64,000 nt of DNA from positions 1-64,000 of the forward strand of contig CACBKA010000006.1 of assembly GCA_902539745.1 (NCBI GenBank), read 5' to 3'. The notes beneath the pieces are model-generated. The model was given only the letters and a program-made list of their open reading frames with translations, made no database searches and was not told the origin of the DNA. Made by a program: the position numbers and the translations under genes. Positions 1 through 64,000 of this stretch are shown here, one piece after another. The DNA comes from an uncultured Pelagibacteraceae bacterium. GTDB taxonomy: Bacteria; Pseudomonadota; Alphaproteobacteria; Pelagibacterales; Pelagibacteraceae. The stretch's first letter is position 1; every line of letters starts with the position of its first letter.

Positions 1-1256
1 GATAACCAACTTGAAATAGTTGTGGCAATTGGAATTATTATAAAACCATATTCCTTAAAAAAAACTAGGCTTATGAACACATTTGTAACCATACTTAAAA
101 AAGAGATATAAAAAGGTGTTTTTGTATTGTCTCTTGCAAAATAAAAACTAGACAGAACTTTGATAAGTGCGAAAGCGGGTACACCTAAAGCAAAATACAT
201 TAATGCTAAAGATGTATTTTTAACATCATCTTGCGTGAAAGAACCATATCCAAAAAGGCTACTAACTATCTCTTTAGATGCAATAAACAAACCAAATGCT
301 GCAGGAAGTGATAGAGCAAGAGACAATTCCAAAGATTTATTTTGCAAAGTATTAATAGAATTTTTATTTTTTTCCTTAATTTTTTTTGAAAGATTAGGTA
401 ATACTACGGTCCCAACAGCTATACCGGCAATAGCTAAATTAATTTGATAAATTCTATCTGCATAATAAAGATATGATACTGCCCCTGTTTGAAAAGATGC
501 TATAATAGTTCCTACCAGAATGTTAATTTGCGTAATACCAGCAGAGAAAATACTTGGTAAAAGTTTTTGGAAGAAATTTTTAACATTTTTTTTAAATTCA
601 AAAGATATTTTTAAAGATGGAAAATAAAACTTTTTGGTAAAAAAAATTAGTATTATAAATTGAATAATTCCAGATAAAGTTACACCTACGGATAAACTTT
701 TAGCTATATTTAATTCCAAATTAAATGCCAATAATAAAGAAAAAATTAGAACTATATTTAAGACGATTGGTGCGGCAGCTGCTGCTGCAAATTTATTATT
801 TGTATTTAAGATTCCTGAAAGCATCGAGGATAAACTCACAAACAATAAAAAAGGGAAAGTTATTCTAGTAAATTCTACAGCTAAATTTAATTTTTCATTA
901 TCATCATAAAAACCAGGTGCTATAAGATAGACAGCCACTGGAGTAAAAATCTCTACTATAATTATGATAAATATTAAGATGTAGAGTAATAAATTAAAAA
1001 CTTCGTCAGCAAATCTTTTTCCATCTTTTTTATTTTTTATATTAGCTTTGGCATAACTTGGTATAAATGCAGCGTTAAATGTTCCCTCAGCAAACAATCT
1101 TCTAAATGTATTGGGCAATCTAAAAGCTACAAAAAAAGCATCAGCGTAGATGGTTGTTCCAAGAAAAATCGCAATCAGAATATCTCTTAAATATCCTAAA
1201 ATTCTGCTTATTAGAGTATAAAAACCAAATACAGACGTTGAAGATAGTAAATTCAT
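1..1256 (-). CDS. murJ: Lipid II flippase MurJ (MviN), 3' end beyond the window
   Basis: Inner-membrane flippase that moves lipid II to the periplasmic side for peptidoglycan synthesis. The reading frame opens at an ATG at 1256-1254 and I see no stop down to base 1, giving about 418 codons. The family is usually around 510 residues, so the C-terminal part is missing at the window edge. The N terminus reads MNLLSSTSVFGFYTLISRIL, followed by a YLRDILIA stretch, the DAFFVAFRLPNTFRRLFAEG signature and AFIPSYAKA, which are typical of MviN/MurJ. The rest is alternating hydrophobic segments. It is divergent from maeB. Identity is secure; only the C-terminal part is unseen. Confidence 0.93.
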   Translation of the reverse strand, partial: MNLLSSTSVFGFYTLISRILGYLRDILIAIFLGTTIYADAFFVAFRLPNTFRRLFAEGTFNAAFIPSYAKANIKNKKDGKRFADEVFNLLLYILIFIIIIVEIFTPVAVYLIAPGFYDDNEKLNLAVEFTRITFPFLLFVSLSSMLSGILNTNNKFAAAAAAPIVLNIVLIFSLLLAFNLELNIAKSLSVGVTLSGIIQFIILIFFTKKFYFPSLKISFEFKKNVKNFFQKLLPSIFSAGITQINILVGTIIASFQTGAVSYLYYADRIYQINLAIAGIAVGTVVLPNLSKKIKEKNKNSINTLQNKSLELSLALSLPAAFGLFIASKEIVSSLFGYGSFTQDDVKNTSLALMYFALGVPAFALIKVLSSFYFARDNTKTPFYISFLSMVTNVFISLVFFKEYGFIIIPIATTISSWL

Positions 1257-1313
1257 AATTAAGACAAAATTTTTAGTGATTTAATGTCATTTATATTACA
1301 TACTCAAAATTTA

Positions 1314-3608
1314 ATGACAAAAAAATCAAAAATTGATCACTACACAGACAAAGAAGCATTAGAGTTTCATAATAAAGGAAAGTCTGGCAAAATTGAGATT
1401 ATATCATCAAAATCTTTAACTACTAAAAGAGACCTATCTCTGGCTTATTCACCTGGTGTTGCTGTTCCAGTAATGGAAATTTCAAAAAATCCAGATGCCG
1501 CTTATGAATACACAAGTAAAGGAAATCTTGTAGCAGTAATAAGCAATGGTTCTGCAATTTTAGGTTTAGGAAATTTAGGTGCTCTAGCATCTAAACCTGT
1601 TATGGAAGGAAAAGCAGTTTTGTTTAAAAGATTTGCAGACATAGATGCAATTGATATTGAAATTGATAATAAAAATTCAGATGAGATCATTAAATGCATC
1701 CAAAATATTGGAAATAGTTTTGGTGGAATAAACTTAGAGGATATTGCTGCACCAGATTGTTTCATTATAGAAAGAAAATTAAGAAAAACTTTAGATATTC
1801 CAATATTTCACGATGATCAACACGGCACTGCAATAATTACTACTGCGGCTTTAATTAATGCACTAGATATATCAAAAAAAAAAGTTAGTAATGTAAGAAT
1901 TGTTGTAAATGGAGCAGGTGCTTCAGCAATAGCATGTGCAAATCTTTTCAAAAAAATTGGTATTAAAAAAGAAAATATTATCATGCTTGATAGAAAAGGA
2001 GTTATTTATAAGGGTAGAGATAATATTGACGAGTTTAAGTCTGCTTATGCTGTTAATACAAAACTACGAACGCTCTCAGAAGCTATAAACGGAGCGGATA
2101 TATTTTTGGGTTTATCAGCTAAAAATGTATTAACAAAAGAGATGGTAAAGTCTATGTCTAAAAATCCTATAATTTTTGCATGTGCTAATCCAGATCCAGA
2201 GATCAAACCTGAACTAGTTGATGAAGTAAGATCTGATGCAATTGTTGCGACTGGAAGATCTGATTATCCAAATCAAGTAAATAATTTAATTGGTTTTCCA
2301 TATATTTTTAGAGGAGCTCTTGATGTAAGAGCAAAAGAAATAAATGATGAAATGAAGATTGCTGCAGCAAAGGCAATTGCTACACTTGCAAGGGAAGAGG
2401 TTCCAGATGAGGTAGTAAATGCATATGGAGGAGAAAGACCTCACTACGGTAAAGATTATATTATTCCATCTACATTTGATCCCAGATTAATAAGCAGAAT
2501 TCCTTCTGCAGTAGCTGAGGCAGCAATTAAATCAGGCGTAGCAAGAAAAAAAATTCCTGATATAGAAATTTATAAAGATCAATTAACAAATAGACTTGAT
2601 CCATCAATGAGTATTATGCAGGGAATAAATGCTCAAATAAAAAAAAGACCCAAAACTGTTGTATTTGCTGAAGGCGAAGATCAAAGTATGCTTAAAGCTG
2701 CTATAGCCTATAAAAATAGTAAATTGGGTACTCCTATTGTAATTGGAAATGAAAGAAGGGTTAAAGAACAGTTAAAAGAAATTGGTTTAGATGAAAATTA
2801 TAAAATTAAAATTGTAAATTCTACAGATAAGGAGAAAAGAGAAATTTACTCGAAAAAACTTTATTCTAAGCTACAAAGAAAAGGGCTTTTAGAAAGAGAT
2901 GTAGATAGACTTATTCGAAACGATAGAATTATATGGGGAGCTTCAATGGTTGATTGTGGCGATGCAGATGCAATGGTGACAGGAAATATTAGACATTATG
3001 CAGCATCTATAGAAAGTCTTAATAAAGCAGTTGATCCAAGACCTGGTGAAATACTTTTTGGTCTAAACATGTTAATAACACCCAAAAAAACTATTTTTAT
3101 TGCTGATACACAAGTGAATGATTTTCCATCCGCAGATGAATTAGTAAAGATTTCTTTATCAAGTGTAAGGGTAGCAAAGTTATTTGGTTTTGAGCCAAAA
3201 GTAGCATTTTTATCTCATTCAACATTTGGAAAACCTTTATCCAGAAATACAAAACACGTGAGAGATGCGATAGAGCTTTTAAAAAGAAAGAAGGTGGATT
3301 TTGATTTTGATGGTGAAATGCAGCCTGATGTGGCTCTCAACCCCAAATATAAAGAAACTTATCCTTTTTCAAAAATAGTTGGTAATGCAAATATCTTAAT
3401 CATGCCAGCTCTTCACAGTGCTGCGATATCGACTAAATTAATGAAAACAATAGGTGGTGCAAAAATTATAGGTCCATTGCTAATTGGCTTAGGCTTACCT
3501 ATTGAAATTGCTCCATTAAGATCCTCATCAAATGATATACTAAATCTGGCTTCCGTGGCTGCATATTCTGCTGAAATTATTGATTATAAAAATAAAAAAA
3601 ATAATTAG
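1314..3608 (+). CDS. maeB: NADP-dependent malic enzyme with C-terminal phosphotransacetylase-like domain
   Basis: Cytoplasmic enzyme for oxidative decarboxylation of malate to pyruvate, linking the TCA cycle with pyruvate and acetyl-CoA. The N-terminal malic domain shows LAYSPGVAVP, GGINLEDIAAPDCF and HDDQHGTA. The NAD(P)-binding domain follows with a GAGASAIACA loop. From about residue 430 there is a PTA/PTB-like domain (VFAEGEDQSMLKAA), which in MaeB proteins is thought to be regulatory. An in-frame ATG exists 30 bases upstream (1284), but the protein beginning MTKKSKIDHYTDKEALEFH fits the family start better and leaves room for a promoter after murJ; this start choice is an inference. Its 3' end overlaps the convergent BON gene by 4 bases. 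Confidence 0.95.
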   Translation: MTKKSKIDHYTDKEALEFHNKGKSGKIEIISSKSLTTKRDLSLAYSPGVAVPVMEISKNPDAAYEYTSKGNLVAVISNGSAILGLGNLGALASKPVMEGKAVLFKRFADIDAIDIEIDNKNSDEIIKCIQNIGNSFGGINLEDIAAPDCFIIERKLRKTLDIPIFHDDQHGTAIITTAALINALDISKKKVSNVRIVVNGAGASAIACANLFKKIGIKKENIIMLDRKGVIYKGRDNIDEFKSAYAVNTKLRTLSEAINGADIFLGLSAKNVLTKEMVKSMSKNPIIFACANPDPEIKPELVDEVRSDAIVATGRSDYPNQVNNLIGFPYIFRGALDVRAKEINDEMKIAAAKAIATLAREEVPDEVVNAYGGERPHYGKDYIIPSTFDPRLISRIPSAVAEAAIKSGVARKKIPDIEIYKDQLTNRLDPSMSIMQGINAQIKKRPKTVVFAEGEDQSMLKAAIAYKNSKLGTPIVIGNERRVKEQLKEIGLDENYKIKIVNSTDKEKREIYSKKLYSKLQRKGLLERDVDRLIRNDRIIWGASMVDCGDADAMVTGNIRHYAASIESLNKAVDPRPGEILFGLNMLITPKKTIFIADTQVNDFPSADELVKISLSSVRVAKLFGFEPKVAFLSHSTFGKPLSRNTKHVRDAIELLKRKKVDFDFDGEMQPDVALNPKYKETYPFSKIVGNANILIMPALHSAAISTKLMKTIGGAKIIGPLLIGLGLPIEIAPLRSSSNDILNLASVAAYSAEIIDYKNKKNN

Positions 3609-4195
3609 TTTTTATTTCTACTTAATTCCTCGACCAAGTAAATACTAGGAATTACATCTTTAACTCCGTGTATTTGATCGGCTTCTGAAATAACTTTTTC
3701 CTTTTCTTTTTTTGTCATAGCTATTCCAAAAATATAGATTTTACCGTTTATTGTATCTATTGTGTAGTTTGTTGCTTTAGTCAATTTATTAAATATTAGT
3801 GCAGTTCTTAATTGAGATGTTATGAGAATATCCTTTGCAGTGCTTTTAAAATTACTATTTCCCTTAATTGTGACTGTACTTTGAACTGATCTTGCACCTT
3901 TAGTTTCCCATGCCATTTTTATGATTTTTAATTTTTCCTCTGGTTCATCAACTTTTCCGGATAAGTAAATATTTCCGTCTAATACCTTTGCGCTTATACT
4001 AATAATATATTTTTTATCAGTTAATGTTAATCTTCCAATTAAGTTTTTTTGCATTATCGAGTCATCAATTTGCATACCAACAGTTCTGGGGTCGTAAGCT
4101 ACACTTACGCCTGAACCAAAAATCCCAACAGAAGATGTACCAACACAAGAAAATATTAATAATGCTAAAAATAAAATAAAAAAAATATTTTTCAT
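3605..4195 (-). CDS. Dual BON-domain outer-membrane lipoprotein (DolP/YraP-like)
   Basis: Predicted lipoprotein of about 196 aa. The start at 4195 overlaps the rsmI stop (ATGA) and places a short hydrophobic signal before a lipobox ending in F-S-C-V-G; the frame extends 7 codons further upstream but that would lengthen the signal peptide. Two consecutive BON-type repeats follow, roughly residues 45-110 (KVLDGNIYLSGKVDEPEEK) and 115-185 (TIDTINGKIYIFGIAMTKKEKE). BON domains bind phospholipid at the envelope. In E. coli the dual-BON lipoprotein DolP (YraP) is encoded in the same cluster as rsmI and lpoA, and here this gene follows rsmI directly, which supports a DolP-like role. The gene symbol is withheld because orthology is inferred. 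Confidence 0.85.
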   Translation of the reverse strand: MKNIFFILFLALLIFSCVGTSSVGIFGSGVSVAYDPRTVGMQIDDSIMQKNLIGRLTLTDKKYIISISAKVLDGNIYLSGKVDEPEEKLKIIKMAWETKGARSVQSTVTIKGNSNFKSTAKDILITSQLRTALIFNKLTKATNYTIDTINGKIYIFGIAMTKKEKEKVISEADQIHGVKDVIPSIYLVEELSRNKN

Positions 4196-5031
4196 GTTTT
4201 TTTTAATTTTAAACAAATATCATAAATTTTTTTTTTAGATAAATTATTTTTTTGTGAAATTAAGTTAACCACATCTTTCACGCTATATTTTTTCAAATAT
4301 TGTTTAATTTCACTGCTTAATTGTTTTGTGTTGATAACTGATTTATCATCATAATTTTCACTTTTCCCAGAAATCACAACTGTAAGTTCGCCTTTTAATT
4401 TTCCCTTAAAACCTGGGAATTTATCTAAATCGTATCTATAAAAAGTTTCATGGATTTTCGTCATTTCCCTTCCGATAAAAACTTTTCTCTCATGCAGGTA
4501 TTTTTTGAAAAGTTTTATATAATAGTTTATTTTAATTGCAGGTATAAAAAATACTAAATTGAACTTATATTCTTTTAATTTTTTCAGTTCTTTTTCAATT
4601 GCTGTCTGTTTTTTTGATAAAAAACCATAAAAAATATATTGATCTTGAAACCCTGACACTGACATGGCTGTTGCTATAGCAGAAACCCCTGGGACTGGAA
4701 ATATTTTTACTTTATTTTTTACACATTCAGTTATTAAGACTAATCCTGGATCTGAAATTGTTGGCGTACCAGCATCTGAAATCATAGAAACCACTTGACC
4801 ACCTTTTATATCTTCAACAATTCTAGAGGCGATTTTTTTTTCATTAAATTTATAATTAGAAACTAATTGCTTATTAATTTTATAGTGATTAAGTAATTTG
4901 ATAGATCTTCTTGTATCTTCACAAAGAATTTTATCTGAATTTTTTAATACATTTAATGCTCTTAATGTTATATCCTCCAAGTTTCCTATTGGTGTTGAAA
5001 CAATATATAAACCTGATAAAAAATTGTTCAT
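4192..5031 (-). CDS. rsmI: 16S rRNA (cytidine(1402)-2'-O)-methyltransferase RsmI
   Basis: SAM-dependent methyltransferase that modifies C1402 of 16S rRNA in the decoding centre. At 279 aa it matches the family length. The N terminus GLYIVSTPIGNLEDITLRAL, the CEDTRRS motif, SDAGTPTISDPG and VPGVSAIATAMSVSG are the tetrapyrrole-methylase-fold signatures of RsmI. The start codon is only 5 bases from the start codon of the divergent LpoA-like gene. Downstream, its stop overlaps the BON lipoprotein start, so those two genes are probably translationally coupled. Assignment is secure. Confidence 0.96.
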   Translation of the reverse strand: MNNFLSGLYIVSTPIGNLEDITLRALNVLKNSDKILCEDTRRSIKLLNHYKINKQLVSNYKFNEKKIASRIVEDIKGGQVVSMISDAGTPTISDPGLVLITECVKNKVKIFPVPGVSAIATAMSVSGFQDQYIFYGFLSKKQTAIEKELKKLKEYKFNLVFFIPAIKINYYIKLFKKYLHERKVFIGREMTKIHETFYRYDLDKFPGFKGKLKGELTVVISGKSENYDDKSVINTKQLSSEIKQYLKKYSVKDVVNLISQKNNLSKKKIYDICLKLKKT

Positions 5032-5036
5032 AAAAT

Positions 5037-6200
5037 ATGAAAAAAACTTTAAGTATATTTTTATCTTATTTATTGATTACTTTTAATAGTTTTGTTTTTG
5101 CTATTGAGAACAATAATAAAGATACGCTTAAAATTGGAGTGCTAGCTCCCTTTTCTGGGGAACTAAAATTTATTGGTGAAACAATTCTATACTCCATAAA
5201 TTTAGCGTTACACGATATAAATGATAATTCTATAAAAATTTATCCAAAAGACTCTGGGTCAAAAAAAGAAAAAATATTAAGTGCCTGTAAAGATTTTCAG
5301 AGTGAAGGTATAAAAGTTATAATTGGTCCCGTTGACTCGAAGTTTGTAAACGACTTGAAGGAGTTTGATGATTTGGTTTTTCTATCATTATCGAACATGA
5401 ATTCGATTGTTGAAGAAAATGTTATCATGATGGGAATAAATTTGGAGTCTCAATTATTAGCTATTAAAAAATTTATCAAGAAACAAGAAAAGAAAAAAAC
5501 AGTTATTCTTTACCCCGATGATAAAAAATCAAAACATATCGGAAAAAAAATTAAACAAGTGGGTTTTAATAATTCTAGAATTTTTAAATACAGCAAAGAC
5601 TCTGAAGTTTTAACTGGACAGATCGAAAAGCTAACGAATTACAAACAAAGAAAAATAAATTTAGAATCGAGAATCAAAATACTTGAGAAATCTGATTTAC
5701 CAAAAGATGTTAGAGAACTTAATCAATTAAAACAAAAATATACACTTGGAAATATAAATTTTGACTCTGTAATTATAATTGATTTTGACGATGGATTAAA
5801 AAGTGTTTTAACATCTTTAGAATATACAGATGTAACAGAAAAAGATATTTTAATAATAACTGCAAATCAATGGTTTGACGATAGTATTTTAACAGAGACA
5901 TCAATTAAAAAATTTTATTTTCCATCAATCAATTTAAAAAATTATAAATCATTTAATAAAAAATTCTTTAGAACTTATGGATACTATCCGAATGAAATTT
6001 CGATTATATCCTACGATATTCTTGGTTTAATTTATTATCTATGGAAGAATGAAAATCCAATAAGATCGGTTAATGATTTTTATATTAAAAATGAGATAAA
6101 AGGAAAGATTGGAAATTTTAAAGTATTTGATAAAAAAGTTATTCAAACACTTGGAATTTATACATTAGAGGAAAATAAGTTTATCAAAAATAAACTTTAA
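5037..6200 (+). CDS. Periplasmic binding-fold protein, penicillin-binding protein activator (LpoA-like)
   Basis: 387 aa with a signal peptide (MKKTLSIFLSYLLITFNSF, cleavage probably after FVFA). The mature protein begins as a type-I periplasmic-binding fold: LKIGVLAPFSGELKFIGETI, then VIIGPVDSKFV, ending with an EISIISYDILGLIYY segment. Similar folds occur in amino-acid ABC-transporter receptors and in the C-terminal half of LpoA. No transporter genes are nearby, while rsmI is divergent next door and a BON lipoprotein follows it, matching the E. coli rsmI/lpoA/dolP neighbourhood; I therefore favour the PBP-activator role. Two differences from E. coli LpoA: no lipobox cysteine and no N-terminal TPR-like domain. 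Its 3' end overlaps rdgB by 17 bases. Confidence 0.75.
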   Translation: MKKTLSIFLSYLLITFNSFVFAIENNNKDTLKIGVLAPFSGELKFIGETILYSINLALHDINDNSIKIYPKDSGSKKEKILSACKDFQSEGIKVIIGPVDSKFVNDLKEFDDLVFLSLSNMNSIVEENVIMMGINLESQLLAIKKFIKKQEKKKTVILYPDDKKSKHIGKKIKQVGFNNSRIFKYSKDSEVLTGQIEKLTNYKQRKINLESRIKILEKSDLPKDVRELNQLKQKYTLGNINFDSVIIIDFDDGLKSVLTSLEYTDVTEKDILIITANQWFDDSILTETSIKKFYFPSINLKNYKSFNKKFFRTYGYYPNEISIISYDILGLIYYLWKNENPIRSVNDFYIKNEIKGKIGNFKVFDKKVIQTLGIYTLEENKFIKNKL

Positions 6201-6774
6201 TTTTATTATATAATTTTTTGTAGGCTATTTGTCTGTGATCAATTTTCAGTTTTTCTTTATAGTTCATTTCAGCAAATGTTTTTGTATATCCCTCTGGTAC
6301 AAAAATTGGATCATATCCAAATCCATTTTTTCCTCTTATATCGGTTAAGCTGCCTTTAATGACTCCCGTTTCAGTTATTTTTTTTCCATCGGGCCACTGA
6401 ATTGTTAAACTGCTTATAAATTGAGCTTTTGAGCCTTTATTAATTTTTTTAATTTTTTCTAAAATCCTTTTCATCGCATTTTCAAATCCACCTAAATCCT
6501 CTGCAAATCGAGATGAAAAAATTCCAGGCTCTCCGTTCAGAGCATCAACCTCAAGCCCAGAATCGTCAGATAAAGTTACTAAATTTGAATTTTTGCAAAA
6601 GAATTCAGCTTTTATCTCAGAATTTTCCTCGAAAGTTTTACCATTTTCGATTGGGCTTTTAATATCTAAATCTATTGGAGATATTTTTTTAACTTTTTTT
6701 GGTAATAAATCACTAATTTCAATAAATTTACCTTTATTATGTGTACCTACCAATATTTTATCAATTTTTTGCAT
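6184..6774 (-). CDS. rdgB: XTP/dITP diphosphatase (non-canonical purine NTP pyrophosphatase)
   Basis: House-cleaning enzyme that hydrolyses dITP, XTP and related deaminated purine nucleotides to the monophosphates. The 196-aa protein has the Ham1 family marks: the N-terminal ILVGTHNKGKF phosphate-binding segment, LSDDSGLEVDALNGEPGIFSS near the middle with the metal-binding acidic residues, and GFGYDPIFVPEGYTKTFAEM near the C terminus. It is divergent from grpE with 40 bases between start codons. In many Alphaproteobacteria rph or hrcA stands between these genes; neither is present here. Confidence 0.96.
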   Translation of the reverse strand: MQKIDKILVGTHNKGKFIEISDLLPKKVKKISPIDLDIKSPIENGKTFEENSEIKAEFFCKNSNLVTLSDDSGLEVDALNGEPGIFSSRFAEDLGGFENAMKRILEKIKKINKGSKAQFISSLTIQWPDGKKITETGVIKGSLTDIRGKNGFGYDPIFVPEGYTKTFAEMNYKEKLKIDHRQIAYKKLYNKIKVYF

Positions 6775-6814
6775 ATGATCTGGAAATAATATATTTCATC
6801 ACTATATACAATCT

Positions 6815-7390
6815 ATGACCGATTTAAATAAAGAAGATAAGATAGAGAAAAAAAATGATCCTGCAAAAAAAGATGAGAAAAAAGAATTATCTTTAGAAGA
6901 AAAGCTCAAAGATACAGAAGAAAAATTACTAAGGTCTTTAGCTGAAATAGATAATCAAAGAAAAAGATTTGAAAAAGATATTCAAGAAGCTTTAGATTTT
7001 GGGGGTTTTAATTTTGCTAAGGAAAATTTGGTTATACTTGATAATTTACAAAGAGCATATATTTCAATTAAAAATGACACTAGTTTAAAAAATAATAAAG
7101 ATCTAGATAAGTTTTTGGATAATATCAAAATTATCGAAAAAGATTTAATTTCAATTTTTAAAAAGAACAAAATCGAAAAAATTGACACAAAAAACAAAAA
7201 ATTTGATCCTAATTTTCACCAAGCAATGACTGAAATGGAAGATAACAAAGTCGAACCTGGGACTGTTGTGCAAGAAATGTTGCCGGGTTACATGTTTGGT
7301 AATAGGCTATTAAGGCCATCTTTAGTAGCTGTTTCTAAAAAAAAAGCTCAAAATGAGGAAAAAAAACCTGAAAATAGTGAAAAAAAATAA
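6815..7390 (+). CDS. grpE: Nucleotide exchange factor GrpE
   Basis: Cochaperone that releases ADP from DnaK. 191 aa with a lysine/glutamate-rich, probably disordered first 30 residues, then a coiled-coil region (EEKLLRSLAEIDNQRKRFEKD) and the C-terminal beta-domain signature FDPNFHQAMTEM ... VVQEMLPGYMFGNRLLRPS. It directly precedes dnaK with a 47-base gap containing a heat-shock-type promoter, so dnaK can be transcribed both with and without grpE. The last residues form a charged EKKPENSEKK tail. Confidence 0.96.
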   Translation: MTDLNKEDKIEKKNDPAKKDEKKELSLEEKLKDTEEKLLRSLAEIDNQRKRFEKDIQEALDFGGFNFAKENLVILDNLQRAYISIKNDTSLKNNKDLDKFLDNIKIIEKDLISIFKKNKIEKIDTKNKKFDPNFHQAMTEMEDNKVEPGTVVQEMLPGYMFGNRLLRPSLVAVSKKKAQNEEKKPENSEKK

Positions 7391-7400
7391 CAATTTTCAT

Positions 7401-7427
7401 CTTGTAGACTAGAAAAAAACACCCATA
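7401..7427 (+). promoter_or_regulatory. Candidate sigma-32 (RpoH) heat-shock promoter of dnaK
   Basis: The grpE-dnaK gap contains CTTGTA at 7401-7406 and CCCATAT at 7422-7428, separated by 15 bases. This matches the RpoH pattern CTTGAA-N13-17-CCCATNT except at one or two -35 positions. The expected start site falls around 7434, only a few bases before the ATG at 7438, so the mRNA would be almost leaderless; no Shine-Dalgarno sequence is seen. No CIRCE inverted repeat is present, so HrcA control is not indicated. Confidence 0.5.
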
Positions 7428-7437
7428 TATATTTATC

Positions 7438-9360
7438 ATGAGTAGAGTAATAGGAATAGATTTAGGTACGACAAATTCTTGCGTTTCAATAATGGACGGC
7501 AAGCAAGCTAAAGTGATTGAAAACGCTGAAGGACAAAGAACAACCCCATCAGTTGTAGCTTTTCTTGAAAAAGATGAAAAACTGGTTGGACAACCTGCTA
7601 AGAGACAAGCAGTAACAAATCCAAACGATACAATCTTCGCAGCTAAAAGATTAATTGGAAGAACCTTTGATGACAATTCTGTAAAAAAGGATGTTGAAAA
7701 AGTTCCATTTAAAATTGTTAAATCTGAAAAAAATGATGCTTGGATTGAAGCAAAGGGGAAAAAATATTCACCTTCACAAATATCAGCTTTTATACTTCAA
7801 AAAATGAAGGAGACTGCCGAAAAACATTTGGGGCAACCGGTAACAAAAGCGGTTATAACCGTTCCTGCATATTTTAATGATGCACAAAGACAAGCAACGA
7901 AAGATGCAGGTAAGATAGCTGGCTTGGAAGTTTTGAGAATTATAAATGAACCAACTGCTGCATCTTTAGCTTACGGATTAGATAAAAAAGGTGGAAAAAA
8001 AATTGCTGTTTATGATCTAGGAGGCGGTACCTTTGATGTGTCTATCTTAGAAATTGGTGATGGTGTATTTGAAGTAAAATCAACTAATGGTGATACATTT
8101 TTGGGTGGTGAAGATTTTGATGATACTATCGTGGATTATCTAGTTTCTGAATTTAAAAAAGATAATGGAATTGATTTAAAGGGAGACAAATTAGCATTAC
8201 AAAGATTAAAAGAAGCAGCTGAGAAAGCTAAAATAGAATTATCTTCTGCTACACAAACTGAAATTAATCTTCCTTTCATCACAGCTGATAAGACAGGTCC
8301 TAAGCACATAAATTTAAAATTTACTAGAGCTAAACTTGAGGCTCTTGTTGAGAACTTGGTAGAAAGAACTTTAGAGCCTTGCAAGACTGCATTAAAGGAC
8401 TCCGGTTTTTCTGCAGCTGAAATAGATGAAGTTGTTTTAGTTGGAGGTATGACTAGAATGCCTAAAATTGTTGAAACAGTTAAAAATTTTTTTGGGAAAG
8501 ATCCAAATAAAAGTGTCAACCCAGATGAGGTAGTTGCAATGGGCGCTGCAATCCAAGCAGGAGTATTACAAGGTGACGTAAAAGATGTACTGCTTTTAGA
8601 CGTTACTCCGCTATCATTAGGTATAGAAACTTTAGGTGGTGTTTCAACAAAACTAATAGATAAAAATACGACAATCCCAACCAAAAAAAGCCAGGTTTTC
8701 TCAACAGCCGAGGATAACCAACCTGCGGTATCTATAAGAGTCCTTCAAGGAGAAAGGGAGATGGCAGCAGATAATAAAATTCTTGGAAATTTTGAATTGG
8801 TAGGTATTGCACCAGCTCCAAGGGGAGTTCCGCAAATTGAGGTAACTTTTGACATAGATGCAAATGGTATTGTAAGCGTATCTGCAAAAGATAAAGGAAC
8901 GGGAAAAGAACAAAAAATTCAAATTCAAGCTTCAGGTGGTTTATCCGATGAAGAAATTAAAAATATGGTTAAAGATGCAGAAGCAAATAAAGAGTCAGAC
9001 AAAAAGAAGAGGGATTCGGTCGACTCAAGAAATCAGGCTGATACTATAATCCATTCGACTGAAAAAAATCTTAAGGAACATGGTAGTAAAATTTCAGATG
9101 CTGACAAAAAAGCTATCGAAACTGCCATATCAGATTTAAGAAATGCATTAAAAGGCACAGATACTGAAGAAGTTAAAAAGAAAACGCAGTCATTGATCCA
9201 GGCTTCAATGAAATTAGGTGAGGCAGTCTATAAAAGCCAACAAAAACCAGCTGATAAAACTGGTGGGGATAATGATGATAAAAAAGACAATAAAGAAAAA
9301 GAGAACGTCGTTGATGCAGAAGTTGTAGACTCAAAAGAAGATAAAGAAAAAAGAGCCTAA
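7438..9360 (+). CDS. dnaK: Molecular chaperone DnaK (Hsp70)
   Basis: ATP-dependent chaperone working with DnaJ and GrpE. 640 aa, the normal length. N-terminal ATPase domain with [15 protein letters not shown] at the start, [15 protein letters not shown] near residue 195 and [12 protein letters not shown] near 335; the hydrophobic linker [19 protein letters not shown] near 390 leads into the substrate-binding beta-domain, followed by the helical lid. The C terminus is a charged tail rich in D, E and K, usual for bacterial DnaK. It heads a + strand group running through dnaJ, dapB, nth and a PfkB kinase with small gaps. Confidence 0.99.
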
Positions 9361-9371
9361 GACTAATAAAC

Positions 9372-9386
9372 AGGAGAAATTTTCTC
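9372..9386 (+). promoter_or_regulatory. Strong SD of dnaJ in a small hairpin that could mask it
   Basis: A good Shine-Dalgarno sequence (AGGAG, 9372-9376) precedes the dnaJ ATG at 9387, unusual here because most genes in the window lack one. GAGAA (9374-9378) can pair with TTCTC (9382-9386) across a 3-base loop, forming a 5-bp stem that would hide part of the SD immediately before the start codon. Such SD/anti-SD hairpins can act as simple thermosensors; that function is only inferred here. Confidence 0.4.
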
Positions 9387-10520
9387 ATGGCAAAAAGAGA
9401 TTATTATGAGGTCTTAGGAATCACAAAATCCGCTAGCAAAGAAGAAATAAAAAAAGCATACAGAAAATTAGCACTTAAGTATCATCCAGATAAAAACAAA
9501 GGTGATAAAGGAGCAGAAGAAAAGTTTAAAGAAGGAAGTGAAGCATATCACATTCTTTCAGATGATAAAAGAAAAGCAAATTACGACCAGTTCGGTCATG
9601 CTGCTTTTCAAGGTGGAGGAGCAGGTCAGGGTGGTTTTGGTAACTTTGATTTTTCCTCTTCATTTTCTGATATTTTTGAAGATGTCTTTAGTGATTTTGG
9701 ATTTGGAAGTTCTGGACAATCAAGAAGAGGTAGAAGAAATTACAGGGGTAATGATTTAAGATATGATGTTTCAATAGATTTAAATGATGCTTTTACAGGA
9801 AAAGAAGAAAAAATAAATTATACAACTTACAAAAAATGTAAAACTTGTTCAGGTAACGGTGCTAAACCAGGCTCTAAACCTTCTGCATGTAATTATTGTG
9901 GTGGCCAAGGTAAAGTTAGATCTAACCAGGGTTTCTTTACTATCCAACAAACATGTCCTGAATGTAGTGGGGAAGGAGAAAAAATAGATAATCCATGCAA
10001 TAATTGTGGAGGGGCTGGAAAAACTCAATCTAATGAGAATGTATCTGTTAAGATTCCAAAAGGAGTTGATGATGGAACAAGAATTAGAATTGCAGGAAAA
10101 GGTGAAGCAGGAACAAAAGGTGGGTCAAATGGTGATTTGTATTTATTTGTTTCAGTGGAACCACATGATATTTTTAAGAGATCTGAAGAAAATCTGTTTT
10201 ATGAGCTGCCGGTCTCTTTTGCAGATGCAGCATTAGGTGCAACTGTAGAAGTGCCATCTATTGACGGAGGTAAGACTAAAATTAAAATTCCTTCTGGAAC
10301 TCAAAGTGGAAAACAGTTAAGACTTAGAGGTAAAGGTATGCCAATACTTAAAAGAAATCTTTTTGGTGATTTATATATAAGGGTTGTTACTGAGGTCCCA
10401 ACATCTTTGACAAAAAGACAAAAAGAGATTCTTTCTGAATTTAAAAATTTGGAGGATAACAAATCTAATCCTTTAATAAAAAATTTCTTCGATAAAGCAA
10501 GAAAATTTTGGAAACGGTAA
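9387..10520 (+). CDS. dnaJ: Chaperone protein DnaJ (Hsp40)
   Basis: Cochaperone that delivers substrates to DnaK and stimulates its ATPase. 377 aa with all class-A domains in order: the J domain ([20 protein letters not shown], with HPD in YHPDKNKG), a glycine/phenylalanine-rich linker around residues 72-115 ([14 protein letters not shown]), a zinc domain with four CxxCxGxG repeats ([32 protein letters not shown]), and the C-terminal substrate domain. It begins 26 bases after dnaK, and its stop abuts the dapB start. A strong SD lies inside a possible hairpin just upstream. Confidence 0.99.
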
Positions 10521-11297
10521 ATGAAAAAAATTAACTTATCAATAACTGGATGTTTGGGTAGAATGGGAAAACAACTTATTAAATCTTCAAAAAAATCCCG
10601 AGATTTTAAAATTGTTTCAATTACTGAAAATAAAAAAATAAACAAAAAAATATTTGGTCTTAGACCTTCACTTAATTCAAAGGATGCATTTAAAAAAACA
10701 AAGGTAATTATAGATTTTACAGTTCCTAAGTGCACTATGGAAGTTCTTAAAATTGCTTCAAAATTAAAAACAAGAGTTGTAATTGGTACAACTGGTTTTT
10801 CAAAAAAAGAGGAAATTTTAATAAAAAAATATTCTAAAAAAATACCTATACTAAAAGCAGGAAACATGAGCTTAGGTATAAATTTATTAGTTTATTTAAC
10901 CGAAATTGCTTCAAGATCTCTTGGAGATAAATTTTTAAGTAAGATCCACGAGGTTCATCATAAACACAAAAAAGATCACCCTTCAGGGACTGCCTTAATG
11001 CTTGGGAAAGGAATAGCTGTTGGTAAAAATATTGATCTAAGTAAAAATATAGGAACAAAATACTTTAATAAAAAGACTTTTCCATATTCAAAAAAAATTA
11101 ATTTTAATTCTCTCAGAAAAGGTAAAGTTGTTGGCGAACATGAGGTAAAATTTTCTAGTGGTAAAGAAATTATCACTTTAAATCACGAAGCCTTCGATAG
11201 AGCCCTATATTCTGAGGGTGCCCTTACCGCAGCAAAATGGTTAATAAATAAAAAACCAGGTTTATACTCAATGAAAAATGTTTTAAATTTTAATTAA
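10521..11297 (+). CDS. dapB: 4-hydroxy-tetrahydrodipicolinate reductase
   Basis: NAD(P)H-dependent reductase of the lysine/diaminopimelate pathway, supplying meso-DAP for peptidoglycan and lysine. 258 aa. The N-terminal Rossmann loop reads ITGCLGRMGKQLI, and the catalytic/substrate segment is IHEVHHKHKKDHPSGTAL, with the conserved histidines, lysine and SGT motif. The C-terminal GEHEVKF and EIITLNHEAFDRALYSEGAL are also typical. It starts on the base after the dnaJ stop, so translation is probably coupled to dnaJ, an arrangement that places a cell-wall precursor enzyme in the chaperone transcript. Confidence 0.97.
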   Translation: MKKINLSITGCLGRMGKQLIKSSKKSRDFKIVSITENKKINKKIFGLRPSLNSKDAFKKTKVIIDFTVPKCTMEVLKIASKLKTRVVIGTTGFSKKEEILIKKYSKKIPILKAGNMSLGINLLVYLTEIASRSLGDKFLSKIHEVHHKHKKDHPSGTALMLGKGIAVGKNIDLSKNIGTKYFNKKTFPYSKKINFNSLRKGKVVGEHEVKFSSGKEIITLNHEAFDRALYSEGALTAAKWLINKKPGLYSMKNVLNFN

Positions 11298-11307
11298 ATT
11301 TAAGACA

Positions 11308-11961
11308 ATGAGTCAAAAGAATAGAGCCCAAATAATTTTAAAAATTTTAAATAAAATTTATCCTAAAACACCAATTCCATTAAAACATAAAAACACTTTT
11401 ACCCTTTTGATATCTGTTGCTCTCTCTGCGCAGACAACGGACTTAAATGTTAATAATGTAACAAAAGATATTTATAAAAAATATTATAAGCCAGAACATT
11501 TTGTTAAATTAGGTAGAAAAAAAATTGAGAGACTTATTAAAAGTATAGGACTTTTTAGAAATAAAGCTAAAAGCGTTTATATTCTATCAAAACAATTAAT
11601 TGATAAACATGGAGGAAAAGTACCTAAAAATTTTGAAGATTTAGAGAATCTTCATGGCGTTGGGCATAAAACTGCGAGTGTAATTATGTCCCAAAAATTT
11701 GGAGTTCCGGCTTTTCCGGTCGATACGCATATACACCGATTAGCACAAAGATGGGGACTTACAAATGGAAAGAATGTAATACAAACTGAAAAAGATCTAA
11801 AAAGACTTTTTCCTAAAAAATCATGGACAAAACTTCATCTTCAAATTATTTATTATGGAAGAGAATATTGTAAAGCCAGAGAGTGCTTTGGCGTTACTTG
11901 TAAAATCTGTACCACTTGTTATCCTGGTAGGAAAAAACCAATAAAAACGAAAAAGGCATAA
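11308..11961 (+). CDS. nth: Endonuclease III (DNA glycosylase/AP lyase)
   Basis: Base-excision repair enzyme for oxidised pyrimidines. 217 aa. The helix-hairpin-helix segment LENLHGVGHKTASVIMSQKF contains the catalytic lysine (HK), and FPVDTHIHRLAQRWGL carries the catalytic aspartate (VDTH). The C terminus normally holds a [4Fe-4S] cluster bound by C-X6-C-X2-C-X5-C; here the cysteines lie in CKARECFGVTCKICTTC, spaced differently, so cluster geometry may differ. It follows dapB by 10 bases and precedes the PfkB kinase by 1 base. Confidence 0.93.
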   Translation: MSQKNRAQIILKILNKIYPKTPIPLKHKNTFTLLISVALSAQTTDLNVNNVTKDIYKKYYKPEHFVKLGRKKIERLIKSIGLFRNKAKSVYILSKQLIDKHGGKVPKNFEDLENLHGVGHKTASVIMSQKFGVPAFPVDTHIHRLAQRWGLTNGKNVIQTEKDLKRLFPKKSWTKLHLQIIYYGREYCKARECFGVTCKICTTCYPGRKKPIKTKKA

Positions 11962-11962
11962 T

Positions 11963-12892
11963 ATGAGAGTTTTAGGAATAGGGAATGCAATTATAGATGT
12001 GATTTGTAAAGTTGATGATGATTTTCTAAAAAAGAATAAACTTACAAAAAGTACTATGAAATTAGTTGATGAACATGAGTTTAAAACTCTTACTTCAAAA
12101 TTAGAAATTGATCAAACTATATCTGGTGGGTCAGTTGCTAATTCAATTGTTGGTCTCTCACAATTAAAGAATAGTGTTGGATTTATTGGAAAAATTAATA
12201 ATGATGATTTTGGAAAAAAATACGAAGATGGTTTACGAAAAGAAAGGGTAAAGTTTTTTTATTCAAAAAAAAATGAAACAATACCTACTGGAACTTGTTT
12301 GATTTTAATTACTCCAGACTCTGAAAGGACGATGTGCACTTTTCTAGGTATAGCAGGAAGAATTAATGATAAAGATATAGATTTAGAAGCGATTAAAGGT
12401 AGTGATATCACATTTTTTGAGGGCTATCTCTGGGATGAAGGGCATCCAAAAAAAGCTTTTGAAAAAGCTATAAAAAATTCAAATAAAACAGCCATGTCAC
12501 TTTCAGACAAATTTTGCGTTGATAGACATAAGTCAAGTTTTCTCAATTTAGTAAAAAGTTACCTAGATATTACATTTGCAAATGAACAGGAAATTTTATC
12601 TTTAATTGATGCTAAAAATTTCGAGGATGTGATTACTTTTGGAAAAAGTATAGGAAAACTAATGGTGATTACGCGTGGTGAGAAAGGAAGTATTGCAATT
12701 AACGGTGATGAAGTTGTTGAGTTTGGTATCTTCAAAAATTTAAATATTGTAGATTTAACAGGAGCTGGCGATCTTTTTGCAGCTGGTTTTTTACACGGTC
12801 AAATTAACAATTTATCAATTAAAGAAAGTTTACAAAAAGGAACGGAGATGTCATCAAAGATTATACAAAAAATTGGCGCTAGACTTTCTTAA
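11963..12892 (+). CDS. PfkB-family sugar/nucleoside kinase (adenosine kinase-like)
   Basis: 309-aa ribokinase-fold kinase. The start RVLGIGNAIIDVICKVDD and a GGSVANSIVGLSQL segment form the substrate lid and binding site, and the C-terminal signature NIVDLTGAGDLFAAGFLHG carries the GAGD anion hole with the catalytic Asp. Among PfkB proteins it most resembles the adenosine-kinase-like group common in Alphaproteobacteria, whose likely role is phosphorylating adenosine or a related nucleoside; the substrate cannot be fixed from the sequence. It is the last gene of the dnaK-to-nth run, and its 3' end overlaps the convergent ArfA-like gene by 14 bases. Confidence 0.9.
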   Translation: MRVLGIGNAIIDVICKVDDDFLKKNKLTKSTMKLVDEHEFKTLTSKLEIDQTISGGSVANSIVGLSQLKNSVGFIGKINNDDFGKKYEDGLRKERVKFFYSKKNETIPTGTCLILITPDSERTMCTFLGIAGRINDKDIDLEAIKGSDITFFEGYLWDEGHPKKAFEKAIKNSNKTAMSLSDKFCVDRHKSSFLNLVKSYLDITFANEQEILSLIDAKNFEDVITFGKSIGKLMVITRGEKGSIAINGDEVVEFGIFKNLNIVDLTGAGDLFAAGFLHGQINNLSIKESLQKGTEMSSKIIQKIGARLS

Positions 12893-12995
12893 GTTTTTTT
12901 CTACTATAACTACCTTTTCCTTTTTTAGGCCTAACTACACGCTTAGAATATTTTTTAGAAAATAAGTCCTTTGCAAACAAATTCCTTTTTTTCAT
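12879..12995 (-). CDS. ArfA-like alternative ribosome-rescue factor (38 aa)
   Basis: A short frame starts with ATG at 12995-12993 and ends at TAG (12881-12879), encoding 38 very basic residues. It opens MKKRNLFAKDLFSKKYSKRV, then VVRPKKGKGSYSRKKLKKV. The KKGKGSYxRK core, preceded by a basic LF...KRV stretch, is the hallmark of ArfA, which binds the empty mRNA channel of stalled ribosomes and recruits RF2. The product lacks the hydrophobic C-terminal tail that makes full-length E. coli ArfA unstable. The start overlaps the stop of the upstream regulator gene (ATGA), suggesting translational coupling, and the 3' end runs into the convergent kinase gene. Too short for routine gene callers. Confidence 0.8.
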   Translation of the reverse strand: MKKRNLFAKDLFSKKYSKRVVRPKKGKGSYSRKKLKKV

Positions 12996-13618
12996 AATGA
13001 ATAACCTTTTTTTGAATTTTTTATAAAATTACTATCCTCAAACTTATCTTTAATTTTTTGTCTAAGTCTGTATATATGTGTTTCTACAGTATGAGTATCC
13101 GTATCAGAAGAATAATTCCAAATATTCTTTAATATAAACTCTCTACTTAATGGTTTGGATGATGAATTCAGAATTTCAATAAAATCGATTTCCTTCTCAG
13201 TAATTTTTAAGAATATATTATTTTTTTTTAAAATTCTCTCATTTTTATCTAATATATAATTTTTAATATTTATTAGAGAATTATTATTAAACTCAAATTT
13301 TTTGCAAACATTAATGATTTCCTGGTTAAATTGAAATATATTTAAAGGTGCCTTAATTATTATTTCAGGTTTTTTTTGAATATTAATTTTATTTTTTTCT
13401 TGTATATATATTTTTGGCTTATTTATATTTAGAGATAAAATTTTTTTACTATTATCGTAATCAAATAATACTGCATTAATATTTTCATTTTTATACTCGT
13501 TTAAACTTTCATATAAGATTAAATTAAAGCCAAAAAAAGCCTTGAGTTCAACAAGGGCATTAGTAAAATTCTCATTGCAAAAACATGCTATGTTAATATT
13601 GTAATTTTCTTTATGCAT
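12992..13618 (-). CDS. OmpR-type winged-helix regulator with a degenerate receiver domain
   Basis: 208 aa. The C-terminal ~90 residues are a Trans_reg_C winged helix: EIDFIEILNSSSKPLSREFI, then WNYSSDTDTHTVETHIYRLR and a KKGYSL end, the recognition helix being around HTVETHIYRLRQK. The N-terminal ~115 residues look like a CheY fold (AVLFDYD, KPKIYIQEKN, IIIKAPLNIFQF with the Lys of a KPF-like loop), but the acidic pocket at the start is replaced by ACFCNEN, so normal phosphorylation is doubtful. No histidine kinase is adjacent. Start codon 13618-13616 directly abuts the start codon of the divergent L,D-transpeptidase. Target genes are unknown. Confidence 0.85.
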   Translation of the reverse strand: MHKENYNINIACFCNENFTNALVELKAFFGFNLILYESLNEYKNENINAVLFDYDNSKKILSLNINKPKIYIQEKNKINIQKKPEIIIKAPLNIFQFNQEIINVCKKFEFNNNSLINIKNYILDKNERILKKNNIFLKITEKEIDFIEILNSSSKPLSREFILKNIWNYSSDTDTHTVETHIYRLRQKIKDKFEDSNFIKNSKKGYSL

Positions 13619-14104
13619 TTATATTTAAAAGATAAATTTATTTATTTTAAAGACTATAAGATAAAATGCTCTATAGGTAAAATGGGTTTAACTAAGAAAA
13701 AAGCTGAAGGTGACCTAAAAACACCTAGGGGTAGTTTTAATTTTAAATACCTCATGTACAGATCTGATAGAGTAAATAATATTCAAACCAAATTAAAAAA
13801 AATTAAAATAGAAAAAAAATTTGGGTGGTGTGATGACACAAGTTCAAATGATTATAATAAATTAATTCAATTCCCTTTTAAGAAAAATGCAGAAAGACTA
13901 TATTTAAAAGAAAATATTTATGATTTAATTTTGGTTATAAACTACAACGTAAATCCAATTTCAAAAAATAAAGGAAGTGCAATTTTTTTACATTTAGCAA
14001 ATAAAAAATTTAGCTCTACTAAAGGCTGTATAGCAATAAAAAAAAGAGATTTTTTAAAAATTTTACCCTCAATAAACAAAAAAACGAAAATTATTATTTT
14101 TTGA
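13613..14104 (+). CDS. L,D-transpeptidase (YkuD) family protein without a signal peptide
   Basis: 163 aa. The YkuD catalytic segment is near the C terminus: IFLHLANKKFSSTKGCIAI, giving the conserved His and the S-x-x-G-C nucleophile; KTPRGSFNF earlier matches the conserved TP-x-G stretch. YkuD enzymes cross-link peptidoglycan or attach proteins to it. No signal peptide or membrane segment is seen, so either export is non-classical or the true start is elsewhere; the next in-frame Met (MGLTKKK) is 23 codons in and gives no signal either. Its ATG shares the hexamer ATGCAT with the start codon of the divergent regulator. The 3' end overlaps yggS by 11 bases. Confidence 0.85.
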   Translation: MHLYLKDKFIYFKDYKIKCSIGKMGLTKKKAEGDLKTPRGSFNFKYLMYRSDRVNNIQTKLKKIKIEKKFGWCDDTSSNDYNKLIQFPFKKNAERLYLKENIYDLILVINYNVNPISKNKGSAIFLHLANKKFSSTKGCIAIKKRDFLKILPSINKKTKIIIF

Positions 14105-14756
14105 AAGATCTAGGACCCATAATAGCTGATCCTATCCTTAAAAATGTTGATTTGTATTTAATAGCAATTTTATAATCTGATGACATTCCCATACTAAGAT
14201 CTTTTAAACCTAATTCATAATTTAATCGAGAAACATTACTAAAATATTTTTCTGTATTATCATCATTTGGTGGTAAAACCATTAAGCCTATAACGTTTAA
14301 CTTAATTTCATCTTTGCAGTATTTTAAAAAGGGTTTAACGTCTTTTAATTGGACTCCTGATTTTTGCATTTCGTTACCTATGTTAACTTGAATAAAGTAT
14401 GATATTTTTTTGTTTAAATCATTTTCACTTTTTTTACATACATCTGCTAATTTATGATTGTCCAAAGAATGAATAAAGTCAAAAATCCTTACAGCTTTTC
14501 TCACTTTGTTAGATTGTAATTTACCAACCATATGAATTTTTAAGTTTGGTTCTGATTTAAGTTTTTCTGACCATTTTTCCTCAGCTTCTTGGACCTTATT
14601 CTCACCATAATGATAATGTCCAGATTTAATTAGAGACTCGAGAGCTGATAAAGGAAAAGTTTTAGAAACACAAATTATATTAGGTTTACTTTCACTAGTA
14701 AAATTTTTTATACTATCCTTAATTACTTTTAATTTATTTACACTTTGGTCATTCAT
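14094..14756 (-). CDS. PLP homeostasis protein (YggS/PROSC family)
   Basis: Pyridoxal-phosphate-binding alanine-racemase-fold protein that keeps PLP and amino-acid pools balanced. The lysine that holds PLP is in IICVSKTFP, followed by HYHYGENKVQEAEEKW; IHMVGKLQSNKVRKAV, YFIQVNIGNEMQKSG and a C-terminal LSMGMSSDYKIAIK complete the family pattern. I choose the ATG at 14756-14754 (MNDQSVNKL, 220 aa), three codons inside the longest frame; it overlaps the start of the divergent ThiE-like gene as CATG. Convergent overlap with the transpeptidase at the 3' end. Confidence 0.95.
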   Translation of the reverse strand: MNDQSVNKLKVIKDSIKNFTSESKPNIICVSKTFPLSALESLIKSGHYHYGENKVQEAEEKWSEKLKSEPNLKIHMVGKLQSNKVRKAVRIFDFIHSLDNHKLADVCKKSENDLNKKISYFIQVNIGNEMQKSGVQLKDVKPFLKYCKDEIKLNVIGLMVLPPNDDNTEKYFSNVSRLNYELGLKDLSMGMSSDYKIAIKYKSTFLRIGSAIMGPRSFKK

Positions 14757-15336
14757 GATAAACAAAAACTTTAAACTTTTTTTCTTTATAGAAAAACTAA
14801 ATGAACTTAACCTAGATTATGTTAAAAAAATAGGTGCAATTTTAATTTTAAGAAATCCAGAGAAAAACAATCCTGTAGATTTAAAGAAATTTAATAAAAA
14901 ATGTATTAGTAAAAAAATTACTTTGTTTATCCAAAATAGCGTAAAAATTTTGTTTTTGTTAAAAACAAACAATTTTTATATATCTGCGTACAATAAAAGT
15001 CAGTTTAAACAACTAAGAAAAATAAACCGTAAAGTTAAAATAATTGGTAGTGCTCATAACATTCTTGAAATTCGAGAAAAGATGTCTCAGGGTTGTGAAT
15101 ATATTGTTTTATCTAGAATTTTTAAAACATCTAGTAAGTTCAAAAAAGGATTTCTAGGTACAACTAAATTTAATTTATTAACTCGAAATTTTTCTCAAAA
15201 ATTTATTGCATTAGGTGGGATAAATGAAAAAAATTTTAAATTATTAAATCTACTTGATATACATGGTTGTGCTATGCATGGAGGTAAAAAAAAAGCCGGC
15301 AAATACATGCCGGCTTTTTTAAAAAATAATTTTTAA
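14755..15336 (+). CDS. Thiamine-phosphate synthase-like (ThiE/TenI fold) protein
   Basis: 193 aa TIM-barrel protein. Recognisable pieces are IGSAHNILEIREKMSQGCEY, corresponding to the G-S-x-H phosphate region of ThiE, IVLSRIFKTSSKF, and FIALGGINEKNF near the C terminus. The usual pyrophosphate-binding motifs in the first half are weak (only AILILRNPEKNN resembles a strand), so it is either a divergent ThiE, a TenI-like protein, or one with shifted specificity. The start overlaps the yggS start. An intrinsic terminator hairpin lies within its last 17 codons, which could cut its mRNA short of the stop codon. Confidence 0.7.
   Translation: MINKNFKLFFFIEKLNELNLDYVKKIGAILILRNPEKNNPVDLKKFNKKCISKKITLFIQNSVKILFLLKTNNFYISAYNKSQFKQLRKINRKVKIIGSAHNILEIREKMSQGCEYIVLSRIFKTSSKFKKGFLGTTKFNLLTRNFSQKFIALGGINEKNFKLLNLLDIHGCAMHGGKKKAGKYMPAFLKNNF
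15287..15320 (-). terminator. Intrinsic terminator of the porin gene, embedded in the ThiE-like gene
   Basis: GCCGGC (15295-15300) pairs with GCCGGC (15309-15314); flanking A and T runs extend the stem to about 12 bp with an 8-base loop. Read on the minus strand it ends in a T run, 22 bases past the porin stop, a textbook terminator. The structure is symmetrical, so it could also act on + strand transcripts, which would end before the ThiE-like stop codon at 15336. Confidence 0.88.
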
Positions 15337-15341
15337 ATTAC

Positions 15342-16346
15342 TTAAAACGCAATAGCTAATGAAACAGAAGTCGCGTCAACTCCTCTACCTGAATTGTAAG
15401 CAGAGTTTGATACGTCTGAGTCAGCTACGTTGATAGTCATACCACCCATTGAGTAAGACACTGATATAGAGTCAAACTCTTGGTCAACGTCTGTACCACG
15501 GCTAGATTTTCTTGACTCTAACTCGTTGTAAGAAACTGATAAATCATCAGATATTTTGTATGATATACCGATCATTCGGTTATCATATGAAGTTTCTGCA
15601 GTAGCTGCTTGACTTGATACTACACCTCTTTGGTAACCAACAGAAACTGGACCAGTTGAGTACTTAATATATGCAGTACCTTCGTCTTGTCCGTAATTTC
15701 CTGTAGTTACTTCCGAGTCAGTTTCTTGGTCATAGTAACCAACACCAACGTCTAGACCTTCAACCATTGGAACAGAACCTGTAACTGTAATTTCTACTCC
15801 TTTGTCTGAAGTTCCGCCTGTATCACCAGATGATCCATTGTCTGCTTGCGCATCTCCTGAACCAACGTCAGTTGAATACATACCATCTACTTTAAAACCA
15901 GTACCCAAAAAGTCCGCCATAGTAACTCTGATACCGTAAGTACCATCCATACCATTAACGTCATCTATTGAACCTAGTAATGCGTTTGCTTCTTCAAAAG
16001 CAGTCGGCGTTACATCGTCAATAGCTGAAATTGGAGAACCAGTTGAAGTTAAAGCAACATCAGCCATTCCTAGTACGCCACCGAATACGATTTCAGAGTC
16101 GTTAAATCCAAAAGAATCACCTACTGTTTGCTTATAACTTACAGTAGTACCGTTATCTAACTCTGTAGAACCAGTAATAGATAATTCCTTATCCATTCCT
16201 AAAGGGTTCCCAGTTGTTGAATAACCACTACCTTTTGTGTAAGATGCCTCAATGCTACCAGACATTGACATTTCACCTGCGTTAGCAGATGTAATAGCCA
16301 AAGCGCCAGCTAGTGCAGACAAACCTACTTTAGTTATATTTTTCAT
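15342..16346 (-). CDS. Outer-membrane porin (alphaproteobacterial Porin_4 type)
   Basis: General porin for diffusion of small solutes through the outer membrane. 334 aa with a classical signal peptide (MKNITKVGLSALAGALAITS, cleavage after ANA). The mature chain begins EMSMSGSIEASY, contains alternating beta-strand segments typical of 16-strand porins (GVEITVTGSVPMVEGLDVGV, GISYKISDDLSVSYNELESR), and ends in a terminal phenylalanine (SLAIAF) as needed for BAM recognition. Strong SD (AAGGAGATA) just upstream, strong terminator downstream, and less AT-biased codons than its neighbours, all suggesting high expression. Substrate specificity cannot be read from sequence. Confidence 0.92.
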   Translation of the reverse strand: MKNITKVGLSALAGALAITSANAGEMSMSGSIEASYTKGSGYSTTGNPLGMDKELSITGSTELDNGTTVSYKQTVGDSFGFNDSEIVFGGVLGMADVALTSTGSPISAIDDVTPTAFEEANALLGSIDDVNGMDGTYGIRVTMADFLGTGFKVDGMYSTDVGSGDAQADNGSSGDTGGTSDKGVEITVTGSVPMVEGLDVGVGYYDQETDSEVTTGNYGQDEGTAYIKYSTGPVSVGYQRGVVSSQAATAETSYDNRMIGISYKISDDLSVSYNELESRKSSRGTDVDQEFDSISVSYSMGGMTINVADSDVSNSAYNSGRGVDATSVSLAIAF

Positions 16347-16349
16347 GTT

Positions 16350-16380
16350 TATCTCCTTGTTATTGTTTATTTAAATAAAC
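16350..16380 (-). promoter_or_regulatory. Porin 5' leader: strong SD and a 16-bp perfect palindrome
   Basis: Read on the minus strand, AAGGAGAT lies just ahead of the ATG at 16346, a canonical SD. About 10 bases further upstream is GTTTATTTAAATAAAC (16365-16380), a perfect 16-bp palindrome that could be a dimeric operator or a leader hairpin. The remaining gap up to 16532 is AT-rich with a possible -10 (TATAGT, minus strand, 16414-16419), but I find no good -35, so the promoter is unassigned. Confidence 0.5.
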
Positions 16381-16532
16381 ATCGAAAAATAACTTATTTT
16401 ACCCCCCTCATGCACTATAATCGCCAATATATCTGTATTTTTTATATATATGTTGTATAAATACCACACAGAATATGGGCTTTTTTCATGTTTATAGGTG
16501 TTTATCGGTAAAGTATGGGATATTAAATTGAT

Positions 16533-17072
16533 ATGTCTAAATATTTCTCAAAAAAAACCTTTCTAGCTTTTATCTGTGTGTTGCTAATTTCTTGTGGGGA
16601 TCCTCTTGCAAATTTACCTGGAGGAAGCAGGGACACTCCAGACAGTGGTAAAGAACGAGCTTTAAAGAACTTGAAAGAGGGCAAAGGCATTACTCTTGGT
16701 AAAGCTCTAGGCGACCGTAAAACTACTTATGAATTTAGCTCATCTAACCCAATGTGGAGAGCAACTTTTGATGTGATTGATTTTATGCCGCTGGTCACTG
16801 TAGATTATTCAGGCGGTATGATTATAACAGATTGGTATACAGACGCAAATACCACTGACGAGTCATTAAAATTTACAATAAGATTTTTATCAAACGAAGT
16901 AAGAGCCGATAGTTTAAAAATTATTATTCATAAGAAAACATGCAAATCAAAAGGAGACAATTGTATAGTTCAGAAAATTTCATCTCCAAAGCTTGAACAG
17001 ACTATAAGAGCAGATATTATTAAAAAAGCTGCACTTTTAGTTGAAAATGCTAAGAATAAGAAAAAGAGATAA
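16533..17072 (+). CDS. DUF3576 family lipoprotein
   Basis: 179 aa predicted lipoprotein: basic N terminus, hydrophobic stretch, and lipobox L-L-I-S-C-G near residue 20-24, followed by a flexible [11 protein letters not shown] linker. The conserved body includes [31 protein letters not shown] and [13 protein letters not shown], which I recognise as DUF3576. This family is commonly found directly upstream of leuS in Alphaproteobacteria, as here (17 bases). Function is unknown; the lipidation signal and the neighbouring lptE suggest an envelope role, but this is only inference. Confidence 0.88.
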
Positions 17073-17089
17073 ACAAATTCTACTACTTA

Positions 17090-19600
17090 ATGAATAAGGT
17101 TGATGTAAAAGACATAGATAAAAAATGGCAAGACTTTTGGTCAAGTAATAAAAATTCATTTAAAAACACTGACAAAAAAAAGAAATTCTACTGCCTTGAA
17201 ATGTTTCCTTATCCATCAGGAAAAATTCACATGGGTCATGTTAGAAACTACGCTATTGGTGATGTGCTAGCGAGGTATAAAACATTGCAAGGCTTTAATG
17301 TTCTGCACCCTATGGGGTGGGACTCTTTTGGTATGCCAGCTGAAAATGCTGCTAGAGAAAACAATTTAGATCCTAAAGAATGGACACAAAAAAATATTGC
17401 AACCATGAAAAGACAGCTCCATTCTTTAGGACTTTCAATTGATTGGGATTTAGAAATTTCAACCTGTGATCCAAATTACTATAAACATCAACAATCACTT
17501 TTTATAGATATGTATAACAAAGGATTGGTAGTGAGAAAGGAAACTTACGTGAATTGGGATCCAGTTGAACAAACAGTTCTAGCAAATGAACAAGTAATTA
17601 ATGGCAAAGGATGGAGATCAAACGCTATTGTAGAAAGAAAAAAACTATCCCAATGGTTTTTTAATATTTCTAAATTCTCAGAAGAATTATTAGAAGATTT
17701 AAAATTACTCACAGAATGGCCCGAAAAGGTAAAGTTGATGCAAAAAAATTGGATAGGTAAATCAGTTGGATGTGAGATTGATTTCGAAATCGATGGACAA
17801 GAAAAAGTAAAAATTTTTACAACAAGACCAGATACTATATTTGGCGCTACTTTTTTAGCGGTTTCAGTTGATCATCCAATTTGCAAAAATTTTAGTAATA
17901 AAGACAATTTTTTAAAATTTAAAAATAAAGCTTCTCAAGTGGGGACTACCGAGGAAGCTATAGCAAATGCGGAAAAGATTGGATATGACACGGGATTTAG
18001 AGCTAAACATCCTTTCATAAAAAATAAAAGTATACCTGTTTATGTTGCAAACTTTATTTTAATGGATTATGGAACTGGCGCTATTTTTGGATGTCCTGCT
18101 CACGACCAGAGGGACTATGACTTTGCTAAGAAATATAAAATTGAAATTATAAAAGTAGTTGAACCAAAAGAAAATCATGAAATCGTTGCAGATAATAAGG
18201 CCTTCGATGGAGACGGAATTATAATTAATTCTACGTTTTTAAATGGTCTAAATATTTCCGATGCAAAAGATAAGATAATTTTCGAAATAGAGAAGAAGAA
18301 AATAGGTAAAAGGAAAATATCCTACAGACTAAAAGATTGGGGAATTTCTAGACAAAGATACTGGGGTTGTCCGATACCAATGATTTATTTAAAAAACGGC
18401 AAAATTGTACCTGTTGATAAAAGTGAATTACCAATAATGTTGCCAAGCGACGTAGATCTAAATTCAAAAGGTAATCCACTGGAAAACCATCCTAATTGGA
18501 AAAAAACTAAATATAAAAAAACAGGTGAAGATGCCATTAGAGAGACTGATACTCTAGACACATTTGTGGACTCCTCATGGTATTTTATTAGGTTTTGCTC
18601 TCCAAAATTGAAGGATAAACCTTTCGATGAAAAGTCTCTAAGTTATTGGATGCCTGTAGATCAATACATTGGTGGGGTAGAACATGCGATACTACATCTG
18701 CTCTATTCAAGATTTTTTATGAGAGCAATTAAATTTAACGATGAGAATATAAAAATTAAAGAACCTTTTAAGGGTCTTTTTACGCAAGGGATGGTTTGTC
18801 ATGAAACCTACAAAAATAAAAAAGGAAGTTGGCTGAGTCCTGAAGAAATAAAAGATTTTAAAAAATCTGAAATTACAGTTGGGCCTCCTGAAGCAATGTC
18901 TAAATCAAAAAAAAATGTTGTAGATCCTGAAAGCATGATAAAAATTTATGGCGCTGATGCAGTTAGATGGTTTATGCTTTCAGATAGCCCACCAGATAGA
19001 GATATTCAATGGTCAAACGATGGGGTAGCCGCAGCACATAAGTTTGTTCAAAGAGTCTGGTCTTTAAATGAAAAAGCTATTAATAGAAAAAACGTAAAAT
19101 CATTAGAAGAAGAGAGAAAGAAATTTTTAACTGCTATAAATAAATATTTGTTTAAGATTACAGGTTTTATAGAAAAATTTCAGTTAAATGTAGCTATAGC
19201 TTCTTTTTATGAAGCAATAAGATTGATGGAGGAATATGTCAACAAACCCGTTGAAAATAAAGATTTTTTACAATCACAAGCAAGTTTGATGAAGGCTATA
19301 ATGCCTTTTATCCCTCACATATCCTGTGAGTGTTTGTCAAAAATTGAGGGCAAAGATTTTTACTCAAAAATTAAATGGCCAGGAATTGAAAAAAGTTTAT
19401 TAACAGATGAAAATGTAGTTATTGTTGTTCAGATAAATGGCAAAAAAAGAGGTCTTATTTCAGCAAAAAAAGATATTTCTGAAGTTGATGTTATAAGAGA
19501 GGCACAAAAAATTAATAATGTAGAAAAAAATCTTAGAAATAAAAAGATAACAAAAAAAATATTTGTTAAAAATAAAATTATAAACTTTATTATTAAATGA
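17090..19600 (+). CDS. leuS: Leucyl-tRNA synthetase
   Basis: Class I aminoacyl-tRNA synthetase charging tRNA-Leu. 836 aa, near the family norm. The HIGH-type motif is HMGH in [20 protein letters not shown] near residue 42-45, the inserted CP1 editing domain contains [16 protein letters not shown], the [19 protein letters not shown] segment follows, and the KMSKS-type motif is [12 protein letters not shown] near residue 603. The C-terminal anticodon-binding and final [17 protein letters not shown] segments are present. Its stop overlaps the lptE start by 4 bases, within a leuS-lptE-holA run conserved in the class. Confidence 0.98.
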
Positions 19601-20061
19601 AAAACTTTAAATTGAATAAAATATTTTTTTTTGCAATAATTATTAATTTACTACTCGGTTGTGGTTATCAACCTATTTTGAATAAAGACAACCAGAATTT
19701 CTCGATTTCTAAATTTAACCTTGAGGGTAATAAAAGGATTGCTGGACTTCTAAAAAATAATTTAATTAGCGTCAAAAATGCAGTAAATGAAATCGAATTA
19801 AATATAAAATCCGAAAAAAGAACAGCGGTTTCTAATAAAAGTCCATCAGGTAAAATATTAATCTATTCAATTACATTAACGTTTGAAATCACTGCAAGTA
19901 ATAACAACAATGTTTTGTTTACGAAAGTTTTTACCAAATCACAAAATTATTCAGCATCTGATGTACACTCAGATACATTGAATAATGAAAAAAAAGTTGT
20001 AGAGAGTTTAATAGAATCTATTGCAAGTGAATTGCAAATTGAATTAAACTCTATTTTTTAA
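19597..20061 (+). CDS. lptE: LPS-assembly lipoprotein LptE
   Basis: Outer-membrane lipoprotein that plugs LptD and helps insert lipopolysaccharide. 154 aa. A short signal sequence ends in the lipobox [10 protein letters not shown] near residue 22-25; GCGYxP is characteristic of LptE. The body has predicted beta-strands with a [10 protein letters not shown] segment. It starts inside the leuS stop and its own stop overlaps holA as TAATG. The position between leuS and holA is the conserved location of lptE in Proteobacteria, which strengthens an otherwise divergent sequence. Confidence 0.88.
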
Positions 20062-21065
20062 TGATTTTAAAAAGCTTTTTGTTAGAGCAAAATATTTCTT
20101 TAATAGACAAATATTTTATTAACCTTATCTATGGTGAAAATATAGGTATGAAGGATGATATTAAAAGCCAAGTTAAAATTTATTTTAAAAACCATGAAAA
20201 AATTTTATTCACCCAAGATGAAATATTAAAAAAAAAAGATATCCTGGTCGAGCAAGTTGAAAACACTTCTTTGTTTAGTAGCAAGAAAATTATCTTCATA
20301 AACGAAGTTACAGATAAAATTAAAGATATAATTTATGATATTGGACAAAAACCAAAAGATGACCTTAAAATATTTTTATTCGCGCAAACTTTAGAAAAAA
20401 AATCAATACTTAGAAAAAATTTTGAAAAAGATAATACACAAGGAATAATTGCATGTTACCAAGATAATGAAAAAACACTTGCGGAGTATACACGAAGGAG
20501 ACTTAAAGATTATTCGGGTGTAACTCAACAGATGATAAATTTTTTAATTAAAAATTGTAATCTAGACAGAAAAACTCTTTCCAATGAAATTGATAAAATT
20601 AAATGTCTTTTTATTGATAAAAAAATTAATACAGATAAACTTCCAGAATTGTTGAATAACAACAATAATTTAGACTTTAACAGTGTAAGAGACGCGTGTT
20701 TCAGCGCAGATAAAATCAATTTGAATGTAAATCTTGGAAACATTGTTCTTCAAAACGAAAATGCTTATTTTTACTTAAGTGTATTAAGCAATAGGGTAGA
20801 AAAACTTATAAATCTGAATTATGAAATAAAAAAAGAAAAAAATATTGAGAAGGCTATTGATAAAATAAAACCTCCAATATTTTGGAAAGATAAACCAACT
20901 TTTTACAAACAAATTAGCAGATGGAATTCAGAAAAGTTAGAGCAAGCAAGGAAGATTCTCTTTGATGCAGAAATTCAACTCAAAGTTAATTCGAATTTGA
21001 ATAACAATACTTTAATTAAAAACTTGATAGTAGATCTTTATCAAAAAGCTTCGTCTACTTCCTGA
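20061..21065 (+). CDS. holA: DNA polymerase III subunit delta
   Basis: Clamp-loader subunit that opens the beta sliding clamp. 334 aa, normal length. The N-terminal part reads FLLEQNISLIDKYFINLIYG, with LFSSKKIIFINEVTDKIKD later, and the C-terminal collar region includes IKPPIFWKDKPTFYKQISRW. The sequence is divergent, as is usual for delta, so the call rests on length, the fold-typical segments and the leuS-lptE-holA order. The 3' end overlaps convergent parB by 11 bases. Confidence 0.9.
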   Translation: MILKSFLLEQNISLIDKYFINLIYGENIGMKDDIKSQVKIYFKNHEKILFTQDEILKKKDILVEQVENTSLFSSKKIIFINEVTDKIKDIIYDIGQKPKDDLKIFLFAQTLEKKSILRKNFEKDNTQGIIACYQDNEKTLAEYTRRRLKDYSGVTQQMINFLIKNCNLDRKTLSNEIDKIKCLFIDKKINTDKLPELLNNNNNLDFNSVRDACFSADKINLNVNLGNIVLQNENAYFYLSVLSNRVEKLINLNYEIKKEKNIEKAIDKIKPPIFWKDKPTFYKQISRWNSEKLEQARKILFDAEIQLKVNSNLNNNTLIKNLIVDLYQKASSTS

Positions 21066-21900
21066 GCTTTTTAGAAATTAAATCAAATTGATCTAAAGTT
21101 TTATATTCAATGATGACTTTACCAGAATTATTTTTTTTATTTACTATCTGAACGTTTAATCCAAGCTTACTTTCAATTTCATTCCTAACAAATTGAATAT
21201 TTGGATCTTCAACATTATGTTTTGCAGATCTTTTTTTGTCCTTGATTAAAGTTTCTATATCCCTTGAAGCAAGTTTTTTTTTGACCACATTTTCTGCTAT
21301 TTCAGATGCATTTGGCATACCAATAAGTGGTCTGGCCTGACCTGCCGTTATTTTTCCCTCTTCTAAGAGCCCGATAATATCTTTGGGTAAGGTTAATAAT
21401 CTTAAAGTGTTACTTATATGACTTCTGCTCTTTGACATGAATTTTGCAATCGTTTCATGATCGTAGCCGAACTCTTTAATTAATCTTTCGTACCCTTTTG
21501 CTTCTTCGATAATGTTTAGATCTTGTCTTTGAATATTTTCGACTATCGCTATTTCTAAACTCTTTTGATCATCGACATCGAGTATTATGACTGGGACCTT
21601 GTTTAATCCTGCCCTTTGTGCAGCTAGCCACCTTCTCTCACCAGCTACAATCTCATATTTTCCTTTTTCATACTTGTTTGGTCTAACCGCTATTGGTTGT
21701 ATTACTCCATTTTCATTGATTGATTTTGATAACTCGCTTAATTTCTCCTCATCAAAAATGGTTCTAGGTTGATACTTGTTTCGTGATAAATCGGCGATAG
21801 GAACAGTATTTGAAACTTTATCATTCGAGATTGGTTTATTATCGATATCTCCGAACAGTGCTGAAAGTCCTCTACCAAGCCCTTTTTTTGCAGGGTTCAT
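21055..21900 (-). CDS. parB: Chromosome-partitioning protein ParB
   Basis: CTP-dependent DNA-binding clamp that loads at parS and spreads to form the segregation complex. 281 aa. N terminus GLGRGLSALFGD, then the ParB/Srx domain with NKYQPRTIFDEEKLSELSKS, NGVIQPIAVR and GERRWLAAQRAG (CTP-binding GERR motif), followed by the helix-turn-helix TIAKFMSKSRSHISNTLRLL that reads parS, and a C-terminal dimerisation region. It overlaps parA by 4 bases. Two parS sites lie within the nearby rsmG gene. Confidence 0.98.
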   Translation of the reverse strand: MNPAKKGLGRGLSALFGDIDNKPISNDKVSNTVPIADLSRNKYQPRTIFDEEKLSELSKSINENGVIQPIAVRPNKYEKGKYEIVAGERRWLAAQRAGLNKVPVIILDVDDQKSLEIAIVENIQRQDLNIIEEAKGYERLIKEFGYDHETIAKFMSKSRSHISNTLRLLTLPKDIIGLLEEGKITAGQARPLIGMPNASEIAENVVKKKLASRDIETLIKDKKRSAKHNVEDPNIQFVRNEIESKLGLNVQIVNKKNNSGKVIIEYKTLDQFDLISKKLRK

Positions 21901-22697
21901 GCTGCGCTCCCTAATGGTTCATTTTCTTGTTTAATAAACTCTTCTGCCAAATTTATATATGATTTACTACCTGCGCATTTTTTATCGTAAATTAAACAAG
22001 GCATGCCATGTGAAGGGGCTTCAGATAATCTCACGTTTCTTGGAACAACAGTTTTGTAAACCTTGTTCTTAAAATGGTTTCTTGCTTCTGAATCTACTTG
22101 AGAAGATAATTTGTTTCTTTTATCAAACATTGTTAAAAGCACTCCCCTTATCCCTAACTCAGGGTTTAGATTTATTTTAATCCTATCAATTGTTTTTACT
22201 AATTGAGTTATTCCTTCTAGAGCAAAAAATTCTGTTTGAAGAGGTATTAATAATTCATCAGCCGCCACTAAAGACATCACTGTCAATAAACTCAAAGAAG
22301 GCGGGCAATCAATAAAAATGTTTTCGTATCTTTTTAAATAACCATCTGCATCATTCTTGAGAATCTCCTTAAGCAAAAAAGCTCTGTTAGCATCATTGGC
22401 TGTTTCAACTTCAAGTCCTGAAAGATTTACATTAGAACCTATTAATTCTAATCCTGGAACGCTGCTTTGTTGAACCACCTTCTTAATTGAATTTTTTCCG
22501 ATAAGTAAATTGTAAATGCTCTTGTCTTCGTCATTATTTGACCGACCCAATCCGGTAGTTGCGTTACCTTGGGGATCAAGGTCTATAACCAGGATTTTTT
22601 TTCCTTTAATTGCTAATGCAGTTGCTAAATTTATTACAGTAGTAGTTTTTCCGACTCCACCCTTTTGATTTATTACAGATATTATCGATCTAGCCAC
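21897..22697 (-). CDS. parA: Chromosome-partitioning ATPase ParA (Soj)
   Basis: Walker-type ATPase that moves ParB-parS complexes along the nucleoid. 266 aa. The deviant Walker A motif is at the N terminus in ISVINQKGGVGKTTTVINLA; VIDLDPQGNATTGLG and YENIFIDCPPSLSLL give the other nucleotide-binding parts; EAPSHGMPCLIYDKKCAGSK is near the C terminus. Located between rsmG and parB with a 3-base gap and a 4-base overlap, the conserved rsmG-parA-parB order near the alphaproteobacterial origin. Confidence 0.98.
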   Translation of the reverse strand: MARSIISVINQKGGVGKTTTVINLATALAIKGKKILVIDLDPQGNATTGLGRSNNDEDKSIYNLLIGKNSIKKVVQQSSVPGLELIGSNVNLSGLEVETANDANRAFLLKEILKNDADGYLKRYENIFIDCPPSLSLLTVMSLVAADELLIPLQTEFFALEGITQLVKTIDRIKINLNPELGIRGVLLTMFDKRNKLSSQVDSEARNHFKNKVYKTVVPRNVRLSEAPSHGMPCLIYDKKCAGSKSYINLAEEFIKQENEPLGSAA

Positions 22698-22700
22698 AAT

Positions 22701-23327
22701 TTATTTTTTTGCATCAACTATTATTATTTTTGAATCACTCAATGTGATGCTAGGTACTAGCTTATACTTATAAATTAGCCCCTTTGAAGCTTTTTTTAGT
22801 TCTTCCTGTGCACTCTTTCCAAGCATTACAATAAGTTTGTGTGATTTCTTAGAGGTTTCACGTGAAATTCTTAATATTTCAGGCAATTTTTTAAAAGCCC
22901 TACAAATAATATAGTCTGTTTCTATCTTATGAGATTGATAATCATTATCATATATATATGTTCTTTCAAGGTTAAGTTTTTGTATTATGGATTTTATAAA
23001 ACCAACTTTTACTTTAGATTTTTCATAAAGTTTCACGTGAAACGTGAGAATATCACTATAAAAGATAGATAGAATAATTCCTGGAAAACCCGCTCCAGTT
23101 CCTAAATCAGCTAAGCTATTAAAATTCTTATGATCAATATGGTTAACAAGCTGAGCAGAATCAAGAACATGTCGGTTCCAAATCTCTTTTTCGGAGTTTT
23201 TAGAGATTAAATTATACTTTTGATTATAATTTAAAACCTCCTGAACAAATAATTCAATAAGTTCTAGTTTTTTTGGGTTAAAGTTTAGATCTTTAGTTAA
23301 AATAAGCTTAGATTCACTAAGACTCAT
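22701..23327 (-). CDS. rsmG: 16S rRNA (guanine(527)-N7)-methyltransferase RsmG (GidB)
   Basis: SAM-dependent methyltransferase acting on G527 of 16S rRNA; loss causes low-level streptomycin resistance in other bacteria. 208 aa. The SAM loop is SLADLGTGAGFPGIILSIFY near residue 70-90; IWNRHVLDSAQLVNHI upstream and RAFKKLPEILRI downstream are family marks. Two parS sites sit inside the gene, so its sequence is constrained both as protein and as a segregation site. It is 7 bases after mnmG and 3 before parA. Confidence 0.97.
   Translation of the reverse strand: MSLSESKLILTKDLNFNPKKLELIELFVQEVLNYNQKYNLISKNSEKEIWNRHVLDSAQLVNHIDHKNFNSLADLGTGAGFPGIILSIFYSDILTFHVKLYEKSKVKVGFIKSIIQKLNLERTYIYDNDYQSHKIETDYIICRAFKKLPEILRISRETSKKSHKLIVMLGKSAQEELKKASKGLIYKYKLVPSITLSDSKIIIVDAKK
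22855..22868. other. parS-like centromere site (one mismatch), within rsmG
   Basis: GTTTCACGTGAAAT differs at one end base from the inner palindrome of the bacterial parS consensus (TGTTTCACGTGAAACA). It lies in rsmG, 175 bases from the perfect site and about 160 bases from parA. The low GC content makes a chance 13/14 match to this palindrome unlikely, and parAB is adjacent. Confidence 0.8.
23030..23043. other. parS centromere site, within rsmG
   Basis: GTTTCACGTGAAAC is a perfect 14-bp palindrome identical to the core of the parS consensus. It is the binding site of ParB, encoded about 1.1 kb away. With the second copy at 22855 it forms a small parS cluster, the expected nucleation point for chromosome segregation near the origin. 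Confidence 0.92.
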
Positions 23328-23334
23328 AAGGATT

Positions 23335-25206
23335 CTAGGCTGTAACCCTGTTTTTTACCTTTTTAATAGCTCCCAATAAAATAATTGCAGCCGCTGGAGT
23401 GACTCCATCAATCCTAAGAGCCTGTCCTAAAGTTTTTGGTCTGATTAATTTTAGTTTAGACTTAACTTCATTAGAGAGTCCACTGAAAGAGTCGTAGTCA
23501 ATCTCTCTAGGTATCAGCAGACCTTCGTCTTTTCTAAAAGTTTTAATGTCACTTTCTTGTTTAGGCAAATAGCCTGAATAGTGGGCGTTCATTTCAACCT
23601 GTTCATCAACAGAGCGTTCATAATGGGGTACATCAGCCCAAATTATTCTTATTTGATTTAAGTTAACATTTTTTATACCTAAGATATCTAATCCAGATCT
23701 TTTTACTCCATCCATAGCAATCTTGATTGAGTGTTTTGCGGCAGCATTTGGTGTAATAAATTTTTTGGATAAAAAAGTTTCCAAACTTTTTATTTTTTTT
23801 TGTTTATCATTAAATATTTTTTTTCTGTGATCTTTTATTAAATTAATTTTAATACCCATAGGTGTTAGTCTTTTATCTGCATTATCAGCTCTTAGTGACA
23901 ATCGGTATTCAGCTCGAGAGGTAAACATTCTGTACGGCTCAGAGACACCCTTTGTAATTAGATCGTCAATCATCACTCCAATGTATGAATTAGATCTGTC
24001 TAAAATAAACTCACCTTTTTTTTTGATTTTTAAAGCAGCATTAATTCCAGCTATCAATCCTTGTGCTGCTGCTTCCTCGTAGCCTGTTGTACCATTAATT
24101 TGACCAGCCAAAAAAAGAGACCCTATTTTCTTGGTTTCTAGACTCGCTTTTAGCTCCCTTGGGTCAACATAATCATACTCGATTGCATACCCTGCTCTTA
24201 CCATTTTAACCTCTTCTAGGCCCTTAATTTTGGCTAATATTTTGAGTTGAACGTCCTCTGGTAGCGAGGTCGAAATACCATTGGGGTAAACTGTATGATC
24301 GTCTAATCCTTCTGGTTCTAAAAAAATTTGGTGCTTTTGCTTTTCTTTAAACTTAACAACCTTGTCCTCAATAGAAGGACAGTATCTGGGTCCCACGCCT
24401 TTGATGTTGCCAGAATACATTGCACTTCTTGAAATATTATCGCTAATAATTTTATGTACAGAGTTATTAGTATAAGTCATCCCGCAACTGATTTGTTTAT
24501 TAATTGCTTTAGTAGTTAAGAATGAAAAAAAGTATGGTTCATTATCTGCTGGTTGCATTTCTAAATTGTCATAATTAATAGTTCTTCCATCTAAACGTGG
24601 AGGCGTACCTGTTTTGAGTCTTCCAATTTTGATATTAAATTTTTCTAATTGTTCGCTTAGCCCTGTAGATGGTTTTTCATCATATCTCCCTGCTGGTATT
24701 TGTTTTTCTCCAATATGTATTAAACCATTTAAAAAAGTTCCCGTGGTAAGAATTAGCTGACTACATTCTACTTCTTTTCCACTTTGACAAATGAAGCCTT
24801 TGATTTTGTCTTTCTTGAAGATGAATTTCACAACAGGATCAGCTATCACCTCTAAATTTTGATAATTGAGTAATAGTTCCTGCATATATTTCTTGTAAAG
24901 CTTTCTGTCTGATTGAGTTCGTGGTCCTCGGACTGCTGGACCTCTGCTTCTATTCAACAATCGAAACTGAATGCCAGATTTGTCAGCTACATCACCCATG
25001 ACACCATCCAAGGCATCAATTTCACGAACCAAGTGACCCTTGCCTAGTCCTCCGATGGCAGGGTTGCACGACATTTCACCTATAGTCTCTATTTTATGTG
25101 TAAAAAGACCAGTATTTACGCCCATTCTGGCTGATGCCGCTGCTGCCTCACATCCAGCGTGTCCTCCGCCTATTACAGCCACATCAAAGGTCATTTTATT
25201 GTTCAT
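23335..25206 (-). CDS. mnmG: tRNA uridine-5-carboxymethylaminomethyl modification enzyme MnmG (GidA)
   Basis: FAD-dependent partner of MnmE that forms cmnm5U34 in tRNA wobble positions. 623 aa. The FAD-binding loop is [20 protein letters not shown] at the N terminus, followed by [20 protein letters not shown]. Later motifs [23 protein letters not shown] and [19 protein letters not shown] match GidA. The C-terminal helical domain includes [17 protein letters not shown]. It is followed by rsmG after 7 bases and preceded by mnmE 47 bases upstream, the classical gid cluster. Confidence 0.98.
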
Positions 25207-25253
25207 TTATAGAATGTATCGATGAAATATGATTTTACAAGCTCAAAGATGGG

Positions 25254-26588
25254 TTATTTACCGATACAAAAGTCCTGAAATATAGATCCAAGTATTTCTT
25301 CCACATCAACCTTACCTACTATGCTCCCAAGGTGTCTTGTAGCAAGTCTAAGGTCTTCTGCGGCTGTCTCTATCTCTTTTTTTTGATCTTTCTTTAAAAA
25401 TTTTTCTATTTCATTTAACGCTGCACTAAGTTTTGCTCGATGCCTCTCTCTAGTAACCAGTATATTATTCGCTTTCATAAATTTTTTACTTAGCTTCTCT
25501 TTTATTGTCTTTATGAGCCTGTCGATATTTTTACTATTTTTTACAGATATTAAAATTTGATCATTCCTCTTAAATTCATTTTTTGGGGTTTTTTTGCTTA
25601 AATCGGATTTATTAAAAACTAATATACAGTCTTTATTAATTAATTTTTTAACATCTTTATTAATTGTTTTTTTTGATACATCAATAATGACTAAAGTTAA
25701 ATCAGCCTCTTTTGCTTTTTTAATAGCTCTTTTAATACCCTCTTTTTCGACCTTATTTTTAGCTTTTCTTATACCCGCAGTATCAGCCAAAATAACAGGA
25801 TATCCATCTATGTTTAAATAGGTTTCAACCACATCTCTCGTGGTACCTTCCTCCTCAGAGACAATTGCAGCATCTCTTTTTGCAAGAAGATTTAATAAAG
25901 ATGACTTACCAGCGTTAACGTCTCCTATGATAGATATTCTAAAACCATCTCTTATTTTTTCTCCAACTTTTTGGTCCTCTAGAATTTGTTTAATATCAGT
26001 GTGGACTTGTTTTATTGATTTCTGTACTTCCTTTAAAACACTACCGGGAAGATCATCTTCTGCAAAGTCTATTTTAGCCTCTATATACGATAATGATTTA
26101 ACTAATTTTTCTCTTAAGTTTTCATAATATTTGGATGCATATCCTTGAACTAAATTTGCCGCTTGTTCCCTTTGAAGCTCAGTTTCAGCGTGTATTAAAT
26201 CTCCAATACTTTCTGCTTTTATAAGATCTATCTTATTATTCTGAAAGGCAATCTTAGTGAATTCTCCTGGTTCAGCTAATCGACAATTTTTTTGATCTGA
26301 TAGAACCTTTAAAAGATAACTTATTACAGCATTACTTCCATGAATATGAAGTTCAGCTAAATCATCCCCTGTGAAACTATGGGGTTTGGGAAACCACAAA
26401 AGTAGTGCTTCGGGATCAATAATTTTTTTATTTTTTGGGTCTATAAATTTACATAAATTTATCTCATTGGATTTAATATTTTTTTCATTAGTTAAAGACT
26501 TACAAATATCAAGTGTCTGCGGACCAGATATTCTTACTATAGCTATACCGCTTGGGCCTTTTCCTGAGGATAATGCAAATATATTCAT
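25254..26588 (-). CDS. mnmE: tRNA modification GTPase MnmE (TrmE)
   Basis: GTPase that works with MnmG on wobble uridines using methylene-THF. 444 aa. The N-terminal tetrahydrofolate domain starts NIFALSSGKGPSGIAIVRIS; the G domain has ISIIGDVNAGKSSLLNLLA (G1), GTTRDVV (G2), LADTAGIRK (G3) and VFNKSDLSK (G4). The C terminus is FQDFCIGK, the conserved C-x-G-K end with the functional cysteine. Divergent from ogt by 34 bases. In many relatives rho and the hem genes precede mnmE; here they are 18 kb away, so the block has been rearranged. Confidence 0.98.
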   Translation of the reverse strand: MNIFALSSGKGPSGIAIVRISGPQTLDICKSLTNEKNIKSNEINLCKFIDPKNKKIIDPEALLLWFPKPHSFTGDDLAELHIHGSNAVISYLLKVLSDQKNCRLAEPGEFTKIAFQNNKIDLIKAESIGDLIHAETELQREQAANLVQGYASKYYENLREKLVKSLSYIEAKIDFAEDDLPGSVLKEVQKSIKQVHTDIKQILEDQKVGEKIRDGFRISIIGDVNAGKSSLLNLLAKRDAAIVSEEEGTTRDVVETYLNIDGYPVILADTAGIRKAKNKVEKEGIKRAIKKAKEADLTLVIIDVSKKTINKDVKKLINKDCILVFNKSDLSKKTPKNEFKRNDQILISVKNSKNIDRLIKTIKEKLSKKFMKANNILVTRERHRAKLSAALNEIEKFLKKDQKKEIETAAEDLRLATRHLGSIVGKVDVEEILGSIFQDFCIGK

Positions 26589-26622
26589 TTATTAAATTTT
26601 GTTTTTTATTAACATAGAATAT

Positions 26623-27075
26623 ATGCAAAATACCATTTCTTTTAGTACTAAGTTTGGCTGGATTACAGCAACAGAACAAAAAAACAAAGTAACTTCTATT
26701 CGTTTTAAAAAGTCATCAAAACAAGGGAAAACTTCATTTTTATTAAATAAACTTAAAAACAATATTAATTTATTTTTAAAAGGTGAGACAAGACTTATAA
26801 ATCTTCCATTAAAAATTGAGGGTAACATGATCCAAAAAAGAATTTGGAATGAGCTTAGAAAAATTAAAAAAGGGAAAACCAAAAGTTATGGGGAGATTGC
26901 TAAAAAATTCAAATTATCACCAAGATATGTTGGAAAAATTTGTGGTCAAAATCAACATATTTTAGCTATACCATGTCATAGGGTCATAAGATCTGACGGA
27001 TCATTGGCTGGATTTTCTGCAACAGGAGGTAAAAATCTTAAAAGAAAACTTTTAGAATTTGAAAAAAATAAATAA
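26623..27075 (+). CDS. ogt: Methylated-DNA-[protein]-cysteine S-methyltransferase
   Basis: Suicide DNA-repair protein that removes O6-methyl groups from guanine. The acceptor cysteine is in ILAIPCHRVIRSDGSLAGF near residue 120; the helix-turn-helix KSYGEIAKKFKLSPRYVGKI is just before it and GGKNLKRKLLEFE follows. I choose the ATG at 26623 (MQNTISFSTKFG, 150 aa); an ATG 24 bases upstream would add FFINIEY and lies in the AT-rich promoter region. Named ogt rather than ada because no Ada regulatory domain is present. Confidence 0.93.
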   Translation: MQNTISFSTKFGWITATEQKNKVTSIRFKKSSKQGKTSFLLNKLKNNINLFLKGETRLINLPLKIEGNMIQKRIWNELRKIKKGKTKSYGEIAKKFKLSPRYVGKICGQNQHILAIPCHRVIRSDGSLAGFSATGGKNLKRKLLEFEKNK

Positions 27076-27081
27076 TTTTTT

Positions 27082-28227
27082 TTATTTTAAGGATTGAAAA
27101 ATCCCTTTATCAGAAATTTTAATACTCATTTCCTTTAAAAAATTAAGCTTATTGATATCACTTAAAATGAAGTCCTTTATCGGAGAAGTGATTTCGTTTT
27201 GTTTAAAAAAACTATTTGTTAAATTTATTCCCAAACCGAAAAGTAGGTTTTCTGGTTTTCTTGAACTTACAAACTTTTTAATAATCTCAGAATCCTTTAT
27301 TGGCAAACCTAAAGACTGGTTATATTCAATGAATTGAAATAATTTCATAATATCTCTTATTATCAAATTGAAACCTTGGCCTGCTACTGGATGAACATTA
27401 TAAGAACCATCACCTAAAACTAGTGAGTTATTTTTCGAAAAAATAGAATTGAATTTAAAAGAAATTGGATAAGTAATAATTTTATTAATATTTATATTTG
27501 TTTTATTACCTAATATTTTTTTTAATTTATTAAAAACAAAATCATTTATATTTTTATTTTTAAGTTTATTTGAAACACTCCAAACAAAAGAAAAGTTTTT
27601 TTCATTAGTTGGTAAAATCGCAAGTGGGCCCTCTTTTAAAAAGTACTGTCTTGGGTCACTAATGTTAATATTGTGGCTAACCATCGATGTTAAGGCAATT
27701 TCTTTATCATCTTTTTGGATAAATCTTTTTCCAACAAGCTCTGAAATTATTTTTGAACTTCTTCCAACACATAATAATATCAAATCATAAGCATAACTTT
27801 TTTTTCCAAATAGAATACAGGAATTTTTAGTATCAACTTTTTTTACTTCATTACTTATAATTTTAATATTTTTTTTTCTTTTAATTTTTTTTAATAAAAC
27901 TTTTTTAAGATCATTATTTTTTATTATATATAAAAGATTTTTTTGATCCTCAGAAAAATTAATAAAATTATAAAGTTGATTTATTTTTTCGTAAAATAAA
28001 TTAATTTTTTTGCATGGCCAAAATAGTTTATTATCCTTTTTGTCCAAATATTTATTAAGAAATTTAAAATTAGTTGGGGAAATAGCAGTAATTCTTGGAT
28101 CATTTATTTTTTTTTCTTGTTTATTTTTAGTAATAAAATCTACATTAATATCTAAATTACTAAGCACCAGGGCTGCTGTTAAACCCGATAATCCATCTCC
28201 AATAACGCAAATTTTTTGTTTTTTCAT
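27082..28227 (-). CDS. FAD-dependent ubiquinone-ring hydroxylase (UbiH/UbiL/Coq6 type)
   Basis: Aromatic hydroxylase of ubiquinone synthesis, about 381 aa. The N-terminal FAD loop is ICVIGDGLSGLTAALVLSNL (GxGxxG), and the second FAD motif near the C terminus reads LVLGDGSYNVHPVAGQGFNL, the HPVAGQG form being diagnostic for this UbiH/COQ6 group. The position hydroxylated (C1, C5 or C6) cannot be told, so no symbol is given. I place the start at ATG 28227 (MKKQKICVIG); the 13-codon longer version only adds a lysine- and histidine-rich stretch before the FAD fold. Divergent from ftsK. Confidence 0.88.
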   Translation of the reverse strand: MKKQKICVIGDGLSGLTAALVLSNLDINVDFITKNKQEKKINDPRITAISPTNFKFLNKYLDKKDNKLFWPCKKINLFYEKINQLYNFINFSEDQKNLLYIIKNNDLKKVLLKKIKRKKNIKIISNEVKKVDTKNSCILFGKKSYAYDLILLCVGRSSKIISELVGKRFIQKDDKEIALTSMVSHNINISDPRQYFLKEGPLAILPTNEKNFSFVWSVSNKLKNKNINDFVFNKLKKILGNKTNININKIITYPISFKFNSIFSKNNSLVLGDGSYNVHPVAGQGFNLIIRDIMKLFQFIEYNQSLGLPIKDSEIIKKFVSSRKPENLLFGLGINLTNSFFKQNEITSPIKDFILSDINKLNFLKEMSIKISDKGIFQSLK

Positions 28228-28288
28228 ATTTTTATGAATTTTATCAATTTTATTTAAATGATACAAAGTAAACTAGGTGATTCGAGAA

Positions 28289-30358
28289 ATGCAATTAAAT
28301 ATTTTACTAAGTAATGTCGCAAGTTTTATGAAAAGACGTCTAATCGAGTTATTTGGACTAATTTTAATTGCATTATGTTTCTTATTTACATTCACCTTAG
28401 CTTTTTATTCTCCGGAAAACACAACATTAATTTATAAAGCAGAAGGTGCTCAAGCTGTAAATATTTTCTATTATTATTCAAATGTAACAGCTGATTTTTT
28501 TCTTCAAAGTTTTGGATTAATGTCATTTGTAATTGGTATTTGCATTTTATCTTGGGGAATAAACTTAATTATAAATAAAAAAATTGAGAACTTATTAGCT
28601 AAATCTTTTTATCTTTGTGCAAGTCTATTCTTTGGATGTCTGTTTGTTTATTCAAGTTTTAATAATTCATTTTGGTTGATCGATAATGGAAATTCTGGAT
28701 TTGTAGGGGAAAGAAGTTATAGTTTCTTTATTAATTTTTTTCCAATTATTGAGAATGAATATTTTAAAATAAGTTTTCTTATTTTAACATTAGCTTTTTT
28801 TATTTTAAGTTCATCAATTAACTTTATAAAAATTTTTAAATTTTTTGCCAAAAAAAGTGATCGAGTTGATGATGGCAAAATTAATATTGGAGATGTATCA
28901 GAAGAAAGGATACAGGATGATATAAATTTAGGTCAAGAAAAACAGCAATCCTTTAGTTTTAAAGTTAAAAGTACTGAAAATAAAACTAGTAAATATATAT
29001 TACCATCTCTTTCCCTTTTAGAAAAAAACAAGGGTTTATTAATTAAAAAACCGGGTACCAAAAACATTGGGTCAGATTTTTTAGAAAAAATACTTCTAGA
29101 TTTCGGTGTTCAGGGTAAAATAAAAAAAATTAGTAATGGTCCTGTAGTGACTTTATACGAGTTTGAACCAGCACCAGGAGTAAAAGTTTCAAAAATCATT
29201 AATTTATCTGATGATATTGCCCGACATACAAGCTCTGTATCCACAAGAGTATCTGTCATACCTGGTAAAAATACTGTTGGGATAGAAATCCCAAACACAC
29301 AAAGAGATGATGTATATCTTTCGGAGATAATATCTTCAGATAGTTTTGGGAAAAAAGAGAATAGTTTGCCTATTGCTCTTGGAAAAACTATTTCGGGAAC
29401 TCCTATAACGGTCGACTTAACATCAATGCCACATCTTTTAGTGGCTGGAACCACTGGTTCAGGTAAATCAGTTTGTATTAATAGTATAATTATGTCTCTT
29501 TTGTACAAGCATGGTCCCGATAATTGTAAATTTATTCTAATTGATCCAAAAATGTTAGAGCTGTCATCTTACGAGGGAATTCCTCATTTATTAACTTCTG
29601 TGATTACAGATGCAAAAAAAGCTACTTCTGCATTAAGTTGGACCGTTAAAGAAATGGAGAGCAGGTATAGGTTAATGAGCTCTGAAGGTGTTAAAAATAT
29701 TGATGGGTATAATCAAAAACACAAACTTAAAATGCCATACATTGTTGTTGTTGTAGATGAAATGTCAGATTTGATGTTAGTGTCTGGTAAAGAAATCGAG
29801 GGATATGTTCAGAAGTTATCGGCAATGGCAAGAGCAGCTGGAATTCATATTATAATGGCTACTCAAAGACCTAGTGTAGATGTGATAACCGGAACAATCA
29901 AAGCAAATTTTCCTACTAGAATATCTTTTCAAGTAAGTTCAAAAATTGACAGTAAAACAATTTTAGGGGAACAAGGAGCTGAGCAACTTTTAGGAAAAGG
30001 GGATATGTTATTTATGTCATCAGCCAATAAAATATTTAGAATTCATGGTCCATATGTTTCTGAAAGTGAAATAGAAAAAGTTAATAGTTTTTTAAGATCA
30101 CAAGGTGAACCAGATTATATTGACGAGATAACTGCAATTAACGTAGGTGAGAAAAACGATAGTTTATCATTAGATGGGAATGATGAATTATACGACTCTG
30201 CGATCAAAATTGTACAAACTGAAAAAAAAGCCTCAACAAGTTTTTTACAAAGGAAACTTCAAATAGGCTATAACCGTGCTGCTAGAATAATTGACCAAAT
30301 GGAGGATAATGGGGTAGTAAGCAAAGCAAACCATGTTGGCAAAAGAGAGGTTTTATAG
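28289..30358 (+). CDS. ftsK: DNA translocase FtsK
   Basis: Hexameric motor that pumps DNA at the septum and assists chromosome dimer resolution. About 689 aa. Four hydrophobic segments in the first ~190 residues anchor it, then a linker of only about 80 residues, shorter than in E. coli. The motor follows: LVAGTTGSGKSVCINSIIMS (Walker A), KFILIDPKMLELSSYEGIPH, YIVVVVDEMSDLMLVSG (Walker B), IIMATQRPSVDVITG. The C-terminal winged-helix gamma domain is present (SFLQRKLQIGYNRAARIIDQ), implying use of KOPS-type guiding sites. ATG at 28289 chosen; a GTG 12 bases upstream is also possible. Confidence 0.97.
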   Translation: MQLNILLSNVASFMKRRLIELFGLILIALCFLFTFTLAFYSPENTTLIYKAEGAQAVNIFYYYSNVTADFFLQSFGLMSFVIGICILSWGINLIINKKIENLLAKSFYLCASLFFGCLFVYSSFNNSFWLIDNGNSGFVGERSYSFFINFFPIIENEYFKISFLILTLAFFILSSSINFIKIFKFFAKKSDRVDDGKINIGDVSEERIQDDINLGQEKQQSFSFKVKSTENKTSKYILPSLSLLEKNKGLLIKKPGTKNIGSDFLEKILLDFGVQGKIKKISNGPVVTLYEFEPAPGVKVSKIINLSDDIARHTSSVSTRVSVIPGKNTVGIEIPNTQRDDVYLSEIISSDSFGKKENSLPIALGKTISGTPITVDLTSMPHLLVAGTTGSGKSVCINSIIMSLLYKHGPDNCKFILIDPKMLELSSYEGIPHLLTSVITDAKKATSALSWTVKEMESRYRLMSSEGVKNIDGYNQKHKLKMPYIVVVVDEMSDLMLVSGKEIEGYVQKLSAMARAAGIHIIMATQRPSVDVITGTIKANFPTRISFQVSSKIDSKTILGEQGAEQLLGKGDMLFMSSANKIFRIHGPYVSESEIEKVNSFLRSQGEPDYIDEITAINVGEKNDSLSLDGNDELYDSAIKIVQTEKKASTSFLQRKLQIGYNRAARIIDQMEDNGVVSKANHVGKREVL

Positions 30359-30935
30359 TTTTTTGCTAAAAAAAAATATAACTACAATTTTTATTACAAT
30401 CATTTTTATAAGCTACTTTGGTTCATTAAAAGCTATTGAAAAAATAAGTATTATTAATAATTTTAATTCTTCAGAAACTCTTAAATTTGATTTTATTCAA
30501 AAATCTTTTAATAAAAATGAAAAAGGAGTTTGTTTTTTAAAAAGGCCTTATTTCTTAAGATGTCAATATAAAGATGAAAACCAAAAAGAACTTATTATAA
30601 ACAATAGAGTTTTAGTAATTTATCACAGAAGATATAATAAGATTTATAGATATCCAGTATCGCAATCTTTTTTTACAGATATTCTTAATAAAAAAAAATT
30701 TTCTGAATTAATTTCGAGTGGAGAGAACTTGCCAAATAAAAATTTTATTGAAATTAAATATTTTAATAAAAATAAAGGTGAGATAACATTATTCTTCAAT
30801 AAGAAAAACTATAATTTAAATGGTTGGAGGTTAGTTGATATTAATAACAATATCACATTATTAAAAATTGAAAATTTAATTAAAAATTCTGATATTAAAA
30901 AAAATTTTTTTTTGATCCCAGAGGAAAATCAATAA
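30333..30935 (+). CDS. lolA: Outer-membrane lipoprotein carrier protein LolA-like
   Basis: Periplasmic chaperone that ferries lipoproteins from LolCDE to the outer membrane. 200 aa. A hydrophobic signal (NITTIFITIIFISYFGSLKA) is followed by a LolA-fold domain: LKFDFIQKSFNKNEKGVCFL, KRPYFLRCQYKDENQKELII, and GWRLVDINNNITLLKIEN. The order ftsK-lolA is conserved in Alphaproteobacteria, supporting the call. The ATG at 30333 lies 26 bases inside ftsK; an alternative TTG at 30363, just after the ftsK stop, would shorten the N terminus by 10 residues and is quite possible. Confidence 0.88.
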   Translation: MLAKERFYSFLLKKNITTIFITIIFISYFGSLKAIEKISIINNFNSSETLKFDFIQKSFNKNEKGVCFLKRPYFLRCQYKDENQKELIINNRVLVIYHRRYNKIYRYPVSQSFFTDILNKKKFSELISSGENLPNKNFIEIKYFNKNKGEITLFFNKKNYNLNGWRLVDINNNITLLKIENLIKNSDIKKNFFLIPEENQ

Positions 30936-30936
30936 G

Positions 30937-31293
30937 TTAAGAAACCATTTTACCAATTTTTTCACCTGCGAATATGTGAAAATGTAAGTGGGGAACTTCT
31001 TGACCCCCATCACTTCCTATATTTGTTAAAGCTCTATAACCCTTTTTGTTTGCACCTACCAAACTTGATACGTGAGTTATAGCTTTGTTTAATTCAATTA
31101 TTTCTTTGTCTGAAGCTTTCTTGTTGAAATCATCTAAATCAACATACTCACCTTTTGGAATTACAAGAACATGTACTTTTTTTTGGGGATTAATATCATG
31201 AAAAGCTAAAACGTGATCGTTTTCATAAACTTTCTTACAAGGAATTTCTCCTCTAAGAATTTTTGCGAATATATTATTTTTATCATAACTCAT
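30937..31293 (-). CDS. HIT-family nucleotide hydrolase (HinT-like)
   Basis: 118 aa purine nucleoside phosphoramidase-type protein. The N terminus NIFAKILRGEIPCKKVYEND is typical of HinT, VLVIPKGEYVDLDDF follows, and the histidine triad is VPHLHFHIFAGEKIG (H-x-H-x-H). Its start overlaps the hisE stop by 4 bases, so it is expressed as the last gene of the histidine operon, an arrangement common in this class. Substrate in the cell is unknown. Confidence 0.95.
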   Translation of the reverse strand: MSYDKNNIFAKILRGEIPCKKVYENDHVLAFHDINPQKKVHVLVIPKGEYVDLDDFNKKASDKEIIELNKAITHVSSLVGANKKGYRALTNIGSDGGQEVPHLHFHIFAGEKIGKMVS

Positions 31294-31562
31294 TTTTGTC
31301 TTTTTTTTAGTTCACTCATAACATCTTCGATCTTAATATTATTACCCTCAAGATAAACCATCAAATGATAAATTACATCTGCCGCCTCGTGTATTTTATT
31401 AGAGTTTTGTTCAACAGCCTCTATTAATTCTGCTATTTCTTCTTTAACTTTTGCAACACTTAAGCTTTTATCGTTGAGAAGTTTGTTTGTATAAGATTTA
31501 TCAGGAGATGAATTTTTCCTCTCTCTAATGATTTGCATTAATTGTTCTAGGTTTTCAAACAT
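31290..31562 (-). CDS. hisE: Phosphoribosyl-ATP pyrophosphatase
   Basis: Second step of histidine synthesis, hydrolysing PR-ATP to PR-AMP. 90 aa. The MazG-like fold shows YTNKLLNDKSLSVAKVKEEI, AELIEAVEQ and HEAADVIYHLMVYLEG, with the conserved acidic residues (KEEIAELIEA, EAADVIYHL) that bind Mg. No HisI domain is fused. It starts 1 base after hisF and overlaps the HIT gene. Confidence 0.95.
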   Translation of the reverse strand: MFENLEQLMQIIRERKNSSPDKSYTNKLLNDKSLSVAKVKEEIAELIEAVEQNSNKIHEAADVIYHLMVYLEGNNIKIEDVMSELKKRQK

Positions 31563-31563
31563 A

Positions 31564-32322
31564 TTATAATCTTACTGATACATTCTTAGAGTTCAAATAT
31601 TCTTTAGCTTCTTTGATTTTATATTCTCCATAATGGAAAATAGAAGCTGCTAGAACTGCACTCGCTCCACCTTTAACTATACCATCGTAGAGATGATCTA
31701 AAGTTCCTACACCACCAGAAGCTATTACAGGAATATTGGTGTTATTCGTAATTGCTTTTAATAAATCAACATCGTAACCAGATTTAGTTCCGTCTTTATC
31801 CATTGAGGTTAATAAAATTTCACCGGCTCCATTGAATTCTACTTGTTTAGCAAACTCCACAGCATCGATACCAGTTTTATTTCTTCCCCCGTGTGTAAAA
31901 ACTTCCCACTTGTTATCAGAAACATTTTTAGCATCAATTGCTACTACAATACATTGAGACCCAAATTTTTTAGAAGCTTCTTTAACAAAACCTACGTTTT
32001 TTACAGCTGCAGTATTAATAGAAACTTTATCTGCTCCAGCTAGTAATAAATCGGTAATGTTTTGAATAGTTCTTACACCACCCCCAACAGTTAGTGGTAC
32101 AAAGCATTCCTTTGCAGTTTTTTTGACAATATCTGTGATTGTGTCTCTATTTTCATTTGATGCAGTAATATCTAAAAAACAAATCTCATCAGCTCCACCA
32201 TCACTATAAATCTTAGCTTGTTCAACTGGATCACCAGCATCTTTCAATTCAACAAAGTTAATACCTTTAACCACTCTTCCATTTTTTACATCTAAACAAG
32301 GAATAATTCTATTTTTTAGCAT
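31564..32322 (-). CDS. hisF: Imidazole glycerol phosphate synthase, cyclase subunit
   Basis: Forms IGP and AICAR using ammonia from HisH. 252 aa. The start [20 protein letters not shown] (ATG 32322) gives the catalytic Asp in [47 protein letters not shown] with the second catalytic Asp, and [20 protein letters not shown] complete the barrel. A longer in-frame version up to 32403 is rejected: the extra 27 residues are the shifted reading of a separate small ORF. Start overlaps that ORF by 14 bases. Confidence 0.97.
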
Positions 32323-32443
32323 TTTTTCTCTTTTTCGATTTACTCGGTAATAACCCTTTATTAACCGCTCTTGCTCTTTCAGAAAACCCGAGCTTCTCCC
32401 CATTTCTAATTTTTCTTCTTATTGTAGATAATTTTGCAACCAT
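32309..32443 (-). CDS. 44-aa basic small protein between hisA and hisF, unknown
   Basis: ATG at 32443-32441 is 3 bases after the hisA stop; the frame ends in TAG at 32311-32309, 14 bases inside hisF. The product starts [20 protein letters not shown], continues [20 protein letters not shown] and ends NAKK; it is strongly basic, without cysteines or a hydrophobic segment. Its fit between hisA and hisF, with coupling-type spacing at both ends, is the main argument that it is translated. The basic composition suggests RNA or ribosome binding, but I recognise no family. Confidence 0.55.
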
Positions 32444-32446
32444 ACT

Positions 32447-33169
32447 TTAATCTAACTCTTTGACTAACTCATCAAGTTTAATGTCACCATCATAGATAGC
32501 TTTACCAACGATTATACCTTCAATTTTTTTATTATTAAGCTCTTTCGCTTTTTTAATATCATTAATTGATGAAACTCCACCTGATATAACAACCGGACAA
32601 TTAGAGATTTTAGCTATATTAGTTGTTGCCTCGTAGTTGGGACTGGTTTTCATGCCATCTCTATTTATGTCTGTAAAAATAATTCTACTAACACCAAAAT
32701 CATTTATTTCTTTAAGGTAATCTGTAGCTTTAAAATTTAAGCTTTCTTTCCAGCCTGATACAAATAGATTTCCATCTTTTGTGTCTAATCCTAGGGCAAT
32801 TCTATTTTTAAATTTTATACAAGCCTTTTTTAAAAATTCTTTATTTTTAATAGCACCACTTCCTAAAATAACTTTCTCAACACCTGTATCGATATATTTT
32901 TTGACACTGTCTAAAGTTCTTATTCCACCACCTATTTCAATTTTTAAATCATATTGGTTTGAAATTTCCTTGATTATATCTAGGTTTACTGTCTTACCTG
33001 TTAAGGCTCCGTCTAAATCAACTATATGTAAATTTTTAAAACCATAATCTTTATATTTGCCTGCTTGATCAATTGGTGAAGTTTCATACTCAGTTTTATT
33101 ATTAAAGTCGCCCTTAATAAGCCTCACACATTTTTTATCTTTTATATCTATAGCAGGAAAAATCTTCAT
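32447..33169 (-). CDS. hisA: ProFAR isomerase HisA
   Basis: Fourth histidine enzyme, an Amadori isomerase converting ProFAR to PRFAR. 240 aa beta/alpha barrel. N terminus KIFPAIDIKDKKCVRLIKGD carries the catalytic Asp in AIDIK; LHIVDLDGAL, IEIGGGIRTLDSVKKYID, FTDINRDGMKTSPNYEAT (second Asp) and CPVVISGGVSSINDIKK are diagnostic. Its start overlaps the hisH stop by 1 base. Confidence 0.97.
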   Translation of the reverse strand: MKIFPAIDIKDKKCVRLIKGDFNNKTEYETSPIDQAGKYKDYGFKNLHIVDLDGALTGKTVNLDIIKEISNQYDLKIEIGGGIRTLDSVKKYIDTGVEKVILGSGAIKNKEFLKKACIKFKNRIALGLDTKDGNLFVSGWKESLNFKATDYLKEINDFGVSRIIFTDINRDGMKTSPNYEATTNIAKISNCPVVISGGVSSINDIKKAKELNNKKIEGIIVGKAIYDGDIKLDELVKELD

Positions 33170-33795
33170 TATAACTTTATAAAATTATCAATTATTTTTA
33201 ATCCAGTTTTATCACTTTTTTCTGGGTGAAATTGTGTACCGAATAAATTATGTCTTTCAATTGAACAGACAATCTTTGATGAATAATCTGTTGTTGCTGA
33301 AATGACCGATTTATCTTCAGGAATAAATTCATAACTATGTACAAAATACATATGAGATTTATTTTTTATATCTTTAAATATTTTGCTTTCTTTTTGTATT
33401 TCAATTTCATTCCAACCAATGTGTGGAAGTTTGAATTTTCCATTTTGATTATCAATTTTAGAAACTTTTCCTGAGATCCAACCTAGTCCTTTTGTTTCTG
33501 CCTCTTCATAACCAATATCTGCGAACATTTGTAAACCAACACAAATCCCCAGTAATGGTTTCTTGTTGGTGATGGCAAATTCTTTCAGCGTATCTGCAAG
33601 TCCATTTATACGGTTGAGAGAGTTTATGCAACTTTTGAAGGATCCTTGACCAGGTAGAACGATCTTATCGCTAAGTTTTATTTTTTTTATATCTGAAGTT
33701 ACCTCTATATTAACTTTACCTTTAGCAACCTCTGTAAAAGAGTTGATGACTGAGCTTATATTGCCCGATTGATAGTCAACGATAGTGACGTTCAT
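33169..33795 (-). CDS. hisH: Imidazole glycerol phosphate synthase, glutaminase subunit
   Basis: Class I glutamine amidotransferase feeding ammonia to HisF. 208 aa. N terminus VTIVDYQSGNISSVINSF, the oxyanion stretch VLPGQGSFKSCINSL, nucleophile cysteine in PLLGICVGLQMFADIGYEEA, and C-terminal catalytic His-Glu in FGTQFHPEKSDKTGL. Five bases after hisB, overlapping hisA by one base. Confidence 0.97.
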   Translation of the reverse strand: MNVTIVDYQSGNISSVINSFTEVAKGKVNIEVTSDIKKIKLSDKIVLPGQGSFKSCINSLNRINGLADTLKEFAITNKKPLLGICVGLQMFADIGYEEAETKGLGWISGKVSKIDNQNGKFKLPHIGWNEIEIQKESKIFKDIKNKSHMYFVHSYEFIPEDKSVISATTDYSSKIVCSIERHNLFGTQFHPEKSDKTGLKIIDNFIKL

Positions 33796-33800
33796 TTATT

Positions 33801-34391
33801 TTAAATAGTGCCCTTAGTAGATGGTATTGAATTTTTAATTCTTTTATCAATTTCCAGAGCTTCTTTAAGAGATCTTGCTAGGGCTTTAAAACAAGACTCA
33901 ATTTTATGATGACTATTTTCACCGTAAATATTTTCTACATGTAGTGTTATACCCGCAGACTGTGCAAAAGCTTGAAACCATTCTTTAAAAAGTTCTGTAT
34001 CCATTTCGCCAAGTTTTTCAACTTTAAGGTCTACGTTCCAAATTAAATATGGTCTATTCGATATATCCAAAGAAACACGGGTTAGTGTTTCATCCATAGG
34101 GATGTTAGTAGTAGCGTACCTTTTAATTCCTTTTCGATTTCCAGCTGCTTTTTTTATAGCCTCTCCGATAGCAATTCCTGTGTCCTCAGTAGTGTGATGG
34201 AGATCGATATGAGTATCGCCTTTAGCATTTATTTTCATATCAATGAGAGAATGCTTAGCAAGTTGCTCAAGCATGTGATCTAAGAAACCTATTTTGGTCT
34301 TTATTTGGTATTTGCCTTTACCATCTAAATTTACTTCAACAGAAATATTTGTTTCCTTCGTTTTTCTTTGAATTTTAGCTTTTCTACTCAT
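33801..34391 (-). CDS. hisB: Imidazoleglycerol-phosphate dehydratase
   Basis: Mn-dependent dehydratase of histidine synthesis. 196 aa single-domain enzyme, without the phosphatase domain found in the E. coli fusion. Signatures [37 protein letters not shown] and [20 protein letters not shown] carry the metal-binding histidines and glutamates. First gene of the hisB-hisH-hisA-ORF-hisF-hisE-HIT operon; divergent from hslV with about 100 bases between. Confidence 0.97.
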
Positions 34392-34455
34392 AATTAAGAA
34401 AATTAACTAAGATATATAGTTAAATTTATCATTTATCAATAAATGACCGCAGGGT

Positions 34456-34483
34456 CTTGAAGATTCGAAATGAGTGGCTACAT
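34456..34483 (+). promoter_or_regulatory. Candidate sigma-32 (RpoH) promoter of hslVU
   Basis: CTTGAA at 34456-34461 is a perfect RpoH -35 core; CTACATAT begins at 34478 after 16 bases, an imperfect -10 (consensus CCCATNT). The layout parallels the candidate at dnaK, including a predicted start site only a few bases ahead of the ATG at 34491. HslVU is a classical heat-shock protease, consistent with this control. Confidence 0.42.
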
Positions 34484-34490
34484 ATTAGTT

Positions 34491-35030
34491 ATGAGCGCAA
34501 ATCAAAATTGGCATGGAACCACAATAGTCCTTATTAGGAAGGGAAATCAAACTATTGTAGCTGGCGACGGTCAAGTTAGCTTGGGAAATACAGTGCTGAA
34601 AAGTAAAGCCAAAAAAGTTAGAAAGATTGAGAAAAGAAATGTGATTGCTGGATTTGCTGGATCAACTGCAGATGCATTAACTCTTTTTGAAAGACTGGAG
34701 GCTAAATTAGAAAAGCATGCAGGTAATCTTACAAGAGCAGCTGTTGAACTTGCTAAAGATTGGCGGACAGATAAATACCTAAGGAGACTAGAAGCGTTAA
34801 TGGCAGTGGCAGATAAAGAAAAAAGTTTTATTATTTCAGGGACTGGAGATGTTTTGGAGCCAGAGGACGGTATAATTGGAATAGGTTCTGGAGGAAATTA
34901 TGCTTTAGCTGCTGCAAAAGTTTTAATGGATAGTGACATGTCAGCAGAAGAAATCGCAAAAAAATCATTAAAAGTAGCATCAGAAATTTGTGTATTTACA
35001 AACGGTAATGTTACTATGGAAAAAGTTTAA
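34491..35030 (+). CDS. hslV: ATP-dependent protease HslVU, peptidase subunit
   Basis: N-terminal-threonine protease subunit that forms a dodecamer with HslU caps. 179 aa from the ATG at 34491. [20 protein letters not shown] places the catalytic threonine after HG, as in other alphaproteobacterial HslV, where a short propeptide is cut off; [20 protein letters not shown] and [20 protein letters not shown] follow, and [18 protein letters not shown] is near the C terminus. An in-frame ATG seven codons upstream falls within the promoter and is not preferred. Followed 2 bases later by hslU. Confidence 0.97.
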
Positions 35031-35032
35031 TT

Positions 35033-36403
35033 ATGACGCAAAAAGCACCAAATTTAAAAATTGTAAAAGAATCTTCAAATAAAGATAGTTCAAAAGTAAG
35101 TGCATTATCTCCTAGAGAAATAGTTTCAGAATTGGACAGATATGTAATCGGACAACATCAGGCTAAAAGGGCGGTAGCAGTAGCATTGAGAAATAGATGG
35201 AGAAGACAAGCTCTTTCTGACGATATGAAAGATGAAGTTTTGCCAAAAAATATTTTGATGATTGGACCAACTGGTGTTGGTAAAACAGAAATTTCAAGAA
35301 GGTTATCAAAGTTAGCTCAAGCACCTTTTATAAAGGTAGAAGCAACTCGTTTTACTGAAGTAGGTTATGTTGGTAAAGATGTTGAACAAATTATTAGAGA
35401 TCTGATCGAAATAGCTATTGCTATGGAAAAGGAAAAAAGAAGAAAAGAAGTTTACGCAAAAGCTCAATTGGCTGCAGAAGAAAAAGTTCTAGACGCTCTC
35501 GTGGGTAAAAAAGCTAGCTTAGCTACAAGAGAAAGCTTTAGAAAAAGATTACGTTCTGGTGATCTAGATAAGAATGAAATTGAGATTGAGGTAAATGACA
35601 CATCATCTGGGATGCCAAGCTTCGAAATTCCTGGAATGCCTGGCGCTAATATCGGTATGGTTAATATTGGTGAGATATTAGGTAAGTCTGGAGTTTCTAA
35701 AGGCAAAAAAAAGAAAATGAATGTTAAGGAGTCACACGAAATATTAATTGCGCAAGAGTCTGATAAGATGATTGAACAAGATAAAATAATTAAGCAGGCA
35801 AAAGACTCAACAGAAAATAATGGTATCGTATTTCTAGACGAAATTGATAAAGTTTCAGCAAGAGGAGATAGAATTGGTGGAGATGTCTCCAGGGAAGGTG
35901 TTCAAAGAGATTTGCTTCCTTTAATAGAAGGAACAACTGTAAATACTAAATATGGTCCAGTAAAAACAGATCATATTTTATTTATTGCTTCTGGTGCATT
36001 TCAACTAGCAAAACCTTCTGATCTGCTTCCAGAATTACAAGGGCGTTTACCAATAAGAGTTGAATTGAATGCTTTGACTGAAGATGATTTTAAAAGAATT
36101 CTTAAAGAACCTGACAATAGTTTAATAAAACAATATAAAGCTTTATTGAAAACTGAAGATGTTGAACTTGATTTTTCTGATGACGGTATAGATATGCTAG
36201 CAAAACTATCTACCGAAATTAATGCAACAGTAGAAAATATTGGAGCCAGAAGATTACACACAATAATAGAAAAAGTTTTGGATGAAGTAAGTTTTACTGC
36301 TTCAGATAAAGCTGGACAAACTATCAAGGTTAATAAAGAATTTGTCAGCAAAAATTTAGGAGATCTTGTAAAAAATACAGATCTTTCAAAATTTATACTT
36401 TAA
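35033..36403 (+). CDS. hslU: ATP-dependent protease HslVU, ATPase subunit
   Basis: AAA+ unfoldase that feeds substrates to HslV. 456 aa. [20 protein letters not shown] at the N terminus, Walker [21 protein letters not shown], the inserted I domain around residues 120-240, Walker [21 protein letters not shown], sensor [20 protein letters not shown], and the C-terminal [20 protein letters not shown]. The 30-residue lead ([16 protein letters not shown]) is longer than in E. coli. Its 3' end overlaps the convergent Smr gene by 11 bases. Confidence 0.98.
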
Positions 36404-36815
36404 ATTTTTTAAGTCTTATAATCAAAGCTCCCTTACCACCTTCTTTTAATGAAGCATTCTCCATTTTAATAACTTTTGAGTACAAAGCTGAGTTATTTTT
36501 AATAAATTCAGGTATTGTTCCTTTTAAGGTGCTGTGATCCTTAGAAACATAAACATTCTTATCTAGATTTGAGTGATGCCCTTGCCCAGTTACAAGTAAA
36601 ATTTCTTTAAAACCTTTTTCATAGCAGTTTTCAATAATTTCGGTCACTTTTTTATTTGCTTCATCTATAGATAGTCCATGAAGATCAAATTTGAATCTGA
36701 AATACTTCTTAATTTGTGATTTGCTTTCTTCCTTATCCTCGATATTTAATGGGCTTTTTAAAAAATCTTCCCAACTTTTTTTATCTTTTTCAGATAATTT
36801 TGATCTCTTTTTCAA
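36393..36815 (-). CDS. Smr-domain protein (putative DNA/RNA endonuclease)
   Basis: 140 aa. A charged N-terminal half ([19 protein letters not shown]) precedes a Smr domain: [20 protein letters not shown] has the LHG motif, [19 protein letters not shown] the GxGxHS-type motif. Stand-alone Smr proteins show nicking or RNA cleavage activity in some bacteria; the substrate here is unknown. The gene follows the Tim44-domain gene with a 4-base overlap; this Tim44-Smr pairing recurs in Alphaproteobacteria. Confidence 0.92.
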
Positions 36816-37417
36816 CTATTTTTGATTTCGGAAAGATACCAATTTGGACTCGAGCTTGAAGTCGGTCGAGTAAATTTCCACTTATCTATTACAGTTTTGA
36901 TTTTATCTGGATCACCTTCGACAACATTATTATTTTGGTCTCTTTTTACTGAAATTATTTCGCTAACGAATTTGACTGTAAAAAACAGAGCTGTTGCGGT
37001 TTTTTCAAAATTTTCAACTACAGAAGATTTTACACCTATAAATGTTAACTCAGATTTTATTTTATTTTTGTCTCTTTCCTCAATTGCGGACTCGAAGTTT
37101 TCTCTCATTTCCCTAGTTAATAGATCTTTTAAAGTTTTTTTATCACCTTTAGCAAACGAGTTGATAATTGTTTCATAAGCAATTTCGGCGCCCTTTAAAA
37201 ATTCTTTTCTTTGTTCTTTATCAAAATCTGTTTGTGATTTTTTTGTTTTCGATTTTATTTTTTCTTTAAATTTATCAAATTCTTTTTCTGAAAATCCTCC
37301 ATAGACTTTGTCTTGATGACCAGTTCTTCTCCCAAGAATGTTTCTTAATCTTAGAATAATAAACCCAGCTATCATTGCTAGAAGTATTATGTCTAAATAT
37401 CCAAAGTTGTTACTCAT
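36812..37417 (-). CDS. Tim44-domain membrane protein
   Basis: About 201 aa from ATG 37417 (MSNNFGYLDIILLAMIAGFI). One N-terminal membrane helix is followed by a short basic linker (RLRNILGRRTG), a region FDKFKEKIKSKTKKSQTD, and a C-terminal Tim44-like domain (EIAYETIINSFAKGDKKTLK, MRENFESAIEERDKNKIKSE, WYLSEI). Bacterial homologues of mitochondrial Tim44 are inner-membrane proteins in Alphaproteobacteria, of uncertain role in protein export. The frame extends 18 codons further upstream but adds a second hydrophobic start that overlaps the fxsA start, so it is not preferred. Confidence 0.9.
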   Translation of the reverse strand: MSNNFGYLDIILLAMIAGFIILRLRNILGRRTGHQDKVYGGFSEKEFDKFKEKIKSKTKKSQTDFDKEQRKEFLKGAEIAYETIINSFAKGDKKTLKDLLTREMRENFESAIEERDKNKIKSELTFIGVKSSVVENFEKTATALFFTVKFVSEIISVKRDQNNNVVEGDPDKIKTVIDKWKFTRPTSSSSPNWYLSEIKNS

Positions 37418-37461
37418 TATTTGATAAATATACATTATTAATATAATTTGGAAACGGACAA

Positions 37462-37884
37462 ATGAACACAATTTTCTTATTTATAGTCGCCATTCCAGCC
37501 ATTGAAATATTCTTAATGATCAAAATTGGCCAAAATATAGGTGCATTTAATACCATTTTGTTAATTTTCATTACCGCAGTGATTGGTATTTATTTTGCCA
37601 AAATACAAGGTCTAAGTACATTGAGATCAGGTGTGTTGAGCATGTACAAAAATCAATTGCCTCTTTTTGAAATGATCTCTGGGGCTTCTATAGCTTTTGC
37701 TGCATGTTTGTTAATTTTTCCTGGTTTTGTCACTGACACAATAGGGTTTTTTCTTTTAATACCTTGGACTAGAAAGTATTTCATAAGATCTTTTTTGAAA
37801 AAGAAGAATGCTAATAATGAAACAAAAGATTATATTGAAGGTGAAATAATAGATAAAAAAGACAAAGGGGAAGATGATGTATAA
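37462..37884 (+). CDS. fxsA: FxsA family membrane protein
   Basis: 140 aa inner-membrane protein. FLFIVAIPAIEIFLMIKIGQ, LLIFITAVIGIYFAKIQGLS and an AFAACLLIFPGFVTDTIGFF segment, together with a following LLIPWTRKYFIRSFLKKK, are the FxsA pattern of three to four membrane helices. In E. coli, overproduction relieves F-exclusion of phage T7; the normal role is unknown. Overlaps secB by 11 bases and is divergent from the Tim44 gene, an arrangement common in the class. Confidence 0.93.
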   Translation: MNTIFLFIVAIPAIEIFLMIKIGQNIGAFNTILLIFITAVIGIYFAKIQGLSTLRSGVLSMYKNQLPLFEMISGASIAFAACLLIFPGFVTDTIGFFLLIPWTRKYFIRSFLKKKNANNETKDYIEGEIIDKKDKGEDDV

Positions 37885-38287
37885 GATAGTATCTAAATAC
37901 ATAAAAGATTTGTCATTTGAGATTTCTGGAGCCAAAAACTACTTTCTTTTACAAAAAGATATTAAAGATTTTTTAGTAAACTTTGATATTAAAAGTAAGA
38001 AAATTAATCAAAATGTTATAGAAATTGATACAACATTATATCTTGTTTCAAAAAAAGATTCTAAAATGAGTCCTATTTCAATTTGTTTTTCAACTTTGGT
38101 AAATTTTGAAAAAAGACTTGAAAAATCTCAAATGGAAGAAATAATTTTAGTTGAGGTTCCCAAAACAGTTTATCCTGAAATAAGAAGTACTTTAATCTTT
38201 TTGTTTGAGAAATCAGGATTTAAAGAGGTAAATTTACAAAAAGAAATAGATTTTAAAAAACTTTATTTGAGTAAAAAATCTCAATAA
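37874..38287 (+). CDS. secB: SecB-like protein-export chaperone
   Basis: 137 aa, somewhat short and divergent for SecB (usually about 150). Helpful segments are SKYIKDLSFEISGAKNYFLL at the N terminus, corresponding to the QYIKDLSFENP stretch of SecB; NVIEIDTTLYLVSKKDSKMS, and VYPEIRSTLIFLFEKSGFKE, matching the conserved P-x-x-R end. Place in the conserved Tim44-fxsA-secB-dnaQ order supports the identification. It would keep preproteins unfolded for SecA. Convergent 7-base overlap with dnaQ. Confidence 0.82.
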   Translation: MMYKIVSKYIKDLSFEISGAKNYFLLQKDIKDFLVNFDIKSKKINQNVIEIDTTLYLVSKKDSKMSPISICFSTLVNFEKRLEKSQMEEIILVEVPKTVYPEIRSTLIFLFEKSGFKEVNLQKEIDFKKLYLSKKSQ

Positions 38288-38952
38288 AAATTTTTTTTCA
38301 GGTCATTTTTAAGGAATTCGGTATGCCTTTTTGACTCTTCAGGCTTAATTTTAACAATAATTTTTTCACGGTTATTACTGCTTTTTTCAATTTCAAACTT
38401 TGTTAACAGATCTTCTTTTTGTTGAAACGACAACGAAGGTTCCTTCTGGTCTACTAAGTTTATATATACCTCTCTTAAAAGTTCACAATCAAGAAGAGCA
38501 TTATGTTTTGTTCTTCTAGATAGATCTATATTAAATCTTTTGCATAAATTATCTAAAGAATTTGATGATCCAGGAAATCTCGATCGCGCCAAACTAAGCG
38601 AATCTTCAACATTTTTTAAATCTAAAATTTTTTTATTCAGTCTTCTAAGCTCGGTATTTAAGAAAACGACATCAAAAGGAGCGTTATGAATTATTAATTT
38701 TTTACCTTTTATAAATTCTAAAAAATCTTCGACTACATCGTCAAATTTTTCTTTAGTTTTTAAAAAATCATCTGAAAATCCGTGCACTTTAAAAGCTTCG
38801 GAAGAAACTTTTTTTTGAGGGTTTATTATTTTATGAAATACTTTATTTGTTGGAATTAAGTCTTTAGTCTCGATACAAGCAATCTCAACGATTCTGTCAC
38901 CATCTTTAGCTGACAATCCCGTTGTTTCTGTATCTAAAAAAATTTCGTTCAT
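38281..38952 (-). CDS. dnaQ: DNA polymerase III subunit epsilon (3'-5' proofreading exonuclease)
   Basis: DEDDh exonuclease of the replicase. 223 aa. Exo I is FLDTETTGLSAKDGDRIVEI, Exo II is LIIHNAPFDVVFLNTELRRL, Exo III has the catalytic His and Asp in RRTKHNALLDCELLREVYI. The C-terminal tail (KPEESKRHTEFLKNDLK) probably contacts the polymerase alpha subunit. It is the last gene of the ppsR-maf-ORF-aroE-coaE-dnaQ group, overlapping coaE by 4 bases. Confidence 0.96.
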   Translation of the reverse strand: MNEIFLDTETTGLSAKDGDRIVEIACIETKDLIPTNKVFHKIINPQKKVSSEAFKVHGFSDDFLKTKEKFDDVVEDFLEFIKGKKLIIHNAPFDVVFLNTELRRLNKKILDLKNVEDSLSLARSRFPGSSNSLDNLCKRFNIDLSRRTKHNALLDCELLREVYINLVDQKEPSLSFQQKEDLLTKFEIEKSSNNREKIIVKIKPEESKRHTEFLKNDLKKNFY

Positions 38953-39512
38953 AATTTCATCATTATATTTTTAATATTTCTTTTTAAAAGTTTTAAAGAA
39001 CCATTGTTGTTGATAACATGATCACAATATTTAATTTTTTTTGCTGGTGAAAGTTGCCTTTTATTTAAAAGATTAAAAAACCTCTTATTATTTCCCCTTT
39101 TAAGATATCTTTTTAATCTTAAATCTTTCCTTGAATTTACAAATATAATCTTATCGTAACTTTGCATCTGCTTACTTTCAATAAGAAGTGGTATTTCAAA
39201 AATTAAAAATTTTTTTCCTCTATTTTTTTTTATAAACTTAATTATTTGTTTTCTAACTAAAGGGTGAATTATTTTTTCTAAATGGTTAAGATATTTTTTG
39301 TCGGAAGATATAATCTTTTTTATTTTATTTTTTATATTTTTTTTATTTTTAAGTTTAAATTTTTTGAAAACTTTCGTTTGAAAAACATTTGTTTGATAGA
39401 TTTTCTTAACAGCTGTATCAGCGTTATAAAGAGGATACCTTCCAGAAGAAATTATTTTTGCTACGGTAGACTTGCCAGATGCTAATGAACCTGTAATGCC
39501 TATTTTAATCAT
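38949..39512 (-). CDS. coaE: Dephospho-CoA kinase
   Basis: Final step of coenzyme A synthesis. 187 aa P-loop kinase: IKIGITGSLASGKSTVAKII is the nucleotide loop, YPLYNADTAVKKIYQ carries the DAD-like catalytic region, LEKIIHPLVRKQIIKF and FLIFEIPLLIES are family signatures. Overlaps both neighbours (aroE, dnaQ) by 4 bases. The protein is very lysine-rich, in line with the AT-rich genome. Confidence 0.94.
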   Translation of the reverse strand: MIKIGITGSLASGKSTVAKIISSGRYPLYNADTAVKKIYQTNVFQTKVFKKFKLKNKKNIKNKIKKIISSDKKYLNHLEKIIHPLVRKQIIKFIKKNRGKKFLIFEIPLLIESKQMQSYDKIIFVNSRKDLRLKRYLKRGNNKRFFNLLNKRQLSPAKKIKYCDHVINNNGSLKLLKRNIKNIMMKL

Positions 39513-40297
39513 TTAATTAAGTCACGAACCTCATCATTAATTTGTGGCTTAATACCGTGCCAAGTCTGGAATGCCTTCATAGCTTGGTAAATAAACATAT
39601 TTTTCCCATTCTCTGTTTTTTTACCAGAATTTTTTGCATTCTCTAAAAATTGAGTTTTTGGTGGATTATAAATTACATCATAAAATAATTGGCCATCTAA
39701 TTTAGTATAATCTAATTTGATTTCATCATTTTGTTTAATCCCGATACTTGTAGCATTAATTATTAAATCAGATTTTATTGTTTCTCCCCAATCAATCACC
39801 TTGAGGAAGGGGAAGTTTTTTTTGAGATTAATTGCTTTCTCTTTTGTTCGGTTTGATAAAGTTATTTGATCTACTCCCATATTTTTTAACGCCAAAAGGA
39901 CAGAGGGAACCACACCACCAGCACCTAAAATTAGTACGCTTTTATTTGCTGGATCAAAATTAGTTAATTTGACTGCCTCGGAGAAACCATAAACATCAGT
40001 GTTGTCACCAACTAACTTGTTCTGTCTCTTGAAAATTGTATTTACTGATTGGGTTTCTTGGGCAGTGTCCGATAATTGATCTAAAAATGGAATTACCGTG
40101 TTCTTAAAAGGTACTGTAACATTTATTCCATGAATCTTGCTCACTCTCATATCACTAAGAATTTTTTCTATATCTTTTTTTTCTAACAATTGTTTTTCAT
40201 AGAAAGCATTTAGATTGTACTTTTTAATCCAAAAATTATGTAATAATGGTGATAATGAATGTTCTACGGGATTTCCAATTACTAAATATTTTCTCAT
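39509..40297 (-). CDS. aroE: Shikimate dehydrogenase
   Basis: NADPH-dependent reductase of the aromatic amino-acid pathway. 262 aa. The shikimate site is VIGNPVEHSLSPLLHNFWIK, then GINVTVPFKNTVIPFLDQLS with the catalytic Lys; NTDVYGF; the NADP loop SVLILGAGGVVPSVLLALKN; and KNMFIYQAMKAFQTWHG at the C terminus. Its start overlaps the stop of a 50-aa membrane ORF (ATGA), its stop overlaps coaE. Confidence 0.96.
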   Translation of the reverse strand: MRKYLVIGNPVEHSLSPLLHNFWIKKYNLNAFYEKQLLEKKDIEKILSDMRVSKIHGINVTVPFKNTVIPFLDQLSDTAQETQSVNTIFKRQNKLVGDNTDVYGFSEAVKLTNFDPANKSVLILGAGGVVPSVLLALKNMGVDQITLSNRTKEKAINLKKNFPFLKVIDWGETIKSDLIINATSIGIKQNDEIKLDYTKLDGQLFYDVIYNPPKTQFLENAKNSGKKTENGKNMFIYQAMKAFQTWHGIKPQINDEVRDLIK

Positions 40298-40446
40298 TTT
40301 TTTTCTTTTCTACTTAATCTGTCAATAAAAAATAGAACCAAAGCTGTCACTAAAGCAAATACCTCTAACGCATGTCCAGAATTGCCAAGGATTTTATGAA
40401 CTAAATAAAAAATAATACAAACAACAAACCAAATTAAAATAAGCAT
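40294..40446 (-). CDS. 50-aa small membrane protein between maf and aroE, unknown
   Basis: ATG at 40446-40444 overlaps the maf stop (TAATG) and TGA at 40296-40294 overlaps the aroE start (ATGA). The product begins MLILIWFVVCIIFYLVHKIL (first membrane helix), then GNSGHALEVF, a second hydrophobic helix ALVTALVLFFI, and a basic end DRLSRKEKK, suggesting a hairpin with both ends cytoplasmic. Perfect coupling geometry at both ends makes translation likely. I do not recognise a family. Too short for usual gene-length cut-offs. Confidence 0.65.
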   Translation of the reverse strand: MLILIWFVVCIIFYLVHKILGNSGHALEVFALVTALVLFFIDRLSRKEKK

Positions 40447-41024
40447 TATATATTATTTAAATACTCCTTTATTTTTTTCACAGGAAGACCCATAATTGTA
40501 TCTTCGTCTCCTTCAATTTTTGAAAACAAATCTCTTCCACCTTCTTCAATTTGATATACACCATAAGCATATAGCTTTTTATCATCTACTTTTTTTAAAT
40601 ACGATTTAATTTCGTCCAAATTAAGTTCCTTCATAGTCAAGGAAGAAGCGTCCGTATAATTCCAGATCATTGATCCATTTTTAGATATACAAACAGAACT
40701 TATCAACTGATGCTTCTTCCCATTTAACTTTTTAAGTATTTCAAAAGCTTCTTGTCTCGATTTAGGTTTTGATATTAGTTCCCCTTCTAGATCAATAACA
40801 CTGTCTGCGCCTAATACTATTTTGTCTGGATTTTTGTTGCTTACTTTGTTGGCTTTTAATTCCGCTAAATTTTTTGAAATGAGTGTAGGTGTTGCACTTT
40901 CATTTATCATTGATATTTTTACTTCATCCTCATCAACATTTGATGGTTCAACATCGCAATCTATTTTGTTTTTTCTTAAAATTTCTTTTCTTACACCACT
41001 TTTGGAAGCTAATACTATTTTCAT
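40446..41024 (-). CDS. maf: Maf-family nucleoside triphosphate pyrophosphatase
   Basis: House-cleaning pyrophosphatase for modified or non-canonical pyrimidine nucleotides; some act in division control. 192 aa. N terminus IVLASKSGVRKEILRKNKID is the Maf signature; KIVLGADSVIDLEGELISKP has the catalytic Asp; RQEAFEILKKLNGKKHQLIS and FSKIEGDEDTIMGLPV also match. The exact subfamily is not certain. Lies between ppsR (4-base overlap) and the 50-aa ORF. Confidence 0.94.
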   Translation of the reverse strand: MKIVLASKSGVRKEILRKNKIDCDVEPSNVDEDEVKISMINESATPTLISKNLAELKANKVSNKNPDKIVLGADSVIDLEGELISKPKSRQEAFEILKKLNGKKHQLISSVCISKNGSMIWNYTDASSLTMKELNLDEIKSYLKKVDDKKLYAYGVYQIEEGGRDLFSKIEGDEDTIMGLPVKKIKEYLNNI

Positions 41025-41842
41025 TTATTTTTTTTTATCTCATAAATTTTAATTATAGAGGCGGCTGTTTCTTCAACAGATCTACGTGTAACATCTATCG
41101 TGGGCCAATTAAATTTTTTAAACATAGTTTTAGAGCTGTCTACTTCTTCTTTAATTTTTTCAACATTTGTATATAGCTTCAGGTCAATATTGTTGTTTGT
41201 ATTGGCCCTGGTTTTTCTTATTTCTGCTAACCTTCCAGGATCTGCGGTTAAGCCTATTACGCAGAGCCTATTGTTATTTGTCTTTAAAAAGTCTGGAATT
41301 TTTTGATCCAAGACTAGAGGAATATTAAGTGTTTTGAAGCCCCTATTAGCTAAATAAATAGATGTTGGGGTTTTGCTCGTTCTACTCACGCCTAATAAAA
41401 TTATATCTGCTTTTTCTACGTCTTCATTTTTTTTTCCATCATCATGTGCCATTGTAAATTGTATTGCTTCCATTCTTTTATAATAATCTTCATCCAACAC
41501 ATGTTGTGCGCTAGGTTTATGTGTTGCCTTTTGGTTTAAAAGTTTTGAGAAACTTAAAATTAAATTTCCTAGAACACCAAAACACGGAATATTATTTTTT
41601 AAACATTGTGCTGCCAAGTGCTTTGCGAGCCCAGTGTCAACTATAGTATATAATATAATAGAATTTGATTTTTCTTTGCACTCTTTTAATATATTGGCAA
41701 TTTGTTGCTCTGTCCTCGTAAAAACAAATTCCTTCTTTTCATAATTAAAATTTGTGAACTGGGATTGTAAAGCTAGAAATATTCTATCTAACGTTTCTCC
41801 AGTTGAATCGGATATTAAAAATATTTGATATTTGTTATTCAT
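41021..41842 (-). CDS. ppsR: Pyruvate,water/phosphate dikinase regulatory protein (DUF299)
   Basis: Bifunctional kinase/pyrophosphorylase that switches PEP synthase or pyruvate phosphate dikinase off and on by threonine phosphorylation. 273 aa. Start FLISDSTGETLDRIFLALQS, then YYKRMEAIQFTMAHDDGKK, the P-loop-type LLGVSRTSKTPTSIYLANRG and VIGLTADPGRLAEIRKTR. Which dikinase it serves cannot be told. First gene of its operon, reading away from the candidate origin. In several Alphaproteobacteria the ppsR-hemE gap is at or near oriC. Confidence 0.95.
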   Translation of the reverse strand: MNNKYQIFLISDSTGETLDRIFLALQSQFTNFNYEKKEFVFTRTEQQIANILKECKEKSNSIILYTIVDTGLAKHLAAQCLKNNIPCFGVLGNLILSFSKLLNQKATHKPSAQHVLDEDYYKRMEAIQFTMAHDDGKKNEDVEKADIILLGVSRTSKTPTSIYLANRGFKTLNIPLVLDQKIPDFLKTNNNRLCVIGLTADPGRLAEIRKTRANTNNNIDLKLYTNVEKIKEEVDSSKTMFKKFNWPTIDVTRRSVEETAASIIKIYEIKKNK

Positions 41843-42118
41843 ATCGTGTTGTGGATAATGTTAATACAATTAGTTAATATTAACAGTATATCTAAAAATA
41901 AAAAATTTAATAACAGAAGTTAACAAAATTTACACAACTTGAATTATGTTAATAATTTATAAACTTATAATTCACAATGTTAATAATATAAACAAATCAT
42001 TGGTAAAGCTTATTTATTTATCAATTACTTATGTCAATTAAACAGGAAATATCCCTATTTTACTAACTAACATGACCTATTACATTAAATATAATTTATA
42101 ACTATATTATTAATTATA
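41843..42118. other. Candidate chromosomal replication origin (ppsR-hemE intergenic)
   Basis: The longest non-coding gap in the window, extremely AT-rich, between divergent ppsR and hemE. It has a perfect DnaA box on the minus strand (TGTGGATAA, 41850-41858), a 7/9 match (TAATTCACA, 41968-41976), three copies of ATGTTAATA (41858, 41946, 41977) and the palindrome GTTAATATTAAC (41873-41884). hemE-adjacent placement of oriC is established for Caulobacter, and parAB/parS are 19 kb away. I see no clear CtrA sites with N7 spacing. The call is inferential. Confidence 0.6.
41850..41858 (-). promoter_or_regulatory. DnaA box (perfect TTATCCACA)
   Basis: TGTGGATAA on the + strand is the reverse complement of TTATCCACA, the strongest DnaA box. 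I noticed no other exact copy in the window, and this one lies in the non-coding gap that is the oriC candidate, 8 bases upstream of the ppsR start. Confidence 0.75.
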
Positions 42119-43126
42119 ATGGACAGACTTATTGATTGTATTACTAAAAACAATTCTGGAAATACTCCAGTATGGTTTATGAGACAAGCAGGAAGATATT
42201 TACCTGAATTTATGAAAATAAGAAAACAAAATTCAGATTTTATTAAATTGTGTTTAGATAGCGAATTAGCCAAAGAAATTACAATACAACCTGTAAAGAG
42301 GTTTGATATAGACGCAGCAATAATATTTTCTGATATTTTAATGGTACCGTATGGTCTTGGTCAAAATGTAAAGTTCAAAAAGGGACATGGTCCATTGCTG
42401 GAAGAAATGAGTCCAAAGAAAATAATGGAGATTGATAACATAGAATTTACTAAAAAACTCAAACCTGTTTATGTTGCAATACAAAAAGTAAAAAAGGAGA
42501 TCAAAGGTAAAAGTTTGATCGGATTTGTTGGGGCACCTTGGACATTACTTTTATATATGTTCAACCTTGAGTCACCAAAAAGAAGTTTTGATTTTGATAA
42601 AATAACAAACAACAAAGATTTAAATGACGATTTAATTGAAAAATTGATTAACATAATTTGTTTACATATTAAAAATCAAGTTGAGGCTGGTGCAAATGTA
42701 ATACAAATTTTTGATTCTTGGGCCGGTCTTCTTCCCCAGGAACAGCTCGAAAAGTTCTGCTATAAACCAACAAAGAAAATTGTTAATTTTACAAAATCAC
42801 TTAATATTCCAGTGATATGTTTTCCTAGAGGAATTAAAAAAAAATATGCTGAATTCTCAAACAAAGTTAAACCCGATTGTTTAAGTATAGATTATGAAGT
42901 TGATCCTTTGTGGGTAAAAGAAGAGATCAATTCAGTTGCAATTCAGGGAGGATTAGATCCAAAAACTCTTTTGAAAAAAGATGAATTTATTGAGAAAGAA
43001 GTTAAAAAATATTTGGATATTTTCCGTGATCGACCATACGTATTCAATTTAGGTCATGGTGTTTTACCTGAAACAAACCCAGAAAAAATAAAATTTGTTA
43101 TTAACTTAGTGAGAGATTTTAAATGA
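42119..43126 (+). CDS. hemE: Uroporphyrinogen decarboxylase
   Basis: Converts uroporphyrinogen III to coproporphyrinogen III in haem synthesis. 335 aa. The N-terminal substrate site is VWFMRQAGRYLPEF; DAAIIFSDILMVPYGLG, LIGFVGAPWTLLLYM and GGLDPKTLL with a closing VFNLGHGVLPETNPEKIK are family signatures. First of hemE-hemH-hemJ-rho on the + strand, just right of the candidate oriC; overlaps hemH by 4 bases. Confidence 0.98.
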   Translation: MDRLIDCITKNNSGNTPVWFMRQAGRYLPEFMKIRKQNSDFIKLCLDSELAKEITIQPVKRFDIDAAIIFSDILMVPYGLGQNVKFKKGHGPLLEEMSPKKIMEIDNIEFTKKLKPVYVAIQKVKKEIKGKSLIGFVGAPWTLLLYMFNLESPKRSFDFDKITNNKDLNDDLIEKLINIICLHIKNQVEAGANVIQIFDSWAGLLPQEQLEKFCYKPTKKIVNFTKSLNIPVICFPRGIKKKYAEFSNKVKPDCLSIDYEVDPLWVKEEINSVAIQGGLDPKTLLKKDEFIEKEVKKYLDIFRDRPYVFNLGHGVLPETNPEKIKFVINLVRDFK

Positions 43127-44115
43127 AACCAGATCATCCGACTGTAAAATTTGGAAAAACAGGATTGCTATTGGTTAATCTTGGGACGCCAGACTCAACT
43201 AATTGGTTTGATATAAGAAAATATTTAAAAGAATTTTTGTCTGACCGAAGAGTTATAGAAGTTAATCCAATTTTGTGGCAAATAATACTGAATTTATTCA
43301 TTTTAAACTTAAGACCATCTAAAACTGCTAAAGCCTATAAAGAAATTTGGATGCAAAAAGAAAACATGTCACCGCTAAGATATTACACAATCATGCAAAC
43401 AAAAAAATTATCAGAAAAAATGGGAAAAGAAAATCTAATTGTAGACTTTGCTATGAGATACGGTAATCCCAGTATTAAAAGTAAACTGAAAAATCTACAA
43501 AAATCCGGATGTGAGAATATTGTAGTTTTACCTTTGTATCCCCAGTATGCTGCAGCCACAACAGCTACAGTCTGTGACGAAGTTTATAAAACCCTTATGG
43601 GAATGAGATGGCAGCCTAGTCTACAAATTATACCTCATTATGAGTCCGAACCTTTATATATTAATTCTCTAAAAAATAGTCTTGAAAAAAAAATATCAGA
43701 ATTAGGTTGGGAACCTGATCTTATTGTGGCATCGTACCATGGAATACCAAAAAAATATTTTAGTAAAGGAGACCCCTACCATTGCTACTGTCAAAAAACC
43801 TCAAGGCTGTTATCTGAAAAATTTAATAAAATTCCAATTAAAACTACATTTCAATCAAGATTTGGTCCCCAAGAATGGCTTCAACCATATACCGATAAAA
43901 CATTAGAAAATTTACCAAAAGAGGGTAAAAAAAATATATTAGTTATTTGTCCTGGGTTCTCATCAGATTGTGTCGAAACTCTAGAAGAAATTTCCATCCA
44001 AGGTAAAGAAAGCTTTATAAAAAATGGTGGAAAAAATTTTGATGTTGTACCCTGTTTAAACGATAATGATGATCATATAGTTTTGCTACAGCATTTGGCA
44101 GAAAAATTTATTTAA
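43123..44115 (+). CDS. hemH: Ferrochelatase
   Basis: Inserts Fe(II) into protoporphyrin IX, the last step of haem synthesis. 330 aa. N terminus GLLLVNLGTPDSTNWFDIRK; VLPLYPQYAAATTATVCDE; the catalytic His in IVASYHGIPKKYFSKGDPYH, followed by a CYCQKTSRLL segment; FQSRFGPQEWLQPYTDKTLE; and CPGFSSDCVETLEEI with the conserved Glu. One base separates it from hemJ. Confidence 0.98.
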   Translation: MKPDHPTVKFGKTGLLLVNLGTPDSTNWFDIRKYLKEFLSDRRVIEVNPILWQIILNLFILNLRPSKTAKAYKEIWMQKENMSPLRYYTIMQTKKLSEKMGKENLIVDFAMRYGNPSIKSKLKNLQKSGCENIVVLPLYPQYAAATTATVCDEVYKTLMGMRWQPSLQIIPHYESEPLYINSLKNSLEKKISELGWEPDLIVASYHGIPKKYFSKGDPYHCYCQKTSRLLSEKFNKIPIKTTFQSRFGPQEWLQPYTDKTLENLPKEGKKNILVICPGFSSDCVETLEEISIQGKESFIKNGGKNFDVVPCLNDNDDHIVLLQHLAEKFI

Positions 44116-44116
44116 A

Positions 44117-44548
44117 ATGAATTTTTATTTACTTTTTAAATCTTTGCATTTAATTGCTATTATATCTTGGATGGCAGGTTTATTATATTTACCAAGAATC
44201 TTTGTTTATCATTCAGAAAGCAAAAGTGACGAAGTGAAAAACACCTTTAAGATTATGGAAAGAAGATTATTTGTTTACATAATGAATCCATCTATGATTT
44301 TATCGTGGTTATTTGGTTTAATATTAATTCACTCGATAGGCCTGCAGTCTTTTGGGGAGTTTTGGTTAATAGCTAAAATGTTGCTCGTGTTATCACTTAC
44401 TTTTTATCACTTTTTTTTATTTAATTGTTTGAAGAATTTTAGTTTCGATAGAAATGAGCATTCGCCTAAATTTTTCAGAATAATTAATGAGGTTCCAACA
44501 ATCTTACTGATAATTATTATATTTTTAGTGGTTTTTAAGCCTATTTAG
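44117..44548 (+). CDS. hemJ: Protoporphyrinogen oxidase HemJ
   Basis: Membrane enzyme oxidising protoporphyrinogen IX. 143 aa with four predicted membrane helices. The first helix carries the conserved histidine in LFKSLHLIAIISWMAGLLYL, followed by PRIFVYH, and the second conserved region is KMLLVLSLTFYHFFLF. Placement between ferrochelatase and rho agrees. With hemE and hemH this covers three of the last four steps; the coproporphyrinogen oxidase is not in the window. Confidence 0.94.
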   Translation: MNFYLLFKSLHLIAIISWMAGLLYLPRIFVYHSESKSDEVKNTFKIMERRLFVYIMNPSMILSWLFGLILIHSIGLQSFGEFWLIAKMLLVLSLTFYHFFLFNCLKNFSFDRNEHSPKFFRIINEVPTILLIIIIFLVVFKPI

Positions 44549-44606
44549 ACTTGAAAAAATTATTTAATTAACTATATTAATATTACTTACCTTAAAAACA
44601 ATCACT

Positions 44607-45878
44607 ATGAACTTACAAGAACTAAAAAAGAAAACGCCATCAGAGCTTATTTCTCAAGCTGAGAAGCTCGGTATTGAAAATCCAAGTACTTTGAGAAAGC
44701 AAGAGATTTTGTTTTCTATTCTTAAAAAGCTTGCTGACAAAAATGAACAAATTACAGGAGGGGGTGTCCTAGAGGTATTACAGGATGGTTTTGGTTTTTT
44801 AAGAGCTATAGAATCAAATTATTTACCTGGTCCAGATGATATTTATGTAAGTCCAAGTCAAATAAGAAGATTTGGTCTTAGAACAGGAGACTCGGTCGAA
44901 GGAGAAATCAGAGCACCAAAGGATGCAGAAAGATATTTCGCTTTATTAAAAGTAAATCAGATAAATTTTGAAGACCCAGATAAGGGACGTAATAAAATTG
45001 CATTTGACAACCTCACGCCTCTTTATCCTAATCAACAATTAAAAATGGAAGTCGAAAAAAATGTATCAGAAAAAAAACCAGACCAAACCGCAAGACTTAT
45101 AGATCTTGTTAGTCCGATTGGTAAAGGACAAAGATCATTGATTATTTCACCTCCAAAAGCTGGAAAGACAATAATTTTACAAAATATAGCTCATTCTTTA
45201 GCAGCTAACCATCCCGAATGTTATTTAATGGTATTGCTAATTGATGAAAGACCCGAAGAGGTTACAGATATGCAGAGAACTGTAAAAGGTGAAGTTATTA
45301 GTTCTACATTTGATGAACCAGCTTCGAGACATGTTGCGGTAGCTGAAATGGTAATAGAAAAAGCAAAAAGATTAGTGGAGCACAAAAAGGACGTAGTTAT
45401 TCTTCTGGACTCGATTACTAGATTAGGGAGAGCTTACAACGCTGTAGTACCAAGTTCTGGTAAAGTTTTAACTGGAGGTGTTGATGCAAATGCACTGCAA
45501 AGACCAAAAAGATTTTTTGGAGCAGCTAGAAATGTAGAGCAAGGCGGTTCGTTAACAATAATATCAACAGCTTTGGTTGATACTGGTAGTAGAATGGATG
45601 AAGTTATATTTGAAGAGTTTAAAGGCACAGGTAATTCGGAGCTTATATTAGACAGAAAAGTTGCCGACAAAAGAATTTATCCAGCAGTAGACATCACGAG
45701 ATCAGGAACAAGAAGAGAAGAATTGTTATTTAAAAAAGAAGATCTTACAAAAATGAATGTGCTTAGAAGAATAATTAGCCCAATGGGAACAATGGACGGT
45801 ATAGAATTTCTAATATCTAAGCTTAAAAATACAAAAAATAACGCAGATTTTTTCATCTCAATGAATAAGCCAAATTAG
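44607..45878 (+). CDS. rho: Transcription termination factor Rho
   Basis: Hexameric RNA helicase ending many transcripts. 423 aa, normal length. N-terminal [20 protein letters not shown] and the cold-shock-like RNA-binding [20 protein letters not shown]; Walker A in [22 protein letters not shown]-loop region in [20 protein letters not shown]; arginine finger region in [20 protein letters not shown]. No domain insertion is seen. Followed by tRNA-Gly with its own promoter. Confidence 0.99.
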
Positions 45879-45882
45879 TTCA

Positions 45883-45912
45883 TTGACCCGAATAAAATTA
45901 TTGTAATATAAT
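45883..45912 (+). promoter_or_regulatory. Sigma-70-type promoter of tRNA-Gly
   Basis: TTGACC (45883-45888) and TATAAT (45907-45912) are 18 bases apart, close to the consensus; the start site would be near 45919, just upstream of the tRNA 5' end at 45922. It begins 5 bases after the rho stop codon. Confidence 0.78.
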
Positions 45913-45921
45913 GTTTAAGGT

Positions 45922-45996
45922 GCGGGAGTAGCTCAGTGGTAGAGCGAAACGTTGCCAACGTTTAGGCCGAGGGTTCAATTCCCTTCTCCCGCTCCA
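45922..45996 (+). tRNA. tRNA-Gly (anticodon GCC)
   Basis: A complete cloverleaf can be drawn: acceptor GCGGGAG paired with CTCCCGC, D arm GCTC/GAGC with an AGTGGTA loop, anticodon stem AAACG/CGTTT with loop TTGCCAA (anticodon GCC), T arm GAGGG/CCCTT (one G-T pair) with TTCAATT loop, discriminator T, and an encoded CCA end. It reads glycine codons GGC and GGU. Confidence 0.97.
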
Positions 45997-46010
45997 ATCC
46001 AAATTATTCT

Positions 46011-46712
46011 ATGTTTAAAATTGATGGAAAAAAATATCAGAAAATTTTAGAATATTTTGTATCAAACAAATCAAATAGCCTCTCACAAAAATTTCAAGAT
46101 TTACTTGTTTTATACTTTTCCGAATTTAAAAAAGATGGTTATTTTATAGATATTGGGGCCGCAGACGGTGTTGTATTTAATAATACTTTTATTCTTGAAA
46201 AAAGGGGATGGAATGGAATTGTTTCAGAACCACTTGAAGTTTGTCGTAATAAATTGAACGAAAGGAATTGTATCAAGGATTTTAGATGCGTTTATGAAAA
46301 AAGTAATTTAAGCCTTAACTTTTCATATATAAAAGATTTTCCAATGGTTTCTGGTATTACGGAAGATTTTGAAGAAGATAATAATCAAAAGTTTAGGATT
46401 AATAGTAATAATTTTGAAATAAAAACTGTCTCACTTAACGATTTATTAAAAGAAAAAAATGCACCCCAACAAATTGATTATATTTCAATTGATACTGAGG
46501 GATCAGAATATAAAATTTTAAAGTCATTTGATTTTATAAATTATAATGTTGGCATATTTACTGTAGAGCATAATTATATTGAAGAAAAAAGAAACAAAAT
46601 AGCTAACCTTATGAAAGATAAAGGATATCTCAGGGTTTTTGTAAATTTATCAGGCCAAGACGATTGGTACATTAAGAGCGACAATAAAGTTTTGAAAGAT
46701 ATATCTATTTAG
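46011..46712 (+). CDS. FkbM-family SAM-dependent methyltransferase
   Basis: 233 aa. The SAM-binding motif I is GYFIDIGAADGVVFNNTFIL, with the acidic EPLEVCRNKL in the next strand, and IDYISIDTEGSEYKILKSFD is the hallmark FkbM motif with the D-x-E-G-x-E. Such enzymes often O-methylate sugars of glycans or LPS. It has no signal peptide. It starts 14 bases after the tRNA-Gly, outside the conserved core order, so it may be an accessory gene inserted next to the tRNA. Substrate unknown. Confidence 0.9.
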   Translation: MFKIDGKKYQKILEYFVSNKSNSLSQKFQDLLVLYFSEFKKDGYFIDIGAADGVVFNNTFILEKRGWNGIVSEPLEVCRNKLNERNCIKDFRCVYEKSNLSLNFSYIKDFPMVSGITEDFEEDNNQKFRINSNNFEIKTVSLNDLLKEKNAPQQIDYISIDTEGSEYKILKSFDFINYNVGIFTVEHNYIEEKRNKIANLMKDKGYLRVFVNLSGQDDWYIKSDNKVLKDISI

Positions 46713-46736
46713 TTTATTTTTAATTATAATATTTAA

Positions 46737-47075
46737 ATGAGTGATTTAGCTGATAAAAAATGTATTCCTTGTGAGGGAGGTATCCCAAGTTTTGATACTA
46801 AAGAAATTCACAAATATCTAAAAAAAATAGACGGATGGGACGTAAAGGCTGATGATAATAAAACTTATTATTTAATCAAAGAGTTCAAGTTTAAAAATTT
46901 TCTGGAAAGTCAAAACTTTGTAAATAAAGTAGGTCAGATTGCTGAAACAGAGGGACATCATCCAGACATCTGGTTTGGCTGGGGTTATGCTAAAATAAAA
47001 ATTTTCACTCATGCCATTAAAGGTTTGCACGAAAGTGACTTTGTGTTGGCAGCTAAAGTAGATAGAATTTCTTAA
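46737..47075 (+). CDS. phhB: Pterin-4a-carbinolamine dehydratase
   Basis: 112 aa. The PCD/DCoH signature is TEGHHPDIWFGWGYAKIKIF, with the catalytic histidines in EGHHPD and later FTHAIKGLHESDFVLAAKVD. The N-terminal CIPCEGG and WDVKADDNKTYYLIKEFKFK are also usual. It recycles tetrahydropterin for aromatic hydroxylases; no phenylalanine hydroxylase is in the window, so its role may be in another pterin process. The stop overlaps the convergent purH stop. Confidence 0.95.
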   Translation: MSDLADKKCIPCEGGIPSFDTKEIHKYLKKIDGWDVKADDNKTYYLIKEFKFKNFLESQNFVNKVGQIAETEGHHPDIWFGWGYAKIKIFTHAIKGLHESDFVLAAKVDRIS

Positions 47076-48619
47076 TGATTGAAGTGTCTTGTTCCAGTAA
47101 AAACCATCTTAACTTTTGCTTTATCGGCAACAAGAATTGACTCTTTATCTCTAATTGAACCTCCAGGCTGAATTATAAACTTTACACCAGATTTAATTAA
47201 TTTCTTTATACCATCGGGAAAAGGGAAAAAAGCATCTGAGGCTGCTATAGAATTTCTCATTTTTTTTGGCTGAAAAGTTCTAGCCTTTTCCACTGCAATT
47301 TTGCAACTATCTACTCTACTTGGCTGCCCAGCCCCAATACCTATTGTAGAAAAATCTTTTGTTACAACAATTGAATTTGATTTAACAAATTTACACACAT
47401 TCATGGCAAATTCAGCGCATTGTAATTCTCTTTTAGAGGGTTTTAATTTTGTAACAAATTTTAGTTTATTATAATTGAAAATTTCGTGATTTTTATCTTG
47501 AATTAAGAAAGAATTATCAAAACTTTTTATTTGATTATTAGAAGTTAATTTGAATTTTGATATATCGATCAATATTAATTTCTTTTTTGATAGCAAAATT
47601 TTTAAAGCCTCTTTATCAAACTTTTTAGCCAAAATGACCTCAAAAAATGTTTTAGAAATCTCTTCTGCAATTTTTTTGTTTATATTAAAATTGCATGCTA
47701 CTATTCCTCCAAATGCACTCACAGGGTCGCATGACAGGGCATTTTTAAATGATTTAAGTGGCGAAGCATCCATTGATACCCCGGAAGGATTAGCATGCTT
47801 AATAATAACTGTACCAGTTTTATTTAGCGAGCCTAAAATTTCTAGGCCTGAAAATATATCATTATAATTATTGTAACTTAAATTCTTGCCTGATATTTTC
47901 CTCAAACCAATTTCTTTATCATTTACTGTGTTTAAATAAATACTGCTTTTTTGATGGGGATTTTCACCATATCTCAACTGAGCTAATTTTTTTCCTGGGA
48001 TCGTCATCGTATTTGGAAAACTTATATTAAGTTCTTTATTAAACCAATTTGAAATAATAGAGTCGTAATAAGCAGTCAGGCCAAAAGCTTTACTAGCCAT
48101 GTATTCTCTAAAACTTAAACTAGTAGAGCCTTTGTTTTTGTTCAATTGATTTATTAAAGACCCATAATCATTTTTATCCGTAATTATTGTTACATCCCTA
48201 AAATTTTTAGCTGCAGCCCTAACCATTGTAGGTCCACCAATATCAATATTTTCAATTAGGCTATTCTTATTTTTATTTTTAATAACAGTTTCTTGGAATG
48301 GATAAAAATTTACAATAATTAAATCAATATTTTTGAATTTATTTTTATTCATTTGATTTTGGTGTTTTTTATTTGACCTATTACTTAAAATTCCTGCGTG
48401 AATCTTAGGGTGAAGGGTTTTTACCCTTCCATCAAGCATCTCCTTAAATTTTGTAAATCTTGAAACCTCTGTGCAATTAAATCCAAGACTAACAATCTTT
48501 TTGTAGGTACCTCCAGAGCTTATAATATTAACTTCATTTTTTTTTAAAATTAATAATATTTTCTCTAAATCACTTTTGTCAGAAACTGAAATTAAGGCAT
48601 TTCTAATTTTTCTTTTCAT
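47072..48619 (-). CDS. purH: Bifunctional AICAR transformylase/IMP cyclohydrolase
   Basis: Last two steps of de novo IMP synthesis. 515 aa. N-terminal MGS-like IMP cyclohydrolase domain (NALISVSDKSDLEKILLILK, MLDGRVKTLHPKIHAGIL, NFYPFQ, ENIDIGGPTMVRAAAKNFRD), then the AICAR transformylase domain with KLAQLRYGENPHQKSSIYLN, TVIIKHANPSGVSMDASPLK (catalytic Lys-His) and AASDAFFPFPDGI. Ends in GTRHFNH, typical of the family. Followed upstream in transcription by the heparinase-like gene (5-base gap) and rpe. Confidence 0.98.
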   Translation of the reverse strand: MKRKIRNALISVSDKSDLEKILLILKKNEVNIISSGGTYKKIVSLGFNCTEVSRFTKFKEMLDGRVKTLHPKIHAGILSNRSNKKHQNQMNKNKFKNIDLIIVNFYPFQETVIKNKNKNSLIENIDIGGPTMVRAAAKNFRDVTIITDKNDYGSLINQLNKNKGSTSLSFREYMASKAFGLTAYYDSIISNWFNKELNISFPNTMTIPGKKLAQLRYGENPHQKSSIYLNTVNDKEIGLRKISGKNLSYNNYNDIFSGLEILGSLNKTGTVIIKHANPSGVSMDASPLKSFKNALSCDPVSAFGGIVACNFNINKKIAEEISKTFFEVILAKKFDKEALKILLSKKKLILIDISKFKLTSNNQIKSFDNSFLIQDKNHEIFNYNKLKFVTKLKPSKRELQCAEFAMNVCKFVKSNSIVVTKDFSTIGIGAGQPSRVDSCKIAVEKARTFQPKKMRNSIAASDAFFPFPDGIKKLIKSGVKFIIQPGGSIRDKESILVADKAKVKMVFTGTRHFNH

Positions 48620-48624
48620 AATTT

Positions 48625-50274
48625 TTAAACTGATCTTTTAAGCTCCCATTTTATACATGTATCTTGTTGATTTGTATTACCATAAATCACAACACAATCA
48701 TTATTTACCAATCTATTTCTCCCCATAAACAATCCTTTTTCAATTTCTAGATCATGACTATCAGAAATCAGCATCCAAGATTTTTTTTGATTTATTTGTA
48801 AAAGAATACTTTTCCCACTTAAAGTTTTGATAGCAGATATTCCTGGGTATATATGAAATCTTATACTAAACCTTAATCCTTGGGGTACATTTTTTTTTTT
48901 TATAAGAGTGTCTACACCATTAACAACACCACTTTTTTTTAAAATTCTAATTTCTCGCTTATGTAAATATCCATATTTATTTAAGTAAGCATTGTGAGTT
49001 GCTGTAATATATATGTCATTTTTATTTTCTTCACGTATAGACTCAGATATTTTAAAGCCATCACTTATGGTAGATCCAAATGTTTTATTAATTAAATTAT
49101 TTTTTTGAAACTTAACAACAGAAGTATCGTTTAAACATAGAGTAGATTGTGCAGATGTAAATTTACTAATAAGTTGAGCCTTTTTAGATATTTTTCTACC
49201 ATATCCACAATTGGTAATTATTTTATTATCTTCGTAAAAAAATTCGAAAGACAATGGTCCTGACTGATAGTCTTTAGAATACTCATAAATTGGGGGTTCA
49301 CCGGAGTCAAAATAAAGTGTATTTTTTTTATTCTTTATAATTTGAATCTGACCAATTAGTTTTAATTTTTTATCAAAAATATAATTTAATTTTGATAAAT
49401 ATAAATAAAAACTATCAAGATTTTTTTCTGTAGTTCCATTAAAAAGAGGCAAATTTTTAGTTTCATTCTTTAGTGAATTTAAACAAATTATATTTTTATC
49501 AATAATATCATTCAAATAATCTGGAACTGACTCTTGCCCATTTTTAATCCACTCTTTTATTATTATAAAATATTGTAAAAATAGTATCAGATGTTCGAGA
49601 TTTCTATTTTTCGGAAAACCATCTTTGTCAAAAAAATTAATAATGATTTTTTTTAATTCTTTCATCCCAAAATTATAGTTAGGGTAATATTCTTTAAAAA
49701 CTAAGCCAGATAATATAATTGAGGCTAGGCATGATATTTTAGTGTTATCATAAGAAACAATATTTAGGTTTCTCTTTATAAAATTAATTTGCTTTATTAA
49801 ATAAGTTGTAAAAAATTTAAGGAATTTGTCTTCCTTTTTATCTAAAAATAAATCCGCATTTGAAATCCAAGCAACAATTCTTTTACTCAAAATATTTTCA
49901 TCCCAGACCTCCCTTTTGTAATCTCCGTAATTTTTTATCCAGTCACTAACAATTTTTTTCATAGACTCTTTATCGTTTTTTCTATCAATAAGATTTAGCC
50001 ATAAAAAACTATGTAAATTTTTCACATCACTTTTGTTTTTTGAATTATTCCAAAAATAATTAGCTTCAAATTTTGAGATTTTTAAAAGGGACTCTTTATG
50101 ATTCAAAAATGGAGACAAAAGATATGGGTTAGGGTAGAAAAAAAATCTTGACGGAATTTCCGTTATTAACCTTTTATTATAAAACGGAGTAGAAAAAAAA
50201 AATCCTCTTATTTTTTTTATTGTAATCTTTTTTAAAGATAGTAAGTAAAGATAGATACTTTTTAGATCTAACAT
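48625..50274 (-). CDS. Heparinase II/III-like protein
   Basis: 549 aa. The N-terminal ~280 residues are alpha-helical with many aromatic residues (WLNLIDRKNDKESMKKIVSD, KRIVAWISNADLFLDKKEDK), resembling the alpha-barrel of heparinase II/III proteins; the C-terminal beta-rich half has YDYQSGPL-like SKDYQSGPLSFEFFYEDNKI, CGYGRK, STLCLNDTSV and IRFHIYPGISAIK. A gene of this family next to purH and rpe is common in Alphaproteobacteria. No signal peptide is visible, so a cytoplasmic or unknown location is more likely than secreted polysaccharide breakdown; the substrate is unknown. Confidence 0.85.
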   Translation of the reverse strand: MLDLKSIYLYLLSLKKITIKKIRGFFFSTPFYNKRLITEIPSRFFFYPNPYLLSPFLNHKESLLKISKFEANYFWNNSKNKSDVKNLHSFLWLNLIDRKNDKESMKKIVSDWIKNYGDYKREVWDENILSKRIVAWISNADLFLDKKEDKFLKFFTTYLIKQINFIKRNLNIVSYDNTKISCLASIILSGLVFKEYYPNYNFGMKELKKIIINFFDKDGFPKNRNLEHLILFLQYFIIIKEWIKNGQESVPDYLNDIIDKNIICLNSLKNETKNLPLFNGTTEKNLDSFYLYLSKLNYIFDKKLKLIGQIQIIKNKKNTLYFDSGEPPIYEYSKDYQSGPLSFEFFYEDNKIITNCGYGRKISKKAQLISKFTSAQSTLCLNDTSVVKFQKNNLINKTFGSTISDGFKISESIREENKNDIYITATHNAYLNKYGYLHKREIRILKKSGVVNGVDTLIKKKNVPQGLRFSIRFHIYPGISAIKTLSGKSILLQINQKKSWMLISDSHDLEIEKGLFMGRNRLVNNDCVVIYGNTNQQDTCIKWELKRSV

Positions 50275-50277
50275 TTA

Positions 50278-50940
50278 TCAACCAGAGCGTAGTAACCCAA
50301 TATTTTTTTTTAAGTCTCCATTATTTTCATTAAAAATAGTAGAACCTGAAACCAATATATTAGCGCCTGCATCTTTTGCTTGCTTTGAATTTTTAAAGTT
50401 AATACCGCCGTCAATTTCAATATCAATACTTAAGTTTTTTTCTGATATTATTTTTTTCAACCTTTTTACTTTATCAAGTACCTCAGGCATAAACTTTTGC
50501 CCTCCAAAGCCCGGTTCGACACTCATAATTAAAATTAAATCAATTTCATTTAAGTATTTTTCTATTAAGCTTATGTTTGATTTAGGTTTTAAAGAAATTC
50601 CAACCTTTTTTTTATATTTTTTAATTAAACCAATTGTGTGAGCTATATTATCCGTAGCTTCTGGATGGAAAGTAATAATGTCTGATCCAGCTTCTGAGAA
50701 TTGCTTTATGTAGTTATCAACTGGAGATATCATAAGATGAACATCGAAAGTTTTTTTTGTAAATGGTCTTAATTTTTTTATAACCTCTGGACCAATAGTA
50801 AGATTAGGTACAAAGTGTCCATCCATAACATCGACATGAATATAGTCAGCTCCTGCTTTATCTAATGAAATTATTTCTTCACCTAATTTACTAAAATCAG
50901 CAGATAAAATGGATGGGGAAATTTTGATTGTTCCACTCAT
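50278..50940 (-). CDS. rpe: Ribulose-phosphate 3-epimerase
   Basis: Interconverts ribulose-5-P and xylulose-5-P in the pentose phosphate pathway. 220 aa barrel. Signatures SPSILSADFSKLGEEIISLD, YIHVDVMDGHFVPNLTIGPE (metal His-Asp), FDVHLMISPVDNYI, ILIMSVEPGFGGQKFMPEVL and SIDIEIDGGINFKNSKQAKD with VSGSTIF for the phosphate site. Upstream of the heparinase-like gene by 3 bases. Confidence 0.97.
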   Translation of the reverse strand: MSGTIKISPSILSADFSKLGEEIISLDKAGADYIHVDVMDGHFVPNLTIGPEVIKKLRPFTKKTFDVHLMISPVDNYIKQFSEAGSDIITFHPEATDNIAHTIGLIKKYKKKVGISLKPKSNISLIEKYLNEIDLILIMSVEPGFGGQKFMPEVLDKVKRLKKIISEKNLSIDIEIDGGINFKNSKQAKDAGANILVSGSTIFNENNGDLKKNIGLLRSG

Positions 50941-50993
50941 TACGGTTTAGTTATAGTTTTAATTTTTTTTATGTCAAAAAAATTTTTAACATT

Positions 50994-52922
50994 TTAAATT
51001 CTACCACCAATATCCTCAGATTGAGAAATAATTGTTTTTTCAGACGGAGTAGACATCTCCATTTTAAAAGCCAAAAACCACACCAAAACCACACCAAGTA
51101 ACCAGAAAATAATTTGCCATACCCAAATAGAAGGCATTCCAAATGACCAACTTTCCACATTATTTGGATTTCCAAACATTCGATTCCCAATCAATAAACC
51201 AGGGCCTATTGAAAAAAATATCCAAGCAATAGTTACTATCCATGCGCTTGGCTTCAGACTTCTTCTGCTTATCGATAAGTTTCTATGATCATCGAAGAAT
51301 TCATGAATTTTATTTTTATGATTATTTTCTTTTGTGTCTTGAGTAATAAAAGAAATTACAACTGCTGAAATAGAGTTGAATAAAATTCCCCAAAAAGCGG
51401 AGTGTATAGTTAGAGGCCACTTTTCCCAATTTATTAAATTTCCAAACATTACTTGACCAATCTGCTCTGTAAAGAAAACTGTAATTATCCCTATAACAAT
51501 TCCTAAGGCTACTCCATTTTTTGTTAACCAAGGGAAGTAGCATATTGCAAGTAAAGGAACAAACATTTGGCACGCAATACCCAAGGCAAAACTACCTAAA
51601 TCAAAAACTGAATTCGGAGTTTGAATTGATAAAATTAATGAAAAAATAAATAATACCATCAATATTATCCTAAAAGAAAAAATCTGTTCATTACCGTTCA
51701 TATTTTGAATAAAGAATCTCTTCAGCACATCTCTTGTCAAAAGAGCGCTTGTGCTAATATAAATTATACTTGCAGATTGCACAGAAGCTATCCCACAAAT
51801 TAATAGTAATCCAAAAAATAACGGTGAATATTCTCCAATTACATTAATAATATGAGGAACCAGACCGCTAAGATTATCCGGCGATATATTACCTGGAAGA
51901 ACATTAGAAATATTGTTGCCAGTTTGGTTAATAACTTCATTCGAACCTAAAAAAATCGAACCAATTCCAATGGCTGATGTAAAAAAAATTAAAATAAATC
52001 CTATTAAAAAAGAGGAAAACCAAACATGCTGAGTTCCTATAGATTTTACCTCTCTACTTGAAAAAACCAACATTGAAAAACTAGGTGAAATAATTACACC
52101 TGATATAGCTAACACAAAAGTTAAAATCATTGAACTTGTCCAAATTCCTCCATAGTTTAAGTCACTATCTAAAATCTCTACTATTTTGACAGTTCCTGGT
52201 ACTGTAAGGTAGGAGTTGTAGCTTTCTTTAATGTTGAATAAGCTTTCTTTAATATTTGATATTCTAGATAAACTTTCATTTAACAAGTTCCATCCACCAA
52301 CAAGATCATAAACAACGAAACCTAAAGCAACTATACCAAATATTGTTAAGAGAAAATTAAAAGTATCGATAAAAATCAAAGACCTGATACCACTTAAACT
52401 TAAATAAACCACAACAATACAACCTAGTAGTAAGGATGCTGAACCCGAACCTATCATATTATCAGTGACAATACTTAACATTATTCCAGCCAGAGAAAGC
52501 TGCATTGCAATAAATGGAATAGCAAACCCAATACCTATAATAACGATTAGAATTCTAATTAGATCACTTTTAAAATAAGCTGAAAACATCTCAGCAGGCG
52601 TTACGAAGCCAAACTTTTTTGATAGCATCCATTGTTTTTTCAAAAAAAGCAAACCAACTAATGAGACACCTACCACAGAAAGAGATGTTGATGCATAAGG
52701 AAAACCGTTCAATAACATTAAACTAGGCTGTACGAAAAATATCCAACAAGAAAAAATAGTGCCTGTAGCTACAGTTACATAAACCCATGAAGGTATGTTC
52801 CTTCCATAAATGAAGAAGTCTACTGGAGCAAATGTTTTTTTATGATTTTTAAATCCTACATAAAGACAGTAAATCCAAAAAAGAGTTAAAAAAATTATAA
52901 GTGAATAAATTTTTCCAGGCAT
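50994..52922 (-). CDS. Sodium:solute symporter family transporter (substrate unknown)
   Basis: 642 aa SSF-type permease with about 13-14 membrane helices. DFFIYGRNIPSWVYVTVATG is the N-terminal SSF pattern (F-x-xGR), later helices include ISGVIISPSFSMLVFSSREV and GIASVQSASIIYISTSALLT with the conserved serines of the sodium site region, and ALGIACQMFVPLLAICYFPW. It does not closely resemble the acetate symporter nearby. The soluble C terminus (EKTIISQSEDIGGRI) is polar. It follows a small membrane protein gene by 44 bases and is likely cotranscribed with it. Confidence 0.88.
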   Translation of the reverse strand: MPGKIYSLIIFLTLFWIYCLYVGFKNHKKTFAPVDFFIYGRNIPSWVYVTVATGTIFSCWIFFVQPSLMLLNGFPYASTSLSVVGVSLVGLLFLKKQWMLSKKFGFVTPAEMFSAYFKSDLIRILIVIIGIGFAIPFIAMQLSLAGIMLSIVTDNMIGSGSASLLLGCIVVVYLSLSGIRSLIFIDTFNFLLTIFGIVALGFVVYDLVGGWNLLNESLSRISNIKESLFNIKESYNSYLTVPGTVKIVEILDSDLNYGGIWTSSMILTFVLAISGVIISPSFSMLVFSSREVKSIGTQHVWFSSFLIGFILIFFTSAIGIGSIFLGSNEVINQTGNNISNVLPGNISPDNLSGLVPHIINVIGEYSPLFFGLLLICGIASVQSASIIYISTSALLTRDVLKRFFIQNMNGNEQIFSFRIILMVLFIFSLILSIQTPNSVFDLGSFALGIACQMFVPLLAICYFPWLTKNGVALGIVIGIITVFFTEQIGQVMFGNLINWEKWPLTIHSAFWGILFNSISAVVISFITQDTKENNHKNKIHEFFDDHRNLSISRRSLKPSAWIVTIAWIFFSIGPGLLIGNRMFGNPNNVESWSFGMPSIWVWQIIFWLLGVVLVWFLAFKMEMSTPSEKTIISQSEDIGGRI

Positions 52923-52966
52923 ATTTTATTATTTTTAAAGTAAGTTTTTAGACAATTTTATTTAAA

Positions 52967-53302
52967 TTATCTATTAAATAAACGATAAATTTCTTTTGCT
53001 ATATCGCTTTCTAATGGAAAAGATAGCATGCCCATAACGTCATACCCCAGGATATAGGGCATTGCGTAAAACCTAAACATGTAAAAAAACCATGCAACGT
53101 ATAATGGAACAAAAAGTGGTATTATAAAACTTGGAGTTATGAACCTAAATATTTTAATTATAGGGTTTGTAAATTTAACGAAAGCTTTCATAAAAAAGAA
53201 ATTTGAGTCCTCTCTTTGAAAAATATTCATCGCCGACCTTCCGATTAAAGTCCACATGATTATTCCAAGAATATAATCGATTATTAATATCCAAAGTGGC
53301 AT
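52967..53302 (-). CDS. Small membrane protein, possibly YggT-like, upstream of SSF transporter
   Basis: 111 aa. An N-terminal hydrophobic segment (LWILIIDYILGIIMWTLIGR), a central FVKFTNPIIKIFRFITPSFI resembling the NPI/LRPIR stretch that links the two helices of YggT proteins, and a second hydrophobic region (IIPLFVPLYVAWFFYMFRFY). The C terminus is soluble. No exact family is recognised. Being directly before the 642-aa symporter and after a terminator, it may be an accessory part of that transporter. A true YggT protein is at 62.6 kb. Confidence 0.7.
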   Translation of the reverse strand: MPLWILIIDYILGIIMWTLIGRSAMNIFQREDSNFFFMKAFVKFTNPIIKIFRFITPSFIIPLFVPLYVAWFFYMFRFYAMPYILGYDVMGMLSFPLESDIAKEIYRLFNR

Positions 53303-53337
53303 GAACTAAAGTAACACGTGCAAATATTACCTTAAAG

Positions 53338-53370
53338 CAAAAAAAAAGGGGCGAACAAGTCGCCCCTTTT
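53338..53370 (-). terminator. Intrinsic terminator downstream of the acetate-type symporter
   Basis: AAAAGGGGCGA (53344-53354) pairs with TCGCCCCTTTT (53360-53370): an 11-bp stem with a 5-base loop. On the minus strand it ends in a run of T and lies 18 bases past the symporter stop (53388). One of only two strong intrinsic terminators I find, the other being behind the porin. Confidence 0.92.
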
Positions 53371-53387
53371 AAAATAAATAATTTTAT

Positions 53388-55223
53388 TTAGTGTTGTTTT
53401 CCAAGAATAGCTCTTCCGCTAGGTATTCTAACGTCATCAACCATCTTCTGAACGGCAGCACTAGGTTCTTTTGTCATTAAGCTTACTACAACCATTGCAA
53501 CTAAGCTTACTGAAGCCCCTATTATACCGAATCTTAAGTGGTCAATTCCAAGCCATGGAGTGTTAGCCATAAACTTAGGTCCAACATAAATTAGATATGC
53601 CGTACCAGAGATTAGACCTCCAAGTATTCCTGCAACCGCACCTTCTTTAGTAGCTCTCTTCCACCATACACCAAGTACAAGTGGGAAAAATAAGCCTGAC
53701 ATCGCAAAGTCGAATGCCCAAGCTACTGCTCCTAGAATGCTTGTTAATCTCATTGAAGAGATGTAAGCAGCTAGAGCACCTATCACTACTAGAAGTACAC
53801 GCGCAACAATTAGCCGTTTTCTAACGTCTGCTTTCGGATCGATTATTTTGTAGTAGATATCGTGTGATAAACAGTTTGATATCGCTAAAACTAATCCATC
53901 GGCAGTTGACATGGCAGCAGCCATACCACCTGCAGCAACTAATCCAGAAATAACGTAAGGTAAACCAGCAACTTCAGGAGTCGCTAATACTACTACGTCA
54001 CCTCTCATAAACCATTCGTTCAACTGTAATATTCCATCACCGTTGAAGTCAGCAATAAATACTTGTTTTACTGCAGACCAGTTTTGAACCCATGGTATAC
54101 TTTGAACCTCTGAGATCGATTTACCAATGATCGCAGTAGGCAAGTTTGGATCCATTAACTGAAGTTTAGATAGTGTTGCTAGCATAGGCGCAGAGAAATA
54201 AAGCAAGAAGATAAAGAACAGTGACCAAGCCACTGATTTTCTCGCTGATTTAACAGAAGGAGTTGTAAAGTATCTCATTAAAATATGAGGTAACGATGCA
54301 GTTCCAACCATCATACAGATCGCAAGCGATAAGTATTTCCATACAGCCATTCCACCCGCAGGTACAGCAGAGTGAGGATTAGAAATATATTTTAATCCAC
54401 CAGGAACACCAGCTTCTTTAATTGCAGCCCCTGTGTTCTTAGTTAACCCAAACTGACCTTCAAGTTCAGCTAAACGTTGTACTTCATCACCAAGCATAAA
54501 GTGTGGGAATGGATTACCCAATTTACTTCCCATCCAAAATACTGGTATCAAGTATGCTGTTATAAGCACTATATACTGGGCTACTTGTGTCCAAGTAACA
54601 GCTCTCATACCACCTAACATTGAACACATTAAAATACTAACTAGACCAACCCAAACTCCAAGTTCAAATGGAATTTGTAAAGCCCTTGAAGCAATTGTTC
54701 CAGTAGCATTAATTTGTGCCGTCACGTAAGTGAATGAAGCTAATACTAAAACTAAAGTTGCGCAAAATCTTGGTAGATTTCCGCCGTATCTAGTTCCAAT
54801 AAAGTCCGGTACAGTATAACAACCAAATTTTCTTAAATATGGTGCTAGAAGAGTCGATACTAATACGTATCCACCAGTCCATCCAACTAAGAATGCCATG
54901 TAAGTATAGCCACCAAAGTAAATACCTCCAGCCATTGCAACGAACGATGCACCTGACATCCAGTCAGCTGCTGTCGCCATTCCATTAAATACTGTTGGTA
55001 CTTGTCTTCCCGCTACGTAGTAAGCGTCAACTTGAATAGTTCTAGATAAGTAACCAATCAATGCATATATAAGCACTGTAAAGGCTACAAACATAATTCC
55101 TATGCTTGCTGCGCTAACACCAGCTGATTCTAGTACTGCCATCAATAAGATGAATACTAGGAAACCTCCAGTGTACAAACCGTAGATCTTGGGAAGGTTT
55201 TGTATAAAACCACCTTTAAACAT
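53388..55223 (-). CDS. Sodium:solute (acetate-type) symporter, VC_2705 family
   Basis: 611 aa SSF permease. Motifs include VDAYYVAGRQVPTVFNGMAT, ADWMSGASFVAMAGGIYFGG, FIGTRYGGNLPRF and AMSTADGLVLAISNCLSHDI, the last being typical of actP-like and VC_2705-type carriers. About 13 membrane helices. The DUF4212 gene immediately upstream (TAATG overlap) encodes the small subunit normally paired with this subfamily. With acs 1 kb away, acetate or another short-chain carboxylate is the likely substrate. SD GGGAGG lies in the end of the DUF4212 gene; the codon use is richer in preferred codons than the neighbours, suggesting high expression. Confidence 0.9.
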   Translation of the reverse strand: MFKGGFIQNLPKIYGLYTGGFLVFILLMAVLESAGVSAASIGIMFVAFTVLIYALIGYLSRTIQVDAYYVAGRQVPTVFNGMATAADWMSGASFVAMAGGIYFGGYTYMAFLVGWTGGYVLVSTLLAPYLRKFGCYTVPDFIGTRYGGNLPRFCATLVLVLASFTYVTAQINATGTIASRALQIPFELGVWVGLVSILMCSMLGGMRAVTWTQVAQYIVLITAYLIPVFWMGSKLGNPFPHFMLGDEVQRLAELEGQFGLTKNTGAAIKEAGVPGGLKYISNPHSAVPAGGMAVWKYLSLAICMMVGTASLPHILMRYFTTPSVKSARKSVAWSLFFIFLLYFSAPMLATLSKLQLMDPNLPTAIIGKSISEVQSIPWVQNWSAVKQVFIADFNGDGILQLNEWFMRGDVVVLATPEVAGLPYVISGLVAAGGMAAAMSTADGLVLAISNCLSHDIYYKIIDPKADVRKRLIVARVLLVVIGALAAYISSMRLTSILGAVAWAFDFAMSGLFFPLVLGVWWKRATKEGAVAGILGGLISGTAYLIYVGPKFMANTPWLGIDHLRFGIIGASVSLVAMVVVSLMTKEPSAAVQKMVDDVRIPSGRAILGKQH

Positions 55224-55483
55224 TAGTCATCCTCCCTTTCACCGCCATATCCGTGTTCGTCGTCGATTTTCTCCTGTTTGTTAGCAAACCAAAAGATTAA
55301 AATTACGAAAGCAGCAAGTGATCCTTGCGCTGACATATAGTAAGCTAGTGGGTAACCAAGAAACGATCCTTGATTCACCGACTCACCGAACATAAATATT
55401 ACTATTGAGAAAAAGAACCAAATAGCCAATGTTACAAACATATGACTTTTGGTCTTTTGCCAATGTGATTCTTTGTTTGACAT
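55223..55483 (-). CDS. DUF4212 small subunit of the sodium/carboxylate symporter
   Basis: 86 aa from ATG 55483 (MSNKESHWQKTKSHMFVTLA). Two membrane helices: VTLAIWFFFSIVIFMFGESV and SAQGSLAAFVILIFWFA, with FLGYPLAYYMSAQGS between them, the DUF4212 pattern; the acidic C-terminal end is EHGYGGEREDD. A strong SD (GGGAGGAAAG) directly precedes this start, which settles it over a longer frame beginning at 55525. The stop overlaps the symporter start. Pairs with VC_2705-type carriers, presumably as an accessory subunit. Confidence 0.92.
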   Translation of the reverse strand: MSNKESHWQKTKSHMFVTLAIWFFFSIVIFMFGESVNQGSFLGYPLAYYMSAQGSLAAFVILIFWFANKQEKIDDEHGYGGEREDD

Positions 55484-55624
55484 GTCTTTCCTCCCTTTTT
55501 TTGTTAAGAGTATTTTGCGAAGCATACTTAAATCGACGTTAATTAAAAGACTAAAAATGTAGGAAAAAACATGTAATGATACCCTTTTACAAAGGAAAAT
55601 AGTCTGCTATTTTAATAATACAAC

Positions 55625-56236
55625 GTGAAATTGAATCTAAAAGACCTCGAAAAATACCTGTTTCCTATCAAAAGGATTTTCTCAAAATACAGGCAGATAA
55701 AAACTATCGATCAGGTAAAGGTTTTTATTCAAGAACAATCAGCTCAGGTAAGTCAAATGACTTTATATGGTTATTTAAAAACTAGAATGGGGGCTAAGCA
55801 TGTAATCATGTTCGAAGATAAAGATTTTTTAAAATCAATAAATATTGCAAAATGGCAAATTTACGTAGTGTCTTTAATCGACTGTACATTTTTTTGCTTT
55901 TCGTTCTTGTACAAAGAAAAAAAATTTATGAAAACTGACCTTGCAAATCAAATTTTTTTTGAAATATTAAATAATGAAAAAGCGAGCGGTATGGATTTGG
56001 ATGCTTATGAAAATGCAACAAAAGAATTTAATTCAAGATTTACAAGTATTAATTGGGAAACATATTATAATACCAACCCATTTGAAAATAGTGCTCTTGC
56101 TTTATATAAATGGGCACCTATAGCTGACGAACTGAAAAAATTCGATAAACAGATTGTTCTAAATTCTGTGTTTTTAAAATGGAACAATGTTCAAAAAGAC
56201 TTTAAAAAATTAGTTAATAATTTCACTGGAAACTAA
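55625..56236 (+). CDS. Conserved-looking hypothetical protein between symporter and acs
   Basis: 203 aa from a GTG start (MKLNLKDLEKYLFPIKRIFS); the first internal Met is at about residue 45. Mostly alpha-helical with one hydrophobic stretch (IYVVSLIDCTFFCFSFLYKE) that is too short and polar to be a sure membrane helix; the later half has ATKEFNSRFTSINWETYYNT and LYKWAPIADELKKFDKQIVL. I do not recognise the family. Divergent from the DUF4212-symporter operon (about 140 bases between) and convergent with acs (2-base gap), it stands inside the acetate module and may be functionally tied to it. Confidence 0.75.
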   Translation: MKLNLKDLEKYLFPIKRIFSKYRQIKTIDQVKVFIQEQSAQVSQMTLYGYLKTRMGAKHVIMFEDKDFLKSINIAKWQIYVVSLIDCTFFCFSFLYKEKKFMKTDLANQIFFEILNNEKASGMDLDAYENATKEFNSRFTSINWETYYNTNPFENSALALYKWAPIADELKKFDKQIVLNSVFLKWNNVQKDFKKLVNNFTGN

Positions 56237-56238
56237 AA

Positions 56239-58320
56239 CTATTTTTCTTTTCTATTTTCAATTAAAGACTCCACTACAGATGGATCAGCAAGAGTGGTCG
56301 TGTCGCCAAGATCATGATGTTCATTCGCAGCAATTTTTCTAAGAATACGTCTCATAATTTTGCCTGATCTTGTTTTTGGTAATCCAGGGGCAAATTGAAT
56401 ATAGTCTGGAGTTGCGATCGGACCTATTTGCTTTCTAACCCAAAGTTTAAGTTCTCTTTCTAAATCACCATTTGGGTTTTCACCTGCATTTAATGTTATA
56501 TAACAATAAAGACCATTACCTTTTATTTCGTGAGGAAAACCCACTACAGCAGCCTCAGCAACTTTATTATGGGCTACGAAAGCGCTTTCTATCTCGGCAG
56601 TACCTAGATTGTGGCCTGAAACAATTATAACATCGTCCACCCTTCCAGTAATCCAATAATATCCATCTTTGTCTCTTCTACATCCATCGCCGGTAAAATA
56701 TTTACCATCGAATTGAGAGAAATATGTGTCAATAAATCTTTTGTGATCACCATAAACTGTTCTCATTTGTCCAGGCCAAGATTGAGTCATACAAAGTCTA
56801 CCTTTACAAGCTCCTTTTAAAACTTTTCCTGACTCATCTACTATTGCAGGTTTGATACCGTAAAAAGGTTTAGTAGCCGAACCAGGTTTTAAACTTATAG
56901 CACCAGGCTGAGGAGCAATTAAAATCCCACCAGTTTCGGTTTGCCACCAAGTATCTACAATTGGACATTTTCTTTCACCGACTGTTTTGTAATACCACAT
57001 CCATGCTTCAGGATTTATTGGTTCTCCTACTGTTCCAAGAAGTTTAAGTGATTTTCGACTTGTTTTTTTTACAGGACCATCCCCCTCACGCATCAGTGCA
57101 CGAATTGCTGTTGGAGCTGTATAAAAAATATTGACTTTGTATTTATCAACTATTTGCCACCATCTTGAACTATCAGGATAATTAGGAACACCCTCAAACA
57201 TAATAGTGGTAGCACCGTTAGCTAGAGGTCCGTAAATAATATAGCTGTGTCCAGTCACCCAACCGATGTCTGCAGTACACCAATATATATCCTTGTTCTT
57301 GTAATCAAAAATATACTGATGTGTCATTGAAGCATAAACCATATACCCGCCTGTAGTATGTAAAACACCTTTTGGTTTACCAGTAGATCCAGAAGTATAA
57401 AGAATAAACAGCGGGTCCTCTGCGTTCATCTCCTCTGCTGCACATTTATCAGGAACGTCTTTTGTAATATCATCGTAAGAAATATCTCGATCGTCATTCC
57501 AATCAACTTTATTACCAGTTCTTTTTACAACAACACATTTTTTTACATTTGGACATTGCATCATGGCTTCATCAGCAATTTTCTTTAGTGGAATTATTTT
57601 TCCACCTCTTACTCCCTCATCTGCTGTAATTACGTAGTCTGACTCACAATCATTTATTCTCGTAGCAATCGAATCTGGAGAAAATCCACCAAATATTATT
57701 GAGTGAACAGCACCGATCCGAGCACATGCTAACATAGTGTAAGCAAGTTCAGGTATCATAGTAAGGTAAATAGTTACCCTGTCTCCTTTTTGGATACCTA
57801 TACTTTTTAACCCATTAGCTGCTTTACAAACATTTTTATGAAGTTCTTTATAAGATATTTTTTTGGAGTCACTTGGGTCATCTCCAACCCAAATAATTGC
57901 AGTCTTATTTCCCTTTTTATCTAAATGTCTATCAATACAATTTGCCGATGCGTTTAAAGTACCATCGTAATACCACTTAATACTTACGTCCTCTTTACTG
58001 TATTTCACATCTTTAATTTTAGTATAAGGTTTCATCCAAGTGATTCTTTTACCTTCTTTTTTCCAAAACCCGTCGTTATCTTTTAATGATAATTTATATT
58101 TTTTTGCGTATTGAGATTGATTTACATAGGCTTGTTTTTCCCAACTTGGTGGAACTTTAAATACTATATTTCCATCAGAGTCCTCTATTTGCTTTGAGCC
58201 TTTCTTTTTTGATGAAGTTTTCTTTTTCTTTTTTCTAAGAATTTTTTTCTTTTTTCTCTTGAAAATTTTCTTTTTCCTAGATTTTGATTTTCTTTTTTTC
58301 TTTTTACTTCTTTTTGCCAT
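56239..58320 (-). CDS. acs: Acetyl-CoA synthetase with a lysine-rich N-terminal extension
   Basis: Activates acetate to acetyl-CoA via acetyl-AMP. 693 aa, about 40 longer than usual. The catalytic part has [72 protein letters not shown] and near the C terminus [15 protein letters not shown], with the lysine that is acetylated in other bacteria. The extension of about 45 residues is almost all lysine, arginine and serine ([18 protein letters not shown]...), resembling a histone-like tail; the in-frame Met at residue 1 has no alternative before residue 195. Acts with the symporter nearby. Confidence 0.95.
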
Positions 58321-58340
58321 ATATCCTCAAAACGTAATAT

Positions 58341-58757
58341 TTAAATTATTTTACCCATCTTGCAAATAATTTTCCAGCTTTTAAAGTCTATAGGCATCAC
58401 TGATAATCGACTTTGTTTAATTAGCGGTAAATGAGAAATAGCCTTAGTTTTTTTAATTTTTACCAAAGAAACAGGGGTTTTAAATTTTTGAATAAACCTG
58501 ACTTGAACAGCAACAAACTTTTTTTTCTTATCAGTTTTATCTGTAAAAGCTTCTTTAATAACTTTTACTATTCCGACAATTTCTTTGCCAACATTAGAAT
58601 GATAGAAAAAGCAAAGATCTCCTAGCTTCATAGATCTTAAATTATTTGCAGCTTGATAATTTCTTACACCATCCCAAGCTACACCTTCACTACCAGCATC
58701 TTTTTGTTGTTCAATTGACCAAACATCAGGTTCTGATTTTAATAACCAATAATTCAT
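58341..58757 (-). CDS. EVE-domain protein (putative modified-base reader)
   Basis: 138 aa. YWLLKSEPDVWSIEQQKDAG, then WDGVRNYQAANNLRSMKLGD and CFFYHSNVGKEIVGIVKVIK, with LPLIKQSRLSVMPIDFKSWK: the PUA-like EVE fold, with conserved aromatic residues for flipping out a modified base. The family is thought to bind modified cytosine in DNA or RNA, but the native ligand here is unknown. The first base of its frame overlaps the tsaD stop. Confidence 0.93.
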   Translation of the reverse strand: MNYWLLKSEPDVWSIEQQKDAGSEGVAWDGVRNYQAANNLRSMKLGDLCFFYHSNVGKEIVGIVKVIKEAFTDKTDKKKKFVAVQVRFIQKFKTPVSLVKIKKTKAISHLPLIKQSRLSVMPIDFKSWKIICKMGKII

Positions 58758-59833
58758 TAAAATTTTAAGCCCGGACCTTTTAAAAAAGGGGCTTTAATAT
58801 CTAGAGGCCATCTAGACTTTACCGTCTCATTTTTCTTATTAAATAACTTTTTTTTACATCTTTGAATTCCAGCCCATGCAATCATAGCAGCATTATCACC
58901 GCAAAATTCTTTAGAGGGGAAAATTGGTTTAAAATTCATTTTTAACGAAACTTCTTCTAAACCTTTTCTAATTGTTTCGTTAGCAGCTACTCCACCCGCA
59001 ACTACAAAATATTTTAAAGATTTATTAGTAATTTCATCTCTAAACTGTTTCATTGCTACTTCTGTTTTTTTCCTCAAAATTTTATTTACAGTTTCTTGAA
59101 ATGATGCAGCTAGATTATATCTTTCTTTTTTTGATTTTAAATTTTTTGACTTCCTCAGTACGTCTGTTTTCAGACCAGCCAAGGATAAATTACATCCCGC
59201 TCTATTTATAATTGGTTGGGGTAAAATAAAACTATCTTTAATTCCCAATTTGGAAAATTTTTCAACATTCGGTCCACCAGGATAGCCTAAATTCAGGATT
59301 TTTGCAGTTTTATCAAAAGCTTCACCGACAGCATCATCAATCGTGGTACCAATTTGTTTATAATTATTAACGCCGTTTACAATTAAATACTGAGAATGGC
59401 CGCCTGAAACCAAAAGCAATAAATATGGAAAAGATATTTTATTTTCAATACTAGGACTGAGTGCGTGTCCTTCTAAATGATTTATGGGAAAAAATAATTT
59501 ATTTCCAAAAGCAGCAATACTTTTTCCAATGTTAAAGCCTACATGCAAACATACCACCAAGCCTGGTCCAGCTGTTGCTGCAATACCATCTAAGTCTTTA
59601 ATTTTTTTTTTACTTTTTTGAAGAGCTTTTTCAATAATAAAATCAATATTTTCAATATGTGATCTCGCTGCTATTTCAGGAACAACTCCACCAAATTTTT
59701 TATGCTCTTTAATTTGACTAGAGACGATATTTGATAATACATTTGCAGTGCTATCGCCATTTTCCTGAACTATTGCTGCAGCAGTTTCGTCACAGCTCGT
59801 TTCAATTCCTAAAAAAGTAAGTTTTTTTTTCAT
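58757..59833 (-). CDS. tsaD: tRNA N6-threonylcarbamoyladenosine transferase TsaD
   Basis: Transfers the threonylcarbamoyl group to A37 of ANN-decoding tRNAs. 358 aa. N terminus FLGIETSCDETAAAIVQENG; metal-binding HLEGHALSPSIEN; LLLVSGGHSQYLIVNG; DDAVGEAFDKTAKILNLGYP; VAGGVAANETIRKGLEE; FCGDNAAMIAWAGIQR. All Kae1/Qri7 motifs are intact. Divergent from hemC with 38 bases between starts. Confidence 0.98.
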   Translation of the reverse strand: MKKKLTFLGIETSCDETAAAIVQENGDSTANVLSNIVSSQIKEHKKFGGVVPEIAARSHIENIDFIIEKALQKSKKKIKDLDGIAATAGPGLVVCLHVGFNIGKSIAAFGNKLFFPINHLEGHALSPSIENKISFPYLLLLVSGGHSQYLIVNGVNNYKQIGTTIDDAVGEAFDKTAKILNLGYPGGPNVEKFSKLGIKDSFILPQPIINRAGCNLSLAGLKTDVLRKSKNLKSKKERYNLAASFQETVNKILRKKTEVAMKQFRDEITNKSLKYFVVAGGVAANETIRKGLEEVSLKMNFKPIFPSKEFCGDNAAMIAWAGIQRCKKKLFNKKNETVKSRWPLDIKAPFLKGPGLKF

Positions 59834-59871
59834 TAAATTAGATATTATAAAATATAAATCTTTATTTATAA

Positions 59872-60792
59872 ATGGACAATAAAATTACTATAGGTGCCAG
59901 AGGAAGCAAACTGTCTTTGGCTTATGCTAATAAAGTTAGAAGCAATATTCTTAGTCAAGTACCAGGAATCGATAAAGAAATTATAATAAAAACAATTAAA
60001 ACATCAGGTGATTTATTTCAGAATAAAAAAATTTCTGAAATTGGTGGAAAAGATTTATTTTGTAAAGAAATAGAAGAAAAATTAATTAAAAAAGAAATTG
60101 ATATAGCAGTTCATTCTCTTAAAGATATGGACTCAGAAGAAACTAAAGGCCTAACTATTCATGCTTACTTAGAAAGAAATGATGCGAGAGAAACATTTGT
60201 TTCGAAAAGTTTTAATAAAATATCAGACATAAAAGAAGGCAAAATTGGTTCAAGTTCTAAGAGACGCGAACTTCAAATAAAACTTTTAAATAAAGACATC
60301 AAAGTTGAAAGCATTAGAGGTAACGTAGATACAAGAATTGAAAAAATAGAAAAAGGAGAATACGATGGTGTAATTCTGGCATTAGCAGGTTTAAAAACAT
60401 TAAATTTAAAAAATCATATTAAACAAATATTTTCTCTAAAAGAATTTATTCCAACGGCTGGGCAAGGGATTATCGCTGCACAATGTAGAGAAAATGATGA
60501 GGATACTAAAAAAATTTTAAAAAAGATTAATCATATTAATACAGAAATATGTGCGTTAGCTGAAAGAAGTTTTTTAAAAACATTAGGAGGAGACTGTGAT
60601 ACAGCGGTTGGTTGCTCAGCTGTTCTTAAAGGAAATAACATTGATTTAGAAGCTCAACTTTTTTCAGATAACGGTAAAGAAGTATACAACGTAATTAAAT
60701 CTGGAAAATCAACTGATCCTCAAAGTCTTGGCAAAATAGCAGGTGAGGAAATTTTAAAAAAAGCTGGAAAAAATTTTATTAAAAAAAGATGA
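59872..60792 (+). CDS. hemC: Hydroxymethylbilane synthase
   Basis: Polymerises four porphobilinogen molecules in haem synthesis. 306 aa. TIGARGSKLSLAYANKV, IIIKTIKTSGDLFQNKKISE, FCKEIEEKLIKKEIDIAVHS (then LKDMDS), VESIRGNVDTRIEKIEKGEY. The dipyrromethane cofactor cysteine is in LKTLGGDCDTAVGC, where a DCDT form is used in place of the common CxxP. Overlaps hemD by 4 bases. Confidence 0.97.
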   Translation: MDNKITIGARGSKLSLAYANKVRSNILSQVPGIDKEIIIKTIKTSGDLFQNKKISEIGGKDLFCKEIEEKLIKKEIDIAVHSLKDMDSEETKGLTIHAYLERNDARETFVSKSFNKISDIKEGKIGSSSKRRELQIKLLNKDIKVESIRGNVDTRIEKIEKGEYDGVILALAGLKTLNLKNHIKQIFSLKEFIPTAGQGIIAAQCRENDEDTKKILKKINHINTEICALAERSFLKTLGGDCDTAVGCSAVLKGNNIDLEAQLFSDNGKEVYNVIKSGKSTDPQSLGKIAGEEILKKAGKNFIKKR

Positions 60793-61493
60793 ATATTATT
60801 TTTACAAGACCTTTAATAGATGCTGAAGATTTGATGACAAATTTTTTTTCATCAAACTATAAAGTTATACATCTTCCAACTTTGAGCATTGCCTCTGCAA
60901 ACATGGAACCAATTAATGTAAAAGAATTTGACGGTTTAATTTTTACTAGTGCTAATGCAGTCAGATTTTTACAATTAAAAAATGATGAAAAAAATATAAA
61001 ATGTTTTTGTGTTGGAAATATAACTGAGAGATCTTTAAGATTAAAAGGATTTACTAATACAGTTGCCGCATCAGGCACAGTTAACGCTCTTAAAAATATA
61101 ATTTTGAACTCTGAAAAAAAAATAAAAAATTTAGCATATTTATGTGGAGATGTTGTTTCCTATGATCTGGATAAAGATCTCAAACTTTCTGGATTTAAAG
61201 TTAAAAAAATAATAAATTACACCTCAAGCAAAATAACAGACTTGAACAGTGAAAGTTTAGATTTAATCAAAAAATACCCTCCAGATGTAACACTTATTTA
61301 TTCTAAAAGAAGTGCAGAAAGTTTTGATCAGATAGTAAGTAAATACTCCCTTTCAGAATTGATGACACAATGCACAGTTATGTGTATAAGTAAAAAAATT
61401 AAAGAATTTTTAGAATCTAAAGGCTGGAAAAAAACAGAAACTTTTAATCCTGGAGAAGAGCTATTAAAAATAGAAAAAATTAAAAATGGATAA
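60789..61493 (+). CDS. hemD: Uroporphyrinogen-III synthase
   Basis: Closes and rearranges hydroxymethylbilane to uroporphyrinogen III. 234 aa. HemD sequences diverge strongly; visible parts are IIFTRPLIDAEDLMTNFFSS, EFDGLIFTSANAVRFLQLKN (the conserved TSxNAVR), NLAYLCGDVVSYDLDKDLKL, and PDVTLIYSKRSAESFDQIVS. Directly after hemC with overlap, which settles the call. Overlaps the MscS gene by 8 bases. Confidence 0.93.
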   Translation: MNIIFTRPLIDAEDLMTNFFSSNYKVIHLPTLSIASANMEPINVKEFDGLIFTSANAVRFLQLKNDEKNIKCFCVGNITERSLRLKGFTNTVAASGTVNALKNIILNSEKKIKNLAYLCGDVVSYDLDKDLKLSGFKVKKIINYTSSKITDLNSESLDLIKKYPPDVTLIYSKRSAESFDQIVSKYSLSELMTQCTVMCISKKIKEFLESKGWKKTETFNPGEELLKIEKIKNG

Positions 61494-62577
61494 AACAGAA
61501 GAATTTATAGAATTGTTTATTGACGTTTGGAAAAATGGAATTTCTGGGATAAATATTTCAGAAATTATCATCGCTTTAATTATTTTTTTCTTATTCCTTT
61601 TTCTCCGAGGTTTATTTGCAAAATTTATTATTAAACGTCTTGAAAAGTATGTTTCCAAAACATCAAACAAATTTGACAACACCCTGGTAGAGTCTTTAAA
61701 AGGCCCAACAAAATTTTTTCCTATTGTAGTAGGGTTTTTTGTTGCAACAAGCTACGTATCTTTAGGCGATAGCACAGAAAACTTTATAGATAATGCAAAC
61801 AGAACACTTATTACGATTTTAATTTTTTGGTCATTACATCAAATTATTGGCCCGATATCAGTTTTAATTAAAACTGTAGAAGACCTTCTATCTAGGGATC
61901 TTTTAAACTGGATAATAAAAGCATTTAAAATTTTAATTTTAATTCTTGGAGCAGCTGCAGTTTTAGAACTTTGGGGTATTAAGATAGGTCCTATTATAGC
62001 TGGATTAGGTTTGTTCGGTGTAGCAGTAGCTTTAGGTGCTCAAGACTTATTTAAAAATTTAATTTCTGGTATTCTGGTTTTAGTTGAAAAAAGATTTAAA
62101 GTTGGAGATTGGATTTTAGTTGAAAATATTATTGAGGGGATTGTAGAAAAGATTGGGTTTAGATCGACGGTAGTAAGAAAATTTGATAAATCAGTTGCTG
62201 TAATTCCTAACTTTCAATTTGCTGAGAACGCAGTAATAAATATTAGCCAGACAACAAACTGGCGAATTAATTGGATCATTACTCTACAATACGACACTAC
62301 AGTTGATCAGCTAAAAAAAATCCGAGATGAAATTGATAAATACATTACAACCTCAAAAGATTATAAGATAAGCGAAAACACTACTCATGCAGTAAGGATT
62401 GATAAGTTTTCAGATAGTTCAATAGATATGTATGTTAGATGTTTTACGAATACAAATAGATGGTCTGAGTGGTTAAAAGTTAAAGAAAGATTAGCAATAG
62501 CAATAAAAGAAATTGTTGAGAGAAACAAGGCTTCTTTTGCATTCCCAAGTCAATCAATTTACGTAGAAAAAAAATAA
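61486..62577 (+). CDS. Mechanosensitive ion channel family protein (MscS)
   Basis: 363 aa. About five membrane helices, with a long first soluble turn, followed by the MscS pore and beta domain: IAGLGLFGVAVALGAQDLFK, NLISGILVLVEKRFKVGDWI, EGIVEKIGFRSTVVRKFDKS, AVIPNFQFAENAVINIS. The C-terminal alpha/beta domain is complete (FASPSQSIYVEKK-like end). Guards against hypo-osmotic shock by gating on membrane tension. Not normally part of the hem cluster, so its coupling to hemD is peculiar to this lineage or a few relatives. Confidence 0.94.
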   Translation: MDKTEEFIELFIDVWKNGISGINISEIIIALIIFFLFLFLRGLFAKFIIKRLEKYVSKTSNKFDNTLVESLKGPTKFFPIVVGFFVATSYVSLGDSTENFIDNANRTLITILIFWSLHQIIGPISVLIKTVEDLLSRDLLNWIIKAFKILILILGAAAVLELWGIKIGPIIAGLGLFGVAVALGAQDLFKNLISGILVLVEKRFKVGDWILVENIIEGIVEKIGFRSTVVRKFDKSVAVIPNFQFAENAVINISQTTNWRINWIITLQYDTTVDQLKKIRDEIDKYITTSKDYKISENTTHAVRIDKFSDSSIDMYVRCFTNTNRWSEWLKVKERLAIAIKEIVERNKASFAFPSQSIYVEKK

Positions 62578-62580
62578 GAA

Positions 62581-62871
62581 ATGAAATCAGTTTTAATTTT
62601 AATTGATAGTTTAGTTAGTATTTATATATGGGTTTTAATTATTAATGCATTACTAAGTTGGTTAATTGCTTTCAATGTTTTAAATACTTCAAATAGACTA
62701 GTCTACTCTCTACTTGATATAAGTTACAAAATGACAGACCCACTTTTAAGGCCAATAAGAAATTTTTTACCAAATCTTGGTGGTATAGATATATCACCAG
62801 TTATTCTTATTTTACTCTTGATGTTTCTAAGAAACTTAGCTTTTGAATTTTTTGCACCAGCTCTGTTTTAA
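62581..62871 (+). CDS. YggT family membrane protein
   Basis: 96 aa, two membrane segments: LILIDSLVSIYIWVLIINAL and a C-terminal DISPVILILLLMFLRNLAFE, with the hallmark DPLLRPIRNFLPNLGGI between them. YggT proteins are linked with cell-envelope and osmotic stress and, in some bacteria, with division; the mechanism is unknown. Three bases after the MscS stop and two before folD. Confidence 0.95.
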   Translation: MKSVLILIDSLVSIYIWVLIINALLSWLIAFNVLNTSNRLVYSLLDISYKMTDPLLRPIRNFLPNLGGIDISPVILILLLMFLRNLAFEFFAPALF

Positions 62872-62873
62872 AT

Positions 62874-63716
62874 ATGATTATAGATGGAAAAAAAATAGCT
62901 GAGGGATTAAGAGAAAAATTAAAAAAAAAGATTGTAGAATTTAAATCAAAATTAAAAATAGCCCCAGGCTTATCCGTTATTCTTGTGGGAGAAGATCCTG
63001 CAAGCCAGATTTATGTTAAAAATAAAATAAAATTTTCAAAAGAAATAGGCATAGACTCTGAGGTAATAAGGTATCCTGAAAATATTCAGGAAAAAATTGT
63101 TTTAGACAAAATTATTGAACTAAACAAAAATCAAAAAGTATCAGGAATTCTTGTACAATTACCTTTACCTAAACATATAGACAAACAGAAAGTTATAGAA
63201 ACTATTCTACCAGAAAAGGACGTTGACGGATTTCATCCCATCAATGTTGGCAATCTATCTTCAGGATATGACAGTAAAATACCATGCACACCTTTAGGAT
63301 GTCTTATTTTACTTAAAGAAGTTGAAAAAAATTTAAGTGGAAAACATGTTGTAATAATTGGAAGGTCTAATTTGAATGGAAAACCTATGGCTCAATTGTT
63401 ATTAAGAGAAAATTGTACAGTAACAATTACTCATTCAAAAACTAAAGATTTAAAAAGTGAGTGTAATAAAGCTGATATAATTATTGCAGCTGTTGGTAAA
63501 CCTAAGCTTGTAAAAGGTGATTGGGTTAAAAAAAATGCTATAGTAATAGATGTAGGTATCAATAAAACAATCAATGGTATTGTAGGTGACGTTGATTTTG
63601 ATGAAGTTGCTAAAATTGCTAAGGCAGTAACCCCCGTTCCAGGAGGTGTTGGACCGATGACTATCGCATGTTTATTAAGCAATACTGTTGAGTGCTTCAA
63701 AAGAGCTAATTCTTAA
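62874..63716 (+). CDS. folD: Methylenetetrahydrofolate dehydrogenase/cyclohydrolase
   Basis: Bifunctional one-carbon enzyme linking methylene-THF and formyl-THF, which purH needs. 280 aa. LSVILVGEDPASQIYVKNKI with the catalytic Lys (YVKNK), VSGILVQLPLPKHIDKQKVI, DVDGFHPINVGNL, VVIIGRSNLNGKPMAQLLLR (NADP site) and VTPVPGGVGPMTIACLLSNT. Typical length. Last complete gene of the window. Confidence 0.98.
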   Translation: MIIDGKKIAEGLREKLKKKIVEFKSKLKIAPGLSVILVGEDPASQIYVKNKIKFSKEIGIDSEVIRYPENIQEKIVLDKIIELNKNQKVSGILVQLPLPKHIDKQKVIETILPEKDVDGFHPINVGNLSSGYDSKIPCTPLGCLILLKEVEKNLSGKHVVIIGRSNLNGKPMAQLLLRENCTVTITHSKTKDLKSECNKADIIIAAVGKPKLVKGDWVKKNAIVIDVGINKTINGIVGDVDFDEVAKIAKAVTPVPGGVGPMTIACLLSNTVECFKRANS

Positions 63717-63744
63717 AAAGAAACAAATTATATATTTTACAAAA

Positions 63745-64000
63745 ATGAAATTATTTTTAATTCTAGGTAATCAACTTTTTAACCCAAAATATCTTAAAGA
63801 GTTTTCAGGACATACATTTTACATGGCCGAAGATTTTGGATTATGTACATTTCAAAAACATCATAAATTAAAAATATTATTATTTTTATCATCAATGAGG
63901 TCTTATAGAGATGAACTTAAGTCTAAAAAATTAAAAGTTATTTATAGTGACTGTAACAATAATTTTAAACTTTCCTATGAAAAAAAACTTGAAAAAATAA
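63745..64000 (+). CDS. Cryptochrome/photolyase-related protein (DPRP, PF04244 type), 5' part only
   Basis: ATG at 63745 opens a frame that runs uncut to the last base (85 codons). It reads MKLFLILGNQLFNPKYLKEF, then HTFYMAEDFGLCTFQKHHKL, KILLFLSSMRSYRDELKSKK, matching the N terminus of the DPRP/FeS-BCP family, which includes (6-4) photolyases with an iron-sulfur cluster. The FAD- and cluster-binding parts lie past the window edge, so photolyase or cryptochrome cannot be distinguished. Confidence 0.88.
   Translation, partial: MKLFLILGNQLFNPKYLKEFSGHTFYMAEDFGLCTFQKHHKLKILLFLSSMRSYRDELKSKKLKVIYSDCNNNFKLSYEKKLEKI

Follow-up and report, generated by a model that had tools for sequence, protein, structure and literature searches.

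A short arfA gene of SAR11 bacteria that overlaps a regulator gene, encodes its tail-less form directly and is predicted to act with RF2 in ribosome rescue

The 38-codon reading frame at positions 12,879-12,995 of the analysed window (a stretch of 64,000 nucleotides of contig CACBKA010000006.1) is, as judged from its sequence, a real ArfA-family gene of SAR11 bacteria, the wiring of its expression differing from that of E. coli arfA. We put at roughly 77% the reading that this is a genuine SAR11 arfA which would act in RF2-dependent rescue, would be expressed by reinitiation and would be the sole alternative rescue factor of these cells. SAR11 are the most abundant bacteria of the ocean. The source genome is that of a SAR11 bacterium (0.92 Mb, 80% complete), and the closest named relatives at the locus are Pelagibacteraceae single-cell genomes, the peptide identity with AG-916-O22 being 97%. 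The locus consists of the following features, with the supporting evidence in brackets.

11963..12892, plus strand: PfkB-family sugar/nucleoside kinase gene, convergent (PF00294, 147 bits)
12879..12995, minus strand: arfA-type gene of 38 codons, from ATG to TAG (PF03889, A1 profile, pN/pS)
12909..12926, minus strand: segment encoding residues 25-30, the KGKGSY core (sequence, A1 alignment)
12992..12995, minus strand: ATGA overlap of the regulator stop TGA and the arfA start ATG (sequence)
12992..13618, minus strand: orphan OmpR/PhoB-type winged-helix regulator gene, 208 aa (PF00486)
13613..14104, plus strand: L,D-transpeptidase (YkuD) gene, in divergent orientation to the regulator (PF03734)

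Read from 12995 to 12879 on the minus strand, the gene specifies the 38-residue product MKKRNLFAKDLFSKKYSKRVVRPKKGKGSYSRKKLKKV. An earlier note on this DNA had described, with the strand omitted, a short basic ORF with the core KKGKGSYSRK and without a hydrophobic tail, its start overlapping the stop of the preceding gene. Both statements were confirmed, the arfA ATG (12995-12993) sharing bases with the regulator TGA (12994-12992) in the form ATGA. At the other end of the gene the last 14 nt of the kinase gene overlap the 3' end of arfA in the source locus, and the kinase is the convergent neighbour in most SAR11 loci. On the far side of the regulator an ATGCAT palindrome (13613-13618) holds the start codons of both the regulator and the L,D-transpeptidase, and there is no space for a promoter between these two predicted starts.

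The identity of the product was assessed by profile comparisons. The peptide alone matched PF03889, the family against which the earlier note proposed to check it, with 27.1 bits (curated cut-off 25.5), and it is the single PF03889 match of the source genome. In a search of the PDB with a profile of 24 SAR11 relatives (A1) the sole matches were the E. coli ArfA chains of ribosome-rescue cryo-EM structures; the E-values of these two comparisons, 2.8e-6 and 3.9e-7, come from short alignments of lysine-rich peptides and are indicative only. Profile-profile comparison of the SAR11 proteins with 15 β/γ ArfAs gave 97.3% across 39 columns without a gap, while 60 column-shuffled controls gave at most 2.1%.

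The SAR11 peptide is colinear with residues ~10-47 of E. coli ArfA. In the window protein N14, L20, R28 and V29 of E. coli are identical, F25 is replaced by Tyr, and Ala18, Pro23 and Leu24 are changed. A colinear counterpart of the RF2-contacting region (E. coli ~14-30) is present, and so are the channel-binding core KKGKGSY.RK and the basic residues beyond it (E. coli 33-47). In the A1 alignment this core and the stretch N-x-x-A-x-x-L...[FY]xx[RK]V are almost invariant. In E. coli ArfA the KGKGSY core occupies the vacant mRNA channel, and the protein is active if cut at Asn47 and inactive if cut much shorter (PMC5378476). Since the 38-residue product ends at the position of Asn47, the E. coli truncation limit, the SAR11 protein would be close to a minimal functional ArfA. 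By analogy with E. coli ArfA, which folds on the ribosome, its basic C-terminal half would insert into the mRNA channel left empty when a ribosome stalls at a broken mRNA end, its middle and N-terminal part would recruit and activate RF2, and RF2 would then release the peptide.

The partners for such a reaction are encoded in the source genome, which has an alphaproteobacterial tmRNA, SmpB, RF1, and RF2 with SPF and GGQ motifs. A profile search of 79 genomes of the family for ArfB yielded RF1/RF2-sized matches only and none of the size of ArfB. That ArfB was overlooked by the search could be ruled out, since the same profile gave ArfB-sized matches in 12 other tested Alphaproteobacteria. In a survey of 15,259 genomes, arfA was reported in 0 and arfB in 2,022 of the 2,376 Alphaproteobacteria (PMC11633108). 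Since ArfA is present in SAR11 and ArfB was not found there, against the published presence of arfB in most of the class, SAR11 appears to have exchanged ArfB for ArfA. Because tmRNA and SmpB are there but ArfB is not, we predict ArfA to be the sole back-up rescue factor of a known kind in SAR11.

The earlier note had proposed to look for the same ORF after this regulator in related genomes, and the order regulator, arfA, convergent kinase was indeed found in most of the SAR11 genera sampled. An NTGA overlap (ATGA, TTGA or GTGA) joins regulator and arfA in 86 of 106 distinct loci away from contig edges, while elsewhere in the block it occurs in 0/56, 1/61, 46/94 (the dapB-nth junction) and 3/96 cases at the four remaining junctions. 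Since the overlap is kept far above the level of most neighbouring junctions, translational coupling of regulator and arfA by termination-reinitiation is a reasonable inference; the ribosomes that end the regulator ORF would re-initiate on arfA. A stable and active ArfA would then be made whenever the operon is translated, and not only upon failure of tmRNA.

The strongest competitor of the coupling, to which we give a little below even odds, is that the overlap reflects mere compaction of a streamlined genome, with an arfA gene like any other in a tightly packed operon and without regulatory meaning. NTGA also joins 9 of the 35 adjacent same-strand long-ORF pairs of the window, which serve as the background, and the frequency at dapB-nth points in the same direction, as does the synteny of the entire block in SAR11. 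Moreover, in two genera (g7 and g9) arfA lies 1.4-2.4 kb from the regulator, thus the coupling is not obligatory. Against compaction stand the contrast of about 82% NTGA here with 0-3% at three junctions and 49% at the fourth, and the retention of NTGA although the start codon varies among ATG, TTG and GTG. This explanation is compatible with the main reading, as the identity of the protein as ArfA does not hinge on the role of the overlap.

The regulator itself was only in part as the earlier note described it. Its winged helix (PF00486, 52.9 bits, residues 137-207) is conserved and agrees with the designation as a response-regulator-like gene. The receiver half does not: no Pfam match to a receiver domain was obtained in the regulator, and an alignment of 101 sequences has no conserved Asp in the N-terminal receiver-like half. 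Since this half is not conserved, the protein is not demonstrably a phospho-response regulator. That it would control the output of ArfA, we only infer.

The 3' end of the gene was examined in 112 distinct SAR11 loci. Two genomes were left out, G063, whose region was a 10-base placeholder, and G040 (L151), in which the motif search gave no ORF. The stop codon lies 1-13, mostly 2-7, codons past the core, and the 1-13 residues there are mostly basic, compared with 13-45 residues past the core in classical ArfAs; a C-terminal hydrophobic tail is not present past the core in the SAR11 loci. All 112 loci have their own stop codon, as expected from the suggestion of the earlier note that the tail-less short form is encoded directly. 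In E. coli a strong hairpin precedes the arfA stop codon (final 110 nt at about -40 kcal/mol), and it gives rise to a non-stop mRNA and to repression by tmRNA (PMC8012679). No hairpin or terminator appeared in any of the four windows searched around the 3' end of the 112 SAR11 loci, where the mean z was +0.16 with 2.7% of the values below -2. The positive control, 18 classical ArfAs, gave a mean z of -3.26 with 72% below -2 (Mann-Whitney p 3.7e-9). A concealed hairpin or terminator yielding a non-stop mRNA was thus rejected for these loci. The positions of the stop codons together with the absent hairpin signal make direct encoding of a short ArfA well supported. Two of the 18 classical genes (L327 and L329) are also without the 3' signal, so SAR11 is not alone in having an arfA that lacks the hairpin.

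ArfA could still arise from a non-stop mRNA if the antisense overlap with the kinase gene, RNase III or 3' trimming removed the stop codon, in which case the feedback by tmRNA would be kept. The 14-nt overlap with the convergent kinase exists in most genus-level relatives as well as in the source locus, and in E. coli, too, the 3' ends of arfA and mscL face each other and share 4 nt. We regard this route as unlikely, however, as the hairpin or terminator signal is absent from the 112 loci, the kinase is up to 3.4 kb away from arfA in several loci, and a cut would need to fall within the last few codons in order to spare the core.

Relatives that depart from the canonical gene were also found. 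In the SAR11 genus g5, in part of genus g3 and in family f2 the canonical gene is below the detectable score. These lineages have a small ORF elsewhere in the genome with the same N-terminal half and without GKGS (L091-L093, L094-L099, L100, L102-L104), adjoining a photolyase-like gene, RecX-like and SDR genes, or an ABC-transporter ATPase gene. Such relatives were rejected as a rearranged form of the same locus, since none of those checked occupies the slot between regulator and kinase. They show that the family tolerates a change in the core, and they bear on the idea that the product is an ArfA-derived small basic binder of ribosome or RNA with another job, such as ribosome hibernation or 30S binding. 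The length of just 38 residues and the N-terminal residues unlike those of E. coli would also fit another job. The near-invariance of the channel-sensing core and of the N-terminal motif, both colinear with E. coli, speaks for a rescue factor instead, as do the presence of RF2 and the absence of ArfB, and we find another job still less probable than the non-stop route.

ArfA was described as confined to some β- and γ-proteobacteria (PMC8012679). In SAR11, PF03889 matches were obtained in 156 of the 197 sampled genomes of the family (64/77 of those at least 90% complete), and within the order the SAR11 profile matched 212 of 297 genomes (118/150 of the most complete ones). Some SAR11 genomes, complete ones included, are without a canonical copy. 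In the remaining Alphaproteobacteria the same profile gave scattered matches in 19 of 385 genomes, three of them SAR11. Among the ArfA-like proteins of scattered other Alphaproteobacteria (L069-L078, L084) some have the complete core, and several occur together with ArfB. Among 20 close relatives the differences at codon positions 1/2/3 numbered 819/525/2424 and pN/pS was 0.15, which indicates purifying selection. The ORF is thus conserved well past its overlaps with the two neighbouring genes, one of the two points on which the earlier note would have given up its reading; the other, a missing profile match to ArfA, did not arise either. Lysine-rich frames are common in A+T-rich DNA, but a chance basic ORF between two genes is ruled out by the profile match, the conservation in many genera and the pN/pS value.

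Among the matches listed, at least 197 IMG/VR viral contigs encode short ArfA-type relatives that have the complete core and a short tail. None of the best 80 of these viral loci has SAR11 neighbour genes (0/80), thus host contamination was ruled out as their source. The viral relatives match phrog_20887 and phrog_37108, which PHROGs annotates as of unknown function. A tblastn search of annotated phages with the peptide gave no match, the low-complexity filter possibly masking the lysine-rich query.

The relatives without KGKGS also touch on DUF7230 (PF23876), for which we found no paper in the literature. One such SAR11 protein reached 27.0 bits against this family (cut-off 27), and the window protein did not match it. 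The DUF7230 profile aligned with the SAR11 ArfA profile at a probability of 93.9% (shuffles at most 2.1%), in the same N..A..L...RK layout, and only weakly with classical ArfA alone (10.7%); unlike SAR11 ArfA, DUF7230 is without the GKGS of the core. The comparison is based on five sequences found by PF23876 itself, and we limited the claim to these since the A4 set came partly from A1 searches. That DUF7230 is a common alphaproteobacterial family was ruled out, as 7 of 385 genomes of the class match it. We hypothesize that DUF7230 may be a remote offshoot of the ArfA family. A still wider view, according to which ArfA in SAR11 would be uncoupled from tmRNA and form a standing second pathway beside trans-translation, phages would carry their own ArfA, and DUF7230 would be an ArfA branch with a shortened channel segment, is as a whole rather doubtful.

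These results make arfA a core gene of SAR11, which rank among the most abundant bacteria on Earth, in a class reported to be without ArfA, where it appears to take the place of ArfB. ArfA has been described as limited to β/γ-proteobacteria and controlled by tmRNA through non-stop mRNA, and the SAR11 version is written without such control. If the prediction holds, back-up rescue would run constantly in a streamlined cell whose phages carry their own copies. Whether ArfA needs the tmRNA feedback thus becomes a testable question, and a lead is obtained on DUF7230, a Pfam family of unknown function.

Compared with E. coli ArfA (YhdL, PF03889), the SAR11 protein shares the colinear residues ~10-47 with N14, L20, R28, V29 and the KKGKGSY.RK core, and the RF2 which E. 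coli ArfA requires is present in the SAR11 genome. The E. coli protein has 72 residues and the SAR11 protein 38; the former has an unstable hydrophobic tail and a hairpin before the stop codon, while the latter has neither and stops directly after the core. In SAR11 the arfA start overlaps the stop of the regulator, unlike in E. coli. In E. coli arfA follows the regulator gene zntR and converges with mscL (L312, 1932-2150), the convergent ends overlapping by 4 nt; this layout is similar in outline with other neighbours, and we make no claim that the two layouts share a common origin. In most Alphaproteobacteria the same back-up place beside tmRNA is taken by ArfB (YaeJ/ICT1; PMC11633108), which is homologous to release factors, has a GGQ motif itself and shows no sequence kinship to ArfA. 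BrfA of Bacillus subtilis, likened here by its description, is likewise a small rescue factor that recruits RF2 (PMC8012679); it is made from a non-stop mRNA with a terminator before the stop codon, a signal that SAR11 arfA does not have. In two phages of marine Alphaproteobacteria, gp30 of pelagiphage HTVC027P (PMC12753301) and g10 of Citromicrobium phage RXM (PMC8953757) are annotated as ArfA, and these, unlike SAR11 arfA, are viral genes.
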